From assembly GCF_002355415.1 (NCBI RefSeq), contig NZ_AP014936.1, forward strand, positions 3,695,501 through 3,759,500: a stretch of DNA of 64,000 nucleotides. The letters run 5' to 3'. Below are positions 1 to 64,000 of this stretch, piece by piece. Position numbers and translations under genes: made by a program. Numbering within the stretch: position 1 is the first letter of the stretch; every line of letters begins with the position of its first letter. Source of the stretch: Sulfurifustis variabilis. GTDB lineage: Bacteria; Pseudomonadota; Gammaproteobacteria; Acidiferrobacterales; Sulfurifustaceae. The notes under the pieces were generated by a model that saw only the letters and a list, made by a program, of their open reading frames with translations, was not told where the DNA came from and ran no database searches.

Positions 1-461
1 TGGAGCCGGATGATCTCGGCGTCGGCCATCGGTACCAGGGTGAGAAAGCCGTGCACGTCTTCGGCGCCGTACCCGCGCATCCGGGCGGCGGCGCGGCAGA
101 GGCGGAACCGGATGATCCCGCCGACCGAGAGGCTCTGCGCGCGCGCCATGAGCTCCCGATGGCGGGCGTGATTCCGGTTGGCGAAAAGCTCGATGGCGTC
201 GCCGTGCACGACGAGCACGATCGCGCCGTCGAAAGGATCGGCGCCGTACAGCGTGCTCACGAAGCTCGCGCGATCCAGGACATTCGCGAGCACCGCGGGA
301 TCGCGGGAGACCACATCGTAGATCACCTTCCGGGGCGGGTACCGGGTTTCCTCCACCCGTGCCGTGCCCCACGGAGAAGCGGAGGCGGGACCGGAGTCCC
401 CCGACGACGGGACAGCGGCCAGCGCGAGCCAGACGGCGAGCAGCGTGGCGAGTAAACGCAT
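1..461 (-). CDS. DsrE-family periplasmic protein (3' end cut by window edge)
   Basis: The reading frame starts at ATG 461 and runs off the left edge after about 153 codons with no stop. A signal peptide is visible at residues 1-22 (MRLLATLLAVWLALA...). The mature part has the DsrE/DsrF-like pattern: VIYDVVSRDP, then DGAIVLVVHGDAIELFA, then IRFRLCRAAARMRGYG with one Cys, then a hydrophobic loop. Family members are small alpha/beta proteins linked to sulfur handling, but most exported ones have no known reaction. Nothing in the sequence proves sulfur transfer here. The frame lies on the same strand as the Crp/Fnr gene that ends 46 bases upstream, so co-transcription is possible. Confidence 0.7.
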   Translation of the reverse strand, partial: MRLLATLLAVWLALAAVPSSGDSGPASASPWGTARVEETRYPPRKVIYDVVSRDPAVLANVLDRASFVSTLYGADPFDGAIVLVVHGDAIELFANRNHARHRELMARAQSLSVGGIIRFRLCRAAARMRGYGAEDVHGFLTLVPMADAEIIRL

Positions 462-507
462 GGGCGACACCCCAAGCCTTAGTAATCGAGGAACAGCCCG
501 GACCGGC

Positions 508-1245
508 TCAGCCGATCGGGCGGTTCGGCGACGTGAGCTTCCGCCGGCGGAGCAGCCTCAGAAGCACGTGGAGCTTGCTGACACAGATGAAGTCGTGCGT
601 GCACCGTACGAACCCGCGTCGGCGCAAGGCGCCGAGCGTCATCCGCACCTGCGGGAGGATCGCCCCGGACAGATCCGCGAGCTCCCGCGCGCTCAGGCGG
701 AGGTGCATCGCCTCGCCGTGCCCGCACGGCGCGCCGTGGTGCACCAGAAGCTCGGCGAGAGTGGCGAGCACCCGCTGCGGCGCCGGGAGCGGCGCCAGGT
801 TCTCGATGCGGCGCGCGAGCACTTGCCGGCGAGCGCGCACGACCCGCAGCGAGCGGGTCGCGAACGGTGCACCGAGCGCGATCGCACGGCGAAACTCGGC
901 TCCCGGCACCCGGTACACGCGCGCGGGGCCCTTCGCGAAGGCCGATTCGCCCGCGCGGGCGGCGCCGTCGAGGCCGGGGCCGAAGACGTGACGCGCGCCG
1001 AGGATGGCCGAGGTGATCTCGCGCCCCCGCACGCCGGGCGCGGCGAGGCGCACGTACCCGCTCTCGACCACGTAGATGCAATCGACGTCGTCGCCGCGAC
1101 GGTATATCGGCGCGCCGTCCTCCAGATCGCGGATACGGAGCCCCGCGAACTCCTGCTTCCAGGCGTCGGGCGTCAGCGCGAGCGAAAGTACCGACGGCGC
1201 TTCGGCCTCTTCCCGTCGGACGCGCGCGGTCGCCTCGCGGGTCAC
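508..1245 (-). CDS. Crp/Fnr-family transcriptional regulator
   Basis: This 245-residue protein has a cNMP-binding-type beta barrel at about residues 30-140 (IYRRGDDVDCIYVVESGYVRL...) and a C-terminal winged helix at about 165-230 with LSARELADLSGAILPQVRMT as the recognition region. The N-terminus lacks the Cys cluster of oxygen-sensing FNR, so it is not a classical [4Fe-4S] FNR. The ligand is unknown. Its start overlaps the end of the Rnk-like gene by 4 bases (ATGA), which implies translational coupling. Confidence 0.85.
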   Translation of the reverse strand: MTREATARVRREEAEAPSVLSLALTPDAWKQEFAGLRIRDLEDGAPIYRRGDDVDCIYVVESGYVRLAAPGVRGREITSAILGARHVFGPGLDGAARAGESAFAKGPARVYRVPGAEFRRAIALGAPFATRSLRVVRARRQVLARRIENLAPLPAPQRVLATLAELLVHHGAPCGHGEAMHLRLSARELADLSGAILPQVRMTLGALRRRGFVRCTHDFICVSKLHVLLRLLRRRKLTSPNRPIG

Positions 1246-1664
1246 AGGTGGTAGTCCCCCGCCGCCTCGGGCTGGTAGAGGATCTTCTCGACCCGCATCT
1301 GCTTCTCGCCCGTCGGGACCCGCCAGACGATACGCTCATGCACGCGCGCCCCGAGCAGCGCCGCGCCCAGGGGCGCGAGCACCGAAATCCTGTCGTTCGC
1401 GGGATCGGCGTTTTCCGGGAACACGAGCGTATAGGCGTGGACCGACCCGACCTCCTCGTCGCGCAGCTCGACCTTCGAGTTCATCGTGACGATGTCCGGG
1501 GGCACCGCCCGCGTTTCCACCCGCTCGGCGCGCTCGAGCTTGGCCTCGAGCCGATCGAGATAATCCGCATCCATGTCCGAATCCCGCCGGGCGTTGACGA
1601 TGAGCTGCTGCAGGCGTGCGAGGTCGAGTCCTGAAACATAAATCTCGTGAGCGACGGTTTCCAT
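1242..1664 (-). CDS. rnk: Rnk-like nucleoside diphosphate kinase regulator (GreA/GreB C-terminal domain family)
   Basis: A 140-residue protein with a short N-terminal helical part (LARLQQLIVNARRD; DYLDRLEAKLERAE) and a C-terminal FKBP-like GreA/GreB_C domain: VTMNSKVELRDEE, then YTLVFPENAD, ISVLAPLGAALLGARVHE and ILYQPEAAGDYHL. Length and order match Rnk, which binds RNA polymerase near the secondary channel but lacks the long coiled coil of GreA. It is the first gene of a two-gene unit with the Crp/Fnr regulator. ATG 1664 follows an AGGAGAGC-type ribosome site. Confidence 0.85.
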   Translation of the reverse strand: METVAHEIYVSGLDLARLQQLIVNARRDSDMDADYLDRLEAKLERAERVETRAVPPDIVTMNSKVELRDEEVGSVHAYTLVFPENADPANDRISVLAPLGAALLGARVHERIVWRVPTGEKQMRVEKILYQPEAAGDYHL

Positions 1665-2073
1665 GCTGCTCTCCTATTACTTTTAGTAGAAATCGGCGGC
1701 GACCGCCGGGTCGGAGGAAAGGCGGGCGACGGGCTCGCCAGGAAATCGGATAGGGGGTCGCCCGGGGGCGAAGACCCCCTCAGGAATGCGTGACGGGGTC
1801 GGAACCTCGGGTGCGAACCGGCTGCGGGACTGGCGTATCCGCCGCCCGCAGCCCCGGCGCGGCGCGGGCGGGCGCGCGGGTGCAAATCAGACGATGCGCT
1901 GCAGCGACCATCGACCTTCGCCTTTCGACTTTCGCTGGAAACCCGTCAGGTCGGGGAGCCGGATTCATAATAAGTAGTTCAAGCAGCCGGGGCAAACGCG
2001 CCCGAGATGTCAGCACCGGCCGACCGACGCCCCGTGGACCCGATTGGCCGGAGATGTCTCGCGCGGTCGGTCG
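1665..2073. other. Intergenic region with a short perfect hairpin
   Basis: About 400 bases between rnk and the L,D-transpeptidase-like gene. No frame has a convincing start site or domain. An 8-bp perfect stem (AGGGGGTC/GACCCCCT, arms 1752-1759 and 1773-1780) is present without a U-tract. It may be a structured leader of rnk or a factor-assisted terminator of the gene upstream. I see no clear promoter. Confidence 0.4.
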
Positions 2074-2937
2074 TCAGCGGGAGATGCGCACGGGAACGCC
2101 ACTCGCCTCTTCGGCCGCGCGGCGCACGATGTCCCACTCGATCGCCGGCCTTCGCTCGCGCGTTGCGCGGATGACGGCCCGCACCGCGGGCGTGATGCTG
2201 CCCCGTTCGTCACCCGTGAAGGACGGGTGGCTCTCGAGGTAGAGCACTCCGTCGCGCCAGCCGGCCTTGTGGGGCTGATCGATGATCCGAACCGGCGTGC
2301 CCTCGCGCGCTTCTTCGTACAGCAGGTGAAGGTCTTCCGGTTGCAGGCCGATACATGCCGCGTTTGCACCCCCGCTCGGCTCGGGGGCGCCGATCGGCTC
2401 GATCAGACAGCCGGAAATGCCCAGACGCAGGGCCAAGTCTTCGCGCGGGCCCGCCCGGCCGGTGAGAGAAGTCCCCCTCGCCGCCGCCACCGGCGATACG
2501 CTTTCCGCGAGCCTCGCTTCGACCCGGGTGGACCCCAGCATGCGCGTCCAGTCTCTCCTGCCGAGCGCGATCGGAAACGTCATCACCTCGGCCCCGCGCC
2601 CGAGCAACGACCCGACGTAATAGTAGAGACGCCTCTCCGCGACGTTGATGACCGCGCCCTCGCGCGGCCCGTCCGGCAGTACGAACTGCGTGGGAAGCGT
2701 GATCCACGTGCCGGGATCGGGCCGCCGTGGGTCGACGCCGGCGTTCAGTCGCTCGAGTTCGTCCGCCCCGATACCGAATCGGAGGGCGATGTCCGGCAGT
2801 GTCTCCTCTCCGTGGGCCTTGACGTGCCTGATCTCGCCGACGACCTGTGTGTCCGGCCAAAGCGGAAAGGCGGCCGCGGCGACCTGGCCGGTGCACAGCC
2901 AAAGTACGGGTACGAGTAGCCCTCCGAGGGATCGCAT
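2074..2937 (-). CDS. L,D-transpeptidase-like (YkuD/ErfK) protein with degenerate active site
   Basis: The 287-residue protein starts at ATG 2937, chosen because a GGAG site lies upstream and a signal peptide begins there (residues 1-22). A LysM-like/ErfK N-terminal block follows (GEIRHVKAHGEETLPDIALRF, about 34-65, ending ITLPTQFVLPDGPREG). The YkuD fold covers about 94-240. In active enzymes the motif is HGT...S(H)GC(I/V)R. Here the His position reads RGT (about residue 154) and the Cys region reads GISGCLIEP (Cys about 177), so the Cys is kept but the catalytic His and final Arg are not evident. It may be an inactive wall-binding paralogue. The closest usual members are about 300-330 residues. 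Confidence 0.75.
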   Translation of the reverse strand: MRSLGGLLVPVLWLCTGQVAAAAFPLWPDTQVVGEIRHVKAHGEETLPDIALRFGIGADELERLNAGVDPRRPDPGTWITLPTQFVLPDGPREGAVINVAERRLYYYVGSLLGRGAEVMTFPIALGRRDWTRMLGSTRVEARLAESVSPVAAARGTSLTGRAGPREDLALRLGISGCLIEPIGAPEPSGGANAACIGLQPEDLHLLYEEAREGTPVRIIDQPHKAGWRDGVLYLESHPSFTGDERGSITPAVRAVIRATRERRPAIEWDIVRRAAEEASGVPVRISR

Positions 2938-3078
2938 AAAGACTCCATTCCGCGCGAGGCGAAGCGTCCTGCCCGCTCCCGATTCTGCCACCGAACCGTT
3001 GCGCTTCCGATACGGGGTTGCGCTAAGACCACACGCGCGCGAAATCCCTCGTTACCTCGACGGGCACGCCTGCGCGCC

Positions 3079-3765
3079 TCAGAAGAACACGTCTTCCCGC
3101 ATGCGGGTCTGCAGCGTCTTGGGCGTCGCGAAGAAATAGCGGAAGGCCGCGGAAACCGTCCCGTCGGTTTCATCGCCGTCCGTGTAGTCGAAGCGCAGGC
3201 TGGCACGCTGGTCGAAGACGTCGGGCTGGACCTCGAGGCCGACGGTGTAGGTGTCGTTGGCGTCGTCGAACCCGAGGGCGCCGAACAGGCGGACGTCGGG
3301 CTGAACGTACCAAGCCGCTCCCGCGCTCCCGATGCTGTCCTCGCGGAGCCGGCCGGGATCGACGTCAAGGTGCGCCCAAGAGGCGAACACGTCGGCGTTG
3401 CCCAGGTAGACCGCGCCGCGCACTTCCCAGGTGGTCAGCTCGACATCCCGGTCGTCCACGTCGAGCTCCTCGAAGGAGCCGACGACGCCGACGTGGCCGA
3501 TCTGGAAGTCCCGGGCGAAAAGGCCGGCAAAGTAGCCGTAGCCGTCGGTGTCGTCGTCCTCGACGAGGGAGACACCGAGGACGGCTCCCAACAGGTCGCC
3601 GATGGGCAGGTTGATGTTCGCGGCCGCATCGATCGTGCCGCCCTCGGTGTAGCGGAACGCGCCTTCGCCGTTCGTCTCGGAGACGGCGCGGTTGCCCTGC
3701 GCGAGAGCGGTGGAAACGGCTGGGAGCAGGCAGAGAGCGAATAGAGAAGCGACGGCTCGTTTCAT
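3079..3765 (-). CDS. Secreted beta-rich protein, probable outer-membrane barrel of unknown function
   Basis: The 228-residue product has a clear signal peptide (MKRAVASLFALCLLPAVSTALA) behind a GGAGGTGTA ribosome site. The remainder alternates short amphipathic strands with Asp/Gly turns (VGVVGSFEELDVDDRDVEL, WYVQPDVRLFGALGFDD, ASLRFDYTDGDETDGTVSAAFRYFF), as in small outer-membrane barrels, but it does not end in a typical C-terminal Phe strand signal because a polar tail follows. Very acidic. No specific family recognised. Confidence 0.65.
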   Translation of the reverse strand: MKRAVASLFALCLLPAVSTALAQGNRAVSETNGEGAFRYTEGGTIDAAANINLPIGDLLGAVLGVSLVEDDDTDGYGYFAGLFARDFQIGHVGVVGSFEELDVDDRDVELTTWEVRGAVYLGNADVFASWAHLDVDPGRLREDSIGSAGAAWYVQPDVRLFGALGFDDANDTYTVGLEVQPDVFDQRASLRFDYTDGDETDGTVSAAFRYFFATPKTLQTRMREDVFF

Positions 3766-3870
3766 TACACCTCCGTTATTGTTGTGCCACGTGGTCGCAG
3801 CCCGGACGGGGTTGCGGTCACCCGAAGCCCTTGCTGTCCTTTCCGAGAAATGCGGCGGCAGTCTGACGAA

Positions 3871-5382
3871 TCAGCTCAGGAACAGCTTGTACGCCTGGTT
3901 TCGGGTCTCGTCGGCGTACTCGTAGCCGAGGCTGTCGAGGAACGCCTGGAACTTGCGCTTGTCCGCGGGCGGCACCTGCATCCCGACGAGCACGCGGCCG
4001 AAATCGGCGCCGTGCGAACGGTAGTGGAAGAGCGAGATGTTCCAGCGCCCGCCCATCTTGTCGAGGAAGTTCATCAGCGCGCCGGGGCGCTCGGGGAACT
4101 CGAAGCGGTAGATGATCTCGTCCACCGCGTTCGGCGCGCGGCCGCCGACGAGGTGGCGAATGTGCAGCTTCGCCATCTCGTTGTCGGTCATGTCGAGCAC
4201 GGGGTAGCCCTGTGTCTTGAGGGCCTTCATCAGGCGCTTTCCCTCCGCGGGGGTGCCCGTCTGCACGCCGACGAAGATGTGCGCGGCCTTGGGGTCGTCG
4301 TATCGGTAGTTGAACTCGGTGATCGAGTGGTCGCCCACGATGGTGCAGAACCGCTTGAGCGCGCCCGGCCGTTCGGGGATCGTCACGGCGAAGATCGACT
4401 CGCGCCGCTCGCCGATGTCGGCGCGCTCGGAGACGTAGCGCAGCCGGTCGAAGTTGATGTTGGCGCCGGAAGCGATGGTCACGAGATGCCTGCCCTTCAG
4501 CCTGTTGGTCTCGACGTAGCGCTTGAGGCCGGCGTAGCCCAGCGCCCCGGCGGGCTCCAGGATGGAGCGGCGGTCCTCGAAGATCTCCTTGATGGCGCCG
4601 CAGATCTCGTCGTTCGATACGATCACCATCTCGTCCACGAACTTGCGACAGATCCTCAGGGTCTCCCGGCCGACCTGGCGCACGGCGACGCCGTCCGCGA
4701 AGAGGTTCACGTGATCGAGCGTGACGCGCTTGCCGGTCTTGAGGGAGCGCTCCATCGCGTCCGCGCCCTCGGGCTCGACGCCGATGATTTTCACCTCCGG
4801 ACGGAGCTGCTTGATGTAGAGCGCGATCCCGGCGATCAGGCCGCCGCCGCCGACCGGCACGAACACCGCGTCGAGGGCGCCCTGGTGCTGGGTCAGGATC
4901 TCGAAACCGATGGTGCCCTGCCCGGCGATCACGTCCGGATCGTCGTACGGGTGCACGAACGTGAGGCCGCGCTCGCGCGCGAGGCCCGTCGCGTGGGCGT
5001 ACGCGGCGTCGTAGTTGTCGCCGTGCAGCACCACCTGGCCGCCGAGGTTCGCCACCGCGTTCACTTTGATCTCGGGGGTCGTGCGCGGCATGACGATCAC
5101 GGCCTTGGCGCCGAGCTTCTTGCCCGCGAGCGCCACGCCCTGCGCATGGTTGCCGGCGGAGGCCGTGACCACGCCCTTCCGGAGCTCGGCGCGCGAGAGC
5201 CGGGCCATCCGGTTGTAGGCCCCGCGGCACTTGAAGGAGAACACCGGCTGCTCGTCCTCGCGCTTCAGCCAGACGTGGTTGTGCAACCGCTTCGAAAGGA
5301 TCGGCGCGTGCTCGAGCGGAGTTTCCCTTGCGACGTCGTAGACCCGCGCGTTGAGAATTCGCTTCAGATACTGTTGCGGCAA
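3871..5382 (-). CDS. ilvA: Threonine ammonia-lyase (threonine deaminase), biosynthetic
   Basis: IlvA converts L-threonine to 2-oxobutanoate in isoleucine synthesis. The start is set at TTG 5382 because an AAAGG site lies 7 bases upstream and the residues LPQQYLKRILNARVYDVA match the usual IlvA start. ATGs further upstream would overlap rpiA. The product has 503 residues, close to the 514 of E. coli. PLP-binding Lys is in SFKCRGAYN (about residue 51), the phosphate loop is GGGGLIAG, and SGANINF follows. Two C-terminal ACT-like regulatory repeats (about 325-500: AVTIPERPGALKRF and YRFEFPERPGALMNF) point to feedback control by isoleucine/valine. It is divergent from rpiA. Confidence 0.95.
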   Translation of the reverse strand: MPQQYLKRILNARVYDVARETPLEHAPILSKRLHNHVWLKREDEQPVFSFKCRGAYNRMARLSRAELRKGVVTASAGNHAQGVALAGKKLGAKAVIVMPRTTPEIKVNAVANLGGQVVLHGDNYDAAYAHATGLARERGLTFVHPYDDPDVIAGQGTIGFEILTQHQGALDAVFVPVGGGGLIAGIALYIKQLRPEVKIIGVEPEGADAMERSLKTGKRVTLDHVNLFADGVAVRQVGRETLRICRKFVDEMVIVSNDEICGAIKEIFEDRRSILEPAGALGYAGLKRYVETNRLKGRHLVTIASGANINFDRLRYVSERADIGERRESIFAVTIPERPGALKRFCTIVGDHSITEFNYRYDDPKAAHIFVGVQTGTPAEGKRLMKALKTQGYPVLDMTDNEMAKLHIRHLVGGRAPNAVDEIIYRFEFPERPGALMNFLDKMGGRWNISLFHYRSHGADFGRVLVGMQVPPADKRKFQAFLDSLGYEYADETRNQAYKLFLS

Positions 5383-5515
5383 GTGTGAACCTTTCCAGCC
5401 CTCTCTCCCCGGCTGGCGGCGATGAATCCAACGTGGATGACGCGCTAAATCTAACATCCATTCTTTATAAATACAGCGGGAGCCGGTATTCTCGCGCCAT
5501 GTTCGAGACGCACGC

Positions 5516-6172
5516 ATGAAACCCGACGACAAGAAAAAAGCGGCCGCCGAGGCCGCCCTCGTTTACGTGGAATCCGGCTGGGTGATCGGCGTCGGTACGG
5601 GCTCGACCGCCAACCATTTCATCGACCTGCTCGCCCGAATCAAGAACAGGATCGAGGGTGCGGTCGCGAGCTCCAGGGCCACCGAGGAGCGCCTGAGGAA
5701 GCACGGCATCAACGTGCTCGACCTCAATGCCACCGGAAATCTCCCCGTCTACGTGGACGGGGCGGACGAAGCGACCCGGCACCTTCATCTCATCAAGGGC
5801 GGCGGCGGCGCGCTCACCCGGGAGAAGATCGTCGCCGCGGCGAGCGCGAAATTCGTCTGCATCGCGGACGACTCCAAGCTCGTCGACGTGCTCGGGCGCT
5901 TCCCCCTGCCGATCGAGGTCATTCCCATGGCCCGCTCGTACGTCGGCCGGCGGATCGTGGCGCACGGGGGCGAGCCCCAGCTTCGGGCGGGCTTCACCAC
6001 CGACAACGGCAACCTGATCCTCGACGTGCACAATCTCGAGATCCTGAACCCCGTCGAGCTCGAGGGAGAGCTCGATCACATCGCCGGCGCGGTGACGAAC
6101 GGACTCTTCGCCCGCCGTCCGGCCGACGTGCTGCTCCTGGGGACCGACAGCGGCGTCGACAAGATCGAGTAG
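5516..6172 (+). CDS. rpiA: Ribose-5-phosphate isomerase A
   Basis: A 218-residue cytosolic enzyme interconverting ribose 5-phosphate and ribulose 5-phosphate. Diagnostic motifs are [12 protein letters not shown] (phosphate loop), [29 protein letters not shown] and [10 protein letters not shown], in the normal order and spacing for RpiA. The ribosome site is weak. The divergent promoter region shared with ilvA is only 133 bases. It is followed 15 bases later by the beta-CASP gene, probably in one transcript. Confidence 0.96.
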
Positions 6173-6187
6173 CGCGCGTCGCGCCGG

Positions 6188-7567
6188 ATGGCGACCCTCA
6201 CGTTCTTCGGCGCGGCCCGGCAGGTCACCGGCTCGTGCTACCTCCTCGATGACGGCAAGTACCGCGTGCTGCTCGAGTGCGGGCTGTTCCAGGGTCCGCC
6301 CGACGTCGAGCGGCTGAACGAGCGGCCGTTCCCCTTCGATCCGAAGACGATCCACGCGGTCGTCCTGTCCCACGCGCACCTCGACCACTCGGGCCTCCTG
6401 CCCCGGCTGGTGCGCGACGGCTTCCGCGGCCCGATCTACGCCACCCCTCCGACCGGCGACCTGCTCGAGATCATGCTGAAGGACGCGGCCTTTTTGCAGG
6501 AACGCGACGCCGAGTGGGAGAACCAGCGCCGCCGGCGCCAGGGCCGGGAGGCGGCGGAGCCGCTCTACACGATCGCCGACGTCGAGCGCGCGCTCGCGCA
6601 GTGCCGCTGCCTGCCTTACGGCGAGCGCTTCGAGGTCGCCGGCGGTTTCTCCGCGCGCTTTCGCGACGCCGGCCATATCCTCGGCTCGGCGATCGTCGAG
6701 ATCGGGATCGGCTCGCGCAGGCTCGTCTTCTCCGGCGATCTCGGCAACAGCGCGACGCCGATCATGCCGGAGCCCGAGCGCGTGGAGGCCGCGGACGTGC
6801 TGCTGCTCGAATCGACCTACGGCGACCGCGACCATCGCCCGATCGATGCGACGCTGAGAGAGTTCGAGGAGATCCTCGAGGGCGCGGCGGCGGACGGCGG
6901 CAACGTCGTGATCCCGGCGTTCGCCGTGGGGCGCACGCAGGAGCTGCTCTACTACCTCGGCGAGCTGCACGAGGCCGGGCGACTCAAGCAGCAGCGCATC
7001 TTCCTCGACAGCCCGATGGCGATCGCGGCCACCGAGGTGCACCAGCGTTACGAGTCGCTCCTGAACGGCAGGATCCCCGGCACCTGGTCGCACGGCGGTC
7101 GGCACAAGGTACTGCCGCCGTTGCAGTACACGCGCTCGCCCGAGGAGTCGATGGCGATCAACCGGATCGCGGGCGGCGCCATCATCATCGCCGGCAGCGG
7201 CATGTGCACGGGCGGGCGGATACGCCACCATCTGAAGCACAACCTCTGGCGGCGCGAGGCGCGCATCGTGATCGTCGGGTTCCAGGCGCAGGGCACGCCG
7301 GGCCGGGAGCTGGTCGACGGGGCGAAACGCCTGCACCTGCTCGGCGAGGACCTCGCGGTGAACGCGAGCATCCACACCCTCGGCGGATTCTCCGCCCACG
7401 CCGGACAGTCGCAGCTCCTCGCCTGGGCGGACGGCTTTGCGCGGCGCCCCCGGCTCTACCTGGTCCACGGCGAACCGGACAAGATGACGGTCCTTCGGGC
7501 GAAGCTCGAGGAGCGGCTGCGCTGGACCGCCGAGATCCCCCAAGCCAACCAGACAATCGAGGTCTGA
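6188..7567 (+). CDS. MBL-fold beta-CASP RNA-processing exo/endonuclease family protein
   Basis: The 459-residue protein has the metallo-beta-lactamase zinc motif SHAHLDHSGLLPRL (about residue 60), a second His in AGHILGSA, and the beta-CASP/RMMBL parts: GNVVIPAFAVGRTQELLYYL, IFLDSPMAIAAT, IIIAGSGMCTGGRIRHHL and the C-terminal FSAHAGQSQLL and VHGEPDKM. These match the YsgA/CPSF73-like bacterial branch, which acts on RNA; a DNA role cannot be excluded. Full length for the family. It lies downstream of rpiA. The 295 bases after it (to 7862) hold no supported gene. Confidence 0.88.
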   Translation: MATLTFFGAARQVTGSCYLLDDGKYRVLLECGLFQGPPDVERLNERPFPFDPKTIHAVVLSHAHLDHSGLLPRLVRDGFRGPIYATPPTGDLLEIMLKDAAFLQERDAEWENQRRRRQGREAAEPLYTIADVERALAQCRCLPYGERFEVAGGFSARFRDAGHILGSAIVEIGIGSRRLVFSGDLGNSATPIMPEPERVEAADVLLLESTYGDRDHRPIDATLREFEEILEGAAADGGNVVIPAFAVGRTQELLYYLGELHEAGRLKQQRIFLDSPMAIAATEVHQRYESLLNGRIPGTWSHGGRHKVLPPLQYTRSPEESMAINRIAGGAIIIAGSGMCTGGRIRHHLKHNLWRREARIVIVGFQAQGTPGRELVDGAKRLHLLGEDLAVNASIHTLGGFSAHAGQSQLLAWADGFARRPRLYLVHGEPDKMTVLRAKLEERLRWTAEIPQANQTIEV

Positions 7568-7862
7568 CGTCGACAAGGTCGACGCGCTGCGGCGTCGTCC
7601 GCGGAGAAGGGATATCGGCCTCGACGCGACCCCGATGCACGCACGGCCGCTCGACCCCTTGCCGGGGTCGCGGACGGGCACGCCGAGCGCCCGTTACACG
7701 CGGGCCCATGACCCCGATCCTTCTGTTCCTGCGGTATCGCAGCGTGGCGTAAATCTTGCATCTTTAATGAGTTAGCAAGAGCGACAGGGGGACCGATGAC
7801 TGCATCCACCACGGACGCCGAGCGAGCTCGGCCCGACCGGGCCGGCCGCGCGCGAGGCCGGC

Positions 7863-9650
7863 GTGTCCCCTGCTGACCGCGCACCCCGCGCCGATCCCGG
7901 CATGGACGCCGCTTCCGCTTCCGCGACACCCGAGCACCGGCTTCGCCCGGATTTGCCGCTCATCGTGCTCGTCGCCGCCCTGCTCTTCGCCGGCTCGAGC
8001 GCGCACACCTGGTACAGCGCCAGAACCGCCGCCGAAGTCGCGACCGGCGCCATCGAGGACCGGGCTCTAAGGCAGGCGGACGAGCTCGCGCACGCCGCCC
8101 GATCCCTGGCGACCGACGAACGGGCGGCCGGGCTCGACATGCTGCTCGATACCGCGACCGCCGGCGATCGCGGCGCGCGGCGCGTGCTGCTCCTGGACCG
8201 CGATGCGCGCGTCGTGGCCGATGCCGGCGCGGACGCGCGGGCGACCCCGGCCGCCTCGCTCGTTCCCCCTTCCGCGCCCGGGCTCCATGTCGCCCGGACG
8301 GGCAACCGCCTGGTCGTCTGGCGATCCCTGGGCGAACCGGCGGGGAGCTGGCTGCGGCTGGAGTACGCCATGGACGGGGTCTGGGAGCTCCACGCCCGCG
8401 TCGCGCGAGCGAGCCTGCTCCTCGGTCTCGCCTCCACCGCGCTCGGCGTGCTCGTCCTGATGGCGTACCTGAAACGCACCTGGCCGGCCGGCCGCGATCG
8501 CGCGGGGCAGGGCCGATCGCTCGAGATCGAGTCGCTCGGCCAGGCGTTGCGCGAGGTGTCGTCCAAGGTGCGGGAGCAGGAGGCGGTCCTCACGGCGGTG
8601 ACGAAGCGGCTCGAGGCCGTGCTTCAGCACGTGATCGACGGCATCATCACGCTCGACGAGCACGGGCGCGTCGAGAGCGCGAACCTCGCGGCGGCGCACG
8701 TCTTCCAGTACGCGCCCGAGGAGCTGGTCGGGCTCCCCTTCGATCGCCTGGTGCCCGACTTCCCGCTCGCCCACCAGGACGAACGGGACGCCGACCCCGC
8801 GCCGCCGCTCGCCAGCGGCCTGCGGCTCGAGGTGAGCGCGCTCCGCAAGGACGGGTCGGCGTTCCCGCTCACCCTCGGCCTCACCGAGATGCGGCTGGAC
8901 GGCCGCCGGCTGCTCGTCGGCACCGTGCGCGACATCACCGAGCAGAAGCGGCTGGACCGCATGAAGACGGACTTCATCGCGGCGGTAAGCCACGAGCTGC
9001 GTACGCCGCTCACGGCGATTCACGGTTCCCTCGAGCTGCTCGCGGGCGGCGAAGTCGAGGGGATCTCCGGCAAGGGCCGGGAGCTCGCGCACATCGCCTA
9101 CAAGAACAGCGGGCGGCTGACGCGACTGGTGAACGACATTCTGGACTTCGAGGCGATGGAGGCCGGCACGATGCGCTTCGAGGTGAGCGTCGTCGAGCTC
9201 ATGCCCATCGTGCACGAGGCGATCGAGGTCAGCCGCCCGCAGGCGCGCCAGAAGCAGGTGGAGCTCGCGCTGACCGCCGCCGCGACCGGCGCCCGCGTCA
9301 TGGTGGACCCGGAGCGGCTGCAGCGGGCCATCGCGAATCTCCTCGCCAATGCCATCCGCCTCTCGCCGCCGAGCGACCGGGTCGAAATCGCCGTCACCCC
9401 CGTCGAGGGACGGCTACGCATCGCCGTCAGCGACCGTGGCCCGGGGATCCCGGAGGAGTACCGCCCGCATCTGTTCGAGAAGTTCGTGCAGATCGACGGC
9501 GCCGATTTCCGCTACAAGGCGGGCGCCGGCCTCGGGCTCGCGATCGTGCGCACGATCGTCGAGCGCCTCGGCGGCACGGTGGACTATACGAGCGAGCCCG
9601 ACGTGCGCACGACCTTCGTGATCGAGCTGCCCGAGGTGGCGCGCGCCTGA
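7863..9650 (+). CDS. PAS-domain membrane sensor histidine kinase
   Basis: The 595-residue protein starts at GTG 7863 (GAGG upstream; ATG 7902 is an alternative). Transmembrane segments at about 31-48 and 183-203 bracket a periplasmic domain of about 130 residues. A PAS domain spans about 245-360 (LQHVIDGIITLDEHGRVESAN), followed by HisKA with FIAAVSHELRTPLT (His about 377) and HATPase_c with NLLANAIRLSPP (N box), DRGPGIP (G1) and GAGLGLAIVR (G2). No partner response regulator is adjacent, so it is an orphan by position. Confidence 0.92.
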   Translation: MSPADRAPRADPGMDAASASATPEHRLRPDLPLIVLVAALLFAGSSAHTWYSARTAAEVATGAIEDRALRQADELAHAARSLATDERAAGLDMLLDTATAGDRGARRVLLLDRDARVVADAGADARATPAASLVPPSAPGLHVARTGNRLVVWRSLGEPAGSWLRLEYAMDGVWELHARVARASLLLGLASTALGVLVLMAYLKRTWPAGRDRAGQGRSLEIESLGQALREVSSKVREQEAVLTAVTKRLEAVLQHVIDGIITLDEHGRVESANLAAAHVFQYAPEELVGLPFDRLVPDFPLAHQDERDADPAPPLASGLRLEVSALRKDGSAFPLTLGLTEMRLDGRRLLVGTVRDITEQKRLDRMKTDFIAAVSHELRTPLTAIHGSLELLAGGEVEGISGKGRELAHIAYKNSGRLTRLVNDILDFEAMEAGTMRFEVSVVELMPIVHEAIEVSRPQARQKQVELALTAAATGARVMVDPERLQRAIANLLANAIRLSPPSDRVEIAVTPVEGRLRIAVSDRGPGIPEEYRPHLFEKFVQIDGADFRYKAGAGLGLAIVRTIVERLGGTVDYTSEPDVRTTFVIELPEVARA

Positions 9651-9706
9651 TCGACGGGATCGTCGTCGATGTCCTGCCCGTCGCGCGTATCCCGCCCCGC
9701 ATCCGC

Positions 9707-10636
9707 TCAGGACGCGCGCGGCGTTTCCTGGCTGTCGGGGACGACCAGGACGTCGCACGGGGACTCGCGGAGGACGTGCTCCGCCACGCTCCCGAGTAGC
9801 GCGTAGTTGAGGCCGGTCAGGCCGCGGGTTCCGACAACCACCAGATCCGCGCGCCGTTCGGCGGCGGCCTTCACGACCAGGTTCCCGGCATAGCCGTAGC
9901 GCACGACGCACGGCGTTACGCCGGGATCGAGCCCGGCCTCGCGCGCGAGCGCCGCGAGTCGCTCGCGCGCCTGCGTCTCGTAGTCCAGATGCAGCCGCTG
10001 GACCTCGTCGCTCGTGATCCCGGTGCGCAGCCGGTACTCGTACCACAGCTCGTAGGCGTGGAAGAGATCGATTCCGGCCGCCGGCGCCAGTCGCCGGGCA
10101 CGACGGAGCGCGCGGCGTGCGTGCTCGGAAAAGTCCGTCGCGACGATCACGCGCCGGTAGGGTCGCGAAGCCGGTTTCCGAACGACGAGCACCGAACGCT
10201 CGCCGTGGCGCGCGACCCGCGCGGCGGTCGTGCCGAGCAGCAGACCGCGCAGGTAATGGCGGCCGTGGGCGCCGAGCACGATCAGATCGGCCTGCGTGTC
10301 GCGCGCGGCGTTCAGGATCTCGCCGAACGCCGACCCGAGCCGCGCGCGCACGTCGCACGCAAGCGGCTTGCCGCGGGCGAGCCGCGCGACCTCGTCCCGC
10401 AACTCGCGCTCCGCTCCGGCCAGCACCTCCTCCTCGACGCCATCGGACACCCGGAAGATCGCGCGCAGGGCGCTGTCGGACCCCGGTGACTCGGAAAAGG
10501 CGCGCTCGACGACGGTCAGCGCGGTCAGCCGAGCGCCGTGCTCGCGCGCGAGGCGGATCGCACGGGCGAGCGCGTGCCCGGCGCGCGGAGAGAGATCCGT
10601 GGCTGCCACGATCGCCTGCAAGGAACGTTCGTTCAC
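9707..10636 (-). CDS. Tandem-domain universal stress protein (UspA family)
   Basis: Starts at GTG 10636 with a strong GGAGGAGG site, overlapping the antiporter stop by 4 bases. The 309-residue product has two Usp domains (about 1-150 and 155-300). Both keep the ATP-binding G-x2-G-x9-G pattern: GAHGRHYLRGLLLGTTA and GTRGLTGLNYALLGSVA. ATP-binding Usp proteins are stress-survival factors with no enzymatic role established here. Coupled translation with a KefB-type antiporter suggests a role in ion or pH stress. Confidence 0.9.
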   Translation of the reverse strand: MNERSLQAIVAATDLSPRAGHALARAIRLAREHGARLTALTVVERAFSESPGSDSALRAIFRVSDGVEEEVLAGAERELRDEVARLARGKPLACDVRARLGSAFGEILNAARDTQADLIVLGAHGRHYLRGLLLGTTAARVARHGERSVLVVRKPASRPYRRVIVATDFSEHARRALRRARRLAPAAGIDLFHAYELWYEYRLRTGITSDEVQRLHLDYETQARERLAALAREAGLDPGVTPCVVRYGYAGNLVVKAAAERRADLVVVGTRGLTGLNYALLGSVAEHVLRESPCDVLVVPDSQETPRAS

Positions 10637-12321
10637 AGTGCCTCCTCCGTTGCCGGCGGCCGATGCCCGGCGGGCCGCAAGTAGCTCATGAGCGTCTCCA
10701 CCGTCTGCTCGGCGGCGGCCAGGAACGGCCGGAGCACGATGTCCGCGCCCCGCTGATGCAGCACCTGCGCGTCGTGCTCGGTCAGGGCCGTGAGCGCGAT
10801 CCGCCCGCGATAGCCGTGCGCACGCAAACCGTGCAGCAGTGCGAGGTTGACGTCCCGCGCGGGGATGGCGCAGACGACCCAGCCCGCCTCGTCGAGCGGC
10901 AGGGTCGCGTGCAGTTCGGGGTCCTCGGCGTCGCCGTACTGCGCCGGAAGTCGCCGCTCCTGCCAGGAGCGGATCGCCTCCGGGTCGAAGTCCACGCCCA
11001 GCACGCGCACGCCCGCCGCGCGCAGCCCCCGGGCGATGTTCTCGCCGAAGCGCCCCAGCCCGAACAGGATGACCTCGACGCTGCCCGGCGTGCGGCCGCG
11101 GGCCTCCTCCGCCTGCTCGCGGTGCGGCACCTCCCGCTCGAAAAGGCCGAGCCAGGGCGCGATCCGCTCGTATAGAAAATGGGAGTACAGGATCAGGTAG
11201 GTGGAGAGCCCGATCGTTACCAAACCGACGAGCGTGATCAGGCCGAGGGTTTCCGGCGCGATGTGCCCCAGGCTCAGGCCCAGCGCTCCGAGTATCAGCG
11301 AAAACTCGGAGATCTGTGCCACGGTGAGCCCCGCGAGGAAGCTGGTGCGCTTGCGGTAGCCCATGACGCCCATGATCACCATCACGATCAGGGGATTCCC
11401 GATCAGCACGAACAGGGACAGGATGATCGCCGGCGCCAGCTGCTCGCCGAGGAAGCCCAGGTCGAGACGGGCGCCGAGGTCGATGAAGAAGAACAGGAGC
11501 AGGAAGTCCCGCAGGCTGACGAGGCGCGTGCTGATCGCCTCGCGGTAGGGCGTGGACGCGATCGTGACACCGGCCAGGAAGGCGCCCACCTCCTTGCTCA
11601 GGCCCACGTAATCGCCCAGCGCCGCGAGCACCACGGCCCAGCCGATCCCGAAGAGCACGAGCAGCTCCGGCGACTGGGCGAGTCGGAAGAGGAGCGGCGG
11701 CAACACGTAGCGCATGAGGAGCGCCACGCCGAAGAGCAGCGCGACGGCGCCGAGCACCAGCCGGAGCAGATCCCGCCAGGGCCCGTTTTCGGCGGCGCCG
11801 GCGACCCCGAAGGCCGAGAGCCCGATCATGACGAGCACGACGACGATGTCCTGCACGATCAGGAAGCCGACTGCAATGCGCCCGTGCAGCGAATCGATCT
11901 CGCGTTTGTCCGACAGCAGCTTCACGATGATGATGGTGCTCGAGAAGGTGAGCGCGACGGCGACGTAGATCGCCGGTACGTGATCGAGCCCCAGCAGCAG
12001 GGCGATCGCGTAACCGATGACGGAGGTGAAAACCACCTGACCGAGGCCGGTCGCGAGCGCCACCGGGCCGAGCGTGCGGATCAGGTGGAGGTCGAGCTTC
12101 AGGCCGACCACGAAGAGCAGCAGCGCGATGCCCAGCGTGGCGAGCAACGCGATCGGGTCGTGCGCGGTCACGAGGCCGAATCCGGCGGGCCCCACCAGGA
12201 TGCCGACCGCGATGAAGGCGACGATGAGAGGCTGCCGCAGGCGCAGTGCAAGCGCGCCGACGGCGACCGCGATCAGGAGCAGCGCGGCGAACTCGTAGAA
12301 CACGTTCCCGATCGGCGACAC
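10633..12321 (-). CDS. CPA2-family cation:proton antiporter with RCK/TrkA-N domain (KefB/YbaL type)
   Basis: The 562-residue protein has about 12 hydrophobic segments over residues 5-390 and a C-terminal NAD-binding TrkA-N/RCK domain (VEVILFGLGRFGENIARGL, about residues 415-540). Typical CPA2 features are VGILVGPAGFGL, SLHGRIAVGFLIVQDIVVV and AQISEFSLILG. It probably exchanges K+ or Na+ for protons at the inner membrane under nucleotide control. It ends in a 4-base overlap with the Usp gene. Confidence 0.92.
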   Translation of the reverse strand: MSPIGNVFYEFAALLLIAVAVGALALRLRQPLIVAFIAVGILVGPAGFGLVTAHDPIALLATLGIALLLFVVGLKLDLHLIRTLGPVALATGLGQVVFTSVIGYAIALLLGLDHVPAIYVAVALTFSSTIIIVKLLSDKREIDSLHGRIAVGFLIVQDIVVVLVMIGLSAFGVAGAAENGPWRDLLRLVLGAVALLFGVALLMRYVLPPLLFRLAQSPELLVLFGIGWAVVLAALGDYVGLSKEVGAFLAGVTIASTPYREAISTRLVSLRDFLLLFFFIDLGARLDLGFLGEQLAPAIILSLFVLIGNPLIVMVIMGVMGYRKRTSFLAGLTVAQISEFSLILGALGLSLGHIAPETLGLITLVGLVTIGLSTYLILYSHFLYERIAPWLGLFEREVPHREQAEEARGRTPGSVEVILFGLGRFGENIARGLRAAGVRVLGVDFDPEAIRSWQERRLPAQYGDAEDPELHATLPLDEAGWVVCAIPARDVNLALLHGLRAHGYRGRIALTALTEHDAQVLHQRGADIVLRPFLAAAEQTVETLMSYLRPAGHRPPATEEAL

Positions 12322-12430
12322 GGTCCTCCGGCGTCATTCATCGGTACCGCAACCTATATAAACGGCGACCGGACGGGACACAACCGCATCCCCGGCGAGG
12401 CGGCGGCGCGAAGCCGGCGCCGGATCCTGT

Positions 12431-15187
12431 TCAGGCCCCGGCGCTCGCCGCGTACAGCCACCCGCGGCGCACCAGCGCCTTTTCGATCTCCACGGCGACG
12501 AACACGACGGACGACATCGCGAGGCAGAAGGCGAGCTCGCCGGCCGCGAGCGGCGCGGTCTTGAAGACGGGATTCAGGAACGGGACGTAGATGGTCGCCA
12601 GCTGGAGCGCGAAGGTCAGAACGACCGCGCCGAGGAGCGGGGCGTTGCTCGCGAGCCCCTGCCTGAAGAGCGAGTCCCGCTCCGAGCGGATGGCGAGCGC
12701 GTGCCCGAGCTGCGAGAGTGTCAGCACCGTGAACACCATGGTCTGCCAGTTGTCGTTGCCGACGTGGATCGCCCATGCCTGGGTGAGCAGTGAGACCCCG
12801 CCCATGAGCAGCCCCACCCAGAGCATGTGCTGCCACATGCCGTGCGCGAAGATGCTCTCGTTCGGCGGCCGCGGCGGCCGGCGCATCAGCCCGCGCTCCC
12901 CCGGCTCCGCCGCGAGGGCGAGCCCCGGCAGCCCGTCGGTCACGAGATTGATCCAGAGGATGTGCACGGGCAGCAGCGGGATCGGAAGCCCGAGGAACGG
13001 CGCGAGGAAGATAGTCCAGATCTCGCCCGAGTTGCTCGTCATCGTGTACTTGATGAACTTGCGGATGTTGTCGAAGATCCGCCGGCCCTCGCGCACGGCG
13101 CGCACGATCGTGGCGAAGTTGTCGTCGAGCAGGATCATGTGCCCGGCCTCCTTCGCGACGTCGGTGCCCGTGACGCCCATCGCGACGCCGATGTCGGCGC
13201 GCTTCAGGGCCGGCGCGTCGTTCACGCCGTCGCCGGTCATCGCCACGAACTCGCCCTTGTCCTGCAGCGCCTGCACGATCTTGATCTTCTGCTGCGGCGC
13301 GACGCGCGCGTACACGCGCACGCGCTCGACGCGTTCCTCGAACTCGGGAAGCGACATGCGCGCCAGCTCCCGGCCCGTCAACACCTCGGCGCCGGGCGCG
13401 ACGATCTCGAGGCGCTCGGCGATCGCGCGCGCCGTCGCCGGGTGATCGCCCGTGATCATGACCGGCGTGATGCCGGCCGTGCGGCACTCGCGCACGGCGT
13501 CCTTCGCCTCGGCGCGCGGCGGGTCGAGCAGGCCGACGAGCCCAACGAATGTGAGATCGCGCTCGACTGTCTCGACCTCGAGCGGATCGGGAAGCGCCGG
13601 CCAGGCGCGCACAGCCACGGCGAGCACGCGCAGGCCCTCGGCGGCCATGCGCTCGGCGGTCGCCTGCACGGCTTCGGGGTCGAGCGAGCCGACACCGTCG
13701 TCCGCGAGTTGATTCACGCAAAGCGGGAGCAGCTTCTCGGGTGCGCCCTTGGTGAAGGCGACGATCGATCTTCCCTCTCCCGCCATGCGGGAAAGGGGCG
13801 GGGGTGAGGGTACGGCATCGCCCAGGCCTTCCTCCCCCCTGCCTTCTCGCGGGGGCGAGGAAGAGATGCGATGCAGGGTCGTCATCCGTGCCCGATCGGA
13901 GTCGAAGGGCAGCTCGGCCGCGCGCGGGGCGAGCGGCAGCAATTCGGCCTTGCGCAGCCCCGCCCGCTCGGCCGCGCGGTAGAGGGCGATTTCGGTGGGA
14001 TCGCCGATCACCTCGCCGGACTCGGTCGCGCGCGCATCGTTGCTGATCGCGAGCGCCGAGAGCAGCGTGCGCCAGACCGCTCGCTGGGCCACGCCCGGCT
14101 CCAGCGCCCGGACGGTCTCTCCCTCCGCGTAGGCCTCGTCGACCCGCATGCGGTTCTCGGTGAGCGTACCCGTCTTGTCCGAGCAGATGTAGGTGACGGA
14201 GCCGAGCGTCTCGACCGCGGGGAGCTTCCGGATGAGCGCGTTCGCCCGCACCATCTTGCGCGCACCGAGCGCAAGGGCGACCGTGACGACCGCCGGCAGC
14301 GCCTCGGGGATCGCGGCGACCGCGAGGCTGATGGCGGTGAGCGCCATGAGGAGCAGCGGCTCCCCGCGCAGCACGCCGGTCACGAACACGAGCGCGCTGA
14401 TGGCGAGCACCACGATCGAGAGCACCCGCCCGAAGCGCGCCAGCCGCTTCTGCAACGGGGTCTTGACCTCCTCTTCGGCGCCGAGCAGACCGGCGATCCG
14501 CCCGAGCTCGGTGTCCATGCCGGTCGCGACGACGACTCCGCGCCCGCGCCCGTAAGTGAGGAGCGTTCCCTTGTACGCGAGATTACGGCGATCGCCGAGA
14601 GGCAGGTCCTCCTCGTGCAGCCGGCCCGTCTGCTTCTCGACGGCCTGCGACTCGCCGGTGAGCGCCGCCTCGTCGATCCTGAGTTGCGCGGCCTCGACCA
14701 GGCGCAGGTCGGCGGGCACGGCGTTCCCGGCCTCGAGCAGCACGACGTCGCCCGGCACGAGCTCGTCGGCCGGAATCACCGCGCTTTCGCCGCCGCGCTT
14801 GACGTGTGCGTTCGGCGCGGCGAGCGCCTTGAGCGCGGCGATGGCGCGCTCCGCCCGATACTCCTGCACGAAACCGATCACGGCATTGAGCACGACGATC
14901 ACCAGAATGACGATCGTGTCGACCGCATCGCCGATGAAGCCCGAAACGACGGCGGCCGCGAGCAGCACGAGGATCATGAAGTCGGTGAACTGGTCGAGCA
15001 GCATGCGCAGCGGGCTGCGGCGGCGGCCTTCGCGCAGCCGGTTCGGGCCGTGGCGCGCGAGCCGGGCGGCGGCCTCGGCCGGCGCGAGCCCGGCGTGGGT
15101 GTCGGTCGCCAGAGCGCGCACGACTTCATCGGTGGAAAGCACGTGCCAGGCGCGCTCGATGCGCGCGGGGACGGTGTCCGGGCTCAT
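12431..15187 (-). CDS. P-type cation-transporting ATPase (P2A, Ca2+-type)
   Basis: A 918-residue ion pump starting at ATG 15187. Order: N-terminal cation ATPase domain (WHVLSTDEVVRAL), TM1-2, actuator with LTGES, TM3-4 with IPEALPAVVTVALALG (the Glu ligand of Ca2+ pumps, usually PEGLP), phosphorylation site SDKTGTLTEN, nucleotide domain with FTKGAPEKLL, hinge TGDGVNDAPALK, and six C-terminal membrane segments. About 33 extra residues rich in Pro/Gly/Arg lie in the nucleotide domain (see repeat at 13773). The partner gene 2 bases upstream is a cation exchanger, so the pair probably exports Ca2+ or another divalent cation. Confidence 0.92.
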   Translation of the reverse strand: MSPDTVPARIERAWHVLSTDEVVRALATDTHAGLAPAEAAARLARHGPNRLREGRRRSPLRMLLDQFTDFMILVLLAAAVVSGFIGDAVDTIVILVIVVLNAVIGFVQEYRAERAIAALKALAAPNAHVKRGGESAVIPADELVPGDVVLLEAGNAVPADLRLVEAAQLRIDEAALTGESQAVEKQTGRLHEEDLPLGDRRNLAYKGTLLTYGRGRGVVVATGMDTELGRIAGLLGAEEEVKTPLQKRLARFGRVLSIVVLAISALVFVTGVLRGEPLLLMALTAISLAVAAIPEALPAVVTVALALGARKMVRANALIRKLPAVETLGSVTYICSDKTGTLTENRMRVDEAYAEGETVRALEPGVAQRAVWRTLLSALAISNDARATESGEVIGDPTEIALYRAAERAGLRKAELLPLAPRAAELPFDSDRARMTTLHRISSSPPREGRGEEGLGDAVPSPPPLSRMAGEGRSIVAFTKGAPEKLLPLCVNQLADDGVGSLDPEAVQATAERMAAEGLRVLAVAVRAWPALPDPLEVETVERDLTFVGLVGLLDPPRAEAKDAVRECRTAGITPVMITGDHPATARAIAERLEIVAPGAEVLTGRELARMSLPEFEERVERVRVYARVAPQQKIKIVQALQDKGEFVAMTGDGVNDAPALKRADIGVAMGVTGTDVAKEAGHMILLDDNFATIVRAVREGRRIFDNIRKFIKYTMTSNSGEIWTIFLAPFLGLPIPLLPVHILWINLVTDGLPGLALAAEPGERGLMRRPPRPPNESIFAHGMWQHMLWVGLLMGGVSLLTQAWAIHVGNDNWQTMVFTVLTLSQLGHALAIRSERDSLFRQGLASNAPLLGAVVLTFALQLATIYVPFLNPVFKTAPLAAGELAFCLAMSSVVFVAVEIEKALVRRGWLYAASAGA
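13773..13866. repeat. REP-like palindromic repeat inserted in frame in the P-type ATPase gene
   Basis: A block of about 94 bases with the arms CCCTCTCCCGCCATGCGGGA and GGGGCGGGGGTGAGGG (13773-13810) and a second G/C-rich palindromic part (13831-13861). It resembles short intergenic palindromes that are common in proteobacterial genomes. Read through the ATPase it adds SPPREGRGEEG and PSPPPLSRMAGEGR between TTLHR and IVAFTKGAPE, which are adjacent in ordinary family members. The frame is preserved. The family identity of the repeat is inferred. Confidence 0.65.
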
Positions 15188-15189
15188 GG

Positions 15190-16209
15190 TTAGCCGCTGT
15201 AGAGGTAGAGGAACGAGGCGTTGAGCAGGTAAATCGACAGCAGAACCAGGCTCGCCCAGCCGACCGTGCGGAAGACCCGGCCGGTCGGACGGTAGAGCAG
15301 CCCCACGATCACCACCCCGCTCATCATGATGGCCGACAGCGCCGACACCGCGTGCAGCCCCGAGGTATGGGAGAACAGAGGACCCGCGGGATAGAAAACG
15401 TCGTCGATCGCGAGGATGAGCAGATTGAACAGGTTGCTGCCGAGCAGGTTGCTGACGGCGAGGTCGAGCGCGCCGATGCGCAACGCTGCCACGGTGACGG
15501 TGATCTCCGGCAGGGTGGTGGCGAGCGCGACGAACAGCGTGCCGACGAAGGTCTCCTCCCACTGCATGCTCGCGGCGAGCGCCTCGCCGATATGAGGCAG
15601 CCAGAGCCCCGCGGCGACGACGACCGCGGCGGCGAGCGCATAGCGCCCGACGGCCCGGCGCAGGGGCATCTCGGGATAGCGCTCCACGCGCTCCTCCACG
15701 AACGCTTCGCGCTGGCGGCGCTCGTACTGGTAGACCGTGCGCATAGCGACCAGGTAAACGACGACGATGAACGGGCTGTACAAGCCGATCGTGCCGATCG
15801 CGTACGCCCATCCGCGTTCCGCCAGGAGCACGCTCACCCCGATGAAGCCGGCGAGCACCACGCCGAACCCGGCCGAGAGGATATGCCCCTGGCTGGCCCG
15901 CGAGTAGACCGACTCGCTGCGATGCAGCAGGTCGAGAACGACGATCATGCCCAGATTGATCACGCAGGCCCCGAGCACGTTCCCGACCGCGATGTCCGGC
16001 GCGTCCGCCGTCGTGACCGCGCTCACGCCGGTCACGAGCTCGGGCAGCGAGGTCACGCTGGCCATCAGCACCAGGCCGATCCACGTGCCGCCCATTCCGG
16101 TCTTGTCGGCGATGACGTCGCCGTAGCGCGAGAGAAAGGTGCCGGCCACGCCGATCAGGAACGCGCACACGAAAAACTGCGACCACGCGAGAACGGCCGG
16201 AGACAGCAC
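15190..16209 (-). CDS. Ca2+/cation antiporter family (CaCA) membrane protein
   Basis: A 339-residue protein with about ten membrane segments arranged as two inverted halves. The alpha repeats are visible: GLVLMASVTSLPELVTGVSA and GTLFVALATTLPEITVTVAA, each with the conserved Pro-Glu, plus GNVLGACVINLGM and SNLLGSNLFNLL. A cytosolic loop of about 60 residues (YERRQREAFVEERVERYPEM) joins the halves. It is likely an exchanger of Ca2+ or a related cation against H+ or Na+ and is co-transcribed with the P-type ATPase 2 bases downstream. Confidence 0.9.
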   Translation of the reverse strand: MLSPAVLAWSQFFVCAFLIGVAGTFLSRYGDVIADKTGMGGTWIGLVLMASVTSLPELVTGVSAVTTADAPDIAVGNVLGACVINLGMIVVLDLLHRSESVYSRASQGHILSAGFGVVLAGFIGVSVLLAERGWAYAIGTIGLYSPFIVVVYLVAMRTVYQYERRQREAFVEERVERYPEMPLRRAVGRYALAAAVVVAAGLWLPHIGEALAASMQWEETFVGTLFVALATTLPEITVTVAALRIGALDLAVSNLLGSNLFNLLILAIDDVFYPAGPLFSHTSGLHAVSALSAIMMSGVVIVGLLYRPTGRVFRTVGWASLVLLSIYLLNASFLYLYSG

Positions 16210-16574
16210 TGATTATCCTGCTTCCACCAGAACGGACGCCGCTCGCGCTCCGCGGCGCAGTCCTGGCTTGGTCACGCGCCGAGCGGGGGCCGCGCAGCAC
16301 GCACGCGCCGGATCGAAGTCCCCAGCCACTCTGCCGTCTTCAGCCACCGGTTCGTCGTACTGGCTCACGAGGTCGAGCCCGTACTATACCGGCCGGCTTC
16401 CGTTCGCCCAATTTGGCGGGCGGCGGGCGTGCTCACGGGCTCCGGGTTTGCACCAACCCATCCGGTCCACCCGAAATTTATTGGGCCGAGACGTGTCGAA
16501 CAGAGTCGCGGCCCAACGACCGGCGGACGCGGTCGATGGCGCCGGGCATCTCGATGCAGACAAGGAGGCACGAC
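16210..16574. other. Divergent intergenic region
   Basis: About 365 bases between the exchanger (minus strand) and the outer-membrane protein gene (plus strand). It must hold both promoters, but I find no convincing hexamer pair or palindrome. An AAGGAGG ribosome site for the plus-strand gene is at 16561-16567. No supported gene inside. Confidence 0.4.
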
Positions 16575-17129
16575 ATGAAGCTAGGGAAAGCCCTGCCCGG
16601 GCGAGCGGCGGCCCCGCTCGCGATCGTCCTGGCCACGCTACTCGCCGTCTCACCGGCCGGCGCCCAGCAGGTGGTGAACCCGATGTACTTCGGATTCAAG
16701 GCCGGCACGATGGACCTCGACGCGAGCGGGTTCGACAACGCCAGCAACTGGGCCGTCCTGCTCGGCTTCACCCTGTACGATCGGCCGGAGACGGGATCGT
16801 TTGCGCTCGAGGGGGAGTACTCGCGTTCCTTCGACGACGGCGATGTACGTGTCGCGGGAGCCCGCGGGGAGTGGGATGCCGAAACCCTCGCCCTGTACGG
16901 CGCCTATCGCACCGGCGGCAGCGTGTTTCTCAAGGCGAAGGCCGGGTGGGCGAACTGGGACGTCAACGTCTCCGGGCCGGGCACGCGCGCCGAAGGCGAC
17001 GATTCGGATTTCTCGTACGGCGCGGGCGCCGGGCTGCGGTTGTCGCCGCGAACCGGATTCGAGGCGGAGTACACCGTGATCGAGAGCGACCTCAGCTTCG
17101 TCAGTCTCGGATTCTTCAGCCGTTTCTGA
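16575..17129 (+). CDS. Small outer-membrane beta-barrel protein (OmpA/OmpW-like porin family)
   Basis: A 184-residue product from ATG 16575, picked for its AAGGAGG site and signal peptide (residues 1-30, cleaved near SPAGA-QQ). The mature part begins YFGFKAGTMDLDASG and contains about eight amphipathic strands (LLGFTLYD, FALEGEYSRSF, LALYGAYRTGGSVFLKAKAG, FSYGAGAGLRL, GFEAEYTVIESD) and ends in FVSLGFFSRF with the terminal Phe recognised by the BAM machinery. An eight-stranded barrel is the best guess; ligand unknown. It is convergent with the sigma-54 regulator gene, 26 bases apart. Confidence 0.8.
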   Translation: MKLGKALPGRAAAPLAIVLATLLAVSPAGAQQVVNPMYFGFKAGTMDLDASGFDNASNWAVLLGFTLYDRPETGSFALEGEYSRSFDDGDVRVAGARGEWDAETLALYGAYRTGGSVFLKAKAGWANWDVNVSGPGTRAEGDDSDFSYGAGAGLRLSPRTGFEAEYTVIESDLSFVSLGFFSRF

Positions 17130-17155
17130 GGCGTCCACGTGGCACGGCGGTCGGA

Positions 17156-18538
17156 TCAGTTCACCACGCGGCTGATCTGGATGCCGAGCTTCTTGATCCG
17201 GTGCCACAGGCTGCGTTCGGAAACGCCGAGCAGCTTTGCCGCGTGCGCCTGCACGCCGCTGGTCTGGCCGAGCGCCTGCAGGATCGCCCGGCGCTCGACA
17301 TTGGCAAGCCAGTCGTCGAGCCCGCCGTCGCGCGGGTGCCATGTCGGGCCGTTCTCCGCCGTTCGTTCGACTTCTCCGGCGATGCCCGGGGGAAGGTCGA
17401 CGACATCGACGGTTTCGCCCTTGCACGAAAGCAGCGCCCGTTCGACGGCGTTGCGCAGCTCGCGAATGTTGCCGGGCCAGCCGTAGCGGCTCATGACCTC
17501 CAGCGCGCCGGGCGCGATGCCCGTCACGCGCTTGTCCGTTTCAACCGCGAGCTCGCCGAGGAACACCCGCGCGAGCAGGGCGATGTCCTCTCGCCGTTCG
17601 CGCAGGGGCGGCACGACGATACTGTAGACGTCGAGCCTGTAGAACAGGTCCTCGCGGAACCGGCCTTCGCGCACGAGGGTCCGGAGATCGCGATTGCTCG
17701 CGGCGAGGAAGCGAACGTCCACCGTGCGTACCTGGTCCGAGCCGACCGGCGAGTACTCTCGCTCCTGGAGCACGCGCAGCAGCTTGGCCTGCAGCGTGAG
17801 GTCGAGGTCGCCGATCTCGTCGAGAAACAGCGTGCCGCCCTGCGCCTGCTCGAGCCGCCCCGTGCGGTTCTGCGTCGCGCCGGTGAACGCACCCTTCACG
17901 TAGCCGAAGAGCTCGCTTTCGAGCAGGTCGCGCGGGATGGCCGAGCAGTTGATCGCGACCCAGGGACCGTCCGCGCGCGGCGAGAGCTCGTGGATGGTGC
18001 GCGCCACGAGCTCCTTGCCCGTGCCTGACTCGCCCGTGATCAGCACGCTCGTCTTGTACGGCGCCACGCGGCGGATCTCGTCCATCAGCCGCTCGGACGC
18101 CTCGCTGGCGCCGACCAAGCGCCGTCCCGCCTGGCTCACGGCGGCCTTGAGGCGCGCGTTCTCGTTCAGGACGTCGCGTAGCTTGACCGCGTTGCGCACC
18201 GCGATCTCGAGCTGCTCGGGCTCGAAAGGCTTGGTGAGGTAATCGGCCGCGCCGTCGCGGATGCTCTTCACCGCCGAGCTGATCGTGCCGTGCGCCGTGA
18301 CGATGATCACCGGAACGCTCCCCTGCAGCTGCCGGCATCGCCGCACGAATTCCTCCCCGCCCATTCCGGGCATCCGCAGGTCCGTCAGGATCACGTCGAG
18401 GTCGGGGTGCTGCAGGTGCGGCAGCGCCGCTTCACCGCTGTCGGCGACGAGCACGCGGTAACCGGCCTCCTCGAGCACGAGCCGCATCACCGCCTGCATA
18501 TTGGCTTCGTCGTCGACCACCAGCACGGTACGTTTCAT
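17156..18538 (-). CDS. Sigma-54-dependent NtrC-family response regulator
   Basis: A 460-residue activator. Receiver domain at 1-120 with the acidic pair in [11 protein letters not shown], phospho-acceptor Asp about 53 in [12 protein letters not shown] and Lys in TKPFEP. AAA+ domain at about 140-375 with Walker A GESGTGKE, the sigma-54 contact loop GAFTGA, and [10 protein letters not shown]-terminal Fis-type helix-turn-helix at about 415-458 ([21 protein letters not shown]). ATG 18538 follows AGAGGAAG. The first 23 codons are repeated twice upstream (see 18470 repeat). The kinase gene lies upstream on the same strand. Likely target: the sigma-54 promoters at 20931, 21365 and 21767. Confidence 0.93.
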
Positions 18539-18661
18539 GGACTTCCTCTATGTGCGCTTGCCTGCCGTCCCTGGCGCGACCGCGCGGTTTCGCGTTACCC
18601 CGGCCCGCACGTCCGTGTGCGGGCGTTCGGCGGCGCCGATGCACGTTAAGTGCATCGGCGA

Positions 18662-18745
18662 CTACTCCGCCTCACCCTCGAGCACGAGCCGCATCACCGC
18701 CTGCATATTGGCTTCGTCGTCGACCACCAGCACGGTACGTTTCAT
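18662..18745 (-). pseudogene. 27-codon truncated copy of the regulator start (inner repeat)
   Basis: ATG 18745 has the same AGAGGAAG ribosome site as the true regulator. The peptide copies its first 23 residues ([20 protein letters not shown]...) then reads GEAE and stops at TAG 18662. It lacks the receiver fold, so it is a duplication by-product or an upstream open reading frame rather than a working protein. Confidence 0.6.
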
Positions 18746-18868
18746 GGACTTCCTCTATGTGCGCTTGCCTGCCGTCCCTGGCGCGACCGCGCGGTTTCGC
18801 GTTACCCCGGCCCGCACGTCCGTGTGCGGGCGTTCGGCGGCGCCGATGCACGTTAAGTGCATCGGCGA

Positions 18869-18952
18869 CTACTCCGCCTCACCCTCGAGCACGAGCCGCA
18901 TCACCGCCTGCATATTGGCTTCGTCGTCGACCACCAGCACGGTACGTTTCAT
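18869..18952 (-). pseudogene. 27-codon truncated copy of the regulator start (outer repeat)
   Basis: Same 27-residue frame as the one at 18662-18745, 207 bases further upstream. Its ATG (18950-18952) overlaps the stop of the GTG mini-frame at 18949-19014 as ATGA. If translated, ribosomes would meet two short frames before the real regulator. Confidence 0.55.
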
Positions 18953-19014
18953 GGACTTCCTCTATGTGCGCTTGCCTGCCGTCCCTGGCGCGACCCCAGC
19001 ACAGTGCGTGTCAC
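18949..19014 (-). pseudogene. Probable remnant of the original response regulator start (GTG)
   Basis: GTG 19014 sits 4 bases after the kinase stop with an AGAGGTG site, the layout of a coupled two-component pair. It reads VTRTVL, the same pattern as the regulator's MKRTVL, then diverges at the repeat junction ([15 protein letters not shown]) and stops at 18949. I infer this was the ancestral start, disconnected by the tandem duplication. This is inference from layout and similarity. Confidence 0.5.
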
Positions 19015-19018
19015 GGTT

Positions 19019-20785
19019 TCACCTCTGCTCCGGGAACGCCGAATCCGGGGGGTAGTTGCCGTCGTAAACGGGGAAGCGCATCGCAAAGCGCGCCCCGCGC
19101 TTCATCGGTGGAAGGGCCTCGAGCCGGCCGCCGTTGGCGTCCACCAGCGTGTGGGCGATGGTGAGCCCCAGCCCGGTGCCTTCGTGCTTGGTCGTGAAGA
19201 ACGGCTCGAACAGCCGCGGCAGGATATCGGCCGGGATTCCCGGCCCGGTGTCCTCGACGGTCATGATCACCTCGCCGTCTTCGGTCCACGACTCGAGCCA
19301 CAGCTCGCCGCCATTTTCCATCGCCTGGAGCGCGTTCGTGTAGATGTTGCCCCACGCCTGCTGTAGGAGACCGGCGTCGGCCGCGATCCGCGCCGCGCCG
19401 TGGCGAAACCGCTTGCGGACCTTGACCGACTCGTGGGACGCGGCGCACGTCGCGAGCGCCCGCTCCATGGGGGCGGCGGGGTCGATCGACGCGAAGTGGG
19501 GCTGGCGGTGGCGCGAGAGCTGGAGAAAGTCCTGGACGAGCCCCGCCACGCGCATCGACTCTTCGCGCATCATCCGCGTCAGCTCGGCCTTCTTCGCGGG
19601 GTCGAGCCCCGGCTTCTCCAGCATCGCCGCCGACGTGCCGATCACGCCGATGGGGTTGCGTATCTCGTGGGCGAGGGCCGCCGAGATCTCGCCCATCGCG
19701 GCGAGCTTGTCCTTCTGGTGGCGCTGGGTCTGCTCGTCGCGCGCCGCCCGCAGTCGTGCGGCCATGGCGTTGAACGCCTTGGCGAGATCGCCGAGCTCGT
19801 CGTCCGAGGAGATGGGCACGGTCGCGTCGAAGTTCTGGCCCGCGAGCTGCAACACGCCGTCGCGCAGGTACGCGATCGGGCGCAGCACCAGGCGCGACAG
19901 CAGCAGCCCGACCAGCCACGCGATGCCGATCCCGAGCAGCGCGATCCACACGAAAAGGGCGGCGCGGTTGGTGAGCACGTCCTGGTACGTGCGCCGCTCG
20001 AGGCCGCTGAACATGATTGCCTCGACGCGTCCCGTCGAATCCACGAGCGGCGTGTACACGCCGCGGTACTCGCCGTTCTCGGCATGCAGCGTGTAGTAGG
20101 GCTTGCGTTCGACTTCGAGGAGCCGGCGCGCCGTCACGGGAAGGTGGCCGAGGGCGATCGCCTCGCCGGGGCGCGAGAACAGGTCGAGGTACGCTCCGCC
20201 CTCGCGGTAGTAAAGCCGGGTCCGAAGGCCCGTGAGCTGCGCCAGCTCGTTCGCGAAGTCGCGCCCGAGCAGGCTTCCGAGCACGAGGTAGTAGCGCGGC
20301 CGGCCCTTGCGCGGGACGGGCGTGATGCCCACGGCGGCGAGCATCCGCTGTTTCTCGCGAGCGACCTTGAGAACCGCCTCCGTCTGGCCACCCTCCCAGA
20401 AGGTCTCGAGCTTCACGGGCAGGGACGAGTACACGAGCCGGTGATTCGCCGTGTAGACCTGCATCAGGTGCAGGCCGAGCTCCTGGGCCACGCGCCGCAC
20501 CGGCGACGGGAGCGAGGCCTCGGGATAGAGGGCGAGACCCGGGACGTAAACCGGATCGTCGGCCAGCACGCGCCCGAGCATGACCGCATCGGTCTGGTAC
20601 GCCTGGAGCCAGTTCTGATTCGCGCGCGCCGCGTCGAGGATCCAGAGCTCGAGCCGCTTCTCGAACGTGCTCGACACCCACTCGGCGGCGAACCAGCCGG
20701 CGACGAGCATCGGGATGACGACGATCGTCGCGATGAGCAGCAGGACCTTTCGTTGCAGACGGCCCAGACCGAGTCGCCGAAGCAC
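19019..20785 (-). CDS. Membrane sensor histidine kinase with HAMP, partner of the sigma-54 regulator
   Basis: A 588-residue kinase from GTG 20785. Transmembrane helix 1 at about 12-35 and helix 2 at about 272-295 flank a periplasmic sensor domain of about 235 residues. HAMP follows (SRLVLRPIAYLRDGVLQL...DELGDLAKAFNAM). HisKA has AALAHEIRNPIG, and HATPase_c has NIYTNALQAME, VEDTGPGIP and GTGLGLTIAH. This is the NtrB/HydH-like class that pairs with sigma-54 activators. The activator-like site at 20811 lies only 26 bases upstream of its start, so the kinase may be under the same control. Confidence 0.92.
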   Translation of the reverse strand: MLRRLGLGRLQRKVLLLIATIVVIPMLVAGWFAAEWVSSTFEKRLELWILDAARANQNWLQAYQTDAVMLGRVLADDPVYVPGLALYPEASLPSPVRRVAQELGLHLMQVYTANHRLVYSSLPVKLETFWEGGQTEAVLKVAREKQRMLAAVGITPVPRKGRPRYYLVLGSLLGRDFANELAQLTGLRTRLYYREGGAYLDLFSRPGEAIALGHLPVTARRLLEVERKPYYTLHAENGEYRGVYTPLVDSTGRVEAIMFSGLERRTYQDVLTNRAALFVWIALLGIGIAWLVGLLLSRLVLRPIAYLRDGVLQLAGQNFDATVPISSDDELGDLAKAFNAMAARLRAARDEQTQRHQKDKLAAMGEISAALAHEIRNPIGVIGTSAAMLEKPGLDPAKKAELTRMMREESMRVAGLVQDFLQLSRHRQPHFASIDPAAPMERALATCAASHESVKVRKRFRHGAARIAADAGLLQQAWGNIYTNALQAMENGGELWLESWTEDGEVIMTVEDTGPGIPADILPRLFEPFFTTKHEGTGLGLTIAHTLVDANGGRLEALPPMKRGARFAMRFPVYDGNYPPDSAFPEQR

Positions 20786-20810
20786 GTGAGTTCTCGAAAA
20801 GTGAGGTGAG

Positions 20811-20825
20811 CTACAAAATTTGAAG
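20811..20825. promoter_or_regulatory. Conserved 15-bp near-palindrome, copy 1 (proposed activator site)
   Basis: CTACAAAATTTGAAG, fitting CTACAAA-N-TTTGA(A/T)G shared with copies at 21278 and 21683. The arms CTACAAA and TTTGAAG are complementary except one position. It is centred about 127 bases upstream of the -12 GC of the sigma-54 promoter at 20931, a normal distance for an enhancer site. Confidence 0.65.
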
Positions 20826-20930
20826 TTCGGCAGCGGGCGCTAGAATACCCCAGAGCCGTTATCGAAATGCAAGTGCTTGCACGACTGCGCATTTCCGGTC
20901 TCGTTTCCCCTGCTCCGCGCCGTGTTTCGA

Positions 20931-20946
20931 TGGCATGTGGCTTGCT
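20931..20946 (+). promoter_or_regulatory. Sigma-54 promoter for small secreted protein 1
   Basis: TGGCATGTGGCTTGCT has the GG-N10-GC spacing and the TGGCA and TTGC elements of sigma-54 promoters. It precedes the ATG at 21013 by 67 bases. It is paired with the upstream near-palindrome at 20811. Confidence 0.75.
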
Positions 20947-21012
20947 GAGTGCGCTCGATGGCGCCGGATTCGCCGCCATCCAAATCCATCACTCCAAACA
21001 GGAGCTCTCAAT

Positions 21013-21201
21013 ATGAAAAAGCTGATTCTCGGTCTCGTTGCCCTCTCCTTCCTCGGTACCGGCGCCGCATTCGCAATGAAGCACGAGGGCCCGGCGGCCG
21101 AGAAACTGGCTGCCGCGTGCAAGGGCAAGAAGGCGGGCGACAAAGTGAAGGTCGACGGGAAGGAGATGACCTGCCCGAAAACCGACGACAAAAAGAAATA
21201 A
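21013..21201 (+). CDS. Small secreted Lys-rich protein with two cysteines (paralogue 1)
   Basis: A 62-residue protein with a CAGGAGC site ahead of ATG 21013. Residues 1-21 form a signal peptide (MKKLILGLVALSFLGTGAAFA). The mature peptide has one Cys in LAAACKGKKAGDKVKVDGK and one in EMTCPK, then an Asp/Lys tail. The pattern AAC-K-KKAG-(D/E)-VKVDGK--CP is shared with the 54-residue protein at 21449, so the two are paralogues. No known family recognised. Sigma-54 promoter upstream and terminator downstream make it a one-gene unit. Confidence 0.8.
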   Translation: MKKLILGLVALSFLGTGAAFAMKHEGPAAEKLAAACKGKKAGDKVKVDGKEMTCPKTDDKKK

Positions 21202-21240
21202 GTTCCACAAGCGCTCCATCGTTCCGCGCTAGCGGAACCG

Positions 21241-21266
21241 AAGCGCCCCCTCGCGGGGCGCTTTTT
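21241..21266 (+). terminator. Rho-independent terminator after small secreted protein 1
   Basis: Perfect stem AAGCGCCCC/GGGGCGCTT (21241-21249 with 21255-21263), followed by a T-run to 21266. Confidence 0.88.
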
Positions 21267-21277
21267 GTTGGAGGTCA

Positions 21278-21292
21278 CTACAAATTTTGATG
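21278..21292. promoter_or_regulatory. Conserved 15-bp near-palindrome, copy 2 (proposed activator site)
   Basis: CTACAAATTTTGATG matches the copies at 20811 and 21683 at 13 of 15 positions or better. It is centred about 93 bases upstream of the -12 GC of the sigma-54 promoter at 21365. Confidence 0.65.
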
Positions 21293-21364
21293 CCGCATCC
21301 GCACCGCGCCGGTGTATCGCAATCGGAACTGCCTGTCGGCAATACGATTTTGCATTCCGCCCGC

Positions 21365-21380
21365 TGGCACGCCGGTTGCT
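21365..21380 (+). promoter_or_regulatory. Sigma-54 promoter for small secreted protein 2
   Basis: TGGCACGCCGGTTGCT is a near-perfect sigma-54 consensus (TGGCACG-N4-TTGCT, GG-N10-GC). It is the strongest of the three in this cluster. Confidence 0.85.
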
Positions 21381-21448
21381 AACGCCCCGTGCGATGGTGG
21401 TTTCAGTCCCGCCAGCACCGTGCAAAATAAACAGGAGTTATCGGAAAC

Positions 21449-21613
21449 ATGAAAAAGACCCTCTCCGCTCTGCTCGCCCTCGGCTTCCTGGCCACGACCG
21501 GCCTCTCGTTCGCGGGCGACGACAAGGTCGCGGCGGCATGCAAGGACAAGAAGGCCGGCGAGACCGTGAAAGTCGACGGCAAAGACGTGAAGTGTCCGGA
21601 AAAGAAGAAGTAA
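21449..21613 (+). CDS. Small secreted Lys-rich protein with two cysteines (paralogue 2)
   Basis: A 54-residue protein with a signal peptide (MKKTLSALLALGFLATTGLSFA) and a mature part of about 32 residues with VAAACKDKKAGETVKVDGK and VKCPEKKK. It parallels paralogue 1 residue by residue, including both Cys. ATG 21449 follows CAGGAG at a rather long distance. Because the two Cys are about 18 residues apart, an intramolecular disulfide in the periplasm is plausible. Function unknown. Confidence 0.78.
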   Translation: MKKTLSALLALGFLATTGLSFAGDDKVAAACKDKKAGETVKVDGKDVKCPEKKK

Positions 21614-21643
21614 GCTTCGCCGGAACACGGAAGAGGCTGTTCG

Positions 21644-21665
21644 GAGCGCCCCGTACGGGGCGCTC
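21644..21665 (+). terminator. Palindromic terminator after small secreted protein 2
   Basis: A perfect 22-base palindrome with GAGCGCCCC/GGGGCGCTC arms, followed by TTCGTTTGTG. The T-run is poor, but the stem is nearly the same as those at 21241 and 22191. Confidence 0.65.
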
Positions 21666-21682
21666 TTCGTTTGTGTCCTTTG

Positions 21683-21697
21683 CTACAAAGTTTGAAG
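21683..21697. promoter_or_regulatory. Conserved 15-bp near-palindrome, copy 3 (proposed activator site)
   Basis: CTACAAAGTTTGAAG differs from copy 1 only at the central base. It is centred about 90 bases upstream of the -12 GC of the sigma-54-like promoter at 21767. Confidence 0.65.
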
Positions 21698-21766
21698 CCT
21701 CGCGCTCGTTTCGCCTGACGTGACGTTCTCGCGCACAAAACGGCTGAAATACGAGCCGCGGCCACT

Positions 21767-21782
21767 TGACATGTGCGTTGCT
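21767..21782 (+). promoter_or_regulatory. Sigma-54-like promoter for small secreted protein 3
   Basis: TGACATGTGCGTTGCT keeps TTGC and the spacing but has GA instead of GG at -24. Its flanks resemble those of the promoter at 20931 (a GCTCGATGGCG block follows both), which supports common origin. Confidence 0.55.
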
Positions 21783-21844
21783 GAACGGCGCTCGATGGCG
21801 ATTCATGGAAATCGCCAGCGTCTCTCACACCTTGGTATGGAGCA

Positions 21845-22171
21845 ATGACAAAGATGAAAACGTCCGTGATCACCGCCGCCTCCATCGCGTTCCTCTTCGC
21901 CGGCGCGGCGTTCGCGCAGCAGGGCGACGCGAAGCCCGAGATGAAGCAGGAAATGAAACAGGAGCAGAAGCAGGAGCAGGCCCAGGCGCAGGTCCAACAG
22001 AAGAAGCAGGCCGCTCAGCAGAAGCGCAAGTGCCCGCAGGGGCAGGTCTACAGCAAGAAGGCGCAGAAGTGCATGCCGAGGCCGGCAAAGAGCAAGGCGC
22101 CGAAGTCGTCGGCGGCGGCCGACGCGCCCAGGTCTCCCGCGGCCGAAACCGCGCCGGGCGCAGTCCAGTAA
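21845..22171 (+). CDS. Secreted Gln/Lys/Ala-rich low-complexity protein
   Basis: A 108-residue product from ATG 21845 (GGAGC just upstream; ATG 21854 is possible). The signal peptide ends near AAFA-QQ. The mature protein has a charged Gln/Lys/Glu stretch (KPEMKQEMKQEQKQEQAQAQ), then RKCPQGQVYSKKAQKCMPRP with two Cys, then an Ala/Pro-rich tail. It is not clearly homologous to the two neighbours but shares the signal, paired Cys and promoter layout. Function unknown. Confidence 0.75.
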   Translation: MTKMKTSVITAASIAFLFAGAAFAQQGDAKPEMKQEMKQEQKQEQAQAQVQQKKQAAQQKRKCPQGQVYSKKAQKCMPRPAKSKAPKSSAAADAPRSPAAETAPGAVQ

Positions 22172-22190
22172 GACACGTTCGTGAGGAACC

Positions 22191-22214
22191 AAAGCGCCCC
22201 GCAAGGGGCGCTTT
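22191..22214 (+). terminator. Hairpin terminator after small secreted protein 3
   Basis: Perfect 10-bp stem AAAGCGCCCC/GGGGCGCTTT with a GCAA tetraloop. It could also serve trxC arriving from the other strand, since the arms begin and end with A/T runs. Confidence 0.8.
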
Positions 22215-22246
22215 GCATCAGAGGATCGGCCTGGGCGGTCGGGAAA

Positions 22247-22684
22247 TCAGTCGACGTGCCGCTCGACCCAGCTCGCGAGCTGCGGGTACGGCAGCGCGCC
22301 CGATATGCGGTCCCGTTCGCGGCCGCCGTCGAAGAGGATCAGCGTCGGAATGCCTCGTATGCCGTGACGCGCCGCCACATCGGGGTGGCGCTCCGTATCG
22401 AGCTTGGCGAAGCGTAACCGGGTCCCGTATCGCGCGGCTGCCTGCCCGTAGGCCGGCGCCATCTGCCGGCACGGTCCGCACCACGGGGCCCAGAAGTCGA
22501 CGAGCACGGGCAGCTCGTTCTTCGCCAGGAACCGCTCGAAGTTGGCGTTCGAGAGCTCGACGGGATGCCCGTCGAACAGCGGTCGATGGCAATGGCCGCA
22601 CCGCGGTCCCTGGTCCCGCTTCCCGTCCGGCACGCGATTGAGCCCGTCGCAATGCGGGCACACGACCTGTTTCCCGGAATTCAT
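22247..22684 (-). CDS. trxC: Thioredoxin 2 (TrxC type)
   Basis: A 145-residue thioredoxin with an N-terminal zinc-binding part bearing CPHC (about 9-12) and CGHC (about 29-32), and the active site WAPWCGPCRQMAP (about 67-79). RGIPTLILFDGG carries the cis-Pro loop. Zinc-linked Cys pairs are diagnostic of TrxC over TrxA. It reduces cytosolic disulfides, often under oxidative stress. Confidence 0.95.
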   Translation of the reverse strand: MNSGKQVVCPHCDGLNRVPDGKRDQGPRCGHCHRPLFDGHPVELSNANFERFLAKNELPVLVDFWAPWCGPCRQMAPAYGQAAARYGTRLRFAKLDTERHPDVAARHGIRGIPTLILFDGGRERDRISGALPYPQLASWVERHVD

Positions 22685-22737
22685 GCGCTACCCCCTGTCG
22701 TCGAAGAAATGGGGACAGCGCGACGATATTTCCAGCG

Positions 22738-23340
22738 CTAGCGCCGTTTCTTCTTCACCACCTTCTTCACGATCCTCGCGGCCGCGCGCTTGATCGCGGT
22801 TTTCTTTGCCGGCTTCTTCACCAGTCGAGGCGCCGGCTTTCGGGGAGGCTTGGCCGGCGCCTTCGCCACGCCGGCCTTCTTGATCGGCTCCTTCTGCGGC
22901 TTCGCGGGCGGTGCCGAACGCAGGCGCTCGATCAGGCCACGCAGGCGTTCCATCCGTTCTTTCATGATCTCGATCGCCTTGGTCGCGGCGTCCGTTCCCG
23001 TCTCGCCGTCGCGCAGCTGCCGGTAGCCCATCTCGATGAGGTCGTCGGGCATGGTGGTCGATCGGGCCACCGCCGGACCGGCCGAGCCGGCGATCCGCAT
23101 GATGCGGTCGCGTGCCACGAGATTGATCTCGTGCAGCCGCTTGACGCGCTGGGGCCCGACCCAGCTGACGATGGTCCAGCGATCGCCCGCCGCACCGGGC
23201 GCGTCGAGATATTGCTGCCACACCTGTACCGCCGCGGTGCAGTCCTCGAGCAGACCTTCGAGCTCCGCGATGGCCGCGGCGCGCGCGCTTGCCGTCCCGC
23301 TGCTTGCCAGTGCGTCGACGGCCCGATTCAGACTCTGCAT
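22738..23340 (-). CDS. Hypothetical protein with histone H1-like Lys/Ala/Pro tail
   Basis: A 200-residue protein from ATG 23340 (GGGAGGAG site). Residues 1-135 are a predicted helical domain (LEGLLEDCTAAVQVWQQYLDA, DRWTIVSWVGPQRVKRLHEIN). From about 142 the tail is Lys/Ala/Pro-rich with repeated KKPAKK, KRAAARIVKKVVKKKRR motifs, as in histone H1-like bacterial proteins. The tail suggests binding to DNA or another polyanion. The N-terminal domain family is not recognised. Confidence 0.7.
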   Translation of the reverse strand: MQSLNRAVDALASSGTASARAAAIAELEGLLEDCTAAVQVWQQYLDAPGAAGDRWTIVSWVGPQRVKRLHEINLVARDRIMRIAGSAGPAVARSTTMPDDLIEMGYRQLRDGETGTDAATKAIEIMKERMERLRGLIERLRSAPPAKPQKEPIKKAGVAKAPAKPPRKPAPRLVKKPAKKTAIKRAAARIVKKVVKKKRR

Positions 23341-23493
23341 GACAACTCCTCCCGTTGTTCCCGAAAGACAAGGCGTTTCGATCGGCAAATGATAGCAAAC
23401 ACCGCGCCCGAAGCGTCCGCTCGATGCTCGGCCGACGCGGCCCGTTCGGCTACGCGGCCCCGGTACCGGGCGCAGTCGGCACGACCGGAGCAG

Positions 23494-24435
23494 TCAAACG
23501 GCGTCGCGCAACGCGAGCTCGCGCGGGTCGGGATAGAGGTACACCTGCCGGGCGATCCAGGGGTCCGGATGGCGGCGAAAGTGATGGCGCAACAACGTGG
23601 TCGGGACGCTCAGCGGAAGCGCGGAGGTGCGGTACTGTTCGATCAGCTCGCGCAGCTCCCGGCGGTCTTCGGGATCGAGGCTGCGACGGAGATAGCCGAG
23701 CACGTGCATCAGGACGTTCGTGTGGCGAGCCCGCGTCGCGGGGCGCGCGAGGATCTCCATGAAGCGTCGCAGATACTCCTCGCCGAGCGCCCGTCGATCG
23801 CCGCTCCCAGCGCGGGCGACCAGCCGCCCGAGCGGATCCCCGCGCTCGCCGTGGGACATGAGCGTGAGTTTGTGCGCGGTGTGAAACGCGACCAACCGCC
23901 TGGCCGTCAAGCCCTCCTCGACGAGCCGCTGCCAGCGCCGGTACGCGAAAACGCGCTCGATGAAATTGGCCCTCAAGGTCGGGTCGCCGAGCCGGCCCTC
24001 CTCTTCGACCGGCAGCTCCGGCCGCTCGGCCATGAAGGCTGCCGCGTACACCCCGCGGCCCGGCCGACCGGCTCCGCCTTGTCCGTATACCTTCACACGC
24101 TCCATCCCGCAGCTCGGGCTCCTGCTCTTCAAAATGTAACCGCTGATGGCGCCGAGCCGCTCCGCCTGGTCCCGCCCGTAGGCCGCGAGTCTCGCGGTCA
24201 CATCGAGCGAAGGGTCCTTCACGCCGACGGCGCGGGGATCGTTCGGGTCGCCGACGAGGCGGATCGGCGGGCGCGGGACGCCGAGACCGATCGCGACCTC
24301 GGGGCACACGGGCAGGAACTCGAAATGGCGCCCGAGCGTCTGCGTTATATAAGTGTCGAGCTTGTGGTTCGCGTCATAGCGCACCCGCTGGCCGAGCAGG
24401 CAGCTGCTGATGCCGATCCGGATCCGCTCGTTCAC
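23494..24435 (-). CDS. DUF523 and DUF1722 two-domain protein (YbgA-like)
   Basis: A 313-residue protein from GTG 24435 with a GGGAGGAAC site. The N-terminal DUF523 domain has the Cys motifs ISSCLLGQRVRYD, FLPVCPEVAIGLG and SRSPSCGMERVKVY, a likely metal or Fe-S site. The C-terminal DUF1722 part (about 195-310: FHTAHKLTLMSH, ELRELIEQYRTSALPLSVPTTLLRHHFRRH) matches E. coli YbgA. Biochemical role unsettled; in some genomes it is near photolyase or DNA repair genes, and here it overlaps a pyrimidine-dimer glycosylase-type gene by 4 bases. Confidence 0.85.
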   Translation of the reverse strand: MNERIRIGISSCLLGQRVRYDANHKLDTYITQTLGRHFEFLPVCPEVAIGLGVPRPPIRLVGDPNDPRAVGVKDPSLDVTARLAAYGRDQAERLGAISGYILKSRSPSCGMERVKVYGQGGAGRPGRGVYAAAFMAERPELPVEEEGRLGDPTLRANFIERVFAYRRWQRLVEEGLTARRLVAFHTAHKLTLMSHGERGDPLGRLVARAGSGDRRALGEEYLRRFMEILARPATRARHTNVLMHVLGYLRRSLDPEDRRELRELIEQYRTSALPLSVPTTLLRHHFRRHPDPWIARQVYLYPDPRELALRDAV

Positions 24436-24860
24436 CGCCGTTCCTCCCAGGGCTCCACCGGGCCCGGACGGACGTCGAAGAGCGGGTGAGCGGCGAGGCG
24501 CGCCGCCGGCAGCCGTCGGTAGGCCGCACGATCGCGCCCCCAGAGCTTCCTCCTGAGGTGCGCGAGCTCCCAGTCGAGCTGCCCGCGGGTGACCGGCAGG
24601 CGCATGCGTGCACGGCCCGGACGGATGCGCTCTGCGTGGAAGCGGTAGCCGCGGCGCGCGCCCTCTTCGGCGACCGCGCGGAGATACGCGGCGATCGCAC
24701 CGCGCGGATTGCGCGTCGCCCGGAAGCGCGCGAGCTGCGGATGCCGGCGGTAGCCGCGCGTGCGTCCCGCGAGCACGGCCTGCGCCAGCAGGGCCTCGCG
24801 CCAGAGGGCCGACAGGCCCCGCGCGTCGAGATACTTCGGGTGCAGGCTCCAAAGACGCAC
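24432..24860 (-). CDS. Pyrimidine dimer DNA glycosylase-type (Pyr_excise/DenV-like) protein
   Basis: About 142 residues from GTG 24860, where the family-type start VRLWSLHPKYLDARGLSALW lies; GTG 24893 would add 11 residues. The block LWREALLAQAVLAGRTRGYRRHPQLARF is typical of the PF03013-like family, related to T4 endonuclease V, which cuts at UV-induced pyrimidine dimers. The neighbour, overlapped by 4 bases, is a DUF523/DUF1722 gene often linked with light/UV repair genes. Activity is inferred from the family. Confidence 0.75.
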   Translation of the reverse strand: MRLWSLHPKYLDARGLSALWREALLAQAVLAGRTRGYRRHPQLARFRATRNPRGAIAAYLRAVAEEGARRGYRFHAERIRPGRARMRLPVTRGQLDWELAHLRRKLWGRDRAAYRRLPAARLAAHPLFDVRPGPVEPWEERR

Positions 24861-24917
24861 CGATCCATTCTGGAGCGCCCGCGGGAACCTCACAAGCAGG
24901 ACGCTCGCGCGGCGCCG

Positions 24918-25385
24918 TCAGTGACCGGGCGGCCGCCAGTCCGGATGATCGAAGTAGCGGGCGTAGTTCTCGAGCGCGTGCGCGATCCGCCGGGTGCCCT
25001 GGTCGGGCGACATGCCCTGTTGCTTGCCTTCGAGCGCGGCGGCGCCCTGCATCACGTCGGCGAGCACGACGTGCAGCACCTCGTCCGCCTGCTTGGGCAG
25101 CCGGCAATTCTGGAGGATGTAGGCGACCTCGGTGTTGACGTCCTTCGCCAGGCGCTCGTAGGCCGCCGCGTCCGGCCTGCCGGCGTGCAGGCGCTCGAGA
25201 TGGCCGCGGATCCGCGTCATTCCGCGGCGCAGCGGCTCGTCGGTCGCCCACTTCCTGCCATGGTCGAGCGTCAGCGCCGCCTTCGGCCCGGCGCCGTGTT
25301 CATCGTGGGCGTGCTCGCTTGCCGCCCTCGCGCCGCCGATGGCGACGAGCAGTGCGAGCGCGGAAATCAGTACGAAAGGTTTCAT
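24918..25385 (-). CDS. Periplasmic helical protein with His-rich N-terminus
   Basis: A 155-residue product from ATG 25385 (AGGAAACC site) with a signal peptide (MKPFVLISALALLVAIGGARA). The mature part starts with a His-rich SEHAHDEHG, then LDHGRKWATDEPLRRGMTRIRGH, ANVNTEV-like helices, a single Cys (ILQNCRLPKQAD) and a C-terminal RYFDHPDWRPPGH. The helices and conserved His/Trp pattern are like small periplasmic proteins seen near anaerobic respiration genes, but I cannot name its function. An FNR-type box lies at a typical distance upstream (25500). Confidence 0.6.
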   Translation of the reverse strand: MKPFVLISALALLVAIGGARAASEHAHDEHGAGPKAALTLDHGRKWATDEPLRRGMTRIRGHLERLHAGRPDAAAYERLAKDVNTEVAYILQNCRLPKQADEVLHVVLADVMQGAAALEGKQQGMSPDQGTRRIAHALENYARYFDHPDWRPPGH

Positions 25386-25499
25386 GGTTTCCTGTCCGTT
25401 TCCGAGATTGGCCTTCGCGGACCGTGGAACCGCGCACCCGCTTCGTCGGGGCGGGTCGGCGCCGCGTGACTGTATTAACCGGATTGCCCCGCAATGCCC

Positions 25500-25513
25500 A
25501 TGACCTGGGTCAA
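25500..25513 (-). promoter_or_regulatory. FNR/DNR-like box in a class II position
   Basis: TTGACCCAGGTCAT (minus strand) is a dyad with 7 of 10 matches to TTGAT-N4-ATCAA. A TAATAC -10 element lies at 25472-25477 (minus strand). A start site about 6-7 bases later would place the box centre near -41.5, as in class II FNR promoters. It would control the gene at 24918-25385. Confidence 0.45.
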
Positions 25514-25635
25514 GCACGCGGCCGGTCGAAGCCACCGGAACTCCTTCGAGACGACGGCGTCGGAACGAGCGACTCGAGGCGGCCGGAAGGGCCTGGCCTC
25601 CCCGCGCCGCCCGGGCGATCGGGTACACTAGCCCC

Positions 25636-25824
25636 ATGCTCATCCTGCGCACGGTTCGGTGTCCCTATTGCGGCGAGTCCTACGAGACGAACGTCGACGC
25701 TTCGGGCGGCAGCCAGGAGTACATCGAGGACTGTACCGTGTGCTGCCGCCCCGTCGTGTTCAAGCTCACGGCCGACGACGAGGGTCACCTCCTCGACCTG
25801 GAGACGCGGCGTGAAGAAGACTGA
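25636..25824 (+). CDS. CPXCG-motif small cysteine-rich protein
   Basis: A 62-residue protein with RCPYCGESYE (about 9-18) and EDCTVCCRPV (about 31-40), a likely four-Cys zinc ribbon. It matches the short CPXCG-motif protein family, which is common in proteobacteria and has no known function. It overlaps the start of the Rof-like gene by 14 bases. Confidence 0.85.
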   Translation: MLILRTVRCPYCGESYETNVDASGGSQEYIEDCTVCCRPVVFKLTADDEGHLLDLETRREED

Positions 25825-26074
25825 CCCGCACGATCCCGGCAAGGCCGACTACACTCCGATCTCGTGCGATGTGTATTCCGAGCTCGAGGTCGCGATCCTG
25901 CACAGGACCCGCCTGCGCATCGCCTGGCGGGAAGGCAACGTGTGCCACACGCACGTCGTGATGCCGCTCGACCTCCAGACCCGCGATCACCAGGAGTTCC
26001 TGCACTGCCGCCTCGAGGCGGGCGACGTCGTGGCGCTTCGCCTCGACCGCATCACTCATCTGGAGCGCGCGTGA
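25811..26074 (+). CDS. rof: Rof-like modulator of Rho-dependent termination
   Basis: An 87-residue protein from GTG 25811. The core YTPISCDVYSELEVAILHRT...LHCRLEAGDVVALRLDRITHL matches the Rof (YaeO) fold, which binds Rho at its RNA-binding domain and blocks termination. It shares a GTGA overlap with the downstream metallo-hydrolase and a 14-base overlap with the CPXCG gene, giving a tight three-gene unit. Confidence 0.8.
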   Translation: MKKTDPHDPGKADYTPISCDVYSELEVAILHRTRLRIAWREGNVCHTHVVMPLDLQTRDHQEFLHCRLEAGDVVALRLDRITHLERA

Positions 26075-27027
26075 GGCGACGAGGCGCGGCGCTCGCGCTG
26101 CTCCTCGCCGCCGTATCCGCCGCACACGGGCAGACCGCGCCCGACGCCTGCGGTGCCGCGGATCCCCAGGTGCAGGTGCTCGGCTCCGGCGGACCCGACC
26201 TCGTTCCCGGGCGCGCGGCGAGCGGGTACCTCGTGTGGATCGGCGGCAAGGCCCGTATCCTCGTCGACGCGGGTGGCGGCACGGCGTTGCGCCTGGCCGA
26301 GAGCGGCGCGGACGTGCGCGATCTCGACGTGGTGCTGCTCACGCACCTGCACGCCGACCACACCGCGGACCTCGCTTCGCTCATCCAGGCGTCCGTCCTG
26401 CGGAGGCGCGGCCGCCCGCTCCCGGTCTACGGACCGCGCGGCAACCGCTTCGCGTCGTCCACCGTCGCGTACGTGCGTGCGCTCCTCGACGGCACGCGGG
26501 GCGCCTACCGCGATCTGGGCGACGTGCTGCGGCCGCTCGCGAACCAGGATTTCAAGATCGAGCCGCACGACGTTCGGGAACGCAACCGCAAGATACGGGC
26601 TCGACGCGAGGAGGAGGACGGCGCGATCGAGGTCTTCAGCAAGGCGACCTTCCGCGCGGAAGCCCTGCCCGTGATCCACGGCGTTTATCCGGCGCTCGCC
26701 TGGCGTATCCGGATCGGGCAGACGACGCTGGTGTTCACGGGCGATGCCAACGGCGAGGGCGGCGGGCTCGAAGACTTCGCGCGCGGCGCGGATCTGCTCG
26801 TCGCGCACCACGGTATCCCGGAAGGGGTCGCCGGCGTCGAACGCTATCTGCACATGCCGCCGTCGGTGATCGGACGCATCGCCGGACGCGCCGGGGCGAA
26901 GCGACTCGTGCTTTCCCACCGGACCAAGGCCACCCTCGGGCGCGAGACGGAGAGCCTCGAAACGATCCGCGCGGCCTACTCGGGCCCCGCGCTCTTCGCC
27001 GACGACCTCGCCTGCTTTTCCCCCTGA
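26071..27027 (+). CDS. Exported MBL-fold metallo-hydrolase
   Basis: A 318-residue protein from GTG 26071, coupled by GTGA to rof. A signal peptide (RRRGAALALLLAAVSAAHG) precedes an MBL domain: LGSGGPDLVPGRAASGYLV, zinc motif THLHADHTADL, VIHGVYPALAWRI, FTGDAN, HHGIPEG and SHRT. It looks like RNase Z-type/arylsulfatase-like MBL proteins, but the export signal argues for a periplasmic substrate, which I cannot name. Its 3' end overlaps the convergent GGDEF/EAL gene by 52 bases. Confidence 0.82.
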   Translation: MRRRGAALALLLAAVSAAHGQTAPDACGAADPQVQVLGSGGPDLVPGRAASGYLVWIGGKARILVDAGGGTALRLAESGADVRDLDVVLLTHLHADHTADLASLIQASVLRRRGRPLPVYGPRGNRFASSTVAYVRALLDGTRGAYRDLGDVLRPLANQDFKIEPHDVRERNRKIRARREEEDGAIEVFSKATFRAEALPVIHGVYPALAWRIRIGQTTLVFTGDANGEGGGLEDFARGADLLVAHHGIPEGVAGVERYLHMPPSVIGRIAGRAGAKRLVLSHRTKATLGRETESLETIRAAYSGPALFADDLACFSP

Positions 27028-29573
27028 ACGTCGTCCTCGACCGCGGGGAGCTCCTGCGGCGAGGCGATGTAATGGCCCTGCGCGTAATCCACGCCGACGC
27101 CCTTCAGCAGACCGAGTATCTCGCGCGACTCCACGAACTCCGCCACCGTGCGCTTGCCGAACGAGTGCGCGATGTCGTTGATCGAGCCCACGATCGCGCG
27201 GTCGATGGGATCGCCGGACATGCCGCGCACGAACTGCCCGTCGATCTTCACGAAGTCCACGGGCAGATGCTTCAGGTGGTTGAACGAGCTGAAGCCGGTG
27301 CCGAAATCGTCCAGCGCGAACCGGCAGCCCAGGTCGCGCAGCTCGTTGATCAGCCGCTTGGCCGCCTCCACGTTCGCGATGGCGCTCGTTTCGGTGATTT
27401 CGAAAATCAGCGTCCGGGCATCCAGCGGGTACCGGTCGAGCAGCCGCTTCAGATGCGGCACCAGTGCCTCGGCGTCCAGCGTCTGGCCCGAGAGGTTGAT
27501 GGTGAAGGTCGCCCGCCGGCCTGCGGCGTGGAGCCGGGCCAGGTACCGGAGCGCGTGGTCCACCACCCAGAGATCGATCTGGGGCATCAGGCCGAAGCGC
27601 TCCGCGGTGGGGAGGAAGGCGTTGGGCGAAATCAGCTCGCCGCGCCGGTCGCTGAAGCGGAGCAGGACCTCGAAGTGCCGCGCGCCGCCGGAGAGCGCGT
27701 CGGCGAGGACTCCGGATTCGACCGGCAACCCCTCCAGCACCAGACCCTCGAGCGGCACGATGGGCTGAAAGTGCAGCCGGAACCCGTCCTCCTTGAGCGC
27801 CTCCTGGAGCCGCACCGACCATCCGAGCTCGAGGTGCATCGCCACTCGCTCGTCGCTTTCCGGCCGGTAGAGATGCGTCTGGTTGCGCCCCCGGCTCTTC
27901 GCGATGTGGCAGGCGATGTCCGCGTTGGACAGCACCTCGCCCGGCGAGTGCGTTTGCCGGTCGATCAGCGCGACCCCGATGCTGCCGTTCACCTTGTAGT
28001 TGCGATCGCCGTAGCTGAACGTAAGCTCCTCCAGGATTTCGCGGAACCCCTCCGCGGCGGCGACGACCCGGGTCTCGTCGACGTTGCGCAGGATAATGGC
28101 GAATTCGTCGCCGCCCAGGCGCGCGAGCACGTCGGACTCCCGCAGGCGTGCCTTCAGCTGCGTCGCGATCTCGCACAGCAGCCGGTCGCCCGCCGCGTGG
28201 CCGGCGGTATCGTTGATGTACTTGAAGCGATCGAGGTCGATGTAGAGCAGCGCCGCGCGCTCACGGCTGCGTTTCAGCCGCAGCACTTCCGCCTCGAGCA
28301 CGCGTTCGAAGTGGTTGCGGTTGTGGAGCTTGGTGAGCGCGTCGTGGTTGGCCTGCCACATGAGCTCGCGCTCGAGCTGCTTGCGTTCCGAGACGTCGCG
28401 GAACGCGACCACCGAACCCTCGAGGCGGTCTTCGACCCGCAACGGATACACGGTGCATTCGACCGGGACCGGCTCCCCGGAGCGGTGCCAGAATACGGTC
28501 TCCCAGCCTTTCAGCTCGTCGCCCGCACCGTACGCCTGCTGCAGGAAGCAGGTCTCCGGCGGATTGGGCCGGCCGTCCTCCGTCGCGTTATGGAACAGCT
28601 TGTGCGCCGAGCGCCCGATCAGCGAGTCCGCCTCCTCGTAGCCCAGGATGCGCCGGGCCGCCGGGTTGATGAACGTCACCTGTCCCGCGCTGTTCACGCC
28701 ATACACGCCCTCGCCGACCGAGCCCAGTATGCCGGCCAGCCGCTGGTGCTCGGCCTCGATCGACTTCTTCGCGCGGATCGCGCGGCTCATCGCCGCGATG
28801 CGCGTAAGGAACAGCTCGTCCGCCTCGTTCTTGAACATGCACTCGATCGCGCCCGCGTCGAGTGAGCCCCGAATGACCTCTTCGTCGTAGGTGCCGGTGA
28901 TGATGGCGGTCGTGATCCCCGCGGTCGCCGGGTCGTCGCGCAGGCGCCGGCACAGCGCGTCGCCGTTCTCGCTCGGCATGTGGTAGTCCACGATCGCGAT
29001 GTCGAACGGGCGCGAATGCGCGAGCTCGAACGCCTCGGCCGCGTGTGCGGCCGTCTCGACGATGTAGCCGTGACGCCCGAGCAGCCGCTTGAACGAACTG
29101 CGCACGGTGCGCGAATCGTCGACGAAGAGCACGCGGATGTCGCCGGCGGCCGGCCTTTCCGGAGGTAGCCGCTCCGGCGGCGCCAGCAGGCGGCGCAGGG
29201 TCGGCAGGGCTTCGGCGTAGTCGTCCCAGAGGAGCAGCGCCGCGCGCGGCCGGCGCGCGACCCAGTCGAAGACGTCGGGCGTGGCGGCCGCGGCCAGGAG
29301 GACGACCGCGGTGCCGAGATGCTCGGGCTGACGCAGGGCCGAAAGCAGCTCTTCCGAGTGTACGGTGGAATGGGCGGGGACCCCGAGCAGGACCGCCTCC
29401 GGCGCAGCGCCGCCGGCCGGTTCCTTGAGCTCCGCGAGGCCCGCGTCGAAGGTTTCGGTGACGCTCAGCCGCAATCCGCCTGCCGCGAGCAGGCGCGCGA
29501 GCGCGCGCCGCAGGGTGGCCGACGGCTCAACGACCAGCACGCGCGGTGGGCTTCCAAGCGGTTGTTTTTCCAA
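26976..29573 (-). CDS. Multidomain diguanylate cyclase/phosphodiesterase (REC-REC-PAS-GGDEF-EAL)
   Basis: An 865-residue cytosolic regulator of cyclic di-GMP. A receiver-like domain at about 10-128 lacks a clear acidic pocket and may be degenerate. A true receiver at about 145-270 has VLFVDDSRTVRSS and the phospho-Asp in IAIVDYHMPSENG. PAS spans about 280-400. GGDEF at about 405-575 has an intact LGGDEFAI motif. EAL at about 590-845 reads FEVLLRF instead of EAL, with the second motif DDFGTGFSSF intact. Both activities are possible. It is convergent with the metallo-hydrolase gene. Confidence 0.92.
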   Translation of the reverse strand: MEKQPLGSPPRVLVVEPSATLRRALARLLAAGGLRLSVTETFDAGLAELKEPAGGAAPEAVLLGVPAHSTVHSEELLSALRQPEHLGTAVVLLAAAATPDVFDWVARRPRAALLLWDDYAEALPTLRRLLAPPERLPPERPAAGDIRVLFVDDSRTVRSSFKRLLGRHGYIVETAAHAAEAFELAHSRPFDIAIVDYHMPSENGDALCRRLRDDPATAGITTAIITGTYDEEVIRGSLDAGAIECMFKNEADELFLTRIAAMSRAIRAKKSIEAEHQRLAGILGSVGEGVYGVNSAGQVTFINPAARRILGYEEADSLIGRSAHKLFHNATEDGRPNPPETCFLQQAYGAGDELKGWETVFWHRSGEPVPVECTVYPLRVEDRLEGSVVAFRDVSERKQLERELMWQANHDALTKLHNRNHFERVLEAEVLRLKRSRERAALLYIDLDRFKYINDTAGHAAGDRLLCEIATQLKARLRESDVLARLGGDEFAIILRNVDETRVVAAAEGFREILEELTFSYGDRNYKVNGSIGVALIDRQTHSPGEVLSNADIACHIAKSRGRNQTHLYRPESDERVAMHLELGWSVRLQEALKEDGFRLHFQPIVPLEGLVLEGLPVESGVLADALSGGARHFEVLLRFSDRRGELISPNAFLPTAERFGLMPQIDLWVVDHALRYLARLHAAGRRATFTINLSGQTLDAEALVPHLKRLLDRYPLDARTLIFEITETSAIANVEAAKRLINELRDLGCRFALDDFGTGFSSFNHLKHLPVDFVKIDGQFVRGMSGDPIDRAIVGSINDIAHSFGKRTVAEFVESREILGLLKGVGVDYAQGHYIASPQELPAVEDDVQGEKQARSSAKSAGPE

Positions 29574-29658
29574 GCGGTTCCCTTACCCCACCCCAAGGCG
29601 CGGGGGACCCATTCTTTTTGCATTTTGCGTGCCACGGACGGCCCGACGGCCGGCGGGC

Positions 29659-30477
29659 TCAGGCCAGCCGCCAGGCGAGCTTCATCTGGTGCAGGATGGT
29701 GGTCGCGATTTCCTCGACGGACATGGTGGTGGTGTCGATATACGGAATGCCTTCCCGCCGATAAAGCGCCTCCGCCTGCGCGATCTCGTACTGGCAACGA
29801 CGCAGCGAAGCGTAGGGGCTGTCGGCCTTGCGCTCGGAGCGCACGTGATGCAGCCGTTGGGGCGAGATCGTGAGGCCGTAGAGCAGATGACGGTGACCGA
29901 CGAGCGCGCTCGGCAGCCGCAGGTCCTCGAGGTCCTCTTCCGTCAGCGGGTAGTTGGCGGCGTAGACGCCGAAGGTGAGCGCCAGATAGAGGCACGACGG
30001 CGTCTTTCCGGATCGTGAAACGCCGAGAATGATCACGTCCGCCCGGTTGTAATCCTGGGTATGCAGGCCATCGTCCGTAATGAGCGCGTAGTTAACGGCG
30101 TCCATCCGCAGGTTATATTTCGACTGGTCGAGCGACTCGCGCGCGCGGCCGATCGTGTGCGAGGATTTCTGATCGAGCGCGCCCTCGAGGGGCACGATGA
30201 AGGTATCGACGAGATCGAAGAACACGCCGTCGGCCGTCGCCAGCGCGCGCCGCATGTCCTCGTCGATGAGCGTGCTGAACACGATCGGCGGCCTCCCCTT
30301 CTCGCGGGCGAGGCGGGTGATCTCCTCGCCCACCTCGCGGGCTTTTTCGAGCGAGTTGACGAAGCGCCGGGTGTGCTTGACGAACTTGATGCCGTTGAAC
30401 TGCGTGAGGAGCGAGAGACCCAGCGTCTCGGCGGTGATGCCGGTTCGGTCCGACACGAAGAAGACGTCGCGCTCCAT
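29659..30477 (-). CDS. ppsR: PEP synthase regulatory kinase/pyrophosphorylase (PSRP)
   Basis: A 272-residue protein from ATG 30477: [21 protein letters not shown]-loop [15 protein letters not shown] (about 150-165) and [12 protein letters not shown]. It matches the DUF299 family that inactivates PEP synthase by phosphorylating a Thr (using ADP) and reactivates it by phosphate-dependent pyrophosphate release. Placement opposite ppsA, only 39 bases from its start, supports this assignment. The short shared intergenic region must hold both promoters. Confidence 0.95.
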
Positions 30478-30516
30478 ATATCGTATTGTGCCAGACGCGG
30501 CCGAGGAGGAGGTGAA

Positions 30517-32894
<2,378 letters not shown>

Positions 32895-32895
<1 letters not shown>

Positions 32896-33137
32896 TGGCG
32901 CGGCTCCTGCATTTCGCCGGGCTCGTCGATACGCTCGGGCGTGCCTCCGGAGACGTCGGCCTGCCCGCCGAGGTGGGGAGCGTGCGCGATCTGCTCGCCT
33001 GGCTGCGCCGCCGGGGCGGCGCGTGGGAAGCGGTGCTCGCGGACGAGGCGGTGCGGGCGACCGTGAACAAGCAGTTCGCGGCGCCCGAGCACCCGGTGCG
33101 CGATCGCGACGAAATCGCGCTCGTCCCCACGCGCTGA
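32895..33137 (+). CDS. MoaD/ThiS-family protein lacking the C-terminal Gly-Gly
   Basis: An 80-residue ubiquitin-like protein: LLHFAGLVDTLGRASGDVGLPAEVGSVRDLLAWLRRRGGAWEA, ending DEIALVPTR. Real MoaD proteins end in Gly-Gly, which is needed for adenylation and thiocarboxylation. Here the stop comes about 4-6 residues earlier, so it should not work as a sulfur carrier. It is tightly packed (1-base overlaps) between ppsA and a DUF6231 gene, and no other molybdopterin gene is in the window. Confidence 0.75.
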
Positions 33138-33622
33138 TGGACGTGCCCTACCGCGAAACGGTCCTCCGCCGGCTCGCCGAGCGCCATCCGGCGTCCATCC
33201 TCAATATCGGCCCTCTGGGCGAAGCGCTGTTTCGCGGCTACCTCGATGCCCGTCCGCAGACGGGGTACCTCAGCCTCCGGCCGCGCGAGGCGCACGCCCG
33301 GCTGTCCGCTCTCCCGCGGTTCGCCCTGGCGTTCGTCGCGGGCGCTTTCGAAACCCTCGGCCCGCAGGACGCGACGCGCTTGCTCGCGCGGCTGCGCGAC
33401 GTGCAGGCCGCGCACCTGCTCCTCGCCGTCGATTCCGGTTCCGAAAGCGAAACCCGGCGCGAGGCAAACGATCTGATCGCGCTCGGCCTGCAGTTGATCG
33501 AGGAGCACCCGGAAGGCGTCGCGCTCTACGAGTTCGACATCGCGCGCTACAAGCTCACGCCCGACTGGCTCAACAGCGAACACTGGGCGCATCCCGAACT
33601 CTTCGACAAATTCCGCTGGTAA
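33137..33622 (+). CDS. DUF6231-like conserved hypothetical protein
   Basis: A 161-residue protein (MDVPYRETVLRRLAERHPASIL, GYLDARPQTGYLSL, FVAGAFETLGPQDATRLLARLRD, LLLAVDSGSES, FDIARYKLTPDWLNSEHWAHPELFDKFRW). The pattern is like short gammaproteobacterial proteins found downstream of ppsA-type or molybdopterin genes. The DUF number is from memory and less certain than the gene itself. Role unknown. Confidence 0.6.
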   Translation: MDVPYRETVLRRLAERHPASILNIGPLGEALFRGYLDARPQTGYLSLRPREAHARLSALPRFALAFVAGAFETLGPQDATRLLARLRDVQAAHLLLAVDSGSESETRREANDLIALGLQLIEEHPEGVALYEFDIARYKLTPDWLNSEHWAHPELFDKFRW

Positions 33623-33651
33623 GTGCGCGTGACGTCGACGCTTCCTCGCGT

Positions 33652-33668
33652 GTGACGTTTTGCGTCAC
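33652..33668. promoter_or_regulatory. Perfect dyad GTGACG-N5-CGTCAC upstream of the SirB1-like gene
   Basis: Inverted repeat with 6-bp arms separated by 5 bases, plus a further GTGACG half-site at 33629. It precedes a TATATT -10 element (33708-33713) whose -35 region is poor, as in activator-dependent promoters. Regulator unknown. Confidence 0.4.
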
Positions 33669-33724
33669 CGACGCGACGCATCGCCGGGACGATCGCGAAA
33701 GCTTTGCTATATTTAAGCGTAACG

Positions 33725-34588
33725 ATGCAACCCGTCAGCGACCTCATGCACACCGCGCGCGCCGACCGCCTGAAGGCGCTGCTCGACCGGCCCGAAGACG
33801 AGATCGATCTCGCCGAGGCGGCGCTGTTGGTCGCCACCGACGAGTACCCCGCGCTGGACATCGAGGCCTATCTTCGCCGGCTGGACGAGCTGGCCGAGGG
33901 CGTGCGCCGCCGCCTGCAGCCGGAGGCCGACTTCGAAACGACCGTGGTCGCGCTCAACGAGTTCCTGTTCGACGAGCAGGGATTCTGCGGGAACACCGAG
34001 GACTACTACGACCCGCGCAACAGCTTTCTCAACGAGGTGCTCGACCGGCGGCGCGGCATCCCGGTGACGCTTGCGATCCTCTATATCGAAATCGGCCGCC
34101 GGCTCGGGCTCGCGCTCGAGGGGGTGACCTTCCCCGGGCACTTTCTCGTCAAGACCGCGACCGCCGAGGGCGAAGTCGTCCTCGACCCCTTCTCGGGCGG
34201 AATGCCGGTGAGCGAGGAGGACCTGCGCGAGCGCCTGCAGGCGCGCTTCCCCGAGCACGACGCGCCGCTGGGCGCGCTCGCCCGGCTCCTTGCGGCCGCC
34301 GACAAGAAGCAGATCCTGCTGCGCATGCTGCGTAACCTCAAGGCGATCTACCTGCATCGCGAGCAGCACGACAAGGCATTGGGCGTGCTGAACCGGATGC
34401 TGTCCATCGATCCGGTGCTGCCCGAGGAGCTGCGCGAGCGGGGCGAGGTGTACATGCGGCTCGAATGCTTCCGCGCCGCGCTCCAGGATTTCCGCCGGTA
34501 CCTCGACCTGAATCCCGCCGCCGCCGAGGCCGCGCTGCTGCACCGGCGCATCTCGGACCTCGAGCGCCTAGCCGCCCGCCTCAACTGA
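33725..34588 (+). CDS. SirB1-like transglutaminase-fold protein with TPR repeats
   Basis: A 287-residue protein from ATG 33725; the TTG 7 codons upstream has no ribosome site either. Blocks PRNSFLNEVLDRRRGIPVTLAILYIEIGRRLGL and GHFLVK match the SirB1/transglutaminase-like family, followed by TPR-like helices (LLRMLRNLKAIYLHREQHDKALGVLNRML). The family's role is unproven. With a -10 at 33708 the transcript would start only a few bases before the ATG, so it may be near-leaderless. Confidence 0.82.
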   Translation: MQPVSDLMHTARADRLKALLDRPEDEIDLAEAALLVATDEYPALDIEAYLRRLDELAEGVRRRLQPEADFETTVVALNEFLFDEQGFCGNTEDYYDPRNSFLNEVLDRRRGIPVTLAILYIEIGRRLGLALEGVTFPGHFLVKTATAEGEVVLDPFSGGMPVSEEDLRERLQARFPEHDAPLGALARLLAAADKKQILLRMLRNLKAIYLHREQHDKALGVLNRMLSIDPVLPEELRERGEVYMRLECFRAALQDFRRYLDLNPAAAEAALLHRRISDLERLAARLN

Positions 34589-34606
34589 TCCTTGCAGGGA
34601 CGCCCG

Positions 34607-34915
34607 ATGTCCGCAAAACCGGAGTCCGTCTCCGCGGCTCACGACGAGCCCTGGACCGTCTACATCCTCGAATGCCGGGACGGGTCGCTCTATACCGGCA
34701 TCACCAACGACATCGAACGGCGCGTGCACCAGCACAACGAGGGCACCGGCGCCCGCTACACCCGCAGCCGCCGTCCCGTACGGCTGCGCTACCAGGAGCT
34801 GTGCGAGGATCGCTCGGCCGCGCTCATCCGCGAATGCTCGCTGCGGCTGCTGTCGCGCAAGGAGAAAGAGGAACTCATCAGGAAGTACGAGGCCGCGGCG
34901 CACCGTGACGAGTGA
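34607..34915 (+). CDS. GIY-YIG nuclease-domain protein (UPF0213 type)
   Basis: A 102-residue protein from ATG 34607 (CAGGGA site). WTVYILECRDGSLYTGITNDIERRVHQH carries the GIY-YIG core (here VYI and YTGI) and NEGTGARYTRSRRPVRL follows. It is the common small single-domain family, possibly a DNA-processing nuclease, with no assigned cellular role. Confidence 0.88.
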   Translation: MSAKPESVSAAHDEPWTVYILECRDGSLYTGITNDIERRVHQHNEGTGARYTRSRRPVRLRYQELCEDRSAALIRECSLRLLSRKEKEELIRKYEAAAHRDE

Positions 34916-34963
34916 CGACGGTCGGGTCGTGCCTGGCCGCGACCGCGAGCCGTCCTCCGCTTT

Positions 34964-35650
34964 TCACCCCTTGATAAACCGCAACTCGTAAACGCGATGG
35001 CCCAGCCGCTGTCCGCGCCGCTCGTAGCGCGTGGGCGGGCGCGCGCATGGCTGCTGGCGGGCGGTATTGCCCTCCTCCGTCGCGAACCCGGACGCCGCGA
35101 GGAACGCCGAGCGGATGTGCTCCGCGTAGTCCTCCCAGTCCGTCGCCACGTGAACGTAGCCCCCGGGCGCGAGCTTGGCGTGCACGAGCGCAGCGAAGGC
35201 GGGCTGGATCAAGCGGCGTTTGTGGTGTCGCTTCTTCGGCCAGGGATCCGGGAAGAAAATGTGCACGGCGGCGAGCGAGCCGTCCGGCACGTCGCGGGCA
35301 AGCACCTCCCTGGCGTCCGCCACGACCACGCGCACGTTCGCGATGTCCCGCGCCTCGAGCTTGCGCAGGAGGCTCCCGACGCCCGGACGGTGAACCTCGA
35401 TGCCGAGGAAGTCGCGCTCGGGATGGCGCGCGGCGGATTCGGCGAGCGCATCGCCGTTGCCGAAACCGATCTCGCACACGACCGGAGCCCGCCGCCCGTA
35501 CACGGCGGCGAAGTCGAACGGCGAGCCGCCCGATTCGATCGCGAAACGCGGCAGCAGCGTCTCGAGCGCGCGCCGCTGTCCCGGCGTCATGCGCCCTTCG
35601 CGCCGGACGAAACTCCGAACCGTCCGCAGGAAAGGAGCGTCCGCCGACAT
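34964..35650 (-). CDS. trmB: tRNA (guanine-N7)-methyltransferase
   Basis: A 228-residue SAM-dependent enzyme modifying G46 of tRNA. Motifs: VCEIGFGNGDALAESA (SAM loop), FLGIEVHRPGVGSLL, IFFPDPWPKKRHHKRRL (family signature) and ATDWEDYAEHI. Full length for the family. It is convergent with the GIY-YIG gene and divergent from the YdcH-like gene. Confidence 0.96.
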   Translation of the reverse strand: MSADAPFLRTVRSFVRREGRMTPGQRRALETLLPRFAIESGGSPFDFAAVYGRRAPVVCEIGFGNGDALAESAARHPERDFLGIEVHRPGVGSLLRKLEARDIANVRVVVADAREVLARDVPDGSLAAVHIFFPDPWPKKRHHKRRLIQPAFAALVHAKLAPGGYVHVATDWEDYAEHIRSAFLAASGFATEEGNTARQQPCARPPTRYERRGQRLGHRVYELRFIKG

Positions 35651-35799
35651 CAGCGGTTCACGAATTCGGCGCGCATCGCGCCGGCCGGTTGTTGCCCCGC
35701 CACCTCTGGGATATCGTTGCGGGCACTATCCGATCCGCCGCGTTTCCTGCCGGCCCGTGCCGGCGCGAGACCGGCGTCCGAGCAGCGCAGGAGATCCAC

Positions 35800-36006
35800 A
35801 TGGGCGACCCGGGAAGCGAGTTTCTGCGCGAGAGACTGCTCGCCCTGCGCACGGAGCACCGCGATCTGGACGAAGTGATCGAGCGGCTGTCCCGAAGCCC
35901 GACCACCGACGAGCTGCTCCTGCGGCGCCTCAAGAAGCGCAAGCTGCAGCTCAAGGACTTCATCGCCAGGATCGAAAGCAAGCTCATCCCCGATCTCGAA
36001 GCCTGA
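35800..36006 (+). CDS. YdcH-family (DUF465) small coiled-coil protein
   Basis: A 68-residue protein from ATG 35800 (GCAGGAG site). It is made of two charged helices (LRERLLALRTEHRDLDEVIERLS and LLLRRLKKRKLQLKDFIARIESKL), typical of the DUF465/YdcH family. These are small cytosolic proteins of unknown function. It is convergent with thiG. Confidence 0.85.
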   Translation: MGDPGSEFLRERLLALRTEHRDLDEVIERLSRSPTTDELLLRRLKKRKLQLKDFIARIESKLIPDLEA

Positions 36007-36028
36007 GTTCGGGAACGCAGGGCGGGGG

Positions 36029-36844
36029 TCAGAAGGGCGTACCCCCGACGGGCGAGGACGGCGAGCCGTACTGCTTGCGCGGCATGCGCCCGGCGAGATA
36101 AGCCTCGCGCCCGGCCTCCACGCCTTTCTTCATGGCGGACGCCATCAGCACCGGGTTCCGAGCCAGCGCGATCGCCGTGTTCATGAGGACGCCGTCGCAA
36201 CCGAGCTCCATGGCGAGGGCGGCGTCGGAGGCCGTGCCGACGCCGGCATCGACCAGGATCGGCACCCGTGCGGCCTCGACGATGAAGCGGATGTTGTAGG
36301 GATTGCGGATACCGAGCCCCGAGCCGATGGGCGCGGCGAGCGGCATGACGGCGACGCAACCCATCTCCTCGAAGCGCTTGGCCACCACGGGGTCGTCGGT
36401 GGTGTAGACCATCACCTTGAACCCATCCTTAATAAGTGTGCGCGCCGCCTCCAGCGTTTGGGGGACGTCGGGGAACAGGGTCTTCTCGTCGCCCAGCACC
36501 TCGAGCTTCACCAGGTCGTGCCCGTCGAGCAGCTCGCGCGCGAGCCGGCAGGTGCGCACCGCGTCCTCGGCGGTGTAGCAGCCGGCGGTGTTCGGCAGAA
36601 TCGTGTACTTCGAGGGCGGCAGCACGTCGAGCAGGTTGGGTTCGGCGGGGTTCTGCCCGATGTTCGTCCGACGGATCGCGATCGTGACGATCTCGGCGCC
36701 GCTCGCCTCCACGGCGCGGCGGGTTTCGTCGAGGTCCCGGTACTTGCCGGTCCCGACCAGCAGGCGCGACCGGTAAACCCGGCCGGCGATGACCAGGGGA
36801 TCGGCGCTGTCGTTCCGGGGCAGATCATTGACGGCGCGGCTCAT
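36029..36844 (-). CDS. thiG: Thiazole synthase
   Basis: A 271-residue TIM-barrel enzyme joining deoxyxylulose phosphate, dehydroglycine and ThiS thiocarboxylate into the thiazole of thiamine. Visible: [38 protein letters not shown] (Schiff-base Lys), [18 protein letters not shown] and [18 protein letters not shown]. It overlaps thiS by 1 base (TGATG). Confidence 0.97.
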
Positions 36845-37044
36845 CAGCCCCCTCCTATCGCGAACACGACCTCGACCCGGTCGGATTGCTTCAACGGATG
36901 GCGGCCGTGCTGGCTGCGCGGGACGATCTCCCGGTTCACCTCCACCGCGACCCGGCGCTGCGCGAGGCCCATGCTCTCGAGCAGGTCGGCGACGGTGAGC
37001 GAACCTTCGAAGCGGCGTGGTTCGCCGTTGACCAGGATTTCCAT
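36844..37044 (-). CDS. thiS: ThiS sulfur carrier protein
   Basis: A 66-residue ubiquitin-like protein from ATG 37044, where the family-type start [15 protein letters not shown] lies. [23 protein letters not shown] follows and it ends in Gly-Gly-Gly, which supplies the C-terminal Gly-Gly needed to accept sulfur. In contrast to the MoaD-like protein at 32895 it is complete. Confidence 0.93.
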
Positions 37045-37138
37045 CGGGAAGAGCGGGTGCAACTCGGAAGCGAAACTGGCTACACTATATGACATCGTGC
37101 TTTCGGGGCCAAGGCGGCCCCGGCGCGAAAGCGACGGC

Positions 37139-37177
37139 GCGGGTGTAGTTCAATGGTAGAACGAAAGCTTCCCAAGC
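37139..37177 (+). tRNA. tRNA-Gly(CCC) 5' exon (acceptor, D arm, anticodon)
   Basis: 39 bases: acceptor GCGGGTG, D arm GTTC...GAAC, anticodon stem AAAGC, loop TTCCCAA with anticodon CCC, then the first two bases (GC) of the 3' stem strand. A group II intron begins at 37178. Joined to 39768-39802 it gives a 74-base tRNA with all four stems paired. Confidence 0.88.
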
Positions 37178-37938
37178 GTGCGACACGAGTCGCGAAGGTA
37201 GCTGGCCTTTCTGCCACCTAGTTCTAAGAGCAGATAAGACAGCGCTGAAAAGCCCCGGTACATTACGTTGGGGCGCTGTGCGGCGAAGGCCGTACAAGTA
37301 ATTGTCGGATGGTGGCATCAACCACCTGCCCGACCCGGTGTTCAGCCACCGGTAGCCTAGGAGCAGTGTAGGACGGGCAACCGACTGTACTAAGCGCTCT
37401 GACAATGTAGCCACCCCATGGGGTACGCTGGACCCCGTGAGGGGCCTGGCGTGAACTCGGAAACGCGTCCGAGGAAGGCGCTAGGCTGAGTTGATGGATC
37501 AGCGTAAGCAAACCGCTAATAAACGTCGTTAAGCTTAATGGGCCATCGCGTTTGGTTTTAGGCCCTACCCAAAAGGGACGTGGTTGGATGTGCTGCTGCT
37601 TGGTCGGTACACGCTGACACCGAACCACCGGCGGAAAGGCGGGATCCACCCAATTCTGTTACTTGTGCGGAACGTGGTAAACCCGATGCGATGTCCAGCG
37701 ACATCGGACAAGGTTGCCCGCAAGGGTGACTGATGTCGCAGCGGGTAGAGGATCGCGGAAAAAGCGAAAGCTCTCCTGTAACGGGAGGGATAGAGGATGA
37801 AACGATCGCCTCGACCCGAAAGGGTGCTGACTTCCGCGTGGTGGCCTATCGCTTGATAGGTCTGCAACAACCTGCCCCTGAGGGACGGACTTCCACTCCC
37901 TCAGGGGAGAGGTGCGTCCATTCCCGATGGGAACCTGG

Positions 37939-38012
37939 GCGGGTGTAGTTCAATGGTAGAACCTCAGCTTCCCAAGCTGATGACGTGGGTTCGATTCCCA
38001 TCACCCGCTCCA
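37939..38012 (+). tRNA. Intact tRNA-Gly(CCC) inside the intron
   Basis: A complete 74-base tRNA with encoded CCA. Acceptor GCGGGTG/CACCCGC, D arm GTTC/GAAC, anticodon stem TCAGC/GCTGA, loop TTCCCAA (anticodon CCC), T arm GTGGG/CCCAT. It differs from the interrupted copy only around the anticodon stem, position 26 and the variable loop. It lies in domain IV of the intron, 14 bases before the maturase start. No intrinsic promoter is obvious, so it may rely on read-through. Confidence 0.93.
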
Positions 38013-38026
38013 TATCGGAGGTTGAT

Positions 38027-39670
38027 ATGGACGCATGCAATCACGGCGATGTCGCCTCCGCTACTTGGCATAGTTGGCATTCCATACAGTGGCCGGCTGG
38101 GCACGGAGTAGTCAGGAGGTTACAGACTCGTATAGCGAAGGCGGCTCGGGAATGCGACTGGCGCAAGGTCAAACGCCTGCAAAAGTTGCTGACCCGCTCG
38201 ACGAGCAGCAAAGCAGTCGCTGTTCGTCGGGTTACCGAGAACCAGGGCCGTAAGACGCCCGGCGTAGATGGAGCAACTTGGTCTACGCCCGACGCCAAAT
38301 GGAGGGCGGTGTGCTCGCTGCATGCAAGGCACTACCGTCCACAACCTTTACGGCGTGTTCACATCCCGAAAGCCAACGGGGGCAAGAGGCCGCTGGGCAT
38401 CCCGACGATGCGCGACAGGGCCATGCAGGCGCTTTACCTGCTGGCGCTGGAGCCGGTCGCGGAGACCACGGCGGACTCCAACTCCTACGGCTTTCGCCCC
38501 GAGCGGTCCACGGTGGATGCCATCGAGCAGTGCTTCAATGCGCTGCGTCGAAAGGACTCCGCCCAATGGATACTTGAAGGCGATATCAAGGGGTGTTTTG
38601 ACAATATTGCCCACGACTGGATGCTCCGACGCATCCCGATCGACCGGGCCGTGTTGCGCAAATGGCTGAAAGCCGGATACGTTGAAAAAGGTCGTTTGTT
38701 TCCTACGGAAGCCGGAACGCCACAGGGCGGGATCATTTCGCCCACGCTGGCAAACATGGTCCTTGATGGTCTTGAGCCCGTCCTTGCGACACGTTTCAAG
38801 CGCCAGCACAAGGTTCATTTTGTCCGTTATGCGGATGATTTCGTGGTCACCGGGCGCTCGCAAGAGCTCTTGGAGCGCGAAGTCATACCCGTGATCGAAA
38901 ACTTTCTGGCAGAACGCGGTTTGCGTCTCTCGCCCAGCAAGACCAAGATCACGCACATTGCGGACGGCTTCGACTTTCTTGGTTGGAATGTCCGGAAGTA
39001 CGGCAACAAGCTTCTGATCAAACCAGCCAAAGGAAACGAAAAGCAGCTCTACCGAAAGGTGCGCGACATCCTGCGGAAGCTGCGCATGGCGAAACAGGAA
39101 GACGTGATTCGGTTGCTCAATCCGCTCCTCAGGGGGTGGGGCAACTACCACTCTTCCCAAACGTCATCGCGCGCGTTCGCTAAGATGGATCACCGTATCT
39201 TCGGCGGGCTGCAGCGTTGGGTCAAACGGCGGCACCCCACCAAGAACAAGCGCTGGTTGAAAAGGCGGTACTATTCCTCAGCGCCGAACCGAGATTGGGT
39301 GTTCGCCTCTGGCATGGAAGCTCTCGTGCGTCTGTCGGACTTTAAAATCCGGCGGCACGTGAAGATCAAGGCCGAGGCCAATCCGTTCGATCCGACATGG
39401 GACGAGTATTTCGAAATCCGACTCGGATGGAAGATGAGGCGTACCCTGGCGGGCAGGCGAAAGTTGTCTTGGCTCTGGACCAAACAGGATGGTCGGTGTC
39501 CGCAGTGTCGCCAACCGATCACCAACAAATCTGGGTGGCATCTCCACCACAAGGTTTGGCGGTGCCACGGGGGCTCGGATAAACTGTCCAACTTGGAACT
39601 CGTTCATGAGAACTGCCATAGGCAGAAACATAGCCTTGGAAGGAAACATGCGAGGCCGCCGGTCTCCTGA
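38027..39670 (+). CDS. ltrA: Group II intron reverse transcriptase/maturase with HNH endonuclease
   Basis: A 547-residue intron-encoded protein from ATG 38027 (CGGAGG site directly after the tRNA). The reverse transcriptase domain has HIPKANGGKRPLGIPTMRDR, SYGFRPERS, GDIKGCFDNIAH, TPQGGIISPTLANMVLDGLE and the catalytic FVRYADDFVV. The maturase X domain follows (LLRGWGNYHSS). The C-terminal HNH nuclease has CPQC...LHHKVWRCHGGSD...LVHENCHRQKH. It is complete with no frameshift. It would promote intron splicing and retrohoming. Confidence 0.96.
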   Translation: MDACNHGDVASATWHSWHSIQWPAGHGVVRRLQTRIAKAARECDWRKVKRLQKLLTRSTSSKAVAVRRVTENQGRKTPGVDGATWSTPDAKWRAVCSLHARHYRPQPLRRVHIPKANGGKRPLGIPTMRDRAMQALYLLALEPVAETTADSNSYGFRPERSTVDAIEQCFNALRRKDSAQWILEGDIKGCFDNIAHDWMLRRIPIDRAVLRKWLKAGYVEKGRLFPTEAGTPQGGIISPTLANMVLDGLEPVLATRFKRQHKVHFVRYADDFVVTGRSQELLEREVIPVIENFLAERGLRLSPSKTKITHIADGFDFLGWNVRKYGNKLLIKPAKGNEKQLYRKVRDILRKLRMAKQEDVIRLLNPLLRGWGNYHSSQTSSRAFAKMDHRIFGGLQRWVKRRHPTKNKRWLKRRYYSSAPNRDWVFASGMEALVRLSDFKIRRHVKIKAEANPFDPTWDEYFEIRLGWKMRRTLAGRRKLSWLWTKQDGRCPQCRQPITNKSGWHLHHKVWRCHGGSDKLSNLELVHENCHRQKHSLGRKHARPPVS

Positions 39671-39692
39671 TCGGAGACTTTACAGGCTGCTT

Positions 39693-39726
39693 GAGCCGTA
39701 TGAGGGGTAACTCTCACGTACGGTTC
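39693..39726 (+). ncRNA. Group II intron domain V
   Basis: A 34-base hairpin starting GAGCCGTATGAGG and ending CTCACGTACGGTTC, the highly conserved catalytic domain V, with the AGC-type catalytic triad near its base in the usual bacterial form. Confidence 0.92.
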
Positions 39727-39767
39727 TTAGGGGAGGGGGCGGCGGCAACGCCGCCTCCTTACCCGAC
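39727..39767 (+). ncRNA. Group II intron domain VI with branch-point adenosine
   Basis: A hairpin with GGGGGCGGCG/CGCCGCCTCC arms and a GCAA loop, then TTACCCGAC to the intron end. An A 7 bases from the 3' end (39761) sits at the usual bulged branch-point position. Confidence 0.75.
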
Positions 39768-39802
39768 TTTAGACGTGGGTTCGATTCCCATCACCCGCTC
39801 CA
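39768..39802 (+). tRNA. tRNA-Gly(CCC) 3' exon
   Basis: 35 bases: TTT finishing the anticodon stem, variable loop AGAC, T arm GTGGG...CCCAT, acceptor CACCCGC, discriminator T and encoded CCA. It pairs correctly with the 5' exon at 37139-37177 after removal of the intron. Confidence 0.88.
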
Positions 39803-39823
39803 CTCCCTCCGCGGAGACGACGA

Positions 39824-41776
39824 TTGCGTAAACCCCTCAAGATCGTGGCGATCCTCCTCGGGGTCGTCATCGGCCTGCTGCTGCTCGCGGCGATCGCGCT
39901 CGTGGTCCTGGTCGACCCCAACCGTTACCGCGACGACCTGGTTCGGGTCGTGAAGGAACAGACGGGTCGCGATCTCGCGATCGAGGGCGATCTCCGGCTC
40001 TCGTTCTGGCCGCTGGGTCTCAAGACCGGCGGCCTGCAGCTCGCCAACGCCAAGGGCTTCGGCCCGGAACCGTTCGCGCGCGTCGACTCCGCCGCCGTCT
40101 CGGTTCGGGTGCTGCCGCTGCTCCGGCGCGAGGTCGTGGTCGAAGGCGTGCACTTCGACGGGCTAGAGCTGCATCTGGCGCGCGACCGCGCCGGGCGCAC
40201 GAACTGGGACGACCTCGTCAAAACCGACAGGCCCGCGGCCCCGCCGAAGGACGAAGCGCCTGCACCCTCGCCCGGTGACGCCCTGGCGCTCTTCACGGTC
40301 AATCGCGTCGAGGTGCGCAACAGCGCGCTCACCTGGCGCGACGCCGCGAGCGGCGCCGCCTACGCGGTGCGCCGTCTCGAGCTCGCGAGCGGCAACCTCC
40401 TCGGCAGCGTTCCCGTGCCGCTCCGACTCGCCTTCGACGTCGAGGCCGGCGCGCCGGCGAACCGCGAGCGGGTCGAGCTCGACGCGCGGATCAACCTCGA
40501 TCCCCGGACGCAGGCGCTCAACATCCCCGAGCTCAGCGCCGCCGTCGGCGAACTGAAGCTCAAGGGCGAGATCGCGGGCAAGCAAATCTTCGAGTCGCCC
40601 CGCCTGAGCGGACGCGTCGAGATCGCGCAATTCAATCCCCGCAAGTTCATGAATCGCTTTGGCGTGGCCTACGCGCCGGGCGATGCGCAGGCGCTACGCG
40701 CCCTCGCCGCCGCAATGCGCTTCGACGCATCCGAAAAGGCCGTGGCGCTCAAGGATATCGATCTCCGGCTCGACGACACGCGCGTCACGGGCCAGGTCGC
40801 GGTCAACGACCTCGCCCGGCCCGCCTACCGATTCGACATCGGCGTCGACCGGTTCGACCTCGACCGCTACCTGCCGCCCGAGACGAAGACCGAACCCCAG
40901 GCGAAGCAGGAGGCGGCCGCCGGCGCGGTCGTGATCCCCCTCGCGCTGCTGCGCGAGCTGGACGCCCAGGGCAAGCTCAAGGTGGGCTCGCTCAAGGCGT
41001 TCGGCATCCGCAGCGAGTCGGTGATGATCAACGTCGCCGCGCGCGGCGGCCGCATCGCGCTCGGCCCCAACTCCGCGAAGCTCTACGGCGGCCAGTACGC
41101 CGGGCGCACGACGATCGATGCGAGCGGCAAGGTCCCGCGCTTCCAGTTCGAGGAAAAGCTCGCCGCCATTCAGCTCGGGCCGTTTCTCAAGGACGCGGAC
41201 GTCTTCGACCGCTACACCGGCACGGGCAACCTCGACATCAAGCTGACGGCCCAGGGGCTCGATGCCGAACAGGTGACGAAGACGCTGAACGGCACCGTGA
41301 ACGTGGCGCTGCGCGACGGCAAGATCCAGGGCGTCGATCTGCAGAAGATGATCACTCAGGCGCGCGCCGCGTACGACACGCTGCGCGGCAAGACCGTGCG
41401 CGTCAGCACGCAGGCCTCCGACGAGACCGCTTTCGACTCGCTTACCGCCACCGTACGGGTCACCAACGGGGTCGCGCGCAACGACGACCTGAAGCTCCAG
41501 GGACCGGTCGTGCGCGCGACCGGAAAGGGCAGCGCGAACCTCGTCAAGCAGACGCCGGACTACCGGCTTCGGGTGACGCTGGCCGAAGGGGCCGGGCGCA
41601 GCGGCACCACCGTGCCGCTCGTGATCGGCGGTACGTTCACGAACCCGACGTTCACGGTCGACTTTGGCGAGCTGGCCAAGGAAGAGGCACGCGAAGCGAT
41701 CGAAAAGGCGGTGCCTAAACTCGAGAAGAAGCTCGACGAGCGGCTCGAGCGCCTGCGCAAGAAGCTCACCCGATGA
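39824..41776 (+). CDS. AsmA-family inner-membrane protein
   Basis: A 650-residue protein from TTG 39824 (GGAG 8 bases upstream). One N-terminal membrane anchor (about 7-30) is followed by the AsmA N-terminal block (VDPNRYRDDLVRVVKEQTGRDLAIEG, SFWPLGLKTGGLQLANAKGF) and the C-terminal AsmA_2 block (GTGNLDIKLTAQGLDAEQVTKTLNGTVNVALRDGKI). The C-terminus is a Lys/Arg coiled coil. AsmA-type proteins are large periplasmic proteins that help phospholipid transport and outer-membrane assembly. It is coupled by ATGA to the SRPBCC gene. Confidence 0.92.
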   Translation: MRKPLKIVAILLGVVIGLLLLAAIALVVLVDPNRYRDDLVRVVKEQTGRDLAIEGDLRLSFWPLGLKTGGLQLANAKGFGPEPFARVDSAAVSVRVLPLLRREVVVEGVHFDGLELHLARDRAGRTNWDDLVKTDRPAAPPKDEAPAPSPGDALALFTVNRVEVRNSALTWRDAASGAAYAVRRLELASGNLLGSVPVPLRLAFDVEAGAPANRERVELDARINLDPRTQALNIPELSAAVGELKLKGEIAGKQIFESPRLSGRVEIAQFNPRKFMNRFGVAYAPGDAQALRALAAAMRFDASEKAVALKDIDLRLDDTRVTGQVAVNDLARPAYRFDIGVDRFDLDRYLPPETKTEPQAKQEAAAGAVVIPLALLRELDAQGKLKVGSLKAFGIRSESVMINVAARGGRIALGPNSAKLYGGQYAGRTTIDASGKVPRFQFEEKLAAIQLGPFLKDADVFDRYTGTGNLDIKLTAQGLDAEQVTKTLNGTVNVALRDGKIQGVDLQKMITQARAAYDTLRGKTVRVSTQASDETAFDSLTATVRVTNGVARNDDLKLQGPVVRATGKGSANLVKQTPDYRLRVTLAEGAGRSGTTVPLVIGGTFTNPTFTVDFGELAKEEAREAIEKAVPKLEKKLDERLERLRKKLTR

Positions 41777-42327
41777 ACACGGGCGTCGCCACGGTCGCCG
41801 CGGCCTGCCTGTTCGCCCTCTTCGCCGCGCGCACGCGCGCCGGCGAGGTCCTCCTCACGGAAGTGACGCACGACGAAGGCCGCTACACGGTGCGCTTCGA
41901 CGTGCGCATTGCCGCGCCCCGCGACCGGCTGGCCTTCTACCTCACCGACTACGGGAACTACGCGAAGTACTTCGATTCGGTGACCGCGAGCCGCGTGGAG
42001 CCGCGAGGCGCGGTCTCGCGCGTGTTCCTGACCCTGTCGTCCTGCATCCTCTTTTTCTGCCGGAGCGTGCGCATCGCCAAGGACGTGCGCACCGCCCCGG
42101 ACGGGGCGATCGTCGGGCGCATCGTCGCGGGCGAGAGCGACTTCGAGGAGGCCGAGGAGCGCTGGCGCGTGACTGCCGAGAACGGCGCCACGCGCCTGCG
42201 CTACGAGGCCGAGCTCGTGCCGGCCTTCTACGTGCCTCCCGTCATCGGGCCCTGGCTGATCCGCTACAAGATCCGCGACGTCCTCGCTACGAATGCCGAA
42301 AAGCTCGAGCGCCTCGCCGCGCGCTGA
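41773..42327 (+). CDS. Exported SRPBCC (START/polyketide cyclase-like) protein
   Basis: A 184-residue protein with a signal peptide (about 1-23). It contains a helix-grip fold typical of SRPBCC proteins: VRFDVRIAAPRDRLAFYLTDYGNYAKYFDSV, then a C-terminal helix (VIGPWLIRYKIRDVLATNAEKLERLA). It could bind a lipid or other hydrophobic ligand in the periplasm. It overlaps asmA by 4 bases and mutY by 35 bases. Confidence 0.78.
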   Translation: MNTGVATVAAACLFALFAARTRAGEVLLTEVTHDEGRYTVRFDVRIAAPRDRLAFYLTDYGNYAKYFDSVTASRVEPRGAVSRVFLTLSSCILFFCRSVRIAKDVRTAPDGAIVGRIVAGESDFEEAEERWRVTAENGATRLRYEAELVPAFYVPPVIGPWLIRYKIRDVLATNAEKLERLAAR

Positions 42328-43381
42328 CCGCGTCTTCGCCCGCGCCCTGCTCGCGTGGTACGCACGCCACGGTCGCAAGGACCTGCCGTGGAAGCGGACC
42401 GGCGACCCCTATCACGTATGGGTCTCGGAGATCATGCTGCAGCAGACGCAGGTCGCGACCGTCGTCCCCTACTTCGAGCGCTTCATCGCGCGCTTCCCGA
42501 CCGTGACGGCGCTCGCGCGCGCCGACCTCAACGCGGTGCTGCACCTCTGGAGCGGGCTCGGCTACTATGCCCGCGCCCGCAACCTGCACCATGCGGCGCG
42601 CCTCGTCGCCCGCGACCACGGCGCGCGCCTGCCACGCAACCTCGAGCGCCTGCACGCGCTTCCGGGCATCGGACGCTCGACGGCGGGCGCGATCCTCGCG
42701 CTCGCCCACGGCGAGCGCCACCCGATCCTCGACGGGAACGTGAAGCGCGTGCTCGCCCGCTACCACGCGATCGCCGAGCCGCTGGCGGGAAAGGCGACGG
42801 AGCAGCGGCTGTGGGAGCTCGCCGACGCGCACACGCCGAAAACCCGCGTCGCGGAGTACACCCAGGCGATCATGGACCTCGGCGCAACGCTGTGCCGCCG
42901 CCGTCAACCCGAGTGTGCCCGCTGTCCGGTGCGCGCCGACTGCGCGGCCCACCGTCTCGGCACGCCCGAACGGTTTCCGGCGGCGCGCGCGCGCCGGCCG
43001 GCGCCGGTCAAGACGGTGCGCATGCTCCTGATCCGCGATCCACGCGGACGGGTGCTGCTGGTGCGCCGCCCGCCGGCCGGCGTGTGGGGCGGTCTCTGGG
43101 GGCTGCCGGAGTGCTCCGCGCGCGACGTGCGCGCCTGGTGCCGCCGTCACCTCGGTCTGGCGATCGAGCCGGAACGCGCGTGGCCGAAGTTTCGGCACAC
43201 CTTCAGCCACTTTCACCTCGACATCACTCCCATACCCGCGCGTCTCGTGGGTTCAAGCGAGGTTTCGATGGAGGGCACCGAGACGGTTTGGTATAACGTC
43301 CGGCGGCCGGACGCGCGCGGATTCGCCGCGCCGGTCCAGCGACTGCTCGCGAAACTGAGGGCAAGTCGCGAAGACACCTGA
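42293..43381 (+). CDS. mutY: A/G-specific adenine glycosylase
   Basis: A 362-residue DNA repair enzyme that removes adenine opposite 8-oxoguanine. Motifs: LPWKRTGDPYHVWVSEIMLQQTQV (catalytic Glu), LPGIGRSTAGAI helix-hairpin-helix, ILDGNVKRVL (catalytic Asp) and the [4Fe-4S] cluster C-x6-C-x2-C-x5-C in CRRRQPECARCPVRADC. The C-terminal NUDIX-like domain (MLLIRDPRGRVLLVRRPPAGVWGGLW) recognises 8-oxoG. The gene overlaps the SRPBCC gene by 35 bases. Confidence 0.96.
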   Translation: MPKSSSASPRADRVFARALLAWYARHGRKDLPWKRTGDPYHVWVSEIMLQQTQVATVVPYFERFIARFPTVTALARADLNAVLHLWSGLGYYARARNLHHAARLVARDHGARLPRNLERLHALPGIGRSTAGAILALAHGERHPILDGNVKRVLARYHAIAEPLAGKATEQRLWELADAHTPKTRVAEYTQAIMDLGATLCRRRQPECARCPVRADCAAHRLGTPERFPAARARRPAPVKTVRMLLIRDPRGRVLLVRRPPAGVWGGLWGLPECSARDVRAWCRRHLGLAIEPERAWPKFRHTFSHFHLDITPIPARLVGSSEVSMEGTETVWYNVRRPDARGFAAPVQRLLAKLRASREDT

Positions 43382-43488
43382 CGTGTCGTCGCGCCGGCGA
43401 GAGCCCCGGAAGGGGCGGCCGGAGGTGGAGCGAAGCCGGGACGGTCGCGCGATGGACGGCTGGCACAAGTATCACGTGAGGAATGACG

Positions 43489-43773
43489 ATGGCTCGTACG
43501 GTGCGCTGCGTAAAGCTCGGTCGCGAGGCCGAAGGACTGGACTACCCGACCTATCCCGGCGATCTGGGCAAGCGGATCTGGGAGAACGTGTCGAAAGAGG
43601 CGTGGCAGATGTGGATGGGCCAGCAGACGATGCTCATGAACGAGTACCGCCTGAATCCCATGGATCCCAAGGCGCGCAAGTTCCTCGAGCAGGAGATGGA
43701 GAAGTTTTTCTTCGGCGAGGGCTCCAAGCGCCCCGAAGGCTACGTACCCCCCGAGACACAGGCGAAGAAGTAG
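43489..43773 (+). CDS. yggX: Probable Fe(2+)-trafficking protein
   Basis: A 94-residue protein from ATG 43489 (GAGGA 6-7 bases upstream; the ATG two codons earlier is too close to that site). [36 protein letters not shown] matches YggX including the Cys. YggX protects Fe-S clusters from oxidation. The order asmA-mutY-yggX is typical in gammaproteobacteria. Confidence 0.95.
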
Positions 43774-43778
43774 GCGTT

Positions 43779-43807
43779 TTTACAAAGCGCGGACCCTCCC
43801 CTATAAT
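43779..43807 (+). promoter_or_regulatory. Sigma-70 promoter for tRNA-Phe
   Basis: TTTACA (43779-43784), 17-base spacer, TATAAT (43802-43807), 27 bases before the tRNA. A near-consensus promoter, and one of the clearest in the window. Confidence 0.85.
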
Positions 43808-43834
43808 TCGCCGCTCTTTTCAGGACCCCTTCCC

Positions 43835-43910
<76 letters not shown>

Positions 43911-44000
43911 TCCCGATCGCGACTTCCGGAAGCCGGCCAAGCGCCGGCTTCGCCGCGTCCGGGCAGGCGCGGTCGCTTCCGCACCTCCGGCGGAGTCGGA

Positions 44001-44426
44001 CTATTTCACGAGCGTGACGGGCATCTCGGACAAGTGCAGCACTTTCATCGCCACCGAGCCCACCAGGAGACCATGGATGGCTCCAAGCCCGCGCGTCCCC
44101 ATGACGACCTGGTCGCACGCCTGCTTCCGCGCGTACTCAAGGATGGTTTCCGCCACCGGGCCGACCAGCACCTCCGGGACGTAGCGCAGACCGGCGGCCT
44201 CGAGCCGCGTCCGCGCGGACCGAAGCGCATCCCCACCGTGGCTCATCTGCATCGCCTGGATCTCTTCGTCCCGAAGGCTGCGGCGGACCTCCCACGCGGT
44301 GATCGGCTCCTGAACGTTGATCACGTGCAGTTCCAGCGCGGGACATTCTCCGCTCAACCGCACGGCGTGCTGCACCGCGTGCTCCGCGCCGGTGGAGCCG
44401 TCCACGGCGATCAAGATCCTGTACAT
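44001..44426 (-). CDS. Universal stress protein (single UspA domain)
   Basis: A 141-residue protein: MYRILIAVDGSTGAEHAVQHA at the start and the ATP motif GTRGLGAIHGLLVGSVAMKVL near the end. It is divergent from the NhaD-type antiporter gene (150 bases apart), which may point to ion-stress use. ATP binding is inferred from the motif. Confidence 0.9.
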   Translation of the reverse strand: MYRILIAVDGSTGAEHAVQHAVRLSGECPALELHVINVQEPITAWEVRRSLRDEEIQAMQMSHGGDALRSARTRLEAAGLRYVPEVLVGPVAETILEYARKQACDQVVMGTRGLGAIHGLLVGSVAMKVLHLSEMPVTLVK

Positions 44427-44576
44427 GAAGAACCCCCGGGTCGCAACGCGAGGACCATATTGCCCCGCCTCCGCCTCGCCGGCAATCGCAGCGGACGCAA
44501 TACAACTGCTCGCGGGAGCGATGATCGGATAGAATCCGGCGCGCCGGAAAAGCGGTGGGAACGACGCGCGTACCCG

Positions 44577-45863
44577 ATGCATCCCGTCTCCTGGTCGGCG
44601 CGTATATGCGGCATCGCGCTCCTGCTGTTTCATCTGCCGGCGCTGGCCGCCGGTGAAGCTTACGCTCCGTTCGGCATCCCTCTCGACTTCGTCCTGTTCG
44701 GCGCGACCCTGCTCGGCGTTGCCCTGTTCCATCGCCACACGCTGCAGGTCGCACTCGCCGGTCTTGCCGTCATCACCGCCTACAAGCTCGAGGTCACCGG
44801 ATTCCCGGAGGGCGCGGGGCTCGCCGGACTCGGGCTGCACCTCGAGCACGAGGCGGTCGGCCTGGTAAACCTCGTCGGCCTGCTCCTCGGCTTTGCGGTG
44901 CTCGCGCGCCACTTCGAGGACAGCGGCGTCCCGGACCGGCTGCCGCGTTTCCTCCCCGACGGGTGGAAGGGGGCCTTTACCCTGCTTGCGATGATCTTCG
45001 TGCTGTCGTCCTTCCTCGACAACATCGCCGCGGCGCTGATCGGCGGTACCGTGGCAGCGAGCGTCTACGAGCGAAAGGTGCATATCGGTTTTCTCGCGGC
45101 AATCGTGGGCGCGGCAAACGCCGGCGGGGCGGGCAGCGTCGTCGGCGACACGACGACCACGATGATGTGGATCGCCGGAGTGAGCCCGGCGGAACTGGTT
45201 CGCGCTTTCGTGCCGTCGGCCGTCGCGCTCGTCATCTTCGGCGTGCCGGCGGCGCTGCAGCAGGCCGGGCTGGCGACGATACGCCGTCAGTTTGCACCAC
45301 ACGCCCGGATCGACTGGGTCCGCGTCGCGATCGTCGCCTTCATCCTGCTTTCCGCCATCCTCACCAACGTGGTCGCCAATTCCCGGTTCCAGGGACTGAG
45401 CGATCGTTTTCCGTTCCTCGGCGTCGCGGTCTGGATGGCGTTGCTCCTCAGCGCGCCGGTGCGGCCTCCGGAGTGGAAGCTGCTGCCCGAGGCGCTCAAG
45501 GGAACTCTGTTCCTGATCTCCCTTGTGACCGCCGCCTCCATGATGCCCGTCGAGAAGCTCCCGCCCGCCTCCTGGGAAACCGCGCTCGGCCTCGGCTTCG
45601 TCTCGGCGGCCTTCGACAATATTCCGCTCACCGCGCTCGCCCTCGCCCAGGGAGGCTACGACTGGGCCATGCTCGCTTACGCGGTGGGGTTCGGCGGCTC
45701 GATGATCTGGTTCGGGTCGAGCGCGGGCGTGGCCCTCTCGAACCTGTTCCCGGAGGCAAGATCGGTCGGGGCGTGGTTGCGCCACGGCTGGCACGTGGCC
45801 GTCGCGTACATCGGCGGCTTCCTGGCGCTGCTGTTCATGCTCGGGTGGCGGGCCGGCTCTTGA
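44577..45863 (+). CDS. NhaD-type Na+/H+ antiporter (ion transporter superfamily)
   Basis: A 428-residue membrane protein with about 12 helices and an N-terminal signal-like segment. The paired motifs SSFLDNIAAALIGG and SAAFDNIPLTALALA are the Asp-Asn hairpins of NhaD/IT-superfamily antiporters. GGAGSVVGDTTTTMMWIAG is a further signature. The likely substrate is Na+ or Li+ exchanged for H+. It has a weak ribosome site at ATG 44577. Confidence 0.88.
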   Translation: MHPVSWSARICGIALLLFHLPALAAGEAYAPFGIPLDFVLFGATLLGVALFHRHTLQVALAGLAVITAYKLEVTGFPEGAGLAGLGLHLEHEAVGLVNLVGLLLGFAVLARHFEDSGVPDRLPRFLPDGWKGAFTLLAMIFVLSSFLDNIAAALIGGTVAASVYERKVHIGFLAAIVGAANAGGAGSVVGDTTTTMMWIAGVSPAELVRAFVPSAVALVIFGVPAALQQAGLATIRRQFAPHARIDWVRVAIVAFILLSAILTNVVANSRFQGLSDRFPFLGVAVWMALLLSAPVRPPEWKLLPEALKGTLFLISLVTAASMMPVEKLPPASWETALGLGFVSAAFDNIPLTALALAQGGYDWAMLAYAVGFGGSMIWFGSSAGVALSNLFPEARSVGAWLRHGWHVAVAYIGGFLALLFMLGWRAGS

Positions 45864-45974
45864 AGGCGCCGGCCGCCTTCCTCGGCTCGCCGGTTTCTGC
45901 GGCGACAAGCCGGCCGCGGCGCGCAACATCGCGCCCGCGACCGAAGGAAATGTCCGCACGACCGCGAAAAGAAA

Positions 45975-45998
45975 AAGGGCTTGCGCTGGCAAGCCCTT
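45975..45998 (-). terminator. Rho-independent terminator of the minus-strand small gene at 46111
   Basis: Perfect 10-bp stem AAGGGCTTGC/GCAAGCCCTT with a 4-base loop. On the minus strand it is followed by TTTTTCTTTT. It is 113 bases downstream of the stop of the 79-residue gene. Confidence 0.8.
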
Positions 45999-46110
45999 GA
46001 ACACAGGAGGAGAACCTCTTCTTGTTCGTTCTACCCGGTCTCGACGTGTCACCGCCGCCCGGGTTGGACCCTCTCCCCCTACCCCGATCTTCCGCGTGCC
46101 CTTCAACTCG

Positions 46111-46350
46111 TCATTCGAAACGCCTCATGGCCTGCCAGATGCGCAGGATGGGATCGGGTACCAGCGTCGCGTATCCGCAATCCACGCACACGAGAATCGC
46201 CTCGCCTTTGTCGCTTTCCTGCGGCTCGAGCGGCGCATGGCTCGTGCTCACGCGACACGACAGCGGATGCAGCAGACCTCTGCCCGCCAGGCCCTGCCAG
46301 AAGACGGCGGCCTGCAGCCTTTGGTCCTGCGAGCAGACGGCATCTTGCAT
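46111..46350 (-). CDS. 79-residue hypothetical protein with a CxxC motif
   Basis: ATG 46350 sits 4-5 bases after a strong GGAGG site and a terminator follows, so it is a real gene despite its size. The protein has early Cys (VCSQDQRLQ, LSCRVST) and a CVDCGYATLVPDPILRIWQAMRRFE tail, where the CxxC is like a half zinc ribbon. No known family recognised. The region to 46610 between it and the ANTAR regulator holds no other supported gene. Confidence 0.6.
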   Translation of the reverse strand: MQDAVCSQDQRLQAAVFWQGLAGRGLLHPLSCRVSTSHAPLEPQESDKGEAILVCVDCGYATLVPDPILRIWQAMRRFE

Positions 46351-46610
46351 CGTTCCTCCGCTGCGACCCGCCCGTCGCCCACCGGGGTGACGCGCGGCTG
46401 AGAAATCGGCACCGGTCGCGCGCCAGGCGCGGCCGAAACGGTTTGGGCTAGGTCGAGGCCCGGGAAGACGCGGAATGGCGTCCGACGACGAGAGCGGGGG
46501 ATAAGGCTCGGGGAAACCGGCGTTCCGATCAGCCGGTCGGATGAGCGGGGATGGGGCTCATCGGCGGGACAACTTTTAGCACGCGCGGCGCGGTTCGGTC
46601 AATCCGATGA

Positions 46611-47228
46611 TCAATCGCGCAGTCGCTGAAGTATTCCATTGGCGGTGGAAACGGCATCGACCAGCTCCAGCGCGACGTCGCGCAAGGGACGCCGCTGGTC
46701 GCGCGCGAGCCGCCGAAGGCTCTCGAACGCCAGGTCGAGCGGAAGCGCGGAACGCTCCATGACGATGCCGATCGCGGTGTTGATGATCCGGTTCTTTTCC
46801 AGACCTTCGCGCAGGTTCATGCCCTGCTTGAGCAGCGCCTCCAGCTCGGCGAAGCGCGCGAGCGCCGCCTCGATGCTCGGCGCCAGCCGCTCGGCTTCGA
46901 CCGGCTTCACCAGGTACGCCGATACGCCGAGGCCGACGGCTTCCCGCACCGTCGGCGCGTCGCTGTGCGCCGAGAGCACGATGATCGGGCGGTACGCCTC
47001 CTTGATCATCGCGCGCGCCAGCTCGGCCCCCGTCATCTCGGGCAGACGGTAATCGAGAATCACCAGGTCGGGCGGCGCGGCGCGGTAACACGCGAGCGCC
47101 GCGTTCGCGCTTTCGAACGTTTCGATCCCGTATCCCATCCGCGACAGGCCGGTCCCCAGCGTGTTCAGGACGATCGGGTCGTCGTCCACGAGCAGCAGAC
47201 GCGGGGCCGCGGACGACGCGCTGTTCAT
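46611..47228 (-). CDS. ANTAR-domain response regulator (NasR/AmiR type)
   Basis: A 205-residue protein. Receiver at about 8-122 has LLLVDDDPIVL, phospho-Asp in VILDYRLPEMTG and SAYLVKPVE. The ANTAR domain at about 130-200 (LREGLEKNRIINTAIGIVMERSALPLDLAFESLRRLARDQRRPLRDVALELVDAV) binds RNA to prevent transcription termination. It is divergent from the TonB receptor operon. No kinase lies directly beside it, but the hybrid kinase at 50493 is a candidate partner. Confidence 0.93.
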   Translation of the reverse strand: MNSASSAAPRLLLVDDDPIVLNTLGTGLSRMGYGIETFESANAALACYRAAPPDLVILDYRLPEMTGAELARAMIKEAYRPIIVLSAHSDAPTVREAVGLGVSAYLVKPVEAERLAPSIEAALARFAELEALLKQGMNLREGLEKNRIINTAIGIVMERSALPLDLAFESLRRLARDQRRPLRDVALELVDAVSTANGILQRLRD

Positions 47229-47324
47229 TTATCCACCTCTCACCGTTCCTGGTCCGAGATTGACTGCGTTCGAGCAGCCGTGATAACGGTACGTGGGGGG
47301 CCACAACCTTACAAGGGGAATTTC

Positions 47325-49394
47325 TTGCCCGGGCGCGCATTCGTCACCGGCACCGGAAACACCGGTGGCCGTTCCGTCGCCGTGTGCGTGCGGCCACGAT
47401 CCCTCCGCGGGGCGGCGCTCGGCCTGGCCGCCCTGCTGTGGCTGTCCCTCCCCTGCGCCGGGGCCGCGGAAAACGGCCGCCTGCTGCTCGACGAAAGCGA
47501 GTACTTCGCCGAGCTGCCCGTCGTGCTGTCGGCCACCCGCCTGTCCCAGCACCAGTCCGAGACGCCGGCCGCCATCACGGTCGTCGATCGCGAGATGATC
47601 AAGGCGTCGGGCGCGCGCCAGGTCGCCGATCTCTTCCGGTTCGTTCCCGGATTCCAGGTCGGGTACCTGTACGGTTATCAGCCCAGCGTCACCTACCACG
47701 GCCTGTCGGACGAGTTCTCGCGCCGGATGCAGGTGCTGGTCGACGGCCGGTCGGTCTACAGCCCGCTTTACGGTGGTGTCTTCTGGTCGGAGCTGCCGCT
47801 CGCGATCGACGACATCGAGCGCATCGAGGTGATCCGGGGGCCGAACGCCGCCACGTACGGGGCGAACGCCGTGCTCGGTGTCATCAACATCATCACGCGG
47901 CACCCGTCGCAGGATCCGGGTACCTACGTTGAGCTCGCGAGCGGCACCGGCGGCGTACGCGACGGAACCGTGCGGCAGGGATGGTCCGGGGCGGATTTCG
48001 ACCTGAGGGCGACGCTCGGATACCGGTCCGACAACGGCTTTCGGGACCGCGTGGATTCGAGTCGCGTGCCCTTCGCCACCCTGCGCGGCGAGATCCGGAA
48101 GAGCACGAACGACACCGTGGAGCTGCAGCTGGGCGCCAGCACGGCCGACGCGGAGAAGGGCGATCCCGCGAGCCAGACGAACCTCGCTCGAGACACCGAT
48201 ACGAACACCAGCTACCAGTTCCTGCGATGGACACGTGGACTGAGTGCCGATGACGAACTGCTCGTTCAGGCCTACCACAACTACCGCAACCACGACGACG
48301 ATTATTTTACCGACCCGTTGAACCTCGGGCCGCTCGGTGTACGTCAGGTGCCGATCGACTACGGCGGCACCGAGCACCGCTACGATCTCGAGCTCCAGCA
48401 CATCATGCGGCTCGCGCCGGCATGGCGGCTCGTCTGGGGCGCGGGGCTGCGCGAAGACCAGGTGCGCTCGCCCGGGCGGCTGGGCACGTCCTCCACGTTC
48501 GAGAACCGTCAGGAGCGGCTCTTCGCCAACGTCGAGTGGCGCGCGAGCGAACGGACGGTGGTCAATGCCGGCGCCATGGTCGAGCGAACGGACTACACGG
48601 ACACCGAAACGTCGCCCCGCCTGGCGATCAATTACGACGTCGCCGCGGGGCATACCGTTCGACTGGCCGCCTCGCGGGCCGCGCGCAATCCGGTGTTCAT
48701 CGAGACGAGCAACGACGAGCGATACGTCCTCGATGGCGTGCTCCTGGAGCAAGTGAGCGTGCCGGCCGCCGAGCTGGGGTCGGAAAAGCTCGAGACCTAC
48801 GAGCTCGGGTACCTGGGCCAATGGCTCGACCGCCGCGTGCTGTTCGACGTACGCATCTATCGCGACAGGCTGAAGGACATGATCACCGAGATCTTCGTCC
48901 CGGAGCCGGACGAGTTCATACCGGAGAAGCAGGCGTTCAGCTTCGCCAACATCGGCGAGTTCGTCGTCGAGGGCGTGGACGCGCGGCTCGACTGGCGCCT
49001 CGCCCCGACGACGCGCCTCGCGCTGACCTACGCCTACGCGGACGCCTCCGGCACCGACGTCGGCGACCCGGCCGTGCGCAATCAGCAGCGCCGCCTGGAA
49101 TCCGTCCCCGAGAAGACGATGAGCGCTCTGCTGATTCACCGGTTCTCGCCCGACTGGGAAGTCAGCGCCGGCTACTACCGCGTCGGCTACATGCTGTGGA
49201 TGGGCAGCGGCGACGAGCTCGACGGCTACGAGCGTCTCGACCTGCGGCTCGCGCACAGGTTGCGACTCGGCGGCCTCCGCGGCGAGATGGCGCTCGTGGC
49301 ACAGAACGCGCTCGACGAGGAGTACCGGGATTTCATCGACGAAAACACGGCCGAAAGGCGCGTGTTCGCCACCCTGGCGCTGGAGCTGCGGTGA
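47325..49394 (+). CDS. TonB-dependent outer-membrane receptor
   Basis: A 689-residue protein with TTG 47325 as a tentative start (AAGGGG upstream); GTG near 47380 is also possible. A signal peptide precedes the mature start GAAENGRLLL. The plug domain has LPVVLSATRLSQHQSETPAAITVVDREMIKASGARQVADLFRFVPGF and VEVIRGPNAATYGANAVLGVINIIT. A long barrel ends in ERRVFATLALELR. It imports a ligand across the outer membrane, powered by TonB. The ligand is unknown. It heads an operon with a substrate-binding protein and a hybrid kinase. Confidence 0.92.
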   Translation: MPGRAFVTGTGNTGGRSVAVCVRPRSLRGAALGLAALLWLSLPCAGAAENGRLLLDESEYFAELPVVLSATRLSQHQSETPAAITVVDREMIKASGARQVADLFRFVPGFQVGYLYGYQPSVTYHGLSDEFSRRMQVLVDGRSVYSPLYGGVFWSELPLAIDDIERIEVIRGPNAATYGANAVLGVINIITRHPSQDPGTYVELASGTGGVRDGTVRQGWSGADFDLRATLGYRSDNGFRDRVDSSRVPFATLRGEIRKSTNDTVELQLGASTADAEKGDPASQTNLARDTDTNTSYQFLRWTRGLSADDELLVQAYHNYRNHDDDYFTDPLNLGPLGVRQVPIDYGGTEHRYDLELQHIMRLAPAWRLVWGAGLREDQVRSPGRLGTSSTFENRQERLFANVEWRASERTVVNAGAMVERTDYTDTETSPRLAINYDVAAGHTVRLAASRAARNPVFIETSNDERYVLDGVLLEQVSVPAAELGSEKLETYELGYLGQWLDRRVLFDVRIYRDRLKDMITEIFVPEPDEFIPEKQAFSFANIGEFVVEGVDARLDWRLAPTTRLALTYAYADASGTDVGDPAVRNQQRRLESVPEKTMSALLIHRFSPDWEVSAGYYRVGYMLWMGSGDELDGYERLDLRLAHRLRLGGLRGEMALVAQNALDEEYRDFIDENTAERRVFATLALELR

Positions 49395-49428
49395 GCCCGA
49401 AGCGTGGTTCAGCCCTGGCGCCTGATCG

Positions 49429-50496
49429 ATGAACCGCTCCGAGGCGGACCCCGGGTTCCCTCCGGCTTCGCATGAGCCGCGCTCCGTGATCGGCGTGCGA
49501 TCCGCGTTGCTGAGCCGTCGCTCCCGCGCCTGCCGGGAAACGCGGTTCTCGGCCGCGGCTCTCGCGTGTCTCGGGCTTCTGCTTCTCCCGGCCGCGCATC
49601 CGCCGCTCGCCGGCGAGCCGCGGAGCGTGATGCTGGTCATCGATCAGAAGGAGGCGGTCTACCGACATCTGATCGAGAGCGTCGAACGCGAGCTTCGCGC
49701 GAACGGCAACGGCGCCGCCAGGCTGAGCGTGCTCGATCTGTCCGAACGCAATCGGGGAGCGACCGACCGCGCCGTGCCGGCCGCCGATCTCTACGTCGCC
49801 GTGGGCACGCAAGCGACGGCCGAGCTGGCGCAGCTCGCGGGACGCGGGCCGCTCCTCAGCGTGCTCATCCCCCGGCTGAGCTTCGAGAAGATCTTCGGCA
49901 ACGGCGAAGCAGTCAACGGGCGGCCGCGGAGCCGCTCCGCCATCTACCTCGATCAACCCTTCGACCGGCAGCTCGATCTGATCCGCCTGGTCGCGCCGGA
50001 CAGCAGTCGAGTAGGCGTGGCGCTGGGTCCGTCCACCAACGGCTACGTCGACGACCTTTCGCGCGCGGCCACGGCGCGCGGCCTGCGGCTGAACGCGCAG
50101 GTGCTGTCGTCCGACGCCAATCTGGTCCGCGCGCTCGACGGGTTGCTGTCCGACTCGGATGCGATGCTCGGCATCATCGACCCGCTCGTGTTCAACCGGG
50201 CGAACGCGCAGAAGATCCTCCTTACCGCCTATCGCCACCGGGTTCCCCTGATCGGAGCGTCCCCGGCCTACGTGCGCGCGGGCGCCCTGGCGGCCGTCTA
50301 TTCGACGCCGGAGCAGATCGGGCGCGAGCTCGGCGAGCTCGTGACGCAATGGGCCCAGGCGGGCGGGCGCGATCTTCCTGCCCCGCGGTACCCGAGGTAC
50401 TTCTCCGTCACCGTCAACCACCAGGTCGCTTCCTCGCTCGGACTTTCCATCGAGAGCGAGGAACGGCTGACGCAGCGGCTGGGAGGGAGACCGTGA
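49429..50496 (+). CDS. ABC-type substrate-binding protein (PF04392-like)
   Basis: A 355-residue protein. ATG 49429 is tentative as it has no good ribosome site; a hydrophobic export segment lies at about 40-62 ([15 protein letters not shown]), so the real start may be further in. The mature part [67 protein letters not shown] and [35 protein letters not shown] fits the ABC_sub_bind family. No permease or ATPase is nearby, so it probably serves as a sensor protein for the kinase it overlaps by 4 bases (GTGA). Confidence 0.82.
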
Positions 50497-52880
50497 AGCT
50501 CACGCGGGTGCAGGACTGGGGAATCCGTCCGCGTGCGCTGGTCCTCGCGCTGCTGCCCGCCGTGTCGATCGCCATCCTGCTCGCGCTGTACTTCGTGCTC
50601 GCGCAGCTCGACGACCTGGAGGAGGAGCTGACCGAGAAGGGCGGCGCGATCGTGCGGCAGCTCGCGCCGGCGAGCGAGTACGCGGTGTACTCCGGGAACG
50701 GCGAGCTGCTGCGATCGATCGCCGAGGCGGTCCTGGCCGAAGCCGACGTGCGTTCGGTGACGATCAGCGACGCCAACGGCGATCCGCTGGTTCTCGCGGG
50801 ACCGCCCGCGCGGCGCACGTCGGCCCTGCCCGCGGCCGGTGGCGATCCCGTTTACGCCCCTTCCGACGACGGGCAGTCGATGGTCTTTCGCAGCCCGATC
50901 CTGCAGACCGAGCTGCCCATCGACAGCTATTTCGACGACGGCCGGGTGGCGCCGAGGCCGAGCGGGAAGATTCTCGGGTGGGTGAACGTGGAGCTGTCGC
51001 GGGACCAGACGAGACAGCGTGGCGAACGCATTCTGAGGAACACGCTGCTGATCACGGCCGCGCTGATCTTCCTCAGCAGCCTGCTGGCGCGGCGCATGGC
51101 CGAGGGCATCATACGGCCGATCCAGAAGGTCACCGAGGCGGTGCGCGCGCTCGGCAAGGGCGGTCTCGACTGGCCCGTGCGCACGGGAGCGGGCGGCGAG
51201 CTCGGGACGCTCGAGGACGGCGTCGAGGCCATGGCGCAGGCGCTGAAGGCGTCGAAGGCCGAGCTCGAGCGGCGCGTCGACGCCGCGACCGCGCGGCTGC
51301 GACAGGCCCTCCGTGATATGGAGGAGAAGAACCTCGCGCTCGAGGCCGCCCGCGCGGAGGCCGAGTCGGCCAACCGCGTGAAGTCGCAGTTCCTCGCGAA
51401 CATCAGCCACGAGATCCGCACGCCGCTCAACGGCATGCTGGGCTTTCTCGCGCTGCTCTCCGACACCCGGCTCGATCCGGAGCAGCGCGAGTACGCGCGC
51501 AAGATGGACATATCGGCCAACGCCCTGCTTTCGGTCATCGACGACATCCTGGACTTCGCCCGGCTCGAGGCGGGAAAGCTCAGCATCGTCCCGGGCGCGT
51601 TCGAGCTGCCGAACCTGGTCGAGGACATGCGCGCCCTCTATGGCCCGCTGGCGCGCGCCAAGGGCCTCGAGCTCCGCGTGGTGCTGGACGACGCGATCCC
51701 GCATCGCCTCGTCGGCGCGGCGGGCCGCATCATGCAGGTCCTCAACATCCTGCTCAGCAACGCGATCAAGTTCACGTCCTCCGGCGGGGTCACGCTCGAA
51801 ACGACGCGCCTGGACGATTCGGCGAGCCGCGTGACCGTTCGCTTCGCCGTCACCGACACCGGGATCGGCATCGCGTCGGAGGACCGTGACCGCCTGTTTC
51901 ACCCGTTCAGCCAGCTGGAGGCGGGCCGACACCGGCGCTTCCGGGGGACCGGGCTCGGGCTTGCCATCGCCAAGTCGCTGGTCGATCTGATGGGCGGCAC
52001 CATCGAGCTGCGGAGCGAGCCGGGCAAGGGCTCCCGCTTTTCCTTCACGCTCCCGCTCGCCCGGGCGGGCAGAGAGGCCGCCGTCCCCGCCGGCGCGCCG
52101 CCCCCGAGGCCGGACGTCAGAGGCCTCAAGGTGCTGGTGGTCGACGACAACGAGATCAATCGGCAGTATCTCTATGCGCTTCTCCGGCGCCAGGGCGCCG
52201 AGGTGCACGAGGCCGAGGACGGCCTGCGCGCCGTGGAGGCGTGCGCGGCGCATGCGTACGACCTGGTCTTCATGGACATCCACATGCCGGGCATCGACGG
52301 TCTCGAGGCGGCGACGCAGATCCGGGACTCGCTCGGGCAGCAGAGCCGCACCCGCATCGTCGCCCTCACGGCGGATGCCGTATTCGCATCGGGCGTGCGG
52401 CCGGAGACCTCCCGTTTCGACGGCTACCTGGTGAAGCCCGTGACGCCCGACACGCTGTATGCCCTCCTCGGCGGCTTCGGCCGGCCTGCCGCGCCGTCGG
52501 TCGAAGACCTCCTTGCCGTCGCAGAGCCGACGGGCGAGTACGAAACGACGCTCGACCCGGCCGCCGGCATCCGGCTGGCTTCCGGTGACCGGGCGTTGTG
52601 GTCGGCGTCGGTGCGCAAGCTCCTCGCGCGCCTGCCGGAGCAGCTCGAGCGGGTCGGCCACGACGGCGGAAACGACCTCGCGCAGGTCGCGGAGACCGCC
52701 CACCAGATCGCCGGCTCGGCGACCTACTGCGCGGCACCGGCGCTCGAGCGCGCCGCGCGGCGACTGGAGGCGGCCGCGCGGGCAGGCGACCGTTCCCGCA
52801 CGGAGGCGGCGGTCGTGGCGCTCCGGCTCGAGGCCGGACGTCTCGAGCGCGCGTGGGCGACGCTCGGCCCGGGGGAGTAG
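50493..52880 (+). CDS. BarA-like hybrid sensor kinase with receiver and HPt domains
   Basis: A 795-residue protein from GTG 50493 (GGGAGGGAG site). Two N-terminal transmembrane helices (about 15-35 and 175-195) enclose a periplasmic sensor. HAMP follows, then HisKA ([17 protein letters not shown]), HATPase_c ([32 protein letters not shown]), a receiver ([14 protein letters not shown], phospho-Asp in [13 protein letters not shown]) and a C-terminal HPt ([13 protein letters not shown]; the usual Lys next to the His is Ala). It should relay phosphate to a separate regulator. Confidence 0.93.
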
Positions 52881-52906
52881 AAGGCAACGCCGGGGCCGGC
52901 TCGAAC

Positions 52907-53659
52907 ATGTCGATCGTTCTGCTGCTCGCCGCTTTCGGCGTAGGCGCGCTCATCGGGGCGGTCGGGATCGGCGGCCTGTTGCTGATCCCCGCGCTCACCG
53001 CCTTCGGCCACCTCGGCATCCACGAAGCGATGGCGACGGCGCTGTTCACCTTCCTCTTCACCGGCATCGCCGGCACCTGGCACTTTCAGCGGCGCGGAAG
53101 CATCGACTGGCGCATCACGGTGCCGGTTTGTGTCGGCGCGCTGCTCTTCGGTTTCTCCGGGGCATGGGCGAACGCCCGGCTCGACACGACGGCGCTTCAG
53201 CTCATTCTTGCCGGCGTCATCGTCTTTGCGGGGATCTACACCGTGCGGCCGCTCGGCCGCGACGGGCGGGCGGCGTTCGCCGGCCGAACCGGCGCGCAGC
53301 GCGTGCTCCTGCTCGGCATCGGCTCGATCGCCGGCTTCGGTTCGGGCCTCACGGGCGTAGGCGGTCCGGCGCTCTCCGTGCCCCTGATGGTGCTCTTCGG
53401 ATTCCCCGCCCTGCAGACGATCGGGGCGAGCCAGGCGATCCAGATCGTCGCGGCCGCCTCCGGCACGCTCGGCAACCTGCAGTACGGGAGCATCGACACG
53501 ACGCTCGCGCTTCCGGTCACGGCGGCCGAGCTCGCCGGCGTCTGGCTCGGCGCGCGCATCGCGCATGCGGTCGACGCGGGGAATCTGCGCCGCTTCGTGG
53601 CGGTGCTGTGCATCGCGACCGGAGCCGGTCTGTTCGTCCAGGCGCTCGGGCTCGCCTAG
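52907..53659 (+). CDS. TauE/SafE-family permease (sulfite/organosulfur exporter-like)
   Basis: A 250-residue membrane protein with about eight helices in two repeats: GVGALIGAVGIGGLLLIPALTAFG and GSGLTGVGGPALSVPLMVLFGF. Such proteins export anions such as sulfite or sulfoacetate; the substrate here is not known. It follows the kinase gene by 26 bases and so may be part of that operon. Confidence 0.88.
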   Translation: MSIVLLLAAFGVGALIGAVGIGGLLLIPALTAFGHLGIHEAMATALFTFLFTGIAGTWHFQRRGSIDWRITVPVCVGALLFGFSGAWANARLDTTALQLILAGVIVFAGIYTVRPLGRDGRAAFAGRTGAQRVLLLGIGSIAGFGSGLTGVGGPALSVPLMVLFGFPALQTIGASQAIQIVAAASGTLGNLQYGSIDTTLALPVTAAELAGVWLGARIAHAVDAGNLRRFVAVLCIATGAGLFVQALGLA

Positions 53660-53718
53660 AATCGTCCCGGCACGCGGCGGGCCTGAAGAGGAGGCGCGCG
53701 TTTGGCTATGCTAGCGAG

Positions 53719-54435
53719 ATGAAACCCCGCATCCTGGTCGTCGAGGACGAGCCCGGCATCGCCGACACCATCCGCTATGCGCTCGCCACGGACGGTTTCG
53801 ACCCCGTCGTCTGCGGCACCGGCGCGGAGGCGCTCGCGAAGCTCGCCGACGGCGCGGTCTCCCTGGTCGTGCTCGACGTCGGGCTGCCGGACGTCAACGG
53901 TTTCGAGCTGTTCAAGCGCATGCACGCACTGACCGGGGCACCCGTGATCTTCCTCACGGCGCGCAGCGACGAGATCGACCGCGTTGCGGGGCTCGAGATG
54001 GGCGCGGACGATTACATGGCCAAACCGTTCTCGCCCCGGGAGCTGGCCGCGCGCGTGCGCGCGGTTCTGCGGCGCGTCCACAGGGAGAGCACTCCGGAGG
54101 AAAGCGTGCCGTCAGCCGGAACCCCCATCGCGATCGACGAGGAACGGCGGCGCATCCGCTATTACGGCCGCGTCCTCGAGCTGTCCCGCTACGAGTACGG
54201 GCTGCTGAAGACGCTCGCGGCGCGCCCCGGGCGCGTGTACTCGCGCGACGAGCTGCTCGAACGCGTGTGGGACGCGCCGGGCGAGAGCCTGGACCGGACG
54301 GTGGACGCCCACATCAAGACGCTGCGCGCGAAGCTGCACGCGATCGCTCCGGCGCGCGAGCCGATCCGAACGCACCGCGGCATCGGCTACGCCTTCGCCG
54401 ACGACCTTCCGCCGACGCCCGCCGACGAGCCGTGA
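53719..54435 (+). CDS. creB: CreB-like OmpR-family response regulator
   Basis: A 238-residue protein. Receiver: ILVVEDEPGIADTIRYALATDGF with phospho-Asp in LVVLDVGLPDVNGFELF and MAKPFSP. Winged helix at about 135-230: LELSRYEYGLLKTLAARPGRVYSRDELLERVWD and RTVDAHIKTLRAKLHAI. The receiver reads most like CreB. A CreBC-type DNA site (55893) lies upstream of the VIT-VWA gene, which supports this. It is coupled to the kinase by a 4-base GTGA overlap. Confidence 0.88.
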   Translation: MKPRILVVEDEPGIADTIRYALATDGFDPVVCGTGAEALAKLADGAVSLVVLDVGLPDVNGFELFKRMHALTGAPVIFLTARSDEIDRVAGLEMGADDYMAKPFSPRELAARVRAVLRRVHRESTPEESVPSAGTPIAIDEERRRIRYYGRVLELSRYEYGLLKTLAARPGRVYSRDELLERVWDAPGESLDRTVDAHIKTLRAKLHAIAPAREPIRTHRGIGYAFADDLPPTPADEP

Positions 54436-55862
54436 GCACCCGCAACCGCGTCTTCCTCGGCATCCTGATGATCTACGTGCTGGGGGTGGCGTTCCTCCTG
54501 TACCGCATCATCGACGACCTCGACCTGCGCTACCGCGAGTCGGCCGAGGAGTCCCTGGTCGAGACGTCGCACCTCCTTGCGAGCCTCATCGAGCGCGAGG
54601 TGCGCGACGGCGCCCTCCGCGTGGAGACGCTCGGTCCCGCGTTCCAGGCGCTCTACGCGCGGCCGGTCGACGCCCGGATCTACGCGCTGCACAAGACCCG
54701 CGTCGAGCTGCGCGTCTACGTCACGGACGCCCGGGGGCGCGTCGTGTTCGACTCGCTCGGACGCGACACGGGCGCGGACTACTCGCACTGGCGCGACGTG
54801 CGCCTCGCGCTCGCCGGACAGTACGGCGCGCGCTCGACCCGGGACATCGAGGACGACCCGCGCACCTCGGTGATGTACGTCGCGGCGCCCATCTACGCGC
54901 AGGGGGCGATCATCGGCGCCGTCACCGTCGGCAAGCCCGTGCAGAGCTTCGGCCAGTTCGTCGTCGCCGCGCGCCGGAACATCCTGGCGATCGGCGTCGG
55001 CTCGGTGGTCGCCGTGGTCGTGCTGGCCGTCATCGTCTCGGTGTGGCTGGTGCGGCCGTTCGCGTTCTTCGGCGAGTACGTGCGTTACGTGCGCGCGCAG
55101 CGCAGCCTCAATCCGCTGCGTCTGTGGCGGCGCGCGCTGCGGCTGATCGCCGGCGCCTACCAGGAGATGCGCGACACCCTCGCCGGCCGCCACTACGCCT
55201 CGGAGTACGTGCAGGCGCTGACGCACGAGATCAAGAGTCCGCTCTCGGCGATCCGGGGGGCCGCGGAGCTGCTTCAGGAGCCGATGCCGAGGCCCGAGCG
55301 CGAGCGCTTCATCGCGAACATCTCGCGGGAGTCGCGGCGCATCCAGGAGCTGGTCGACCGGCTGCTCGCGCTCTCCGCGCTCGAGACCCGCCACCGGCTG
55401 GAACGCGTCGAGACCGTCGACCTGCGCGGCCTGGTCGCTCAGGCGCTGCAGGCGGCGGAACCCGCCGCGAGCCGGCGCCGGGTCGCGCTCGCCTGCGCGG
55501 CGGGCGGGACCGTCAAGGTGGAGGGGGACGCGTTTCTTCTGACGTGCGCGCTCTCGAACCTCCTCGAGAACGCGATCGATTTCTCGCCCGAGGGCGGCAC
55601 CGTCGAGGTCGGGCTGCACCTCGCCTCGCACCGGACCGTCGAGGTGAGCGTACGCGACCGCGGTCCCGGCGTCCCCGAGTACGCGCTGGACAAGGTCTTC
55701 GAGAAGTTCTACTCGCTGGCGCGGCCGCATTCGGGGAAGAAAGGCACGGGGCTCGGCCTCGCCTTCGTGGCGGAGGTCGCCGAGCTGCACCGCGGCCGCG
55801 TGAGCCTCACGAACGCACCCGGCGGCGGCGCGATCGCGAGGCTGGAGCTGCCTCGGGACTGA
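54432..55862 (+). CDS. creC: CreC-like sensor histidine kinase
   Basis: A 476-residue protein from GTG 54432. Transmembrane helices at about 7-27 and 185-205 enclose a periplasmic CHASE-like domain (VETSHLLASLIEREVRDG, VYVTDARGRVVFDSLGRDTGADYSHWRDVRLAL). HisKA has ALTHEIKSPLSAIRG, and HATPase_c has NLLENAIDFSPEGG, DRGPGVPEYALDKVFEKFYS and KGTGLGLAFVAEV. The DxGRDYSxWxDVxxTL-type sensor and HEIKSPL box are typical of CreC. Confidence 0.88.
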   Translation: MSTRNRVFLGILMIYVLGVAFLLYRIIDDLDLRYRESAEESLVETSHLLASLIEREVRDGALRVETLGPAFQALYARPVDARIYALHKTRVELRVYVTDARGRVVFDSLGRDTGADYSHWRDVRLALAGQYGARSTRDIEDDPRTSVMYVAAPIYAQGAIIGAVTVGKPVQSFGQFVVAARRNILAIGVGSVVAVVVLAVIVSVWLVRPFAFFGEYVRYVRAQRSLNPLRLWRRALRLIAGAYQEMRDTLAGRHYASEYVQALTHEIKSPLSAIRGAAELLQEPMPRPERERFIANISRESRRIQELVDRLLALSALETRHRLERVETVDLRGLVAQALQAAEPAASRRRVALACAAGGTVKVEGDAFLLTCALSNLLENAIDFSPEGGTVEVGLHLASHRTVEVSVRDRGPGVPEYALDKVFEKFYSLARPHSGKKGTGLGLAFVAEVAELHRGRVSLTNAPGGGAIARLELPRD

Positions 55863-55892
55863 AGCGCCCGTCCGCGCGCGCGCCGCGGCGCT

Positions 55893-55908
55893 TTCACACT
55901 CGCTTCAC
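55893..55908 (+). promoter_or_regulatory. CreB-type tag TTCAC-N6-TTCAC
   Basis: A direct repeat TTCACACTCGCTTCAC, identical to the published E. coli cre-tag spacing. It lies between creC and the VIT-VWA gene, about 87 bases before that ATG. It is the only copy I noticed in this intergenic gap. Confidence 0.7.
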
Positions 55909-55994
55909 GAAAACGACCCGAGGAGTTCAAACGGCCTTCCCACGCGCGGCTCATCCTCGCGTTCGTGCATCCGCACATCGCCGGGAGAAAGACC

Positions 55995-58031
55995 ATGCCG
56001 TCGCATCGACACCGCTGGCTCGGGCCGCTCGCGCTCGCCGCCGCGCTGCTGCTGCTGTTCCTCGAACCCACCCGGGCGCTCGCCGGCGCCGGGCCGGCCG
56101 ACCGCACCGAGAGCCCGTACTTCTTCGTCGACAGCGACGATCCCGAGGTGGATCGCCTGCCGCTCAAGGCGACCCGGGTCGACGTCCGCATCGTCGGCGT
56201 CATCGCCGATGTCACGGTCACGCAGCACTACCGCAACGAAGGCACGCGCGCGATCGAGGCGCGTTATGTCTTCCCGGGCTCCACCCGGGCCGCGGTCTAT
56301 GGAATGAACGTGCGCCTCGCGGATCGGCTGCTGACCGCCCGGATCCGCGAGAAGGCACAGGCGCGCGTCGAGTACGACGCCGCGAAACGCGAGGGGAAGA
56401 CCGCGGCCCTCCTCGAGCAGCACCGGCCGAACGTGTTCCAGATGAACGTCGCGAACATCCTTCCCGGCGACGACGTCGCCGTCGAGCTGCGCTACACCGA
56501 ACTGTTGGTGCCGACGGACGGGACCTACCGGTTCGTGTTTCCCACGGTCGTCGGGCCGCGCTACAACGGCTCGCCCGAAAGCGGCAGCGGCACGAGCGAG
56601 AAGTGGATCTCGATGCCGTTCCTGCACCAGGGGGGTCTCTCGAACGCGCGCTTCGATCTCGCCGTCGAGCTGGCGACGCCGATCCCCCTGCAGGCGGTGA
56701 GCTCGCCCTCGCACCGGATCGAACCGAGCCGGATCTCCGACACGCAGACGCGCGTCGAGCTCGCCGCGACCGGCACGAACGAGAACAACCGCGATTTCGT
56801 GCTCGATTACCGCCTCGCCGGAGACCGCATCGAGTCGGGCATCCTGCTGTCGCGCGGCGACGCGACGACGGAAGGGGAGAACTTCTTCCTCGCCATGGTC
56901 GAGCCGCCGCGCGTGGTCGGCGCCGCGCAGATCGTGCCGCGCGAGTACGTCTTCGTCGTCGACGTCTCCGGATCCATGCACGGCTTTCCGCTCGACACCG
57001 CCAAGGCGCTGCTCGAGGACCTGGTCGGCAGCCTGCGGCCGAACGACACCTTCAACGTGATGCTGTTCGCCGGCGGCAGCCGGATGCTGGCGCCCGAGTC
57101 CGTGCCGGCCACGCGCGCGAACATCGAGCAGGCCCTGCGCCTGCTGCGCGACCAGCGCGGCGGCGGGAGCACGGAGCTGGTGCCCGCGCTGCGCCGGGCG
57201 CTCGCCCTTGCGCCCGACCGGGACCGGGCGCGCACCTTCGTGGTCGTCACCGACGGCTACGTCACGGTCGAGCGCGAGACCTTCGACCTGATCCGCCGGA
57301 ACCTGGCGCGCGCCAACCTGTTCGCGTTCGGCATCGGCTCGTCGGTGAACCGTCACCTGATCGAAGGGATGGCGCGCGCGGGCCAGGGCGAGCCCTTCGT
57401 CGTCCTGCACGCGCGCGACGCGGCACGCGAGGCGGAGCGCTTCCGCCGGATGATCGACGCGCCGGTGCTCACGCATCTGCAGGCGCGCTTCGAGGGGCTC
57501 GACGTGTACGACGTCGAGCCGCCGCTGCTGCCCGACGTGTTCGCGCAGCGCCCGGTGGTGCTTTACGGCAAGTGGCGCGGGGAGCCGCACGGGCGGCTGG
57601 TGCTCGAGGGCGAGTCGGCCGCAGGGACGTTCCGCGCGCGGCTCGACGTCGCCCCCGACCGGGTCTCCGCCGGTTTCGGCGCGCTGCGGTACCTGTGGGC
57701 GCGCCAGCGCATCGCGACCCTGTCCGATCAGGAGGGTCTCGAAGGCGGCAGCGCATACCGGGACGAAATCCTGGGCCTCGGTCTGCGCTACAACCTGCTC
57801 ACGCAGTACACGTCGTTCATCGCCGTGGACCAGGTGGTGCGCAATCCCGCGGCGGACGGCGTCACGGTCGATCAACCCTCGCCGCTGCCCCAGGGCGTGA
57901 GCGATCTCGCGGTCGGCGGGGAAGTGCCGAGCACGCCGGAGCCCGGCGTGTGGTGGATGCTCGCGATCGCCGGCCTGGCCATGCTCTGGCGGCTGCGTCG
58001 CCTTTCGCCCGCGACCGGAGTCCTGCCGTGA
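55995..58031 (+). CDS. VIT and VWA domain protein with PEP-CTERM-like sorting tail
   Basis: A 678-residue exported protein from ATG 55995 (GGAG site). The signal peptide covers about 1-32. A VIT domain at about 35-170 (LKATRVDVRIVGVIADVTVTQHYRNEG, ARYVFPGSTRAAVYGMNVRLADR) is followed by a VWA domain at about 315-490 with intact metal site VFVVDVSGSMHG. The C-terminus reads TPEPGVWWMLAIAGLAMLWRLRR: a PEP motif at about 648-650, a hydrophobic helix and an Arg cluster, as in exosortase substrates. The next gene is an exosortase, overlapping by GTGA. It is probably anchored or processed by it. Confidence 0.9.
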   Translation: MPSHRHRWLGPLALAAALLLLFLEPTRALAGAGPADRTESPYFFVDSDDPEVDRLPLKATRVDVRIVGVIADVTVTQHYRNEGTRAIEARYVFPGSTRAAVYGMNVRLADRLLTARIREKAQARVEYDAAKREGKTAALLEQHRPNVFQMNVANILPGDDVAVELRYTELLVPTDGTYRFVFPTVVGPRYNGSPESGSGTSEKWISMPFLHQGGLSNARFDLAVELATPIPLQAVSSPSHRIEPSRISDTQTRVELAATGTNENNRDFVLDYRLAGDRIESGILLSRGDATTEGENFFLAMVEPPRVVGAAQIVPREYVFVVDVSGSMHGFPLDTAKALLEDLVGSLRPNDTFNVMLFAGGSRMLAPESVPATRANIEQALRLLRDQRGGGSTELVPALRRALALAPDRDRARTFVVVTDGYVTVERETFDLIRRNLARANLFAFGIGSSVNRHLIEGMARAGQGEPFVVLHARDAAREAERFRRMIDAPVLTHLQARFEGLDVYDVEPPLLPDVFAQRPVVLYGKWRGEPHGRLVLEGESAAGTFRARLDVAPDRVSAGFGALRYLWARQRIATLSDQEGLEGGSAYRDEILGLGLRYNLLTQYTSFIAVDQVVRNPAADGVTVDQPSPLPQGVSDLAVGGEVPSTPEPGVWWMLAIAGLAMLWRLRRLSPATGVLP

Positions 58032-59425
58032 ACCTCGCGGCGAGGGTGGCGTGGGTGGACCGCCTGCCGGCGGGCCTCTGGCTGATCCTGCCGGTCGTGG
58101 CGCTGACGCCCGTATGGCTCTGGAGCGCCGCGCGCCTGCTCGACCGGTCGGACGATCCGCTCGGTGTCGTGGCGCTCGCCGCGCTCGCGGCGCTCGTCGC
58201 GCGCGATCGCGATCGCTTCAGCCGCCGCCCCCGGGCCGGCTGGCTGGTCGTGACGACGCTGCTCGCCGCGGCCGCGATCCTGGGCGGCGGCGCGTTGCCG
58301 CCGCTCGCCCGCGGCGTGCTGGCCGTGCTCGCGGTGTGCGCGACGATGATGGCCGTGCGCGTTCCGGCGCAACCGATGCTGGCGCTGACCGGGCTGGCGC
58401 TGCTCGCGCTGCCGCTGCTCTCGTCGCTGCAGTTTTTCGTCGGCTATCCGCTGCGCGTGATCACGGCCGAAGCCTCGCGCCTGCTCCTCGCCGCGCACGG
58501 CGTCGACGTCATGCGCGAGGGGAGTACTCTCGCGATCGCGGGAACCGTCGTGATGGTCGACGCGCCGTGCTCGGGGATCCAGATGGGCTGGGTCGCGTAC
58601 TTCACCGCCTGCGCCGCGGCCGCCTGGCTGCGCCTCCCCGACGGGCGATTCCTGCGCCGGGTTCCGCTCGTCGGCGTCACCGTGCTGGCCGGCAACATCC
58701 TGCGAAACACGGTGCTCGTCGTGAGCGAGGCCGGACTCGTGCGATGGCCTGACTGGACGCACGAGGCGATCGGTGTCGCGGCGTTCGCCGTCGTGTGCCT
58801 GCTCGTGCTGTGGCAGGTCTCGGCGGCGGCACGCGCGCCGGTCGTGACGTGGGAGGTGCGCCTGCTGAACCACCCGGTGCGTCCCGTCTCCGCCGGCACC
58901 TGGGCCCGGCTGTTCGCCTTCGTCATGCTGACCGGACTGACGTTCTGGCCCTGGCTGGCGCCGCAGCCGGTGATCGCCGCCGCGGCCCCGCCCGCGATCG
59001 AGTGGCCCCGCGAGCTCGACGGCCGCCCGTTGCGGCCGCTCGCGCTGTCCGCCGTCGAACAGCGCTTCGCCGACCGGTTCCCCGGCGCCATCGCGCGCTT
59101 CACGGACGGCGAGGGTGCGATCGTGCTCCGCCATGTAACCGCCCCCACGCGCATGCTCCACCCCGCCGTCGACTGCTATCGCGGCCTCGGTTACCGCGTG
59201 GGCTCGGACACGCTCGAGCGGGCGGGGGATAGGCGGTCGGGCGTTCCGCCGACGCTCTGGCGGTGCCTCGTGGCGGAGAAGAACGGGCGGCGCCTGCGCG
59301 TGTGCGAGCGCATCGTCGATGCCCACGGCCGGGGCTTCACCGACACGTCCGCCTGGTACTGGGCGGCGGTCACGGGCCGCTCGCACGGACCGTGGCGGGC
59401 GGTCACGACGGCGCGAATGCTTTGA
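58028..59425 (+). CDS. Exosortase with C-terminal EpsI-like domain
   Basis: A 465-residue inner-membrane transpeptidase-like protein from GTG 58028. About nine helices contain the catalytic triad: Cys in DAPCSGIQMGW, Arg in GNILRNTVLVV, and His in DWTHEAIG. The last ~150 residues after another helix (TGLTFWPWLA) resemble EpsI-type periplasmic domains (RFTDGEGAIVLRHVTAPTRMLHPAVDCYRGLGY). It would process the PEP-CTERM tail of the VIT-VWA protein. I do not name the exosortase subfamily because that needs a profile search. Confidence 0.9.
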   Translation: MNLAARVAWVDRLPAGLWLILPVVALTPVWLWSAARLLDRSDDPLGVVALAALAALVARDRDRFSRRPRAGWLVVTTLLAAAAILGGGALPPLARGVLAVLAVCATMMAVRVPAQPMLALTGLALLALPLLSSLQFFVGYPLRVITAEASRLLLAAHGVDVMREGSTLAIAGTVVMVDAPCSGIQMGWVAYFTACAAAAWLRLPDGRFLRRVPLVGVTVLAGNILRNTVLVVSEAGLVRWPDWTHEAIGVAAFAVVCLLVLWQVSAAARAPVVTWEVRLLNHPVRPVSAGTWARLFAFVMLTGLTFWPWLAPQPVIAAAAPPAIEWPRELDGRPLRPLALSAVEQRFADRFPGAIARFTDGEGAIVLRHVTAPTRMLHPAVDCYRGLGYRVGSDTLERAGDRRSGVPPTLWRCLVAEKNGRRLRVCERIVDAHGRGFTDTSAWYWAAVTGRSHGPWRAVTTARML

Positions 59426-59454
59426 AAGGCGCGGACCGGGCGGTCCTCGCCGCG

Positions 59455-59751
59455 TCAGCCCGTCGGCCCCGGTGGCCGGATGAGCCGGTCGTAGGCGTTC
59501 AGTATGCGCCGCGCCATCTTCGCGGCCAGCTCCTCGTCGACGCCGTCGAACCTGTCCGGCGTCGGAAACAGCCTCGCGAGGTCGTCCAGGATCTCGCGGA
59601 ACTCTGCGCGCACGGCCGCGGGCAGGTGGTCGGCGTTCGTGCCCCGGAGGTGGAACTGGTAGGAGGTCCCCAGTCGCACCGCCGTCCGCTCCGGGGACGA
59701 GCACAGGATCTCGATCGCGGCGTAAAGCTCGCGCGTGGCCTCGGGCGTCAT
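59455..59751 (-). CDS. Small helical paralogue A
   Basis: A 98-residue protein from ATG 59751. It shares a pattern with three neighbours: a helix with PERTAVRLGTSYQFHLRG, then LPAAVRAEFREILDDLARLFPTP, then AAKMARRILNAYDRLIR. The likely fold is a four-helix bundle. No known family recognised. It is probably co-transcribed with paralogue B. Confidence 0.7.
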   Translation of the reverse strand: MTPEATRELYAAIEILCSSPERTAVRLGTSYQFHLRGTNADHLPAAVRAEFREILDDLARLFPTPDRFDGVDEELAAKMARRILNAYDRLIRPPGPTG

Positions 59752-59771
59752 TGCGTCATCTCGCTTCGCGC

Positions 59772-60059
59772 TCAGGTCAGCCGGCTCATTCTGTCGTAGA
59801 GGCGCAGTATCTGCTTCGCCATCCGCGCCGCCTCGCGCGGCTCCACGTCGCGGGAATGCGGTGTGGGATACAGGGTCTCGAGCCTCGACATCATCCGCGC
59901 ATACTCGTTGCGCAGCTCCGCGGGGAGTTCGGCGTCGGCGCCTTTCCGGAGACCCTCCCAGTAGGCATGGCCCACCCTTTCCACGATCGACCCCGGCATG
60001 GTGGCGAGCGCGGTCACCGCCGCGAAAAAATGTCTCCACCCTTCGATCGATTTCGACAC
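59772..60059 (-). CDS. Small helical paralogue B
   Basis: A 95-residue protein from GTG 60059 (GGTGAGC site), giving VSKSIEGWRHFFAAVTALATMPGSIVERVGHAYWEGLRKG, then LPAELRNEYARMMSRLETLYPTP and AARMAKQILRLYDRMSRLT. It is closely related to A, C and D. No known family recognised. It is divergent from C across a 185-base gap that should hold both promoters (a TTGACA lies at 60151). Confidence 0.72.
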   Translation of the reverse strand: MSKSIEGWRHFFAAVTALATMPGSIVERVGHAYWEGLRKGADAELPAELRNEYARMMSRLETLYPTPHSRDVEPREAARMAKQILRLYDRMSRLT

Positions 60060-60244
60060 CTGCTCACCGCTCCCTGTGAAGCACCGCGACCGTCCGGGCG
60101 GTGACGCTAGCAAATGGGGCGCCCGCCCGGCGATCCGGGTGACGACCCAATTGACAAGCGGGCGTGCGTGCGAACGGGTCTTTCATCGATGAGGCATTGT
60201 TGTTTATGCTCGCCGCAAAAGAACGATCGTCAGGGAGCGGTGGT

Positions 60245-60532
60245 TTGGTCAATTCCACGATACGGCCGGTGATCGACTTCCAGGGCGCGGTTCGCGTGCT
60301 GGCGACGCGCCCCGGCAGCGTCGCCGACCGCCTGGCACACGCTTACGAGGCGCATCTTCGCGGCGCCGCCTTCGGTCGCCTGCCGGCGCCGTTCAGCGCG
60401 CAGTGCGAGTCGGTGCGGGAGGAGCTGAAGCGCTTTCTCGAGTCCGGGACCGCCGACGAGGCGCGCGCCGCGGAGCTCGCGGCGAAGGTCCTGCTGACCT
60501 ACGACCTGCTCATCAAGACGTTCTTTGCATAA
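60245..60532 (+). CDS. Small helical paralogue C
   Basis: TTG 60245 is preferred because GGGAG lies 7 bases upstream and it gives exactly 95 residues, like paralogue B; upstream ATG 60209 or GTG 60164 would add a tail unlike the paralogues. FQGAVRVLATRPGSVADRLAHAYEAHLRG, LPAPFSAQCESVREELKRFLES and AAELAAKVLLTYDLLIKTFFA match the others. No known family recognised. Confidence 0.65.
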   Translation: MVNSTIRPVIDFQGAVRVLATRPGSVADRLAHAYEAHLRGAAFGRLPAPFSAQCESVREELKRFLESGTADEARAAELAAKVLLTYDLLIKTFFA

Positions 60533-60553
60533 CGGCAATCACGGGGGGAATCG

Positions 60554-60892
60554 ATGGTCGGCGTTCCGCATCTCTCGGGCAGCCAGAAGATCTTCAACGC
60601 GCTTTTCATTCTGGCCTGCGAACAAGGGTCGATCGTCGAGCGGCTGGAGAACGCCTATCGGCTCGCCCTCGCGCCTCTCGACGTACAGCTGGAGCTGCCG
60701 GAATCGATCCACGCCGAATTCCTGTCCGTCCGGAAGGAACTGGAACGGCTTTACTTCGCGCCGAACCGCGAGGCGGCGAGGGACCGGAGCGACGAGCAGA
60801 GGGCGATGAGGCTGGCGGGGCGTCTCGTGTCGCTCTACGACCGGCTGGTCAGGGTCCGTGCGGACCGCCTGGACGTTCCCGATCGCTCGTGA
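60554..60892 (+). CDS. Small helical paralogue D
   Basis: A 112-residue protein from ATG 60554 after a GGGGGGAATCG site. GSQKIFNALFILACEQGSIVERLENAYRLAL, LPESIHAEFLSVRKELERLYFAP and RAMRLAGRLVSLYDRLVRV parallel B, with a longer C-terminus. The four members lie as two divergent pairs (A,B minus; C,D plus). No known family recognised. Confidence 0.72.
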   Translation: MVGVPHLSGSQKIFNALFILACEQGSIVERLENAYRLALAPLDVQLELPESIHAEFLSVRKELERLYFAPNREAARDRSDEQRAMRLAGRLVSLYDRLVRVRADRLDVPDRS

Positions 60893-60949
60893 CCGGCATG
60901 CGCCGTCTGCGGGAACGATCCGGCGGTACGCGGTTTGACGACGGGCAAG

Positions 60950-61357
60950 TCACCTCATCCTGTCCTTGAGCACGGCGAGGAAGCCGTCCGGCTCGAACCG
61001 GAGATCGTCCGAAATCGGCGCGGCCGCGGCGGCATCGAGCAGCGCCGTCCGCGTTTCATCCGGGCAACGTATGCCCTCCTCGGTCAAGCCGATGCCCAGG
61101 GGGCGCAGCTCCGCCGGCTCGCTCGCGAGCAGCCGCCACAAGGCGCACACCCTCACCGAGATGGCGTAAAGCTCGTCGGCGCTCACCGGGAGACCGCGCG
61201 CAATCGTCCGCGCGATACGGATGGTCGGGCGCAGGGCGTCGGCGAGGTCGAGGGCCACGGCGGGATTCCGCAGCACACCGTCCTCGGCGTAGTCGTAGGC
61301 CAGCCTGAAGGAGTCCGCCGGTACTTCGGGCACCGGGGCATCGACGTCGTCGTTCAT
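60950..61357 (-). CDS. Hypothetical protein of 135 residues
   Basis: ATG 61357 after GAGGAGCGC was chosen; an upstream GTG-type start would extend it. The product is mostly helical: FRLAYDYAEDGVLRNPAVALDLADALRPTIRIARTIARGL, ELYAISVRVCALWRLLASEPAELRPLGIGL. No family recognised. No signal peptide. It is near the four paralogues but lacks their pattern. Confidence 0.5.
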   Translation of the reverse strand: MNDDVDAPVPEVPADSFRLAYDYAEDGVLRNPAVALDLADALRPTIRIARTIARGLPVSADELYAISVRVCALWRLLASEPAELRPLGIGLTEEGIRCPDETRTALLDAAAAAPISDDLRFEPDGFLAVLKDRMR

Positions 61358-61502
61358 GCGCTCCTCGCGGTACGGACGCAGGGAGGCATACTGCGGCCAA
61401 AGGCCGCGCCACTCCTTGATGGCGATCAATTTGCCGGCGGCGGCCGGTTGGAGAAGGGGCGCAATCCGGGGGCCCGTCCGGCTTCGGAAGGGCGGGGAGG
61501 CC

Positions 61503-61769
61503 CTAGGGCCCGTCGATCGGTCCGGCCTGGAGCTCTTCCCGCACCTGCTTCAGCCGCTCGGGACTGAAGACGATGTCGTCGAGCGCGTGCACCCATCGAT
61601 CGAGCAGCGGATCGCGATAGCGGTACTCGCCGAAGGAAAAGCAGGCCCAGCGGTCGCCTTCCCGGACCGCGTACTCCTCGGCCGACATCGTCTTGTACGG
61701 AAGTGCCCGTTTTGCGTCCCGCTCCAGATTCTCAGGGGCAAGGGGGTATTGGGACAGGAACTTGTTCAT
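61503..61769 (-). CDS. Hypothetical protein of 88 residues
   Basis: ATG 61769 lies 5 bases after AGGAGAC. MNKFLSQYPLAPENLERDAKRALPYKTMSAEEYAVREGDRWACFSFGEYRYRDPLLDRW... is an acidic cytosolic protein without a recognised family. The ordered start site makes it likely real. The upstream 360-base gap would contain its promoter. Confidence 0.55.
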   Translation of the reverse strand: MNKFLSQYPLAPENLERDAKRALPYKTMSAEEYAVREGDRWACFSFGEYRYRDPLLDRWVHALDDIVFSPERLKQVREELQAGPIDGP

Positions 61770-62130
61770 GGTCTCCTTGTGCCTCCGCTCGGTTCGCCCG
61801 TTCCGCGCGCGTTACACCATTCGCGATCCTTCCGCGAACCCGTCCCGCCCGACGCCTGCGCGTATTGCCGGGTTCGCGTGGCTGCTCTTATACCGCGTCG
61901 ATTTCGTCCGCACTAACAGCGTTTCCTTATCGGAATGCGAGGGCGCGATACCCCGCGAACCGTCTCGTTTCGCGCAAATGCCTTTGTCTTGCGGACGAAA
62001 AGCGGGCGGGGGACGTTCGCAGCGGTCGTCCGGATCGAAACGGGGGAAACGAGAAAATGTTTTTATGCGCTGAGCGATTCTTCTTATCGCGGGAAGCGCG
62101 CCGCGCGATCGCTTCCCGAACTGTGCGTGA
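61770..62130. other. Intergenic gap with lower GC
   Basis: About 360 bases, less GC-rich than the surroundings, with TTTTTAT-type runs near 62050-62060. No frame here has a convincing start site. It separates the hypothetical gene from the protease pair and may hold the promoter for the former (minus strand). No clear terminator or repeat found. Confidence 0.4.
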
Positions 62131-62487
62131 TTACTGCGGGCGATACGCGTAGCTCGGCTGAACGGCGAGGACCTCGGGCGGCGCGATCGAGCGGATCGCG
62201 TCGAGCCCCGGATCGCGTCGCAACCGCAGCAGGTAATGCGGACCCGTGACCGGCCGCAGATCGACCACCTCGTGCTCGCGGAAGGCGGCGCGCACCGCTT
62301 CGGGATCGGCATGCGGGCGCAGCGTCAGGATATATTCGCCCGGCAGTCGGGTGTCCGGCGCCGGCGCGGCGGCGACGCCGGCGCCCGGCCTGGCGGAACA
62401 GCCGCCCGACGCGAGCGCCGCGAGGGCCGCGCGCAGCAATCTTCGCCGTTGCCGGTCGAGGACGCGTGCGCGACCTTCCCGGTTCAT
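62131..62487 (-). CDS. Stand-alone I9-type protease inhibitor/propeptide-like protein
   Basis: A 118-residue protein from ATG 62487, overlapping the protease stop by ATGA. N-terminus RRRLLRAALAALASGGC looks like a twin-Arg or lipoprotein-type export signal, though the box is not perfect. The rest (LPGEYILTLRPHADPEAVRAAF, VTGPHYLLRLRRDPGLDAI, VLAVQPSYAYRP) follows the inhibitor I9/subtilisin propeptide plan. The end is like the protease's own propeptide end (VQPNYIYRP). It may fold or inhibit that protease in trans. Confidence 0.7.
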   Translation of the reverse strand: MNREGRARVLDRQRRRLLRAALAALASGGCSARPGAGVAAAPAPDTRLPGEYILTLRPHADPEAVRAAFREHEVVDLRPVTGPHYLLRLRRDPGLDAIRSIAPPEVLAVQPSYAYRPQ

Positions 62488-64000
62488 TGCACCGTGGCCG
62501 ACACCGCGCTCGGCGGGTCGATGTGCCGCAGCGCACCCCACGCACTCGCGGCGCGGCCGGTAACGGTCTTCCCGGCGAGCGCGGGCACCGCTTCGCCACC
62601 GTGCTGGATCGCGTTCACGACGTCGCTCAGCCGGTAGCCCGGATTGTAGGACCACAGCAGCGCGGCGAGACCGGCCACGTGCGGGGTCGCCATCGACGTG
62701 CCGTTCGCGATCGCAACGCGGTCGCTGCCCGACTGCACGGTGTCGATCGACAGCCGCAGGAGACCCACGCCGAAGTTGCTGCTTCCGCTTTCGGCTCTCA
62801 GCCTGAAGCCGAGCGTGCACGTGCTGGTGAGGCAGCCAGACAGGTCGTGCGTCACCGGAAGAGCGCGTCCGCCGGTGGTCCCGCTGAACTCGGTCAACCG
62901 CCGGGCTTCGCCCGCGACGAACGGGTTTCCGCCGAGCGGGCTTCCTGCGGCCTCGAAGCGATCGTTGGCGCCGACGTCGAGGAATGCGTAATAGGTCACG
63001 CTGGCGCCGAGCAGCCCGCCGCCGAGATCGAAGGTCTTGTAGGCGACCTGATCGATGGGCCCGGTATAGCTCCCGAAGGCGCACCATCCCGCGGGATTGA
63101 CCAGCATCGCCACGGGACCGATGCCGAAATCGCACTGCACGCCCGCCCAGCCGCCACCGACCGTCGCCCATCCGGCGGCGAGGTCGTCCGTCAGCCGGTA
63201 CCCCGGCCACGCGCTCAGCGTGTTGGTCCCCGGCGCGCCGATGTCGACGCTCGCCGCGCCGTAGTTGCTGAAGCTCGCGAGGTCGTAGGCCTGGTCGAGC
63301 GCCGCGACGCAGACGAGATTGTCGTGCGTGAAGTTGCAGGGGTACGTAGGCACGCCGCCGTCGTTATCCAGCCCGGCGTTCCCCGCCGCGGCGACGACGA
63401 GAACGCCGGCGTTGCGGGCGCTGTCGATGCTCGCGCTGAAGAGCGGATCGAAGCTGCCGCCGCCGAGACTGAGGTTGAGGACCCTCGCCCCGTGCGCGAT
63501 CGCGAACTCGATGCCCGCGACCACGCTGGCCGTCGTTCCGCCCGAGTTGCTGAGGGAGCGGATGGCCATGATGCTCGATTGCCAGCAGACGCCCGTCGTC
63601 CCGGCGCCGTTGTTGCCGACGGCGCCGATCGTCGCGGCGACGTGCGTTCCGTGGCCGTTGCCGTCGCCCGGCATGGGGTCGTCGTCGTTGTCGATGAAAT
63701 CGTAACCGTGCCGGGGATAGCCGGCCGCGGCGCCGTCCCACATGGCGCCCGCGAGGTCGCGGTGCGTGTAGTTCACGCCGCTGTCGACCACCGCGACAAC
63801 GACCGATCGGCAGTCGGTCGCGAGATCCCACGCCCGTTCGAGCTGCATGTCCCGTCCCGCCGTTCCGGGGTTGTGGATCGGGTAGCTCGCTCCGGAGACG
63901 GTCTGCGCCGTGTTGGCGAGCGCCCAGAGCTGCGAGTAGTACGGGTCGTTCGGCACCCCGAGGGGCCGATAGATGTAGTTGGGTTGCACGGACTCCACGT
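62484..64000 (-). CDS. Subtilisin-like S8 serine protease (5' end cut by window edge)
   Basis: The frame is open to the right edge, so the signal and most of the propeptide lie outside. Inside the window: propeptide end ESVQPNYIYRPLG, catalytic Asp in AVVDSGVNYTHRDL, His in GNGHGTHVAATIG, oxyanion Asn in AAAGNAGLDNDGG and Ser in NGTSMATPHVAG. Between that Asn and the Ser lie about 228 residues (about 66 in subtilisin), so an extra domain of about 160 residues rich in Gly/Asp is inserted. It is probably secreted. It overlaps the I9-like gene by 4 bases. Confidence 0.9.
   Translation of the reverse strand, partial: VESVQPNYIYRPLGVPNDPYYSQLWALANTAQTVSGASYPIHNPGTAGRDMQLERAWDLATDCRSVVVAVVDSGVNYTHRDLAGAMWDGAAAGYPRHGYDFIDNDDDPMPGDGNGHGTHVAATIGAVGNNGAGTTGVCWQSSIMAIRSLSNSGGTTASVVAGIEFAIAHGARVLNLSLGGGSFDPLFSASIDSARNAGVLVVAAAGNAGLDNDGGVPTYPCNFTHDNLVCVAALDQAYDLASFSNYGAASVDIGAPGTNTLSAWPGYRLTDDLAAGWATVGGGWAGVQCDFGIGPVAMLVNPAGWCAFGSYTGPIDQVAYKTFDLGGGLLGASVTYYAFLDVGANDRFEAAGSPLGGNPFVAGEARRLTEFSGTTGGRALPVTHDLSGCLTSTCTLGFRLRAESGSSNFGVGLLRLSIDTVQSGSDRVAIANGTSMATPHVAGLAALLWSYNPGYRLSDVVNAIQHGGEAVPALAGKTVTGRAASAWGALRHIDPPSAVSATVQ

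What the first reader, a model, noticed from the sequence alone, without database searches (positions are those of the whole stretch)
37939..38012. The intron carries an intact copy of the same tRNA species it interrupts
A full tRNA-Gly(CCC) lies in domain IV, 14 bases before the maturase start. The element may bring a spare of the disrupted tRNA, softening the cost of insertion. RNase P/Z processing of this tRNA would also cut the intron RNA in domain IV, the place where natural trans-splicing introns are split. This could force a trade-off between tRNA maturation and splicing, or a trans-splicing mode.
Basis: partly seen in the sequence, partly recalled or inferred. Interest (0 to 1): 0.92.

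Follow-up and report, generated by a model that had tools for sequence, protein, structure and literature searches.

The report
Introns carrying the tRNA they break
A mobile RNA element that inserts itself into a bacterial gene for a glycine transfer RNA also carries an intact copy of that transfer RNA inside itself, and relatives in two other bacteria do the same for whichever glycine transfer RNA they interrupt, often with the copy altered so that the element should recognise it less well.

Summary
A 2,590-nt group II intron (37178-39767) splits tRNA-Gly(CCC) in the 3' strand of the anticodon stem. An intact 74-nt tRNA-Gly(CCC) with CCA (37939-38012) sits in domain IV, 14 nt before the maturase ATG. 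The joined exons equal, 74 of 74, an uninterrupted tRNA of a same-family genome. No other intact tRNA-Gly(CCC) was found in the genome, whose size equals that of Sulfurifustis variabilis skN76T.

It is not a one-off. Three more introns, in two distant genomes of the class, sit at the same tRNA position and carry a tRNA-Gly at the same place. Two are CCC in CCC; the third interrupts tRNA-Gly(TCC) and carries TCC. The four maturases form one clade (100/99). Synonymous sites are near or past saturation, yet every cargo stem pair is intact. EBS2 follows the target, while 3 of 4 cargo tRNAs have a flipped anticodon-stem pair that weakens IBS1. The window's own cargo keeps IBS1.

Best reading: a lineage of tRNA-Gly-specific group II retroelements carrying a matched, partly insertion-proof replacement tRNA, a natural analogue of home-and-rescue. 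Expression, tRNA processing, splicing and any trans-splicing are untested. My searches of an open-licence library found no precedent.

The parts
37139..37177 (+). 5' exon of the interrupted native tRNA-Gly(CCC); holds IBS2 AAGCTT (37165-37170) and IBS1 CCAAGC (37172-37177)
   Evidence: read from sequence; exon limits; native locus inferred from thiS/asmA-like neighbours in relatives
37178..39767 (+). group II intron, 2590 nt, 5' GTGCG ... 3' GAC
37334..37480 (+). Rfam group-II-D1D4-7 match
   Evidence: RF02012, 93.2 bits
37531..37536 (+). EBS2 AAGCTT, pairs with IBS2 of the exon
   Evidence: and sequence
37598..37603 (+). EBS1 GCTTGG, pairs with IBS1 CCAAGC
   Evidence: and sequence
37912..37921 (+). 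5' strand of the predicted domain-IVa stem (GTGCGTCCAT)
   Evidence: folding
37939..38012 (+). cargo: intact tRNA-Gly(CCC) including encoded CCA, enclosed by the predicted domain-IVa stem
38017..38021 (+). Shine-Dalgarno-like GGAGG of the maturase, directly after the cargo tRNA
   Evidence: read from sequence
38027..38036 (+). 3' strand of the predicted domain-IVa stem (ATGGACGCAT), which includes the maturase start codon
   Evidence: folding
38027..39670 (+). intron-encoded protein, 547 aa: RT, maturase domain, HNH endonuclease; YADD at residues 268-271
39691..39767 (+). Rfam Intron_gpII match (domain V to the 3' end)
   Evidence: RF00029, 62.3 bits
39768..39802 (+). 3' exon of tRNA-Gly(CCC) with CCA

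Best explanation
This is a group II intron from a lineage specialised on the anticodon arm of bacterial tRNA-Gly genes, which carries a replacement tRNA of the same anticodon in domain IV. Shown by sequence: the insertion point (after G39-C40 of the anticodon stem, standard numbering from memory), full EBS1/IBS1 and EBS2/IBS2 pairing with the interrupted tRNA in the window, an open RT-maturase-HNH protein, a cargo tRNA with encoded CCA right before the maturase Shine-Dalgarno sequence, three relatives with the same plan, and cargo anticodon following target anticodon. Inferred: the element is or was mobile; the cargo is cut out of the primary transcript and/or the excised intron by the host's ordinary tRNA enzymes (RNase P at the 5' end, 3' processing to CCA), so that an insertion does not deprive the cell of the isoacceptor even when splicing is slow; splicing restores the split tRNA as a second source; and base changes in the cargo anticodon stem keep the element from recognising or invading its own replacement tRNA. 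In G291 no other intact tRNA-Gly(TCC) was found, so there the host would depend on the element or on its splicing.
For: (1) Four introns with the same plan: window; G291 contig 21 (CCC in CCC); G291 contig 49 (TCC in TCC); G714 (CCC in CCC). (2) All four interrupt tRNA-Gly at the same position and carry the tRNA 753-761 nt into the intron, 14-24 nt before the maturase ATG. (3) The four maturases form one clade, 100/99 support, in a tree of 73 proteins. (4) Synonymous divergence is near or past saturation (dS 2.3 to infinite, dN 0.18-0.39, my own Nei-Gojobori script), yet 21 of 21 cargo stem pairs are intact in all four, with changes on both sides at 7 pairs. (5) EBS2 changes with the target: AAGCTT for AAGCTT, AAGCTG for CAGCTT, AGGCTG for CAGCCT of the TCC tRNA; G714 pairs 5 of 6. 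(6) 3 of 4 cargo tRNAs read CCAACC where all four exons read CCAAGC, lowering predicted EBS1 pairing from -7.7 to -2.4 kcal/mol; 32 of 32 distinct ordinary tRNA-Gly(CCC/TCC) sequences from the fetched loci of relatives read CCAAGC (these loci were chosen by likeness to the window's tRNA), and ordinary CCAACC genes were seen in 5 of 340 genomes, all CCC. (7) In G291 all 42 Rfam tRNA hits were typed: the only intact Gly(CCC) and Gly(TCC) are the cargo copies. (8) Joined exons equal uninterrupted tRNAs of relatives for the window, G291a and G291b (by eye).
Against: No RNA data: neither tRNA is shown to be made, charged or cut out. The window's cargo keeps the full IBS1 and has only one IBS2 mismatch (EBS2 pairing -4.5 against -5.5 kcal/mol), so in the window itself the cargo is at best weakly protected. 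Ordinary CCAACC tRNAs exist, and the G291a cargo is 73 of 74 identical by eye to that of G384, so this trait may have come with a borrowed tRNA rather than by selection; the two G291 cargo tRNAs are related, so the flips are not three independent events. In G714 EBS2 fits its exon only 5 of 6. tRNA-Gly(CCC) may be dispensable in the window's host because Gly(TCC) could read GGG by wobble (general knowledge). G291 is a draft of about 60 contigs, so a second Gly(TCC) gene could be missing from the assembly. No occupied/empty pair of one species was available, so recent mobility is not shown.
Confidence: 0.72

Rival explanations
1. The tRNA is used as a processing or folding signal (like the t-elements recalled from plant mitochondria): its removal by RNase P and 3' enzymes makes the maturase mRNA or sets the split of the intron, and charging with glycine is irrelevant.
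For: The tRNA lies right before the maturase Shine-Dalgarno in all four introns (14-24 nt from CCA to ATG) and is enclosed by a predicted stem. In the window the start codon is predicted more open in the fragment that cutting would leave (0.03 to 0.34).
Against: Any tRNA would do as a signal, but the cargo anticodon follows the target, including the CCC to TCC change, and anticodon and CCA are intact. Predicted exposure of the Shine-Dalgarno rose in 0 of 4 such fragments.
Confidence: 0.12
2. Bipartite (trans-splicing) intron: tRNA maturation regularly cuts the intron in domain IV and the halves, held by the domain-IVa helix and tertiary contacts, splice as two RNAs.
For: Strands flanking the tRNA pair better than most dinucleotide shuffles: 3, 5 and 5 of 200 shuffles as low in G291a, G291b and G714, 24 of 200 in the window. 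Most natural trans-splicing introns break in domain IV (PMC4424553, passages).
Against: No evidence of cutting; cis-splicing before tRNA processing is equally possible. From general knowledge, retrohoming uses the excised lariat, and constrained maturases and retuned EBS2 argue that mobility continued. The 2015 review says no trans-splicing introns had been reported in bacteria; a 2018 title speaks of trans-splicing by bacterial group II introns between mRNAs (PMC6248898, listing only), a different situation as far as I can tell.
Confidence: 0.12
3. Neutral hitch-hiker: a tRNA copy fell into domain IV by recombination or template switching and is merely tolerated; its likeness to the target is kept by gene conversion with the exons.
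For: Cargo and exons share near-identical 5' parts and an identical 31-nt 3' part in the window, so conversion is possible; the 3' part of each G291 cargo also equals that of its own exon.
Against: Intact cargo in four of four elements across large synonymous divergence. Anticodon stems differ from the exons by paired changes, which conversion would erase.
Confidence: 0.08
4. Assembly artefact or chimera.
For: Only one assembly of the window's species was at hand.
Against: Single-contig genome of the exact length published for Sulfurifustis variabilis skN76T; same architecture in two other assemblies, one of them also a single contig.
Confidence: 0.01

Closest known systems
Bacterial mobile group II introns with RT-maturase-HNH proteins
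   Same: GTGCG...AY ends, Rfam D1-D4 and domain V matches, EBS1/2-IBS1/2 pairing, maturase in domain IV
   Different: A tRNA gene precedes the maturase in domain IV, and the target is the anticodon arm of tRNA-Gly. No other relative scanned carries a tRNA in domain IV.
Chloroplast trnK intron with MatK
   Same: Group II intron with a maturase inside an essential tRNA gene (PMC4424553, passages)
   Different: MatK has lost RT motifs and mobility is presumed lost (same passages); no tRNA is carried in domain IV as far as I recall.
Self-splicing introns of bacterial tRNA genes, mainly group I
   Same: Catalytic introns in the anticodon region of bacterial tRNAs (PMC4390854, passages)
   Different: Those lie in the anticodon loop (same passages); group I is a different ribozyme; no replacement tRNA that I recall.
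Engineered home-and-rescue gene drives
   Same: An element that inserts in a needed gene and brings a recoded copy (PMC7968924, search listing and start of the abstract; recoding from general knowledge)
   Different: Engineered CRISPR/Cas9 drives in Drosophila; the present element is natural, bacterial and finds its target through EBS/IBS pairing.
tRNA-targeting integrative elements that restore the tRNA 3' end
   Same: Integration in a tRNA gene with the tRNA function preserved (general knowledge)
   Different: They restore the gene at the junction by site-specific recombination; here a whole second tRNA rides inside an intron.

Membership tests
Group II intron | 5' GUGYG and 3' AY boundaries | tested here: met
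   GTGCG at 37178, AC ending at 39767
Group II intron | Domain V and D1-D4 ribozyme core | tested here: met
   RF00029 62.3 bits and RF02012 93.2 bits, both over the gathering score
Group II intron | Exon recognition by EBS1/IBS1 and EBS2/IBS2 | tested here: met
   6 of 6 pairs each in the window
Group II intron | RT and maturase protein in domain IV | tested here: met
   TIGR04416 380 bits over cut-off 300; RVT_1, GIIM, HNH; YADD present
Group II intron | Splicing activity | not testable with these tools
   needs RNA from the organism or in vitro splicing
Group II intron, named phylogenetic class | Class label of the ribozyme and protein | not tested
   no class-labelled reference set was searched; only the Rfam D1D4-7 label is at hand
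Home-and-rescue element | Inserts into a gene the host needs | tested here: inconclusive
   Target tRNAs are the only ones of their anticodon found apart from the cargo in the window's genome and in G291; not checked in G714; need was not tested
Home-and-rescue element | Carries an intact copy of that gene | tested here: met
   Intact cargo of matching anticodon in 4 of 4, by sequence only
Home-and-rescue element | Carried copy is altered so that the element does not recognise it | tested here: inconclusive
   IBS1 weakened in 3 of 4; window cargo keeps IBS1 and has one IBS2 mismatch; pairing was predicted, not measured
Trans-splicing group II intron | Intron RNA made or present as two pieces broken in domain IV | not testable with these tools
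   flanking strands can pair; no RNA data

The most novel reading that the evidence does not exclude
These introns are natural home-and-rescue retroelements: they break a host tRNA-Gly gene, supply a matched tRNA whose anticodon stem has been changed so that the element's own EBS1/EBS2 fit it poorly, and so make the host depend on the element. When they switch target isoacceptor, EBS2 and cargo anticodon change together. Host tRNA-Gly(CCC) anticodon stems, which vary strikingly within this bacterial family, may be under counter-selection to escape them, and recombination between cargo and exon halves could leave the cargo in place of the native tRNA.
Probability: 0.5. Interest if true: 0.95.

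Novelty: new variant of a known kind. Interest (0 to 1): 0.88.

Why it matters
A selfish intron that pays for its own insertion with a matched tRNA is a way of invading highly conserved, possibly essential RNA genes that mobile elements otherwise damage. It would be a natural counterpart of engineered home-and-rescue drives, gives a system in which target choice (EBS2) and cargo (anticodon) must change together, and places a tRNA processing site where group II introns can be split, so that bacterial trans-splicing and dependence on an RNA element become testable. The window's host appears, by exact genome size, to be a cultured type strain.

Tried and rejected
Assembly artefact: rejected (single-contig genome, same plan in two other assemblies). 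Chance tRNA call: rejected (ARAGORN and Rfam, E 4.9e-14). The idea that excision of the tRNA would free the maturase Shine-Dalgarno sequence: its predicted exposure rose in 0 of 4; exposure of the start codon rose from 0.03 to 0.34 in the window, was about unchanged in G714 (0.34, 0.36) and fell in G291a and G291b. A sigma-70 promoter for the cargo tRNA alone: none on the + strand of 36950-38100, but the scan found none for the native tRNA either, so it says little. Cargo in other introns of the same protein family: none besides the four. This rests on 122 locus scans (58; 15; 34; 15), which include the four cargo elements and one repeat (L179 of L166); one locus (L085) holds too little sequence before the maturase to tell, and only 23 of the 80 viral loci were scanned. 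Introns at the tRNA-Gly(CCC) site without cargo: the site pattern hit 2 of 369 genomes and both carry cargo. Non-cargo relatives that interrupt a tRNA anticodon arm: none seen by eye among the 23 loci printed, for several of which no end was found. Pattern TTCCCAAGCGTGYGA hit 2 of 20 family genomes, the other being G016, where no tRNA-Gly is called and no intron was seen by eye. Exact-pattern scan of viral contigs for the intron start: 0. Same kind of pattern in the order of G291: only G291, 1 of 11. Maturase search in the window's order: 3 of 57 genomes, the window's, G004 and G050, the latter two without a tRNA. Plasmid tblastn gave 1,512 records, 22 of them at 60-80% identity over their match; I did not scan these for tRNAs.

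Full report
THE OBSERVATION. The tRNA-Gly(CCC) at 37939-38012 is real (ARAGORN; Rfam 72.9 bits). It lies inside a group II intron whose core is recognised by two Rfam models over their gathering scores. The intron runs from 37178 (GTGCGAC) to 39767 (CCGAC), 2,590 nt. The exons 37139-37177 and 39768-39802 join to a 74-nt tRNA-Gly(CCC) with CCA. That joined tRNA is identical, 74 of 74 by eye, to the uninterrupted tRNA-Gly(CCC) of G008, a genome of the same family (locus L125), which lies upstream of the same asmA-like gene. In relatives the order thiG, thiS, tRNA-Gly(CCC), asmA-like recurs (gene names are mine, no family search was run for them), so the interrupted gene is the native one. The break is in the 3' strand of the anticodon stem, after G39-C40.

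THE GENOME. The window lies in a single contig of 3,958,814 bases. This is exactly the size published for Sulfurifustis variabilis skN76T; G004, 2,864,672 bases, has exactly the size of Sulfuricaulis limicola HA5T (PMC5024460, section on genome properties; lengths). The identification rests on size only. Of 43 tRNA hits, 42 were typed; the Gly genes are one TCC, one GCC and the intron-borne CCC. A DNA search with the start of the intron and the cargo found in this genome only that stretch itself, the TCC gene and the two exon halves (8 of 19 first-look candidates were scored). The paper gives 46 tRNA genes against 43 hits here; the difference was not resolved.

THE INTRON. EBS1 GCTTGG (37598-37603) pairs with IBS1 CCAAGC, and EBS2 AAGCTT (37531-37536) with IBS2 AAGCTT, 6 of 6 each. 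The protein, 547 aa, has RT, maturase and HNH domains and YADD. The cargo tRNA is enclosed by a predicted stem that I take for domain IVa, GTGCGTCCAT with ATGGACGCAT, and is followed by GGAGG and the ATG 14 nt after CCA. In minimum-energy folds of the four cargo regions, 64 to 71 of 74 tRNA positions have the cloverleaf state.

RELATIVES WITH CARGO. A search of 369 genomes of the class with the maturase gave 12 genomes at E 1e-120, the window's included. A pattern for an intron start inside tRNA-Gly(CCC) at this position hit 2 of 369 genomes, the window's and G291. G291 holds two such introns. The first interrupts tRNA-Gly(CCC) and carries a tRNA-Gly(CCC); the second interrupts tRNA-Gly(TCC), between tRNA-Tyr and tRNA-Thr and before what reads by eye like tuf, and carries a tRNA-Gly(TCC). 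A search of 398 genomes of the phylum gave 10 genomes at E 1e-150 and added G714, a single-contig genome, where tRNA-Gly(CCC) is interrupted and tRNA-Gly(CCC) is carried. A search of 361 genomes of the order of G714 gave 15 genomes at E 1e-180, G714 among them, and no new cargo. In all loci given to ARAGORN (122 scans) only these four elements have a tRNA in domain IV. One other, in G636, has a tRNA-Leu just downstream of the intron, not inside it.

ONE LINEAGE. In a tree of 73 maturases (16 copies or close relatives dropped; loci with matches under 420 residues and some repeats left out) the four cargo introns are one group with support 100/99, as in all 200 bootstrap trees examined. Their proteins share 57-77% identity; by my Nei-Gojobori script dS is 2.3 between the two G291 copies, 3.6 and 5.2 for the window against these, and past saturation for G714, with dN 0.18-0.39. 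Cargo tRNAs nevertheless keep 21 of 21 stem pairs in all four, with changes on both sides at 7 of them. This is what purifying selection on a tRNA looks like.

TARGET, CARGO AND RECOGNITION. All four exons end in CCAAGC and all four introns have EBS1 GCTTGG. EBS2 follows the target: AAGCTT in the window for exon AAGCTT; AAGCTG in G291a for CAGCTT; AGGCTG in G291b for CAGCCT of the TCC tRNA; in G714, AAGCTG pairs with 5 of 6. The cargo anticodon follows too. In 3 of 4 cargo tRNAs the C31-G39 pair is flipped to G31-C39, so that IBS1 reads CCAACC; predicted EBS1 pairing drops from -7.7 to -2.4 kcal/mol. In the window the cargo keeps CCAAGC and loses one pair of IBS2 only (-4.5 against -5.5). So protection of the cargo is plausible in three and weak in the window. 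The flip is rare in ordinary genes: 0 of 32 distinct ordinary tRNA-Gly(CCC/TCC) sequences in fetched loci of relatives, and 5 of 340 genomes by pattern, all CCC and none with a maturase match in the locus. The loci of the first count were picked by likeness to the window's tRNA, and the pattern covers only part of tRNA-Gly diversity. Against independent selection: the G291a cargo differs from the ordinary tRNA of G384 by one base, by eye, so a borrowed tRNA is possible, and the two G291 cargo tRNAs are related to each other. The window's cargo is identical to the ordinary tRNA-Gly(CCC) of G012 and G023, again suggesting that cargo comes from ordinary tRNA genes.

DEPENDENCE. In G291 all 42 Rfam tRNA hits were typed; apart from the cargo copies there is no intact tRNA-Gly(TCC) or (CCC) among them. 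G291 is a draft, so a gene could be missing. From general knowledge, GGA codons need the UCC anticodon, so G291 would need the cargo or the spliced tRNA. Spliced exons are exact copies of ordinary tRNAs for the window, G291a and G291b; in G714 the top anticodon-stem pair of the spliced tRNA is a G-A mismatch, possibly decay of the interrupted copy. The tRNA set of G714 was not examined.

PROCESSING AND SPLITTING. If the cargo is matured by RNase P and 3' enzymes, the intron is cut in domain IV. The strands on either side can pair: 3, 5 and 5 of 200 shuffles bind as well in G291a, G291b and G714, but 24 of 200 in the window. So a nicked intron could stay together, as in trans-splicing introns, which break mostly in domain IV and which a 2015 review says had not been reported in bacteria (PMC4424553, passages); a 2018 title reports trans-splicing by bacterial group II introns from intron-invaded mRNAs (PMC6248898, listing only). 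Nothing here shows the cut. Exposure of the Shine-Dalgarno sequence by the cut was not supported; the start codon opened clearly in the window only.

PRIOR WORK. Paper searches and passages of four papers showed no bacterial group II intron that carries a tRNA, and none in tRNA-Gly; a mitogenome paper that uses the words intronic tRNA means a tRNA gene with an intron, as I read its passages. The library holds open-licence papers only, so this is not proof of absence.

VERDICT. The finding is confirmed and larger than reported: a recurrent lineage of tRNA-Gly-specific group II introns with matched tRNA cargo. The rescue role is the best-supported reading; expression and processing remain to be shown.

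Noticed in passing
G001, G003, G005-G009, G011, G012, G018 (loci L104, L113, L115, L122, L123, L125-L128, L134): The anticodon stem of native tRNA-Gly(CCC) varies unusually within one family: GAAAGC, GAGAGC, TGCAGC, TGTAGC and CTCAGC types, even between two genomes of one genus (G008 and G012). This could reflect escape from anticodon-arm-targeting elements or replacement by recombination.
   Followed up: partly
L110 (G038) and L111 (G025): A 44-nt 3' piece of tRNA-Gly(CCC) lies directly before the asmA-like gene while an intact tRNA-Gly(CCC) lies about 3.2 kb upstream (G038) or on another contig (G025): looks like site-specific integration into the same tRNA gene by other elements.
   Followed up: partly
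G000:C1:439597-439699 (locus L158): A tRNA-like hit of 103 nt (49.9 bits) that ARAGORN does not call; by eye it reads like a tRNA with a long variable arm and an anticodon loop CTTGGGA.
   Followed up: no
G000:C1:386129-387766 and 3285271-3286287 (L162, L163): Two more group II maturase-like genes in the same genome, 44% and 33% identical to the window's, without tRNAs in the fetched stretches.
   Followed up: no
window 37139-37162 with 37939-37962, and 37982-38012 with 39772-39802: Direct repeats of 24 and 31 nt between exon halves and cargo; recombination across them would remove part of the intron.
   Followed up: no
L307 (G636), about 3690-3773 and 3987-4071: A related intron without cargo ends a few bases before a tRNA-Leu(CAG) gene, which is followed by a second near-identical tRNA-Leu(CAG).
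   Followed up: partly
L181 (G291 contig 49), about 840-1300: Repeated block with an N gap after tRNA-Tyr, upstream of the intron-split tRNA-Gly(TCC): an assembly gap or tandem duplication.
   Followed up: no
L115 (G007), 1072-1145 and about 1263-1318: A partial second copy (56 nt) of tRNA-Gly(CCC) beside the intact gene.
   Followed up: no
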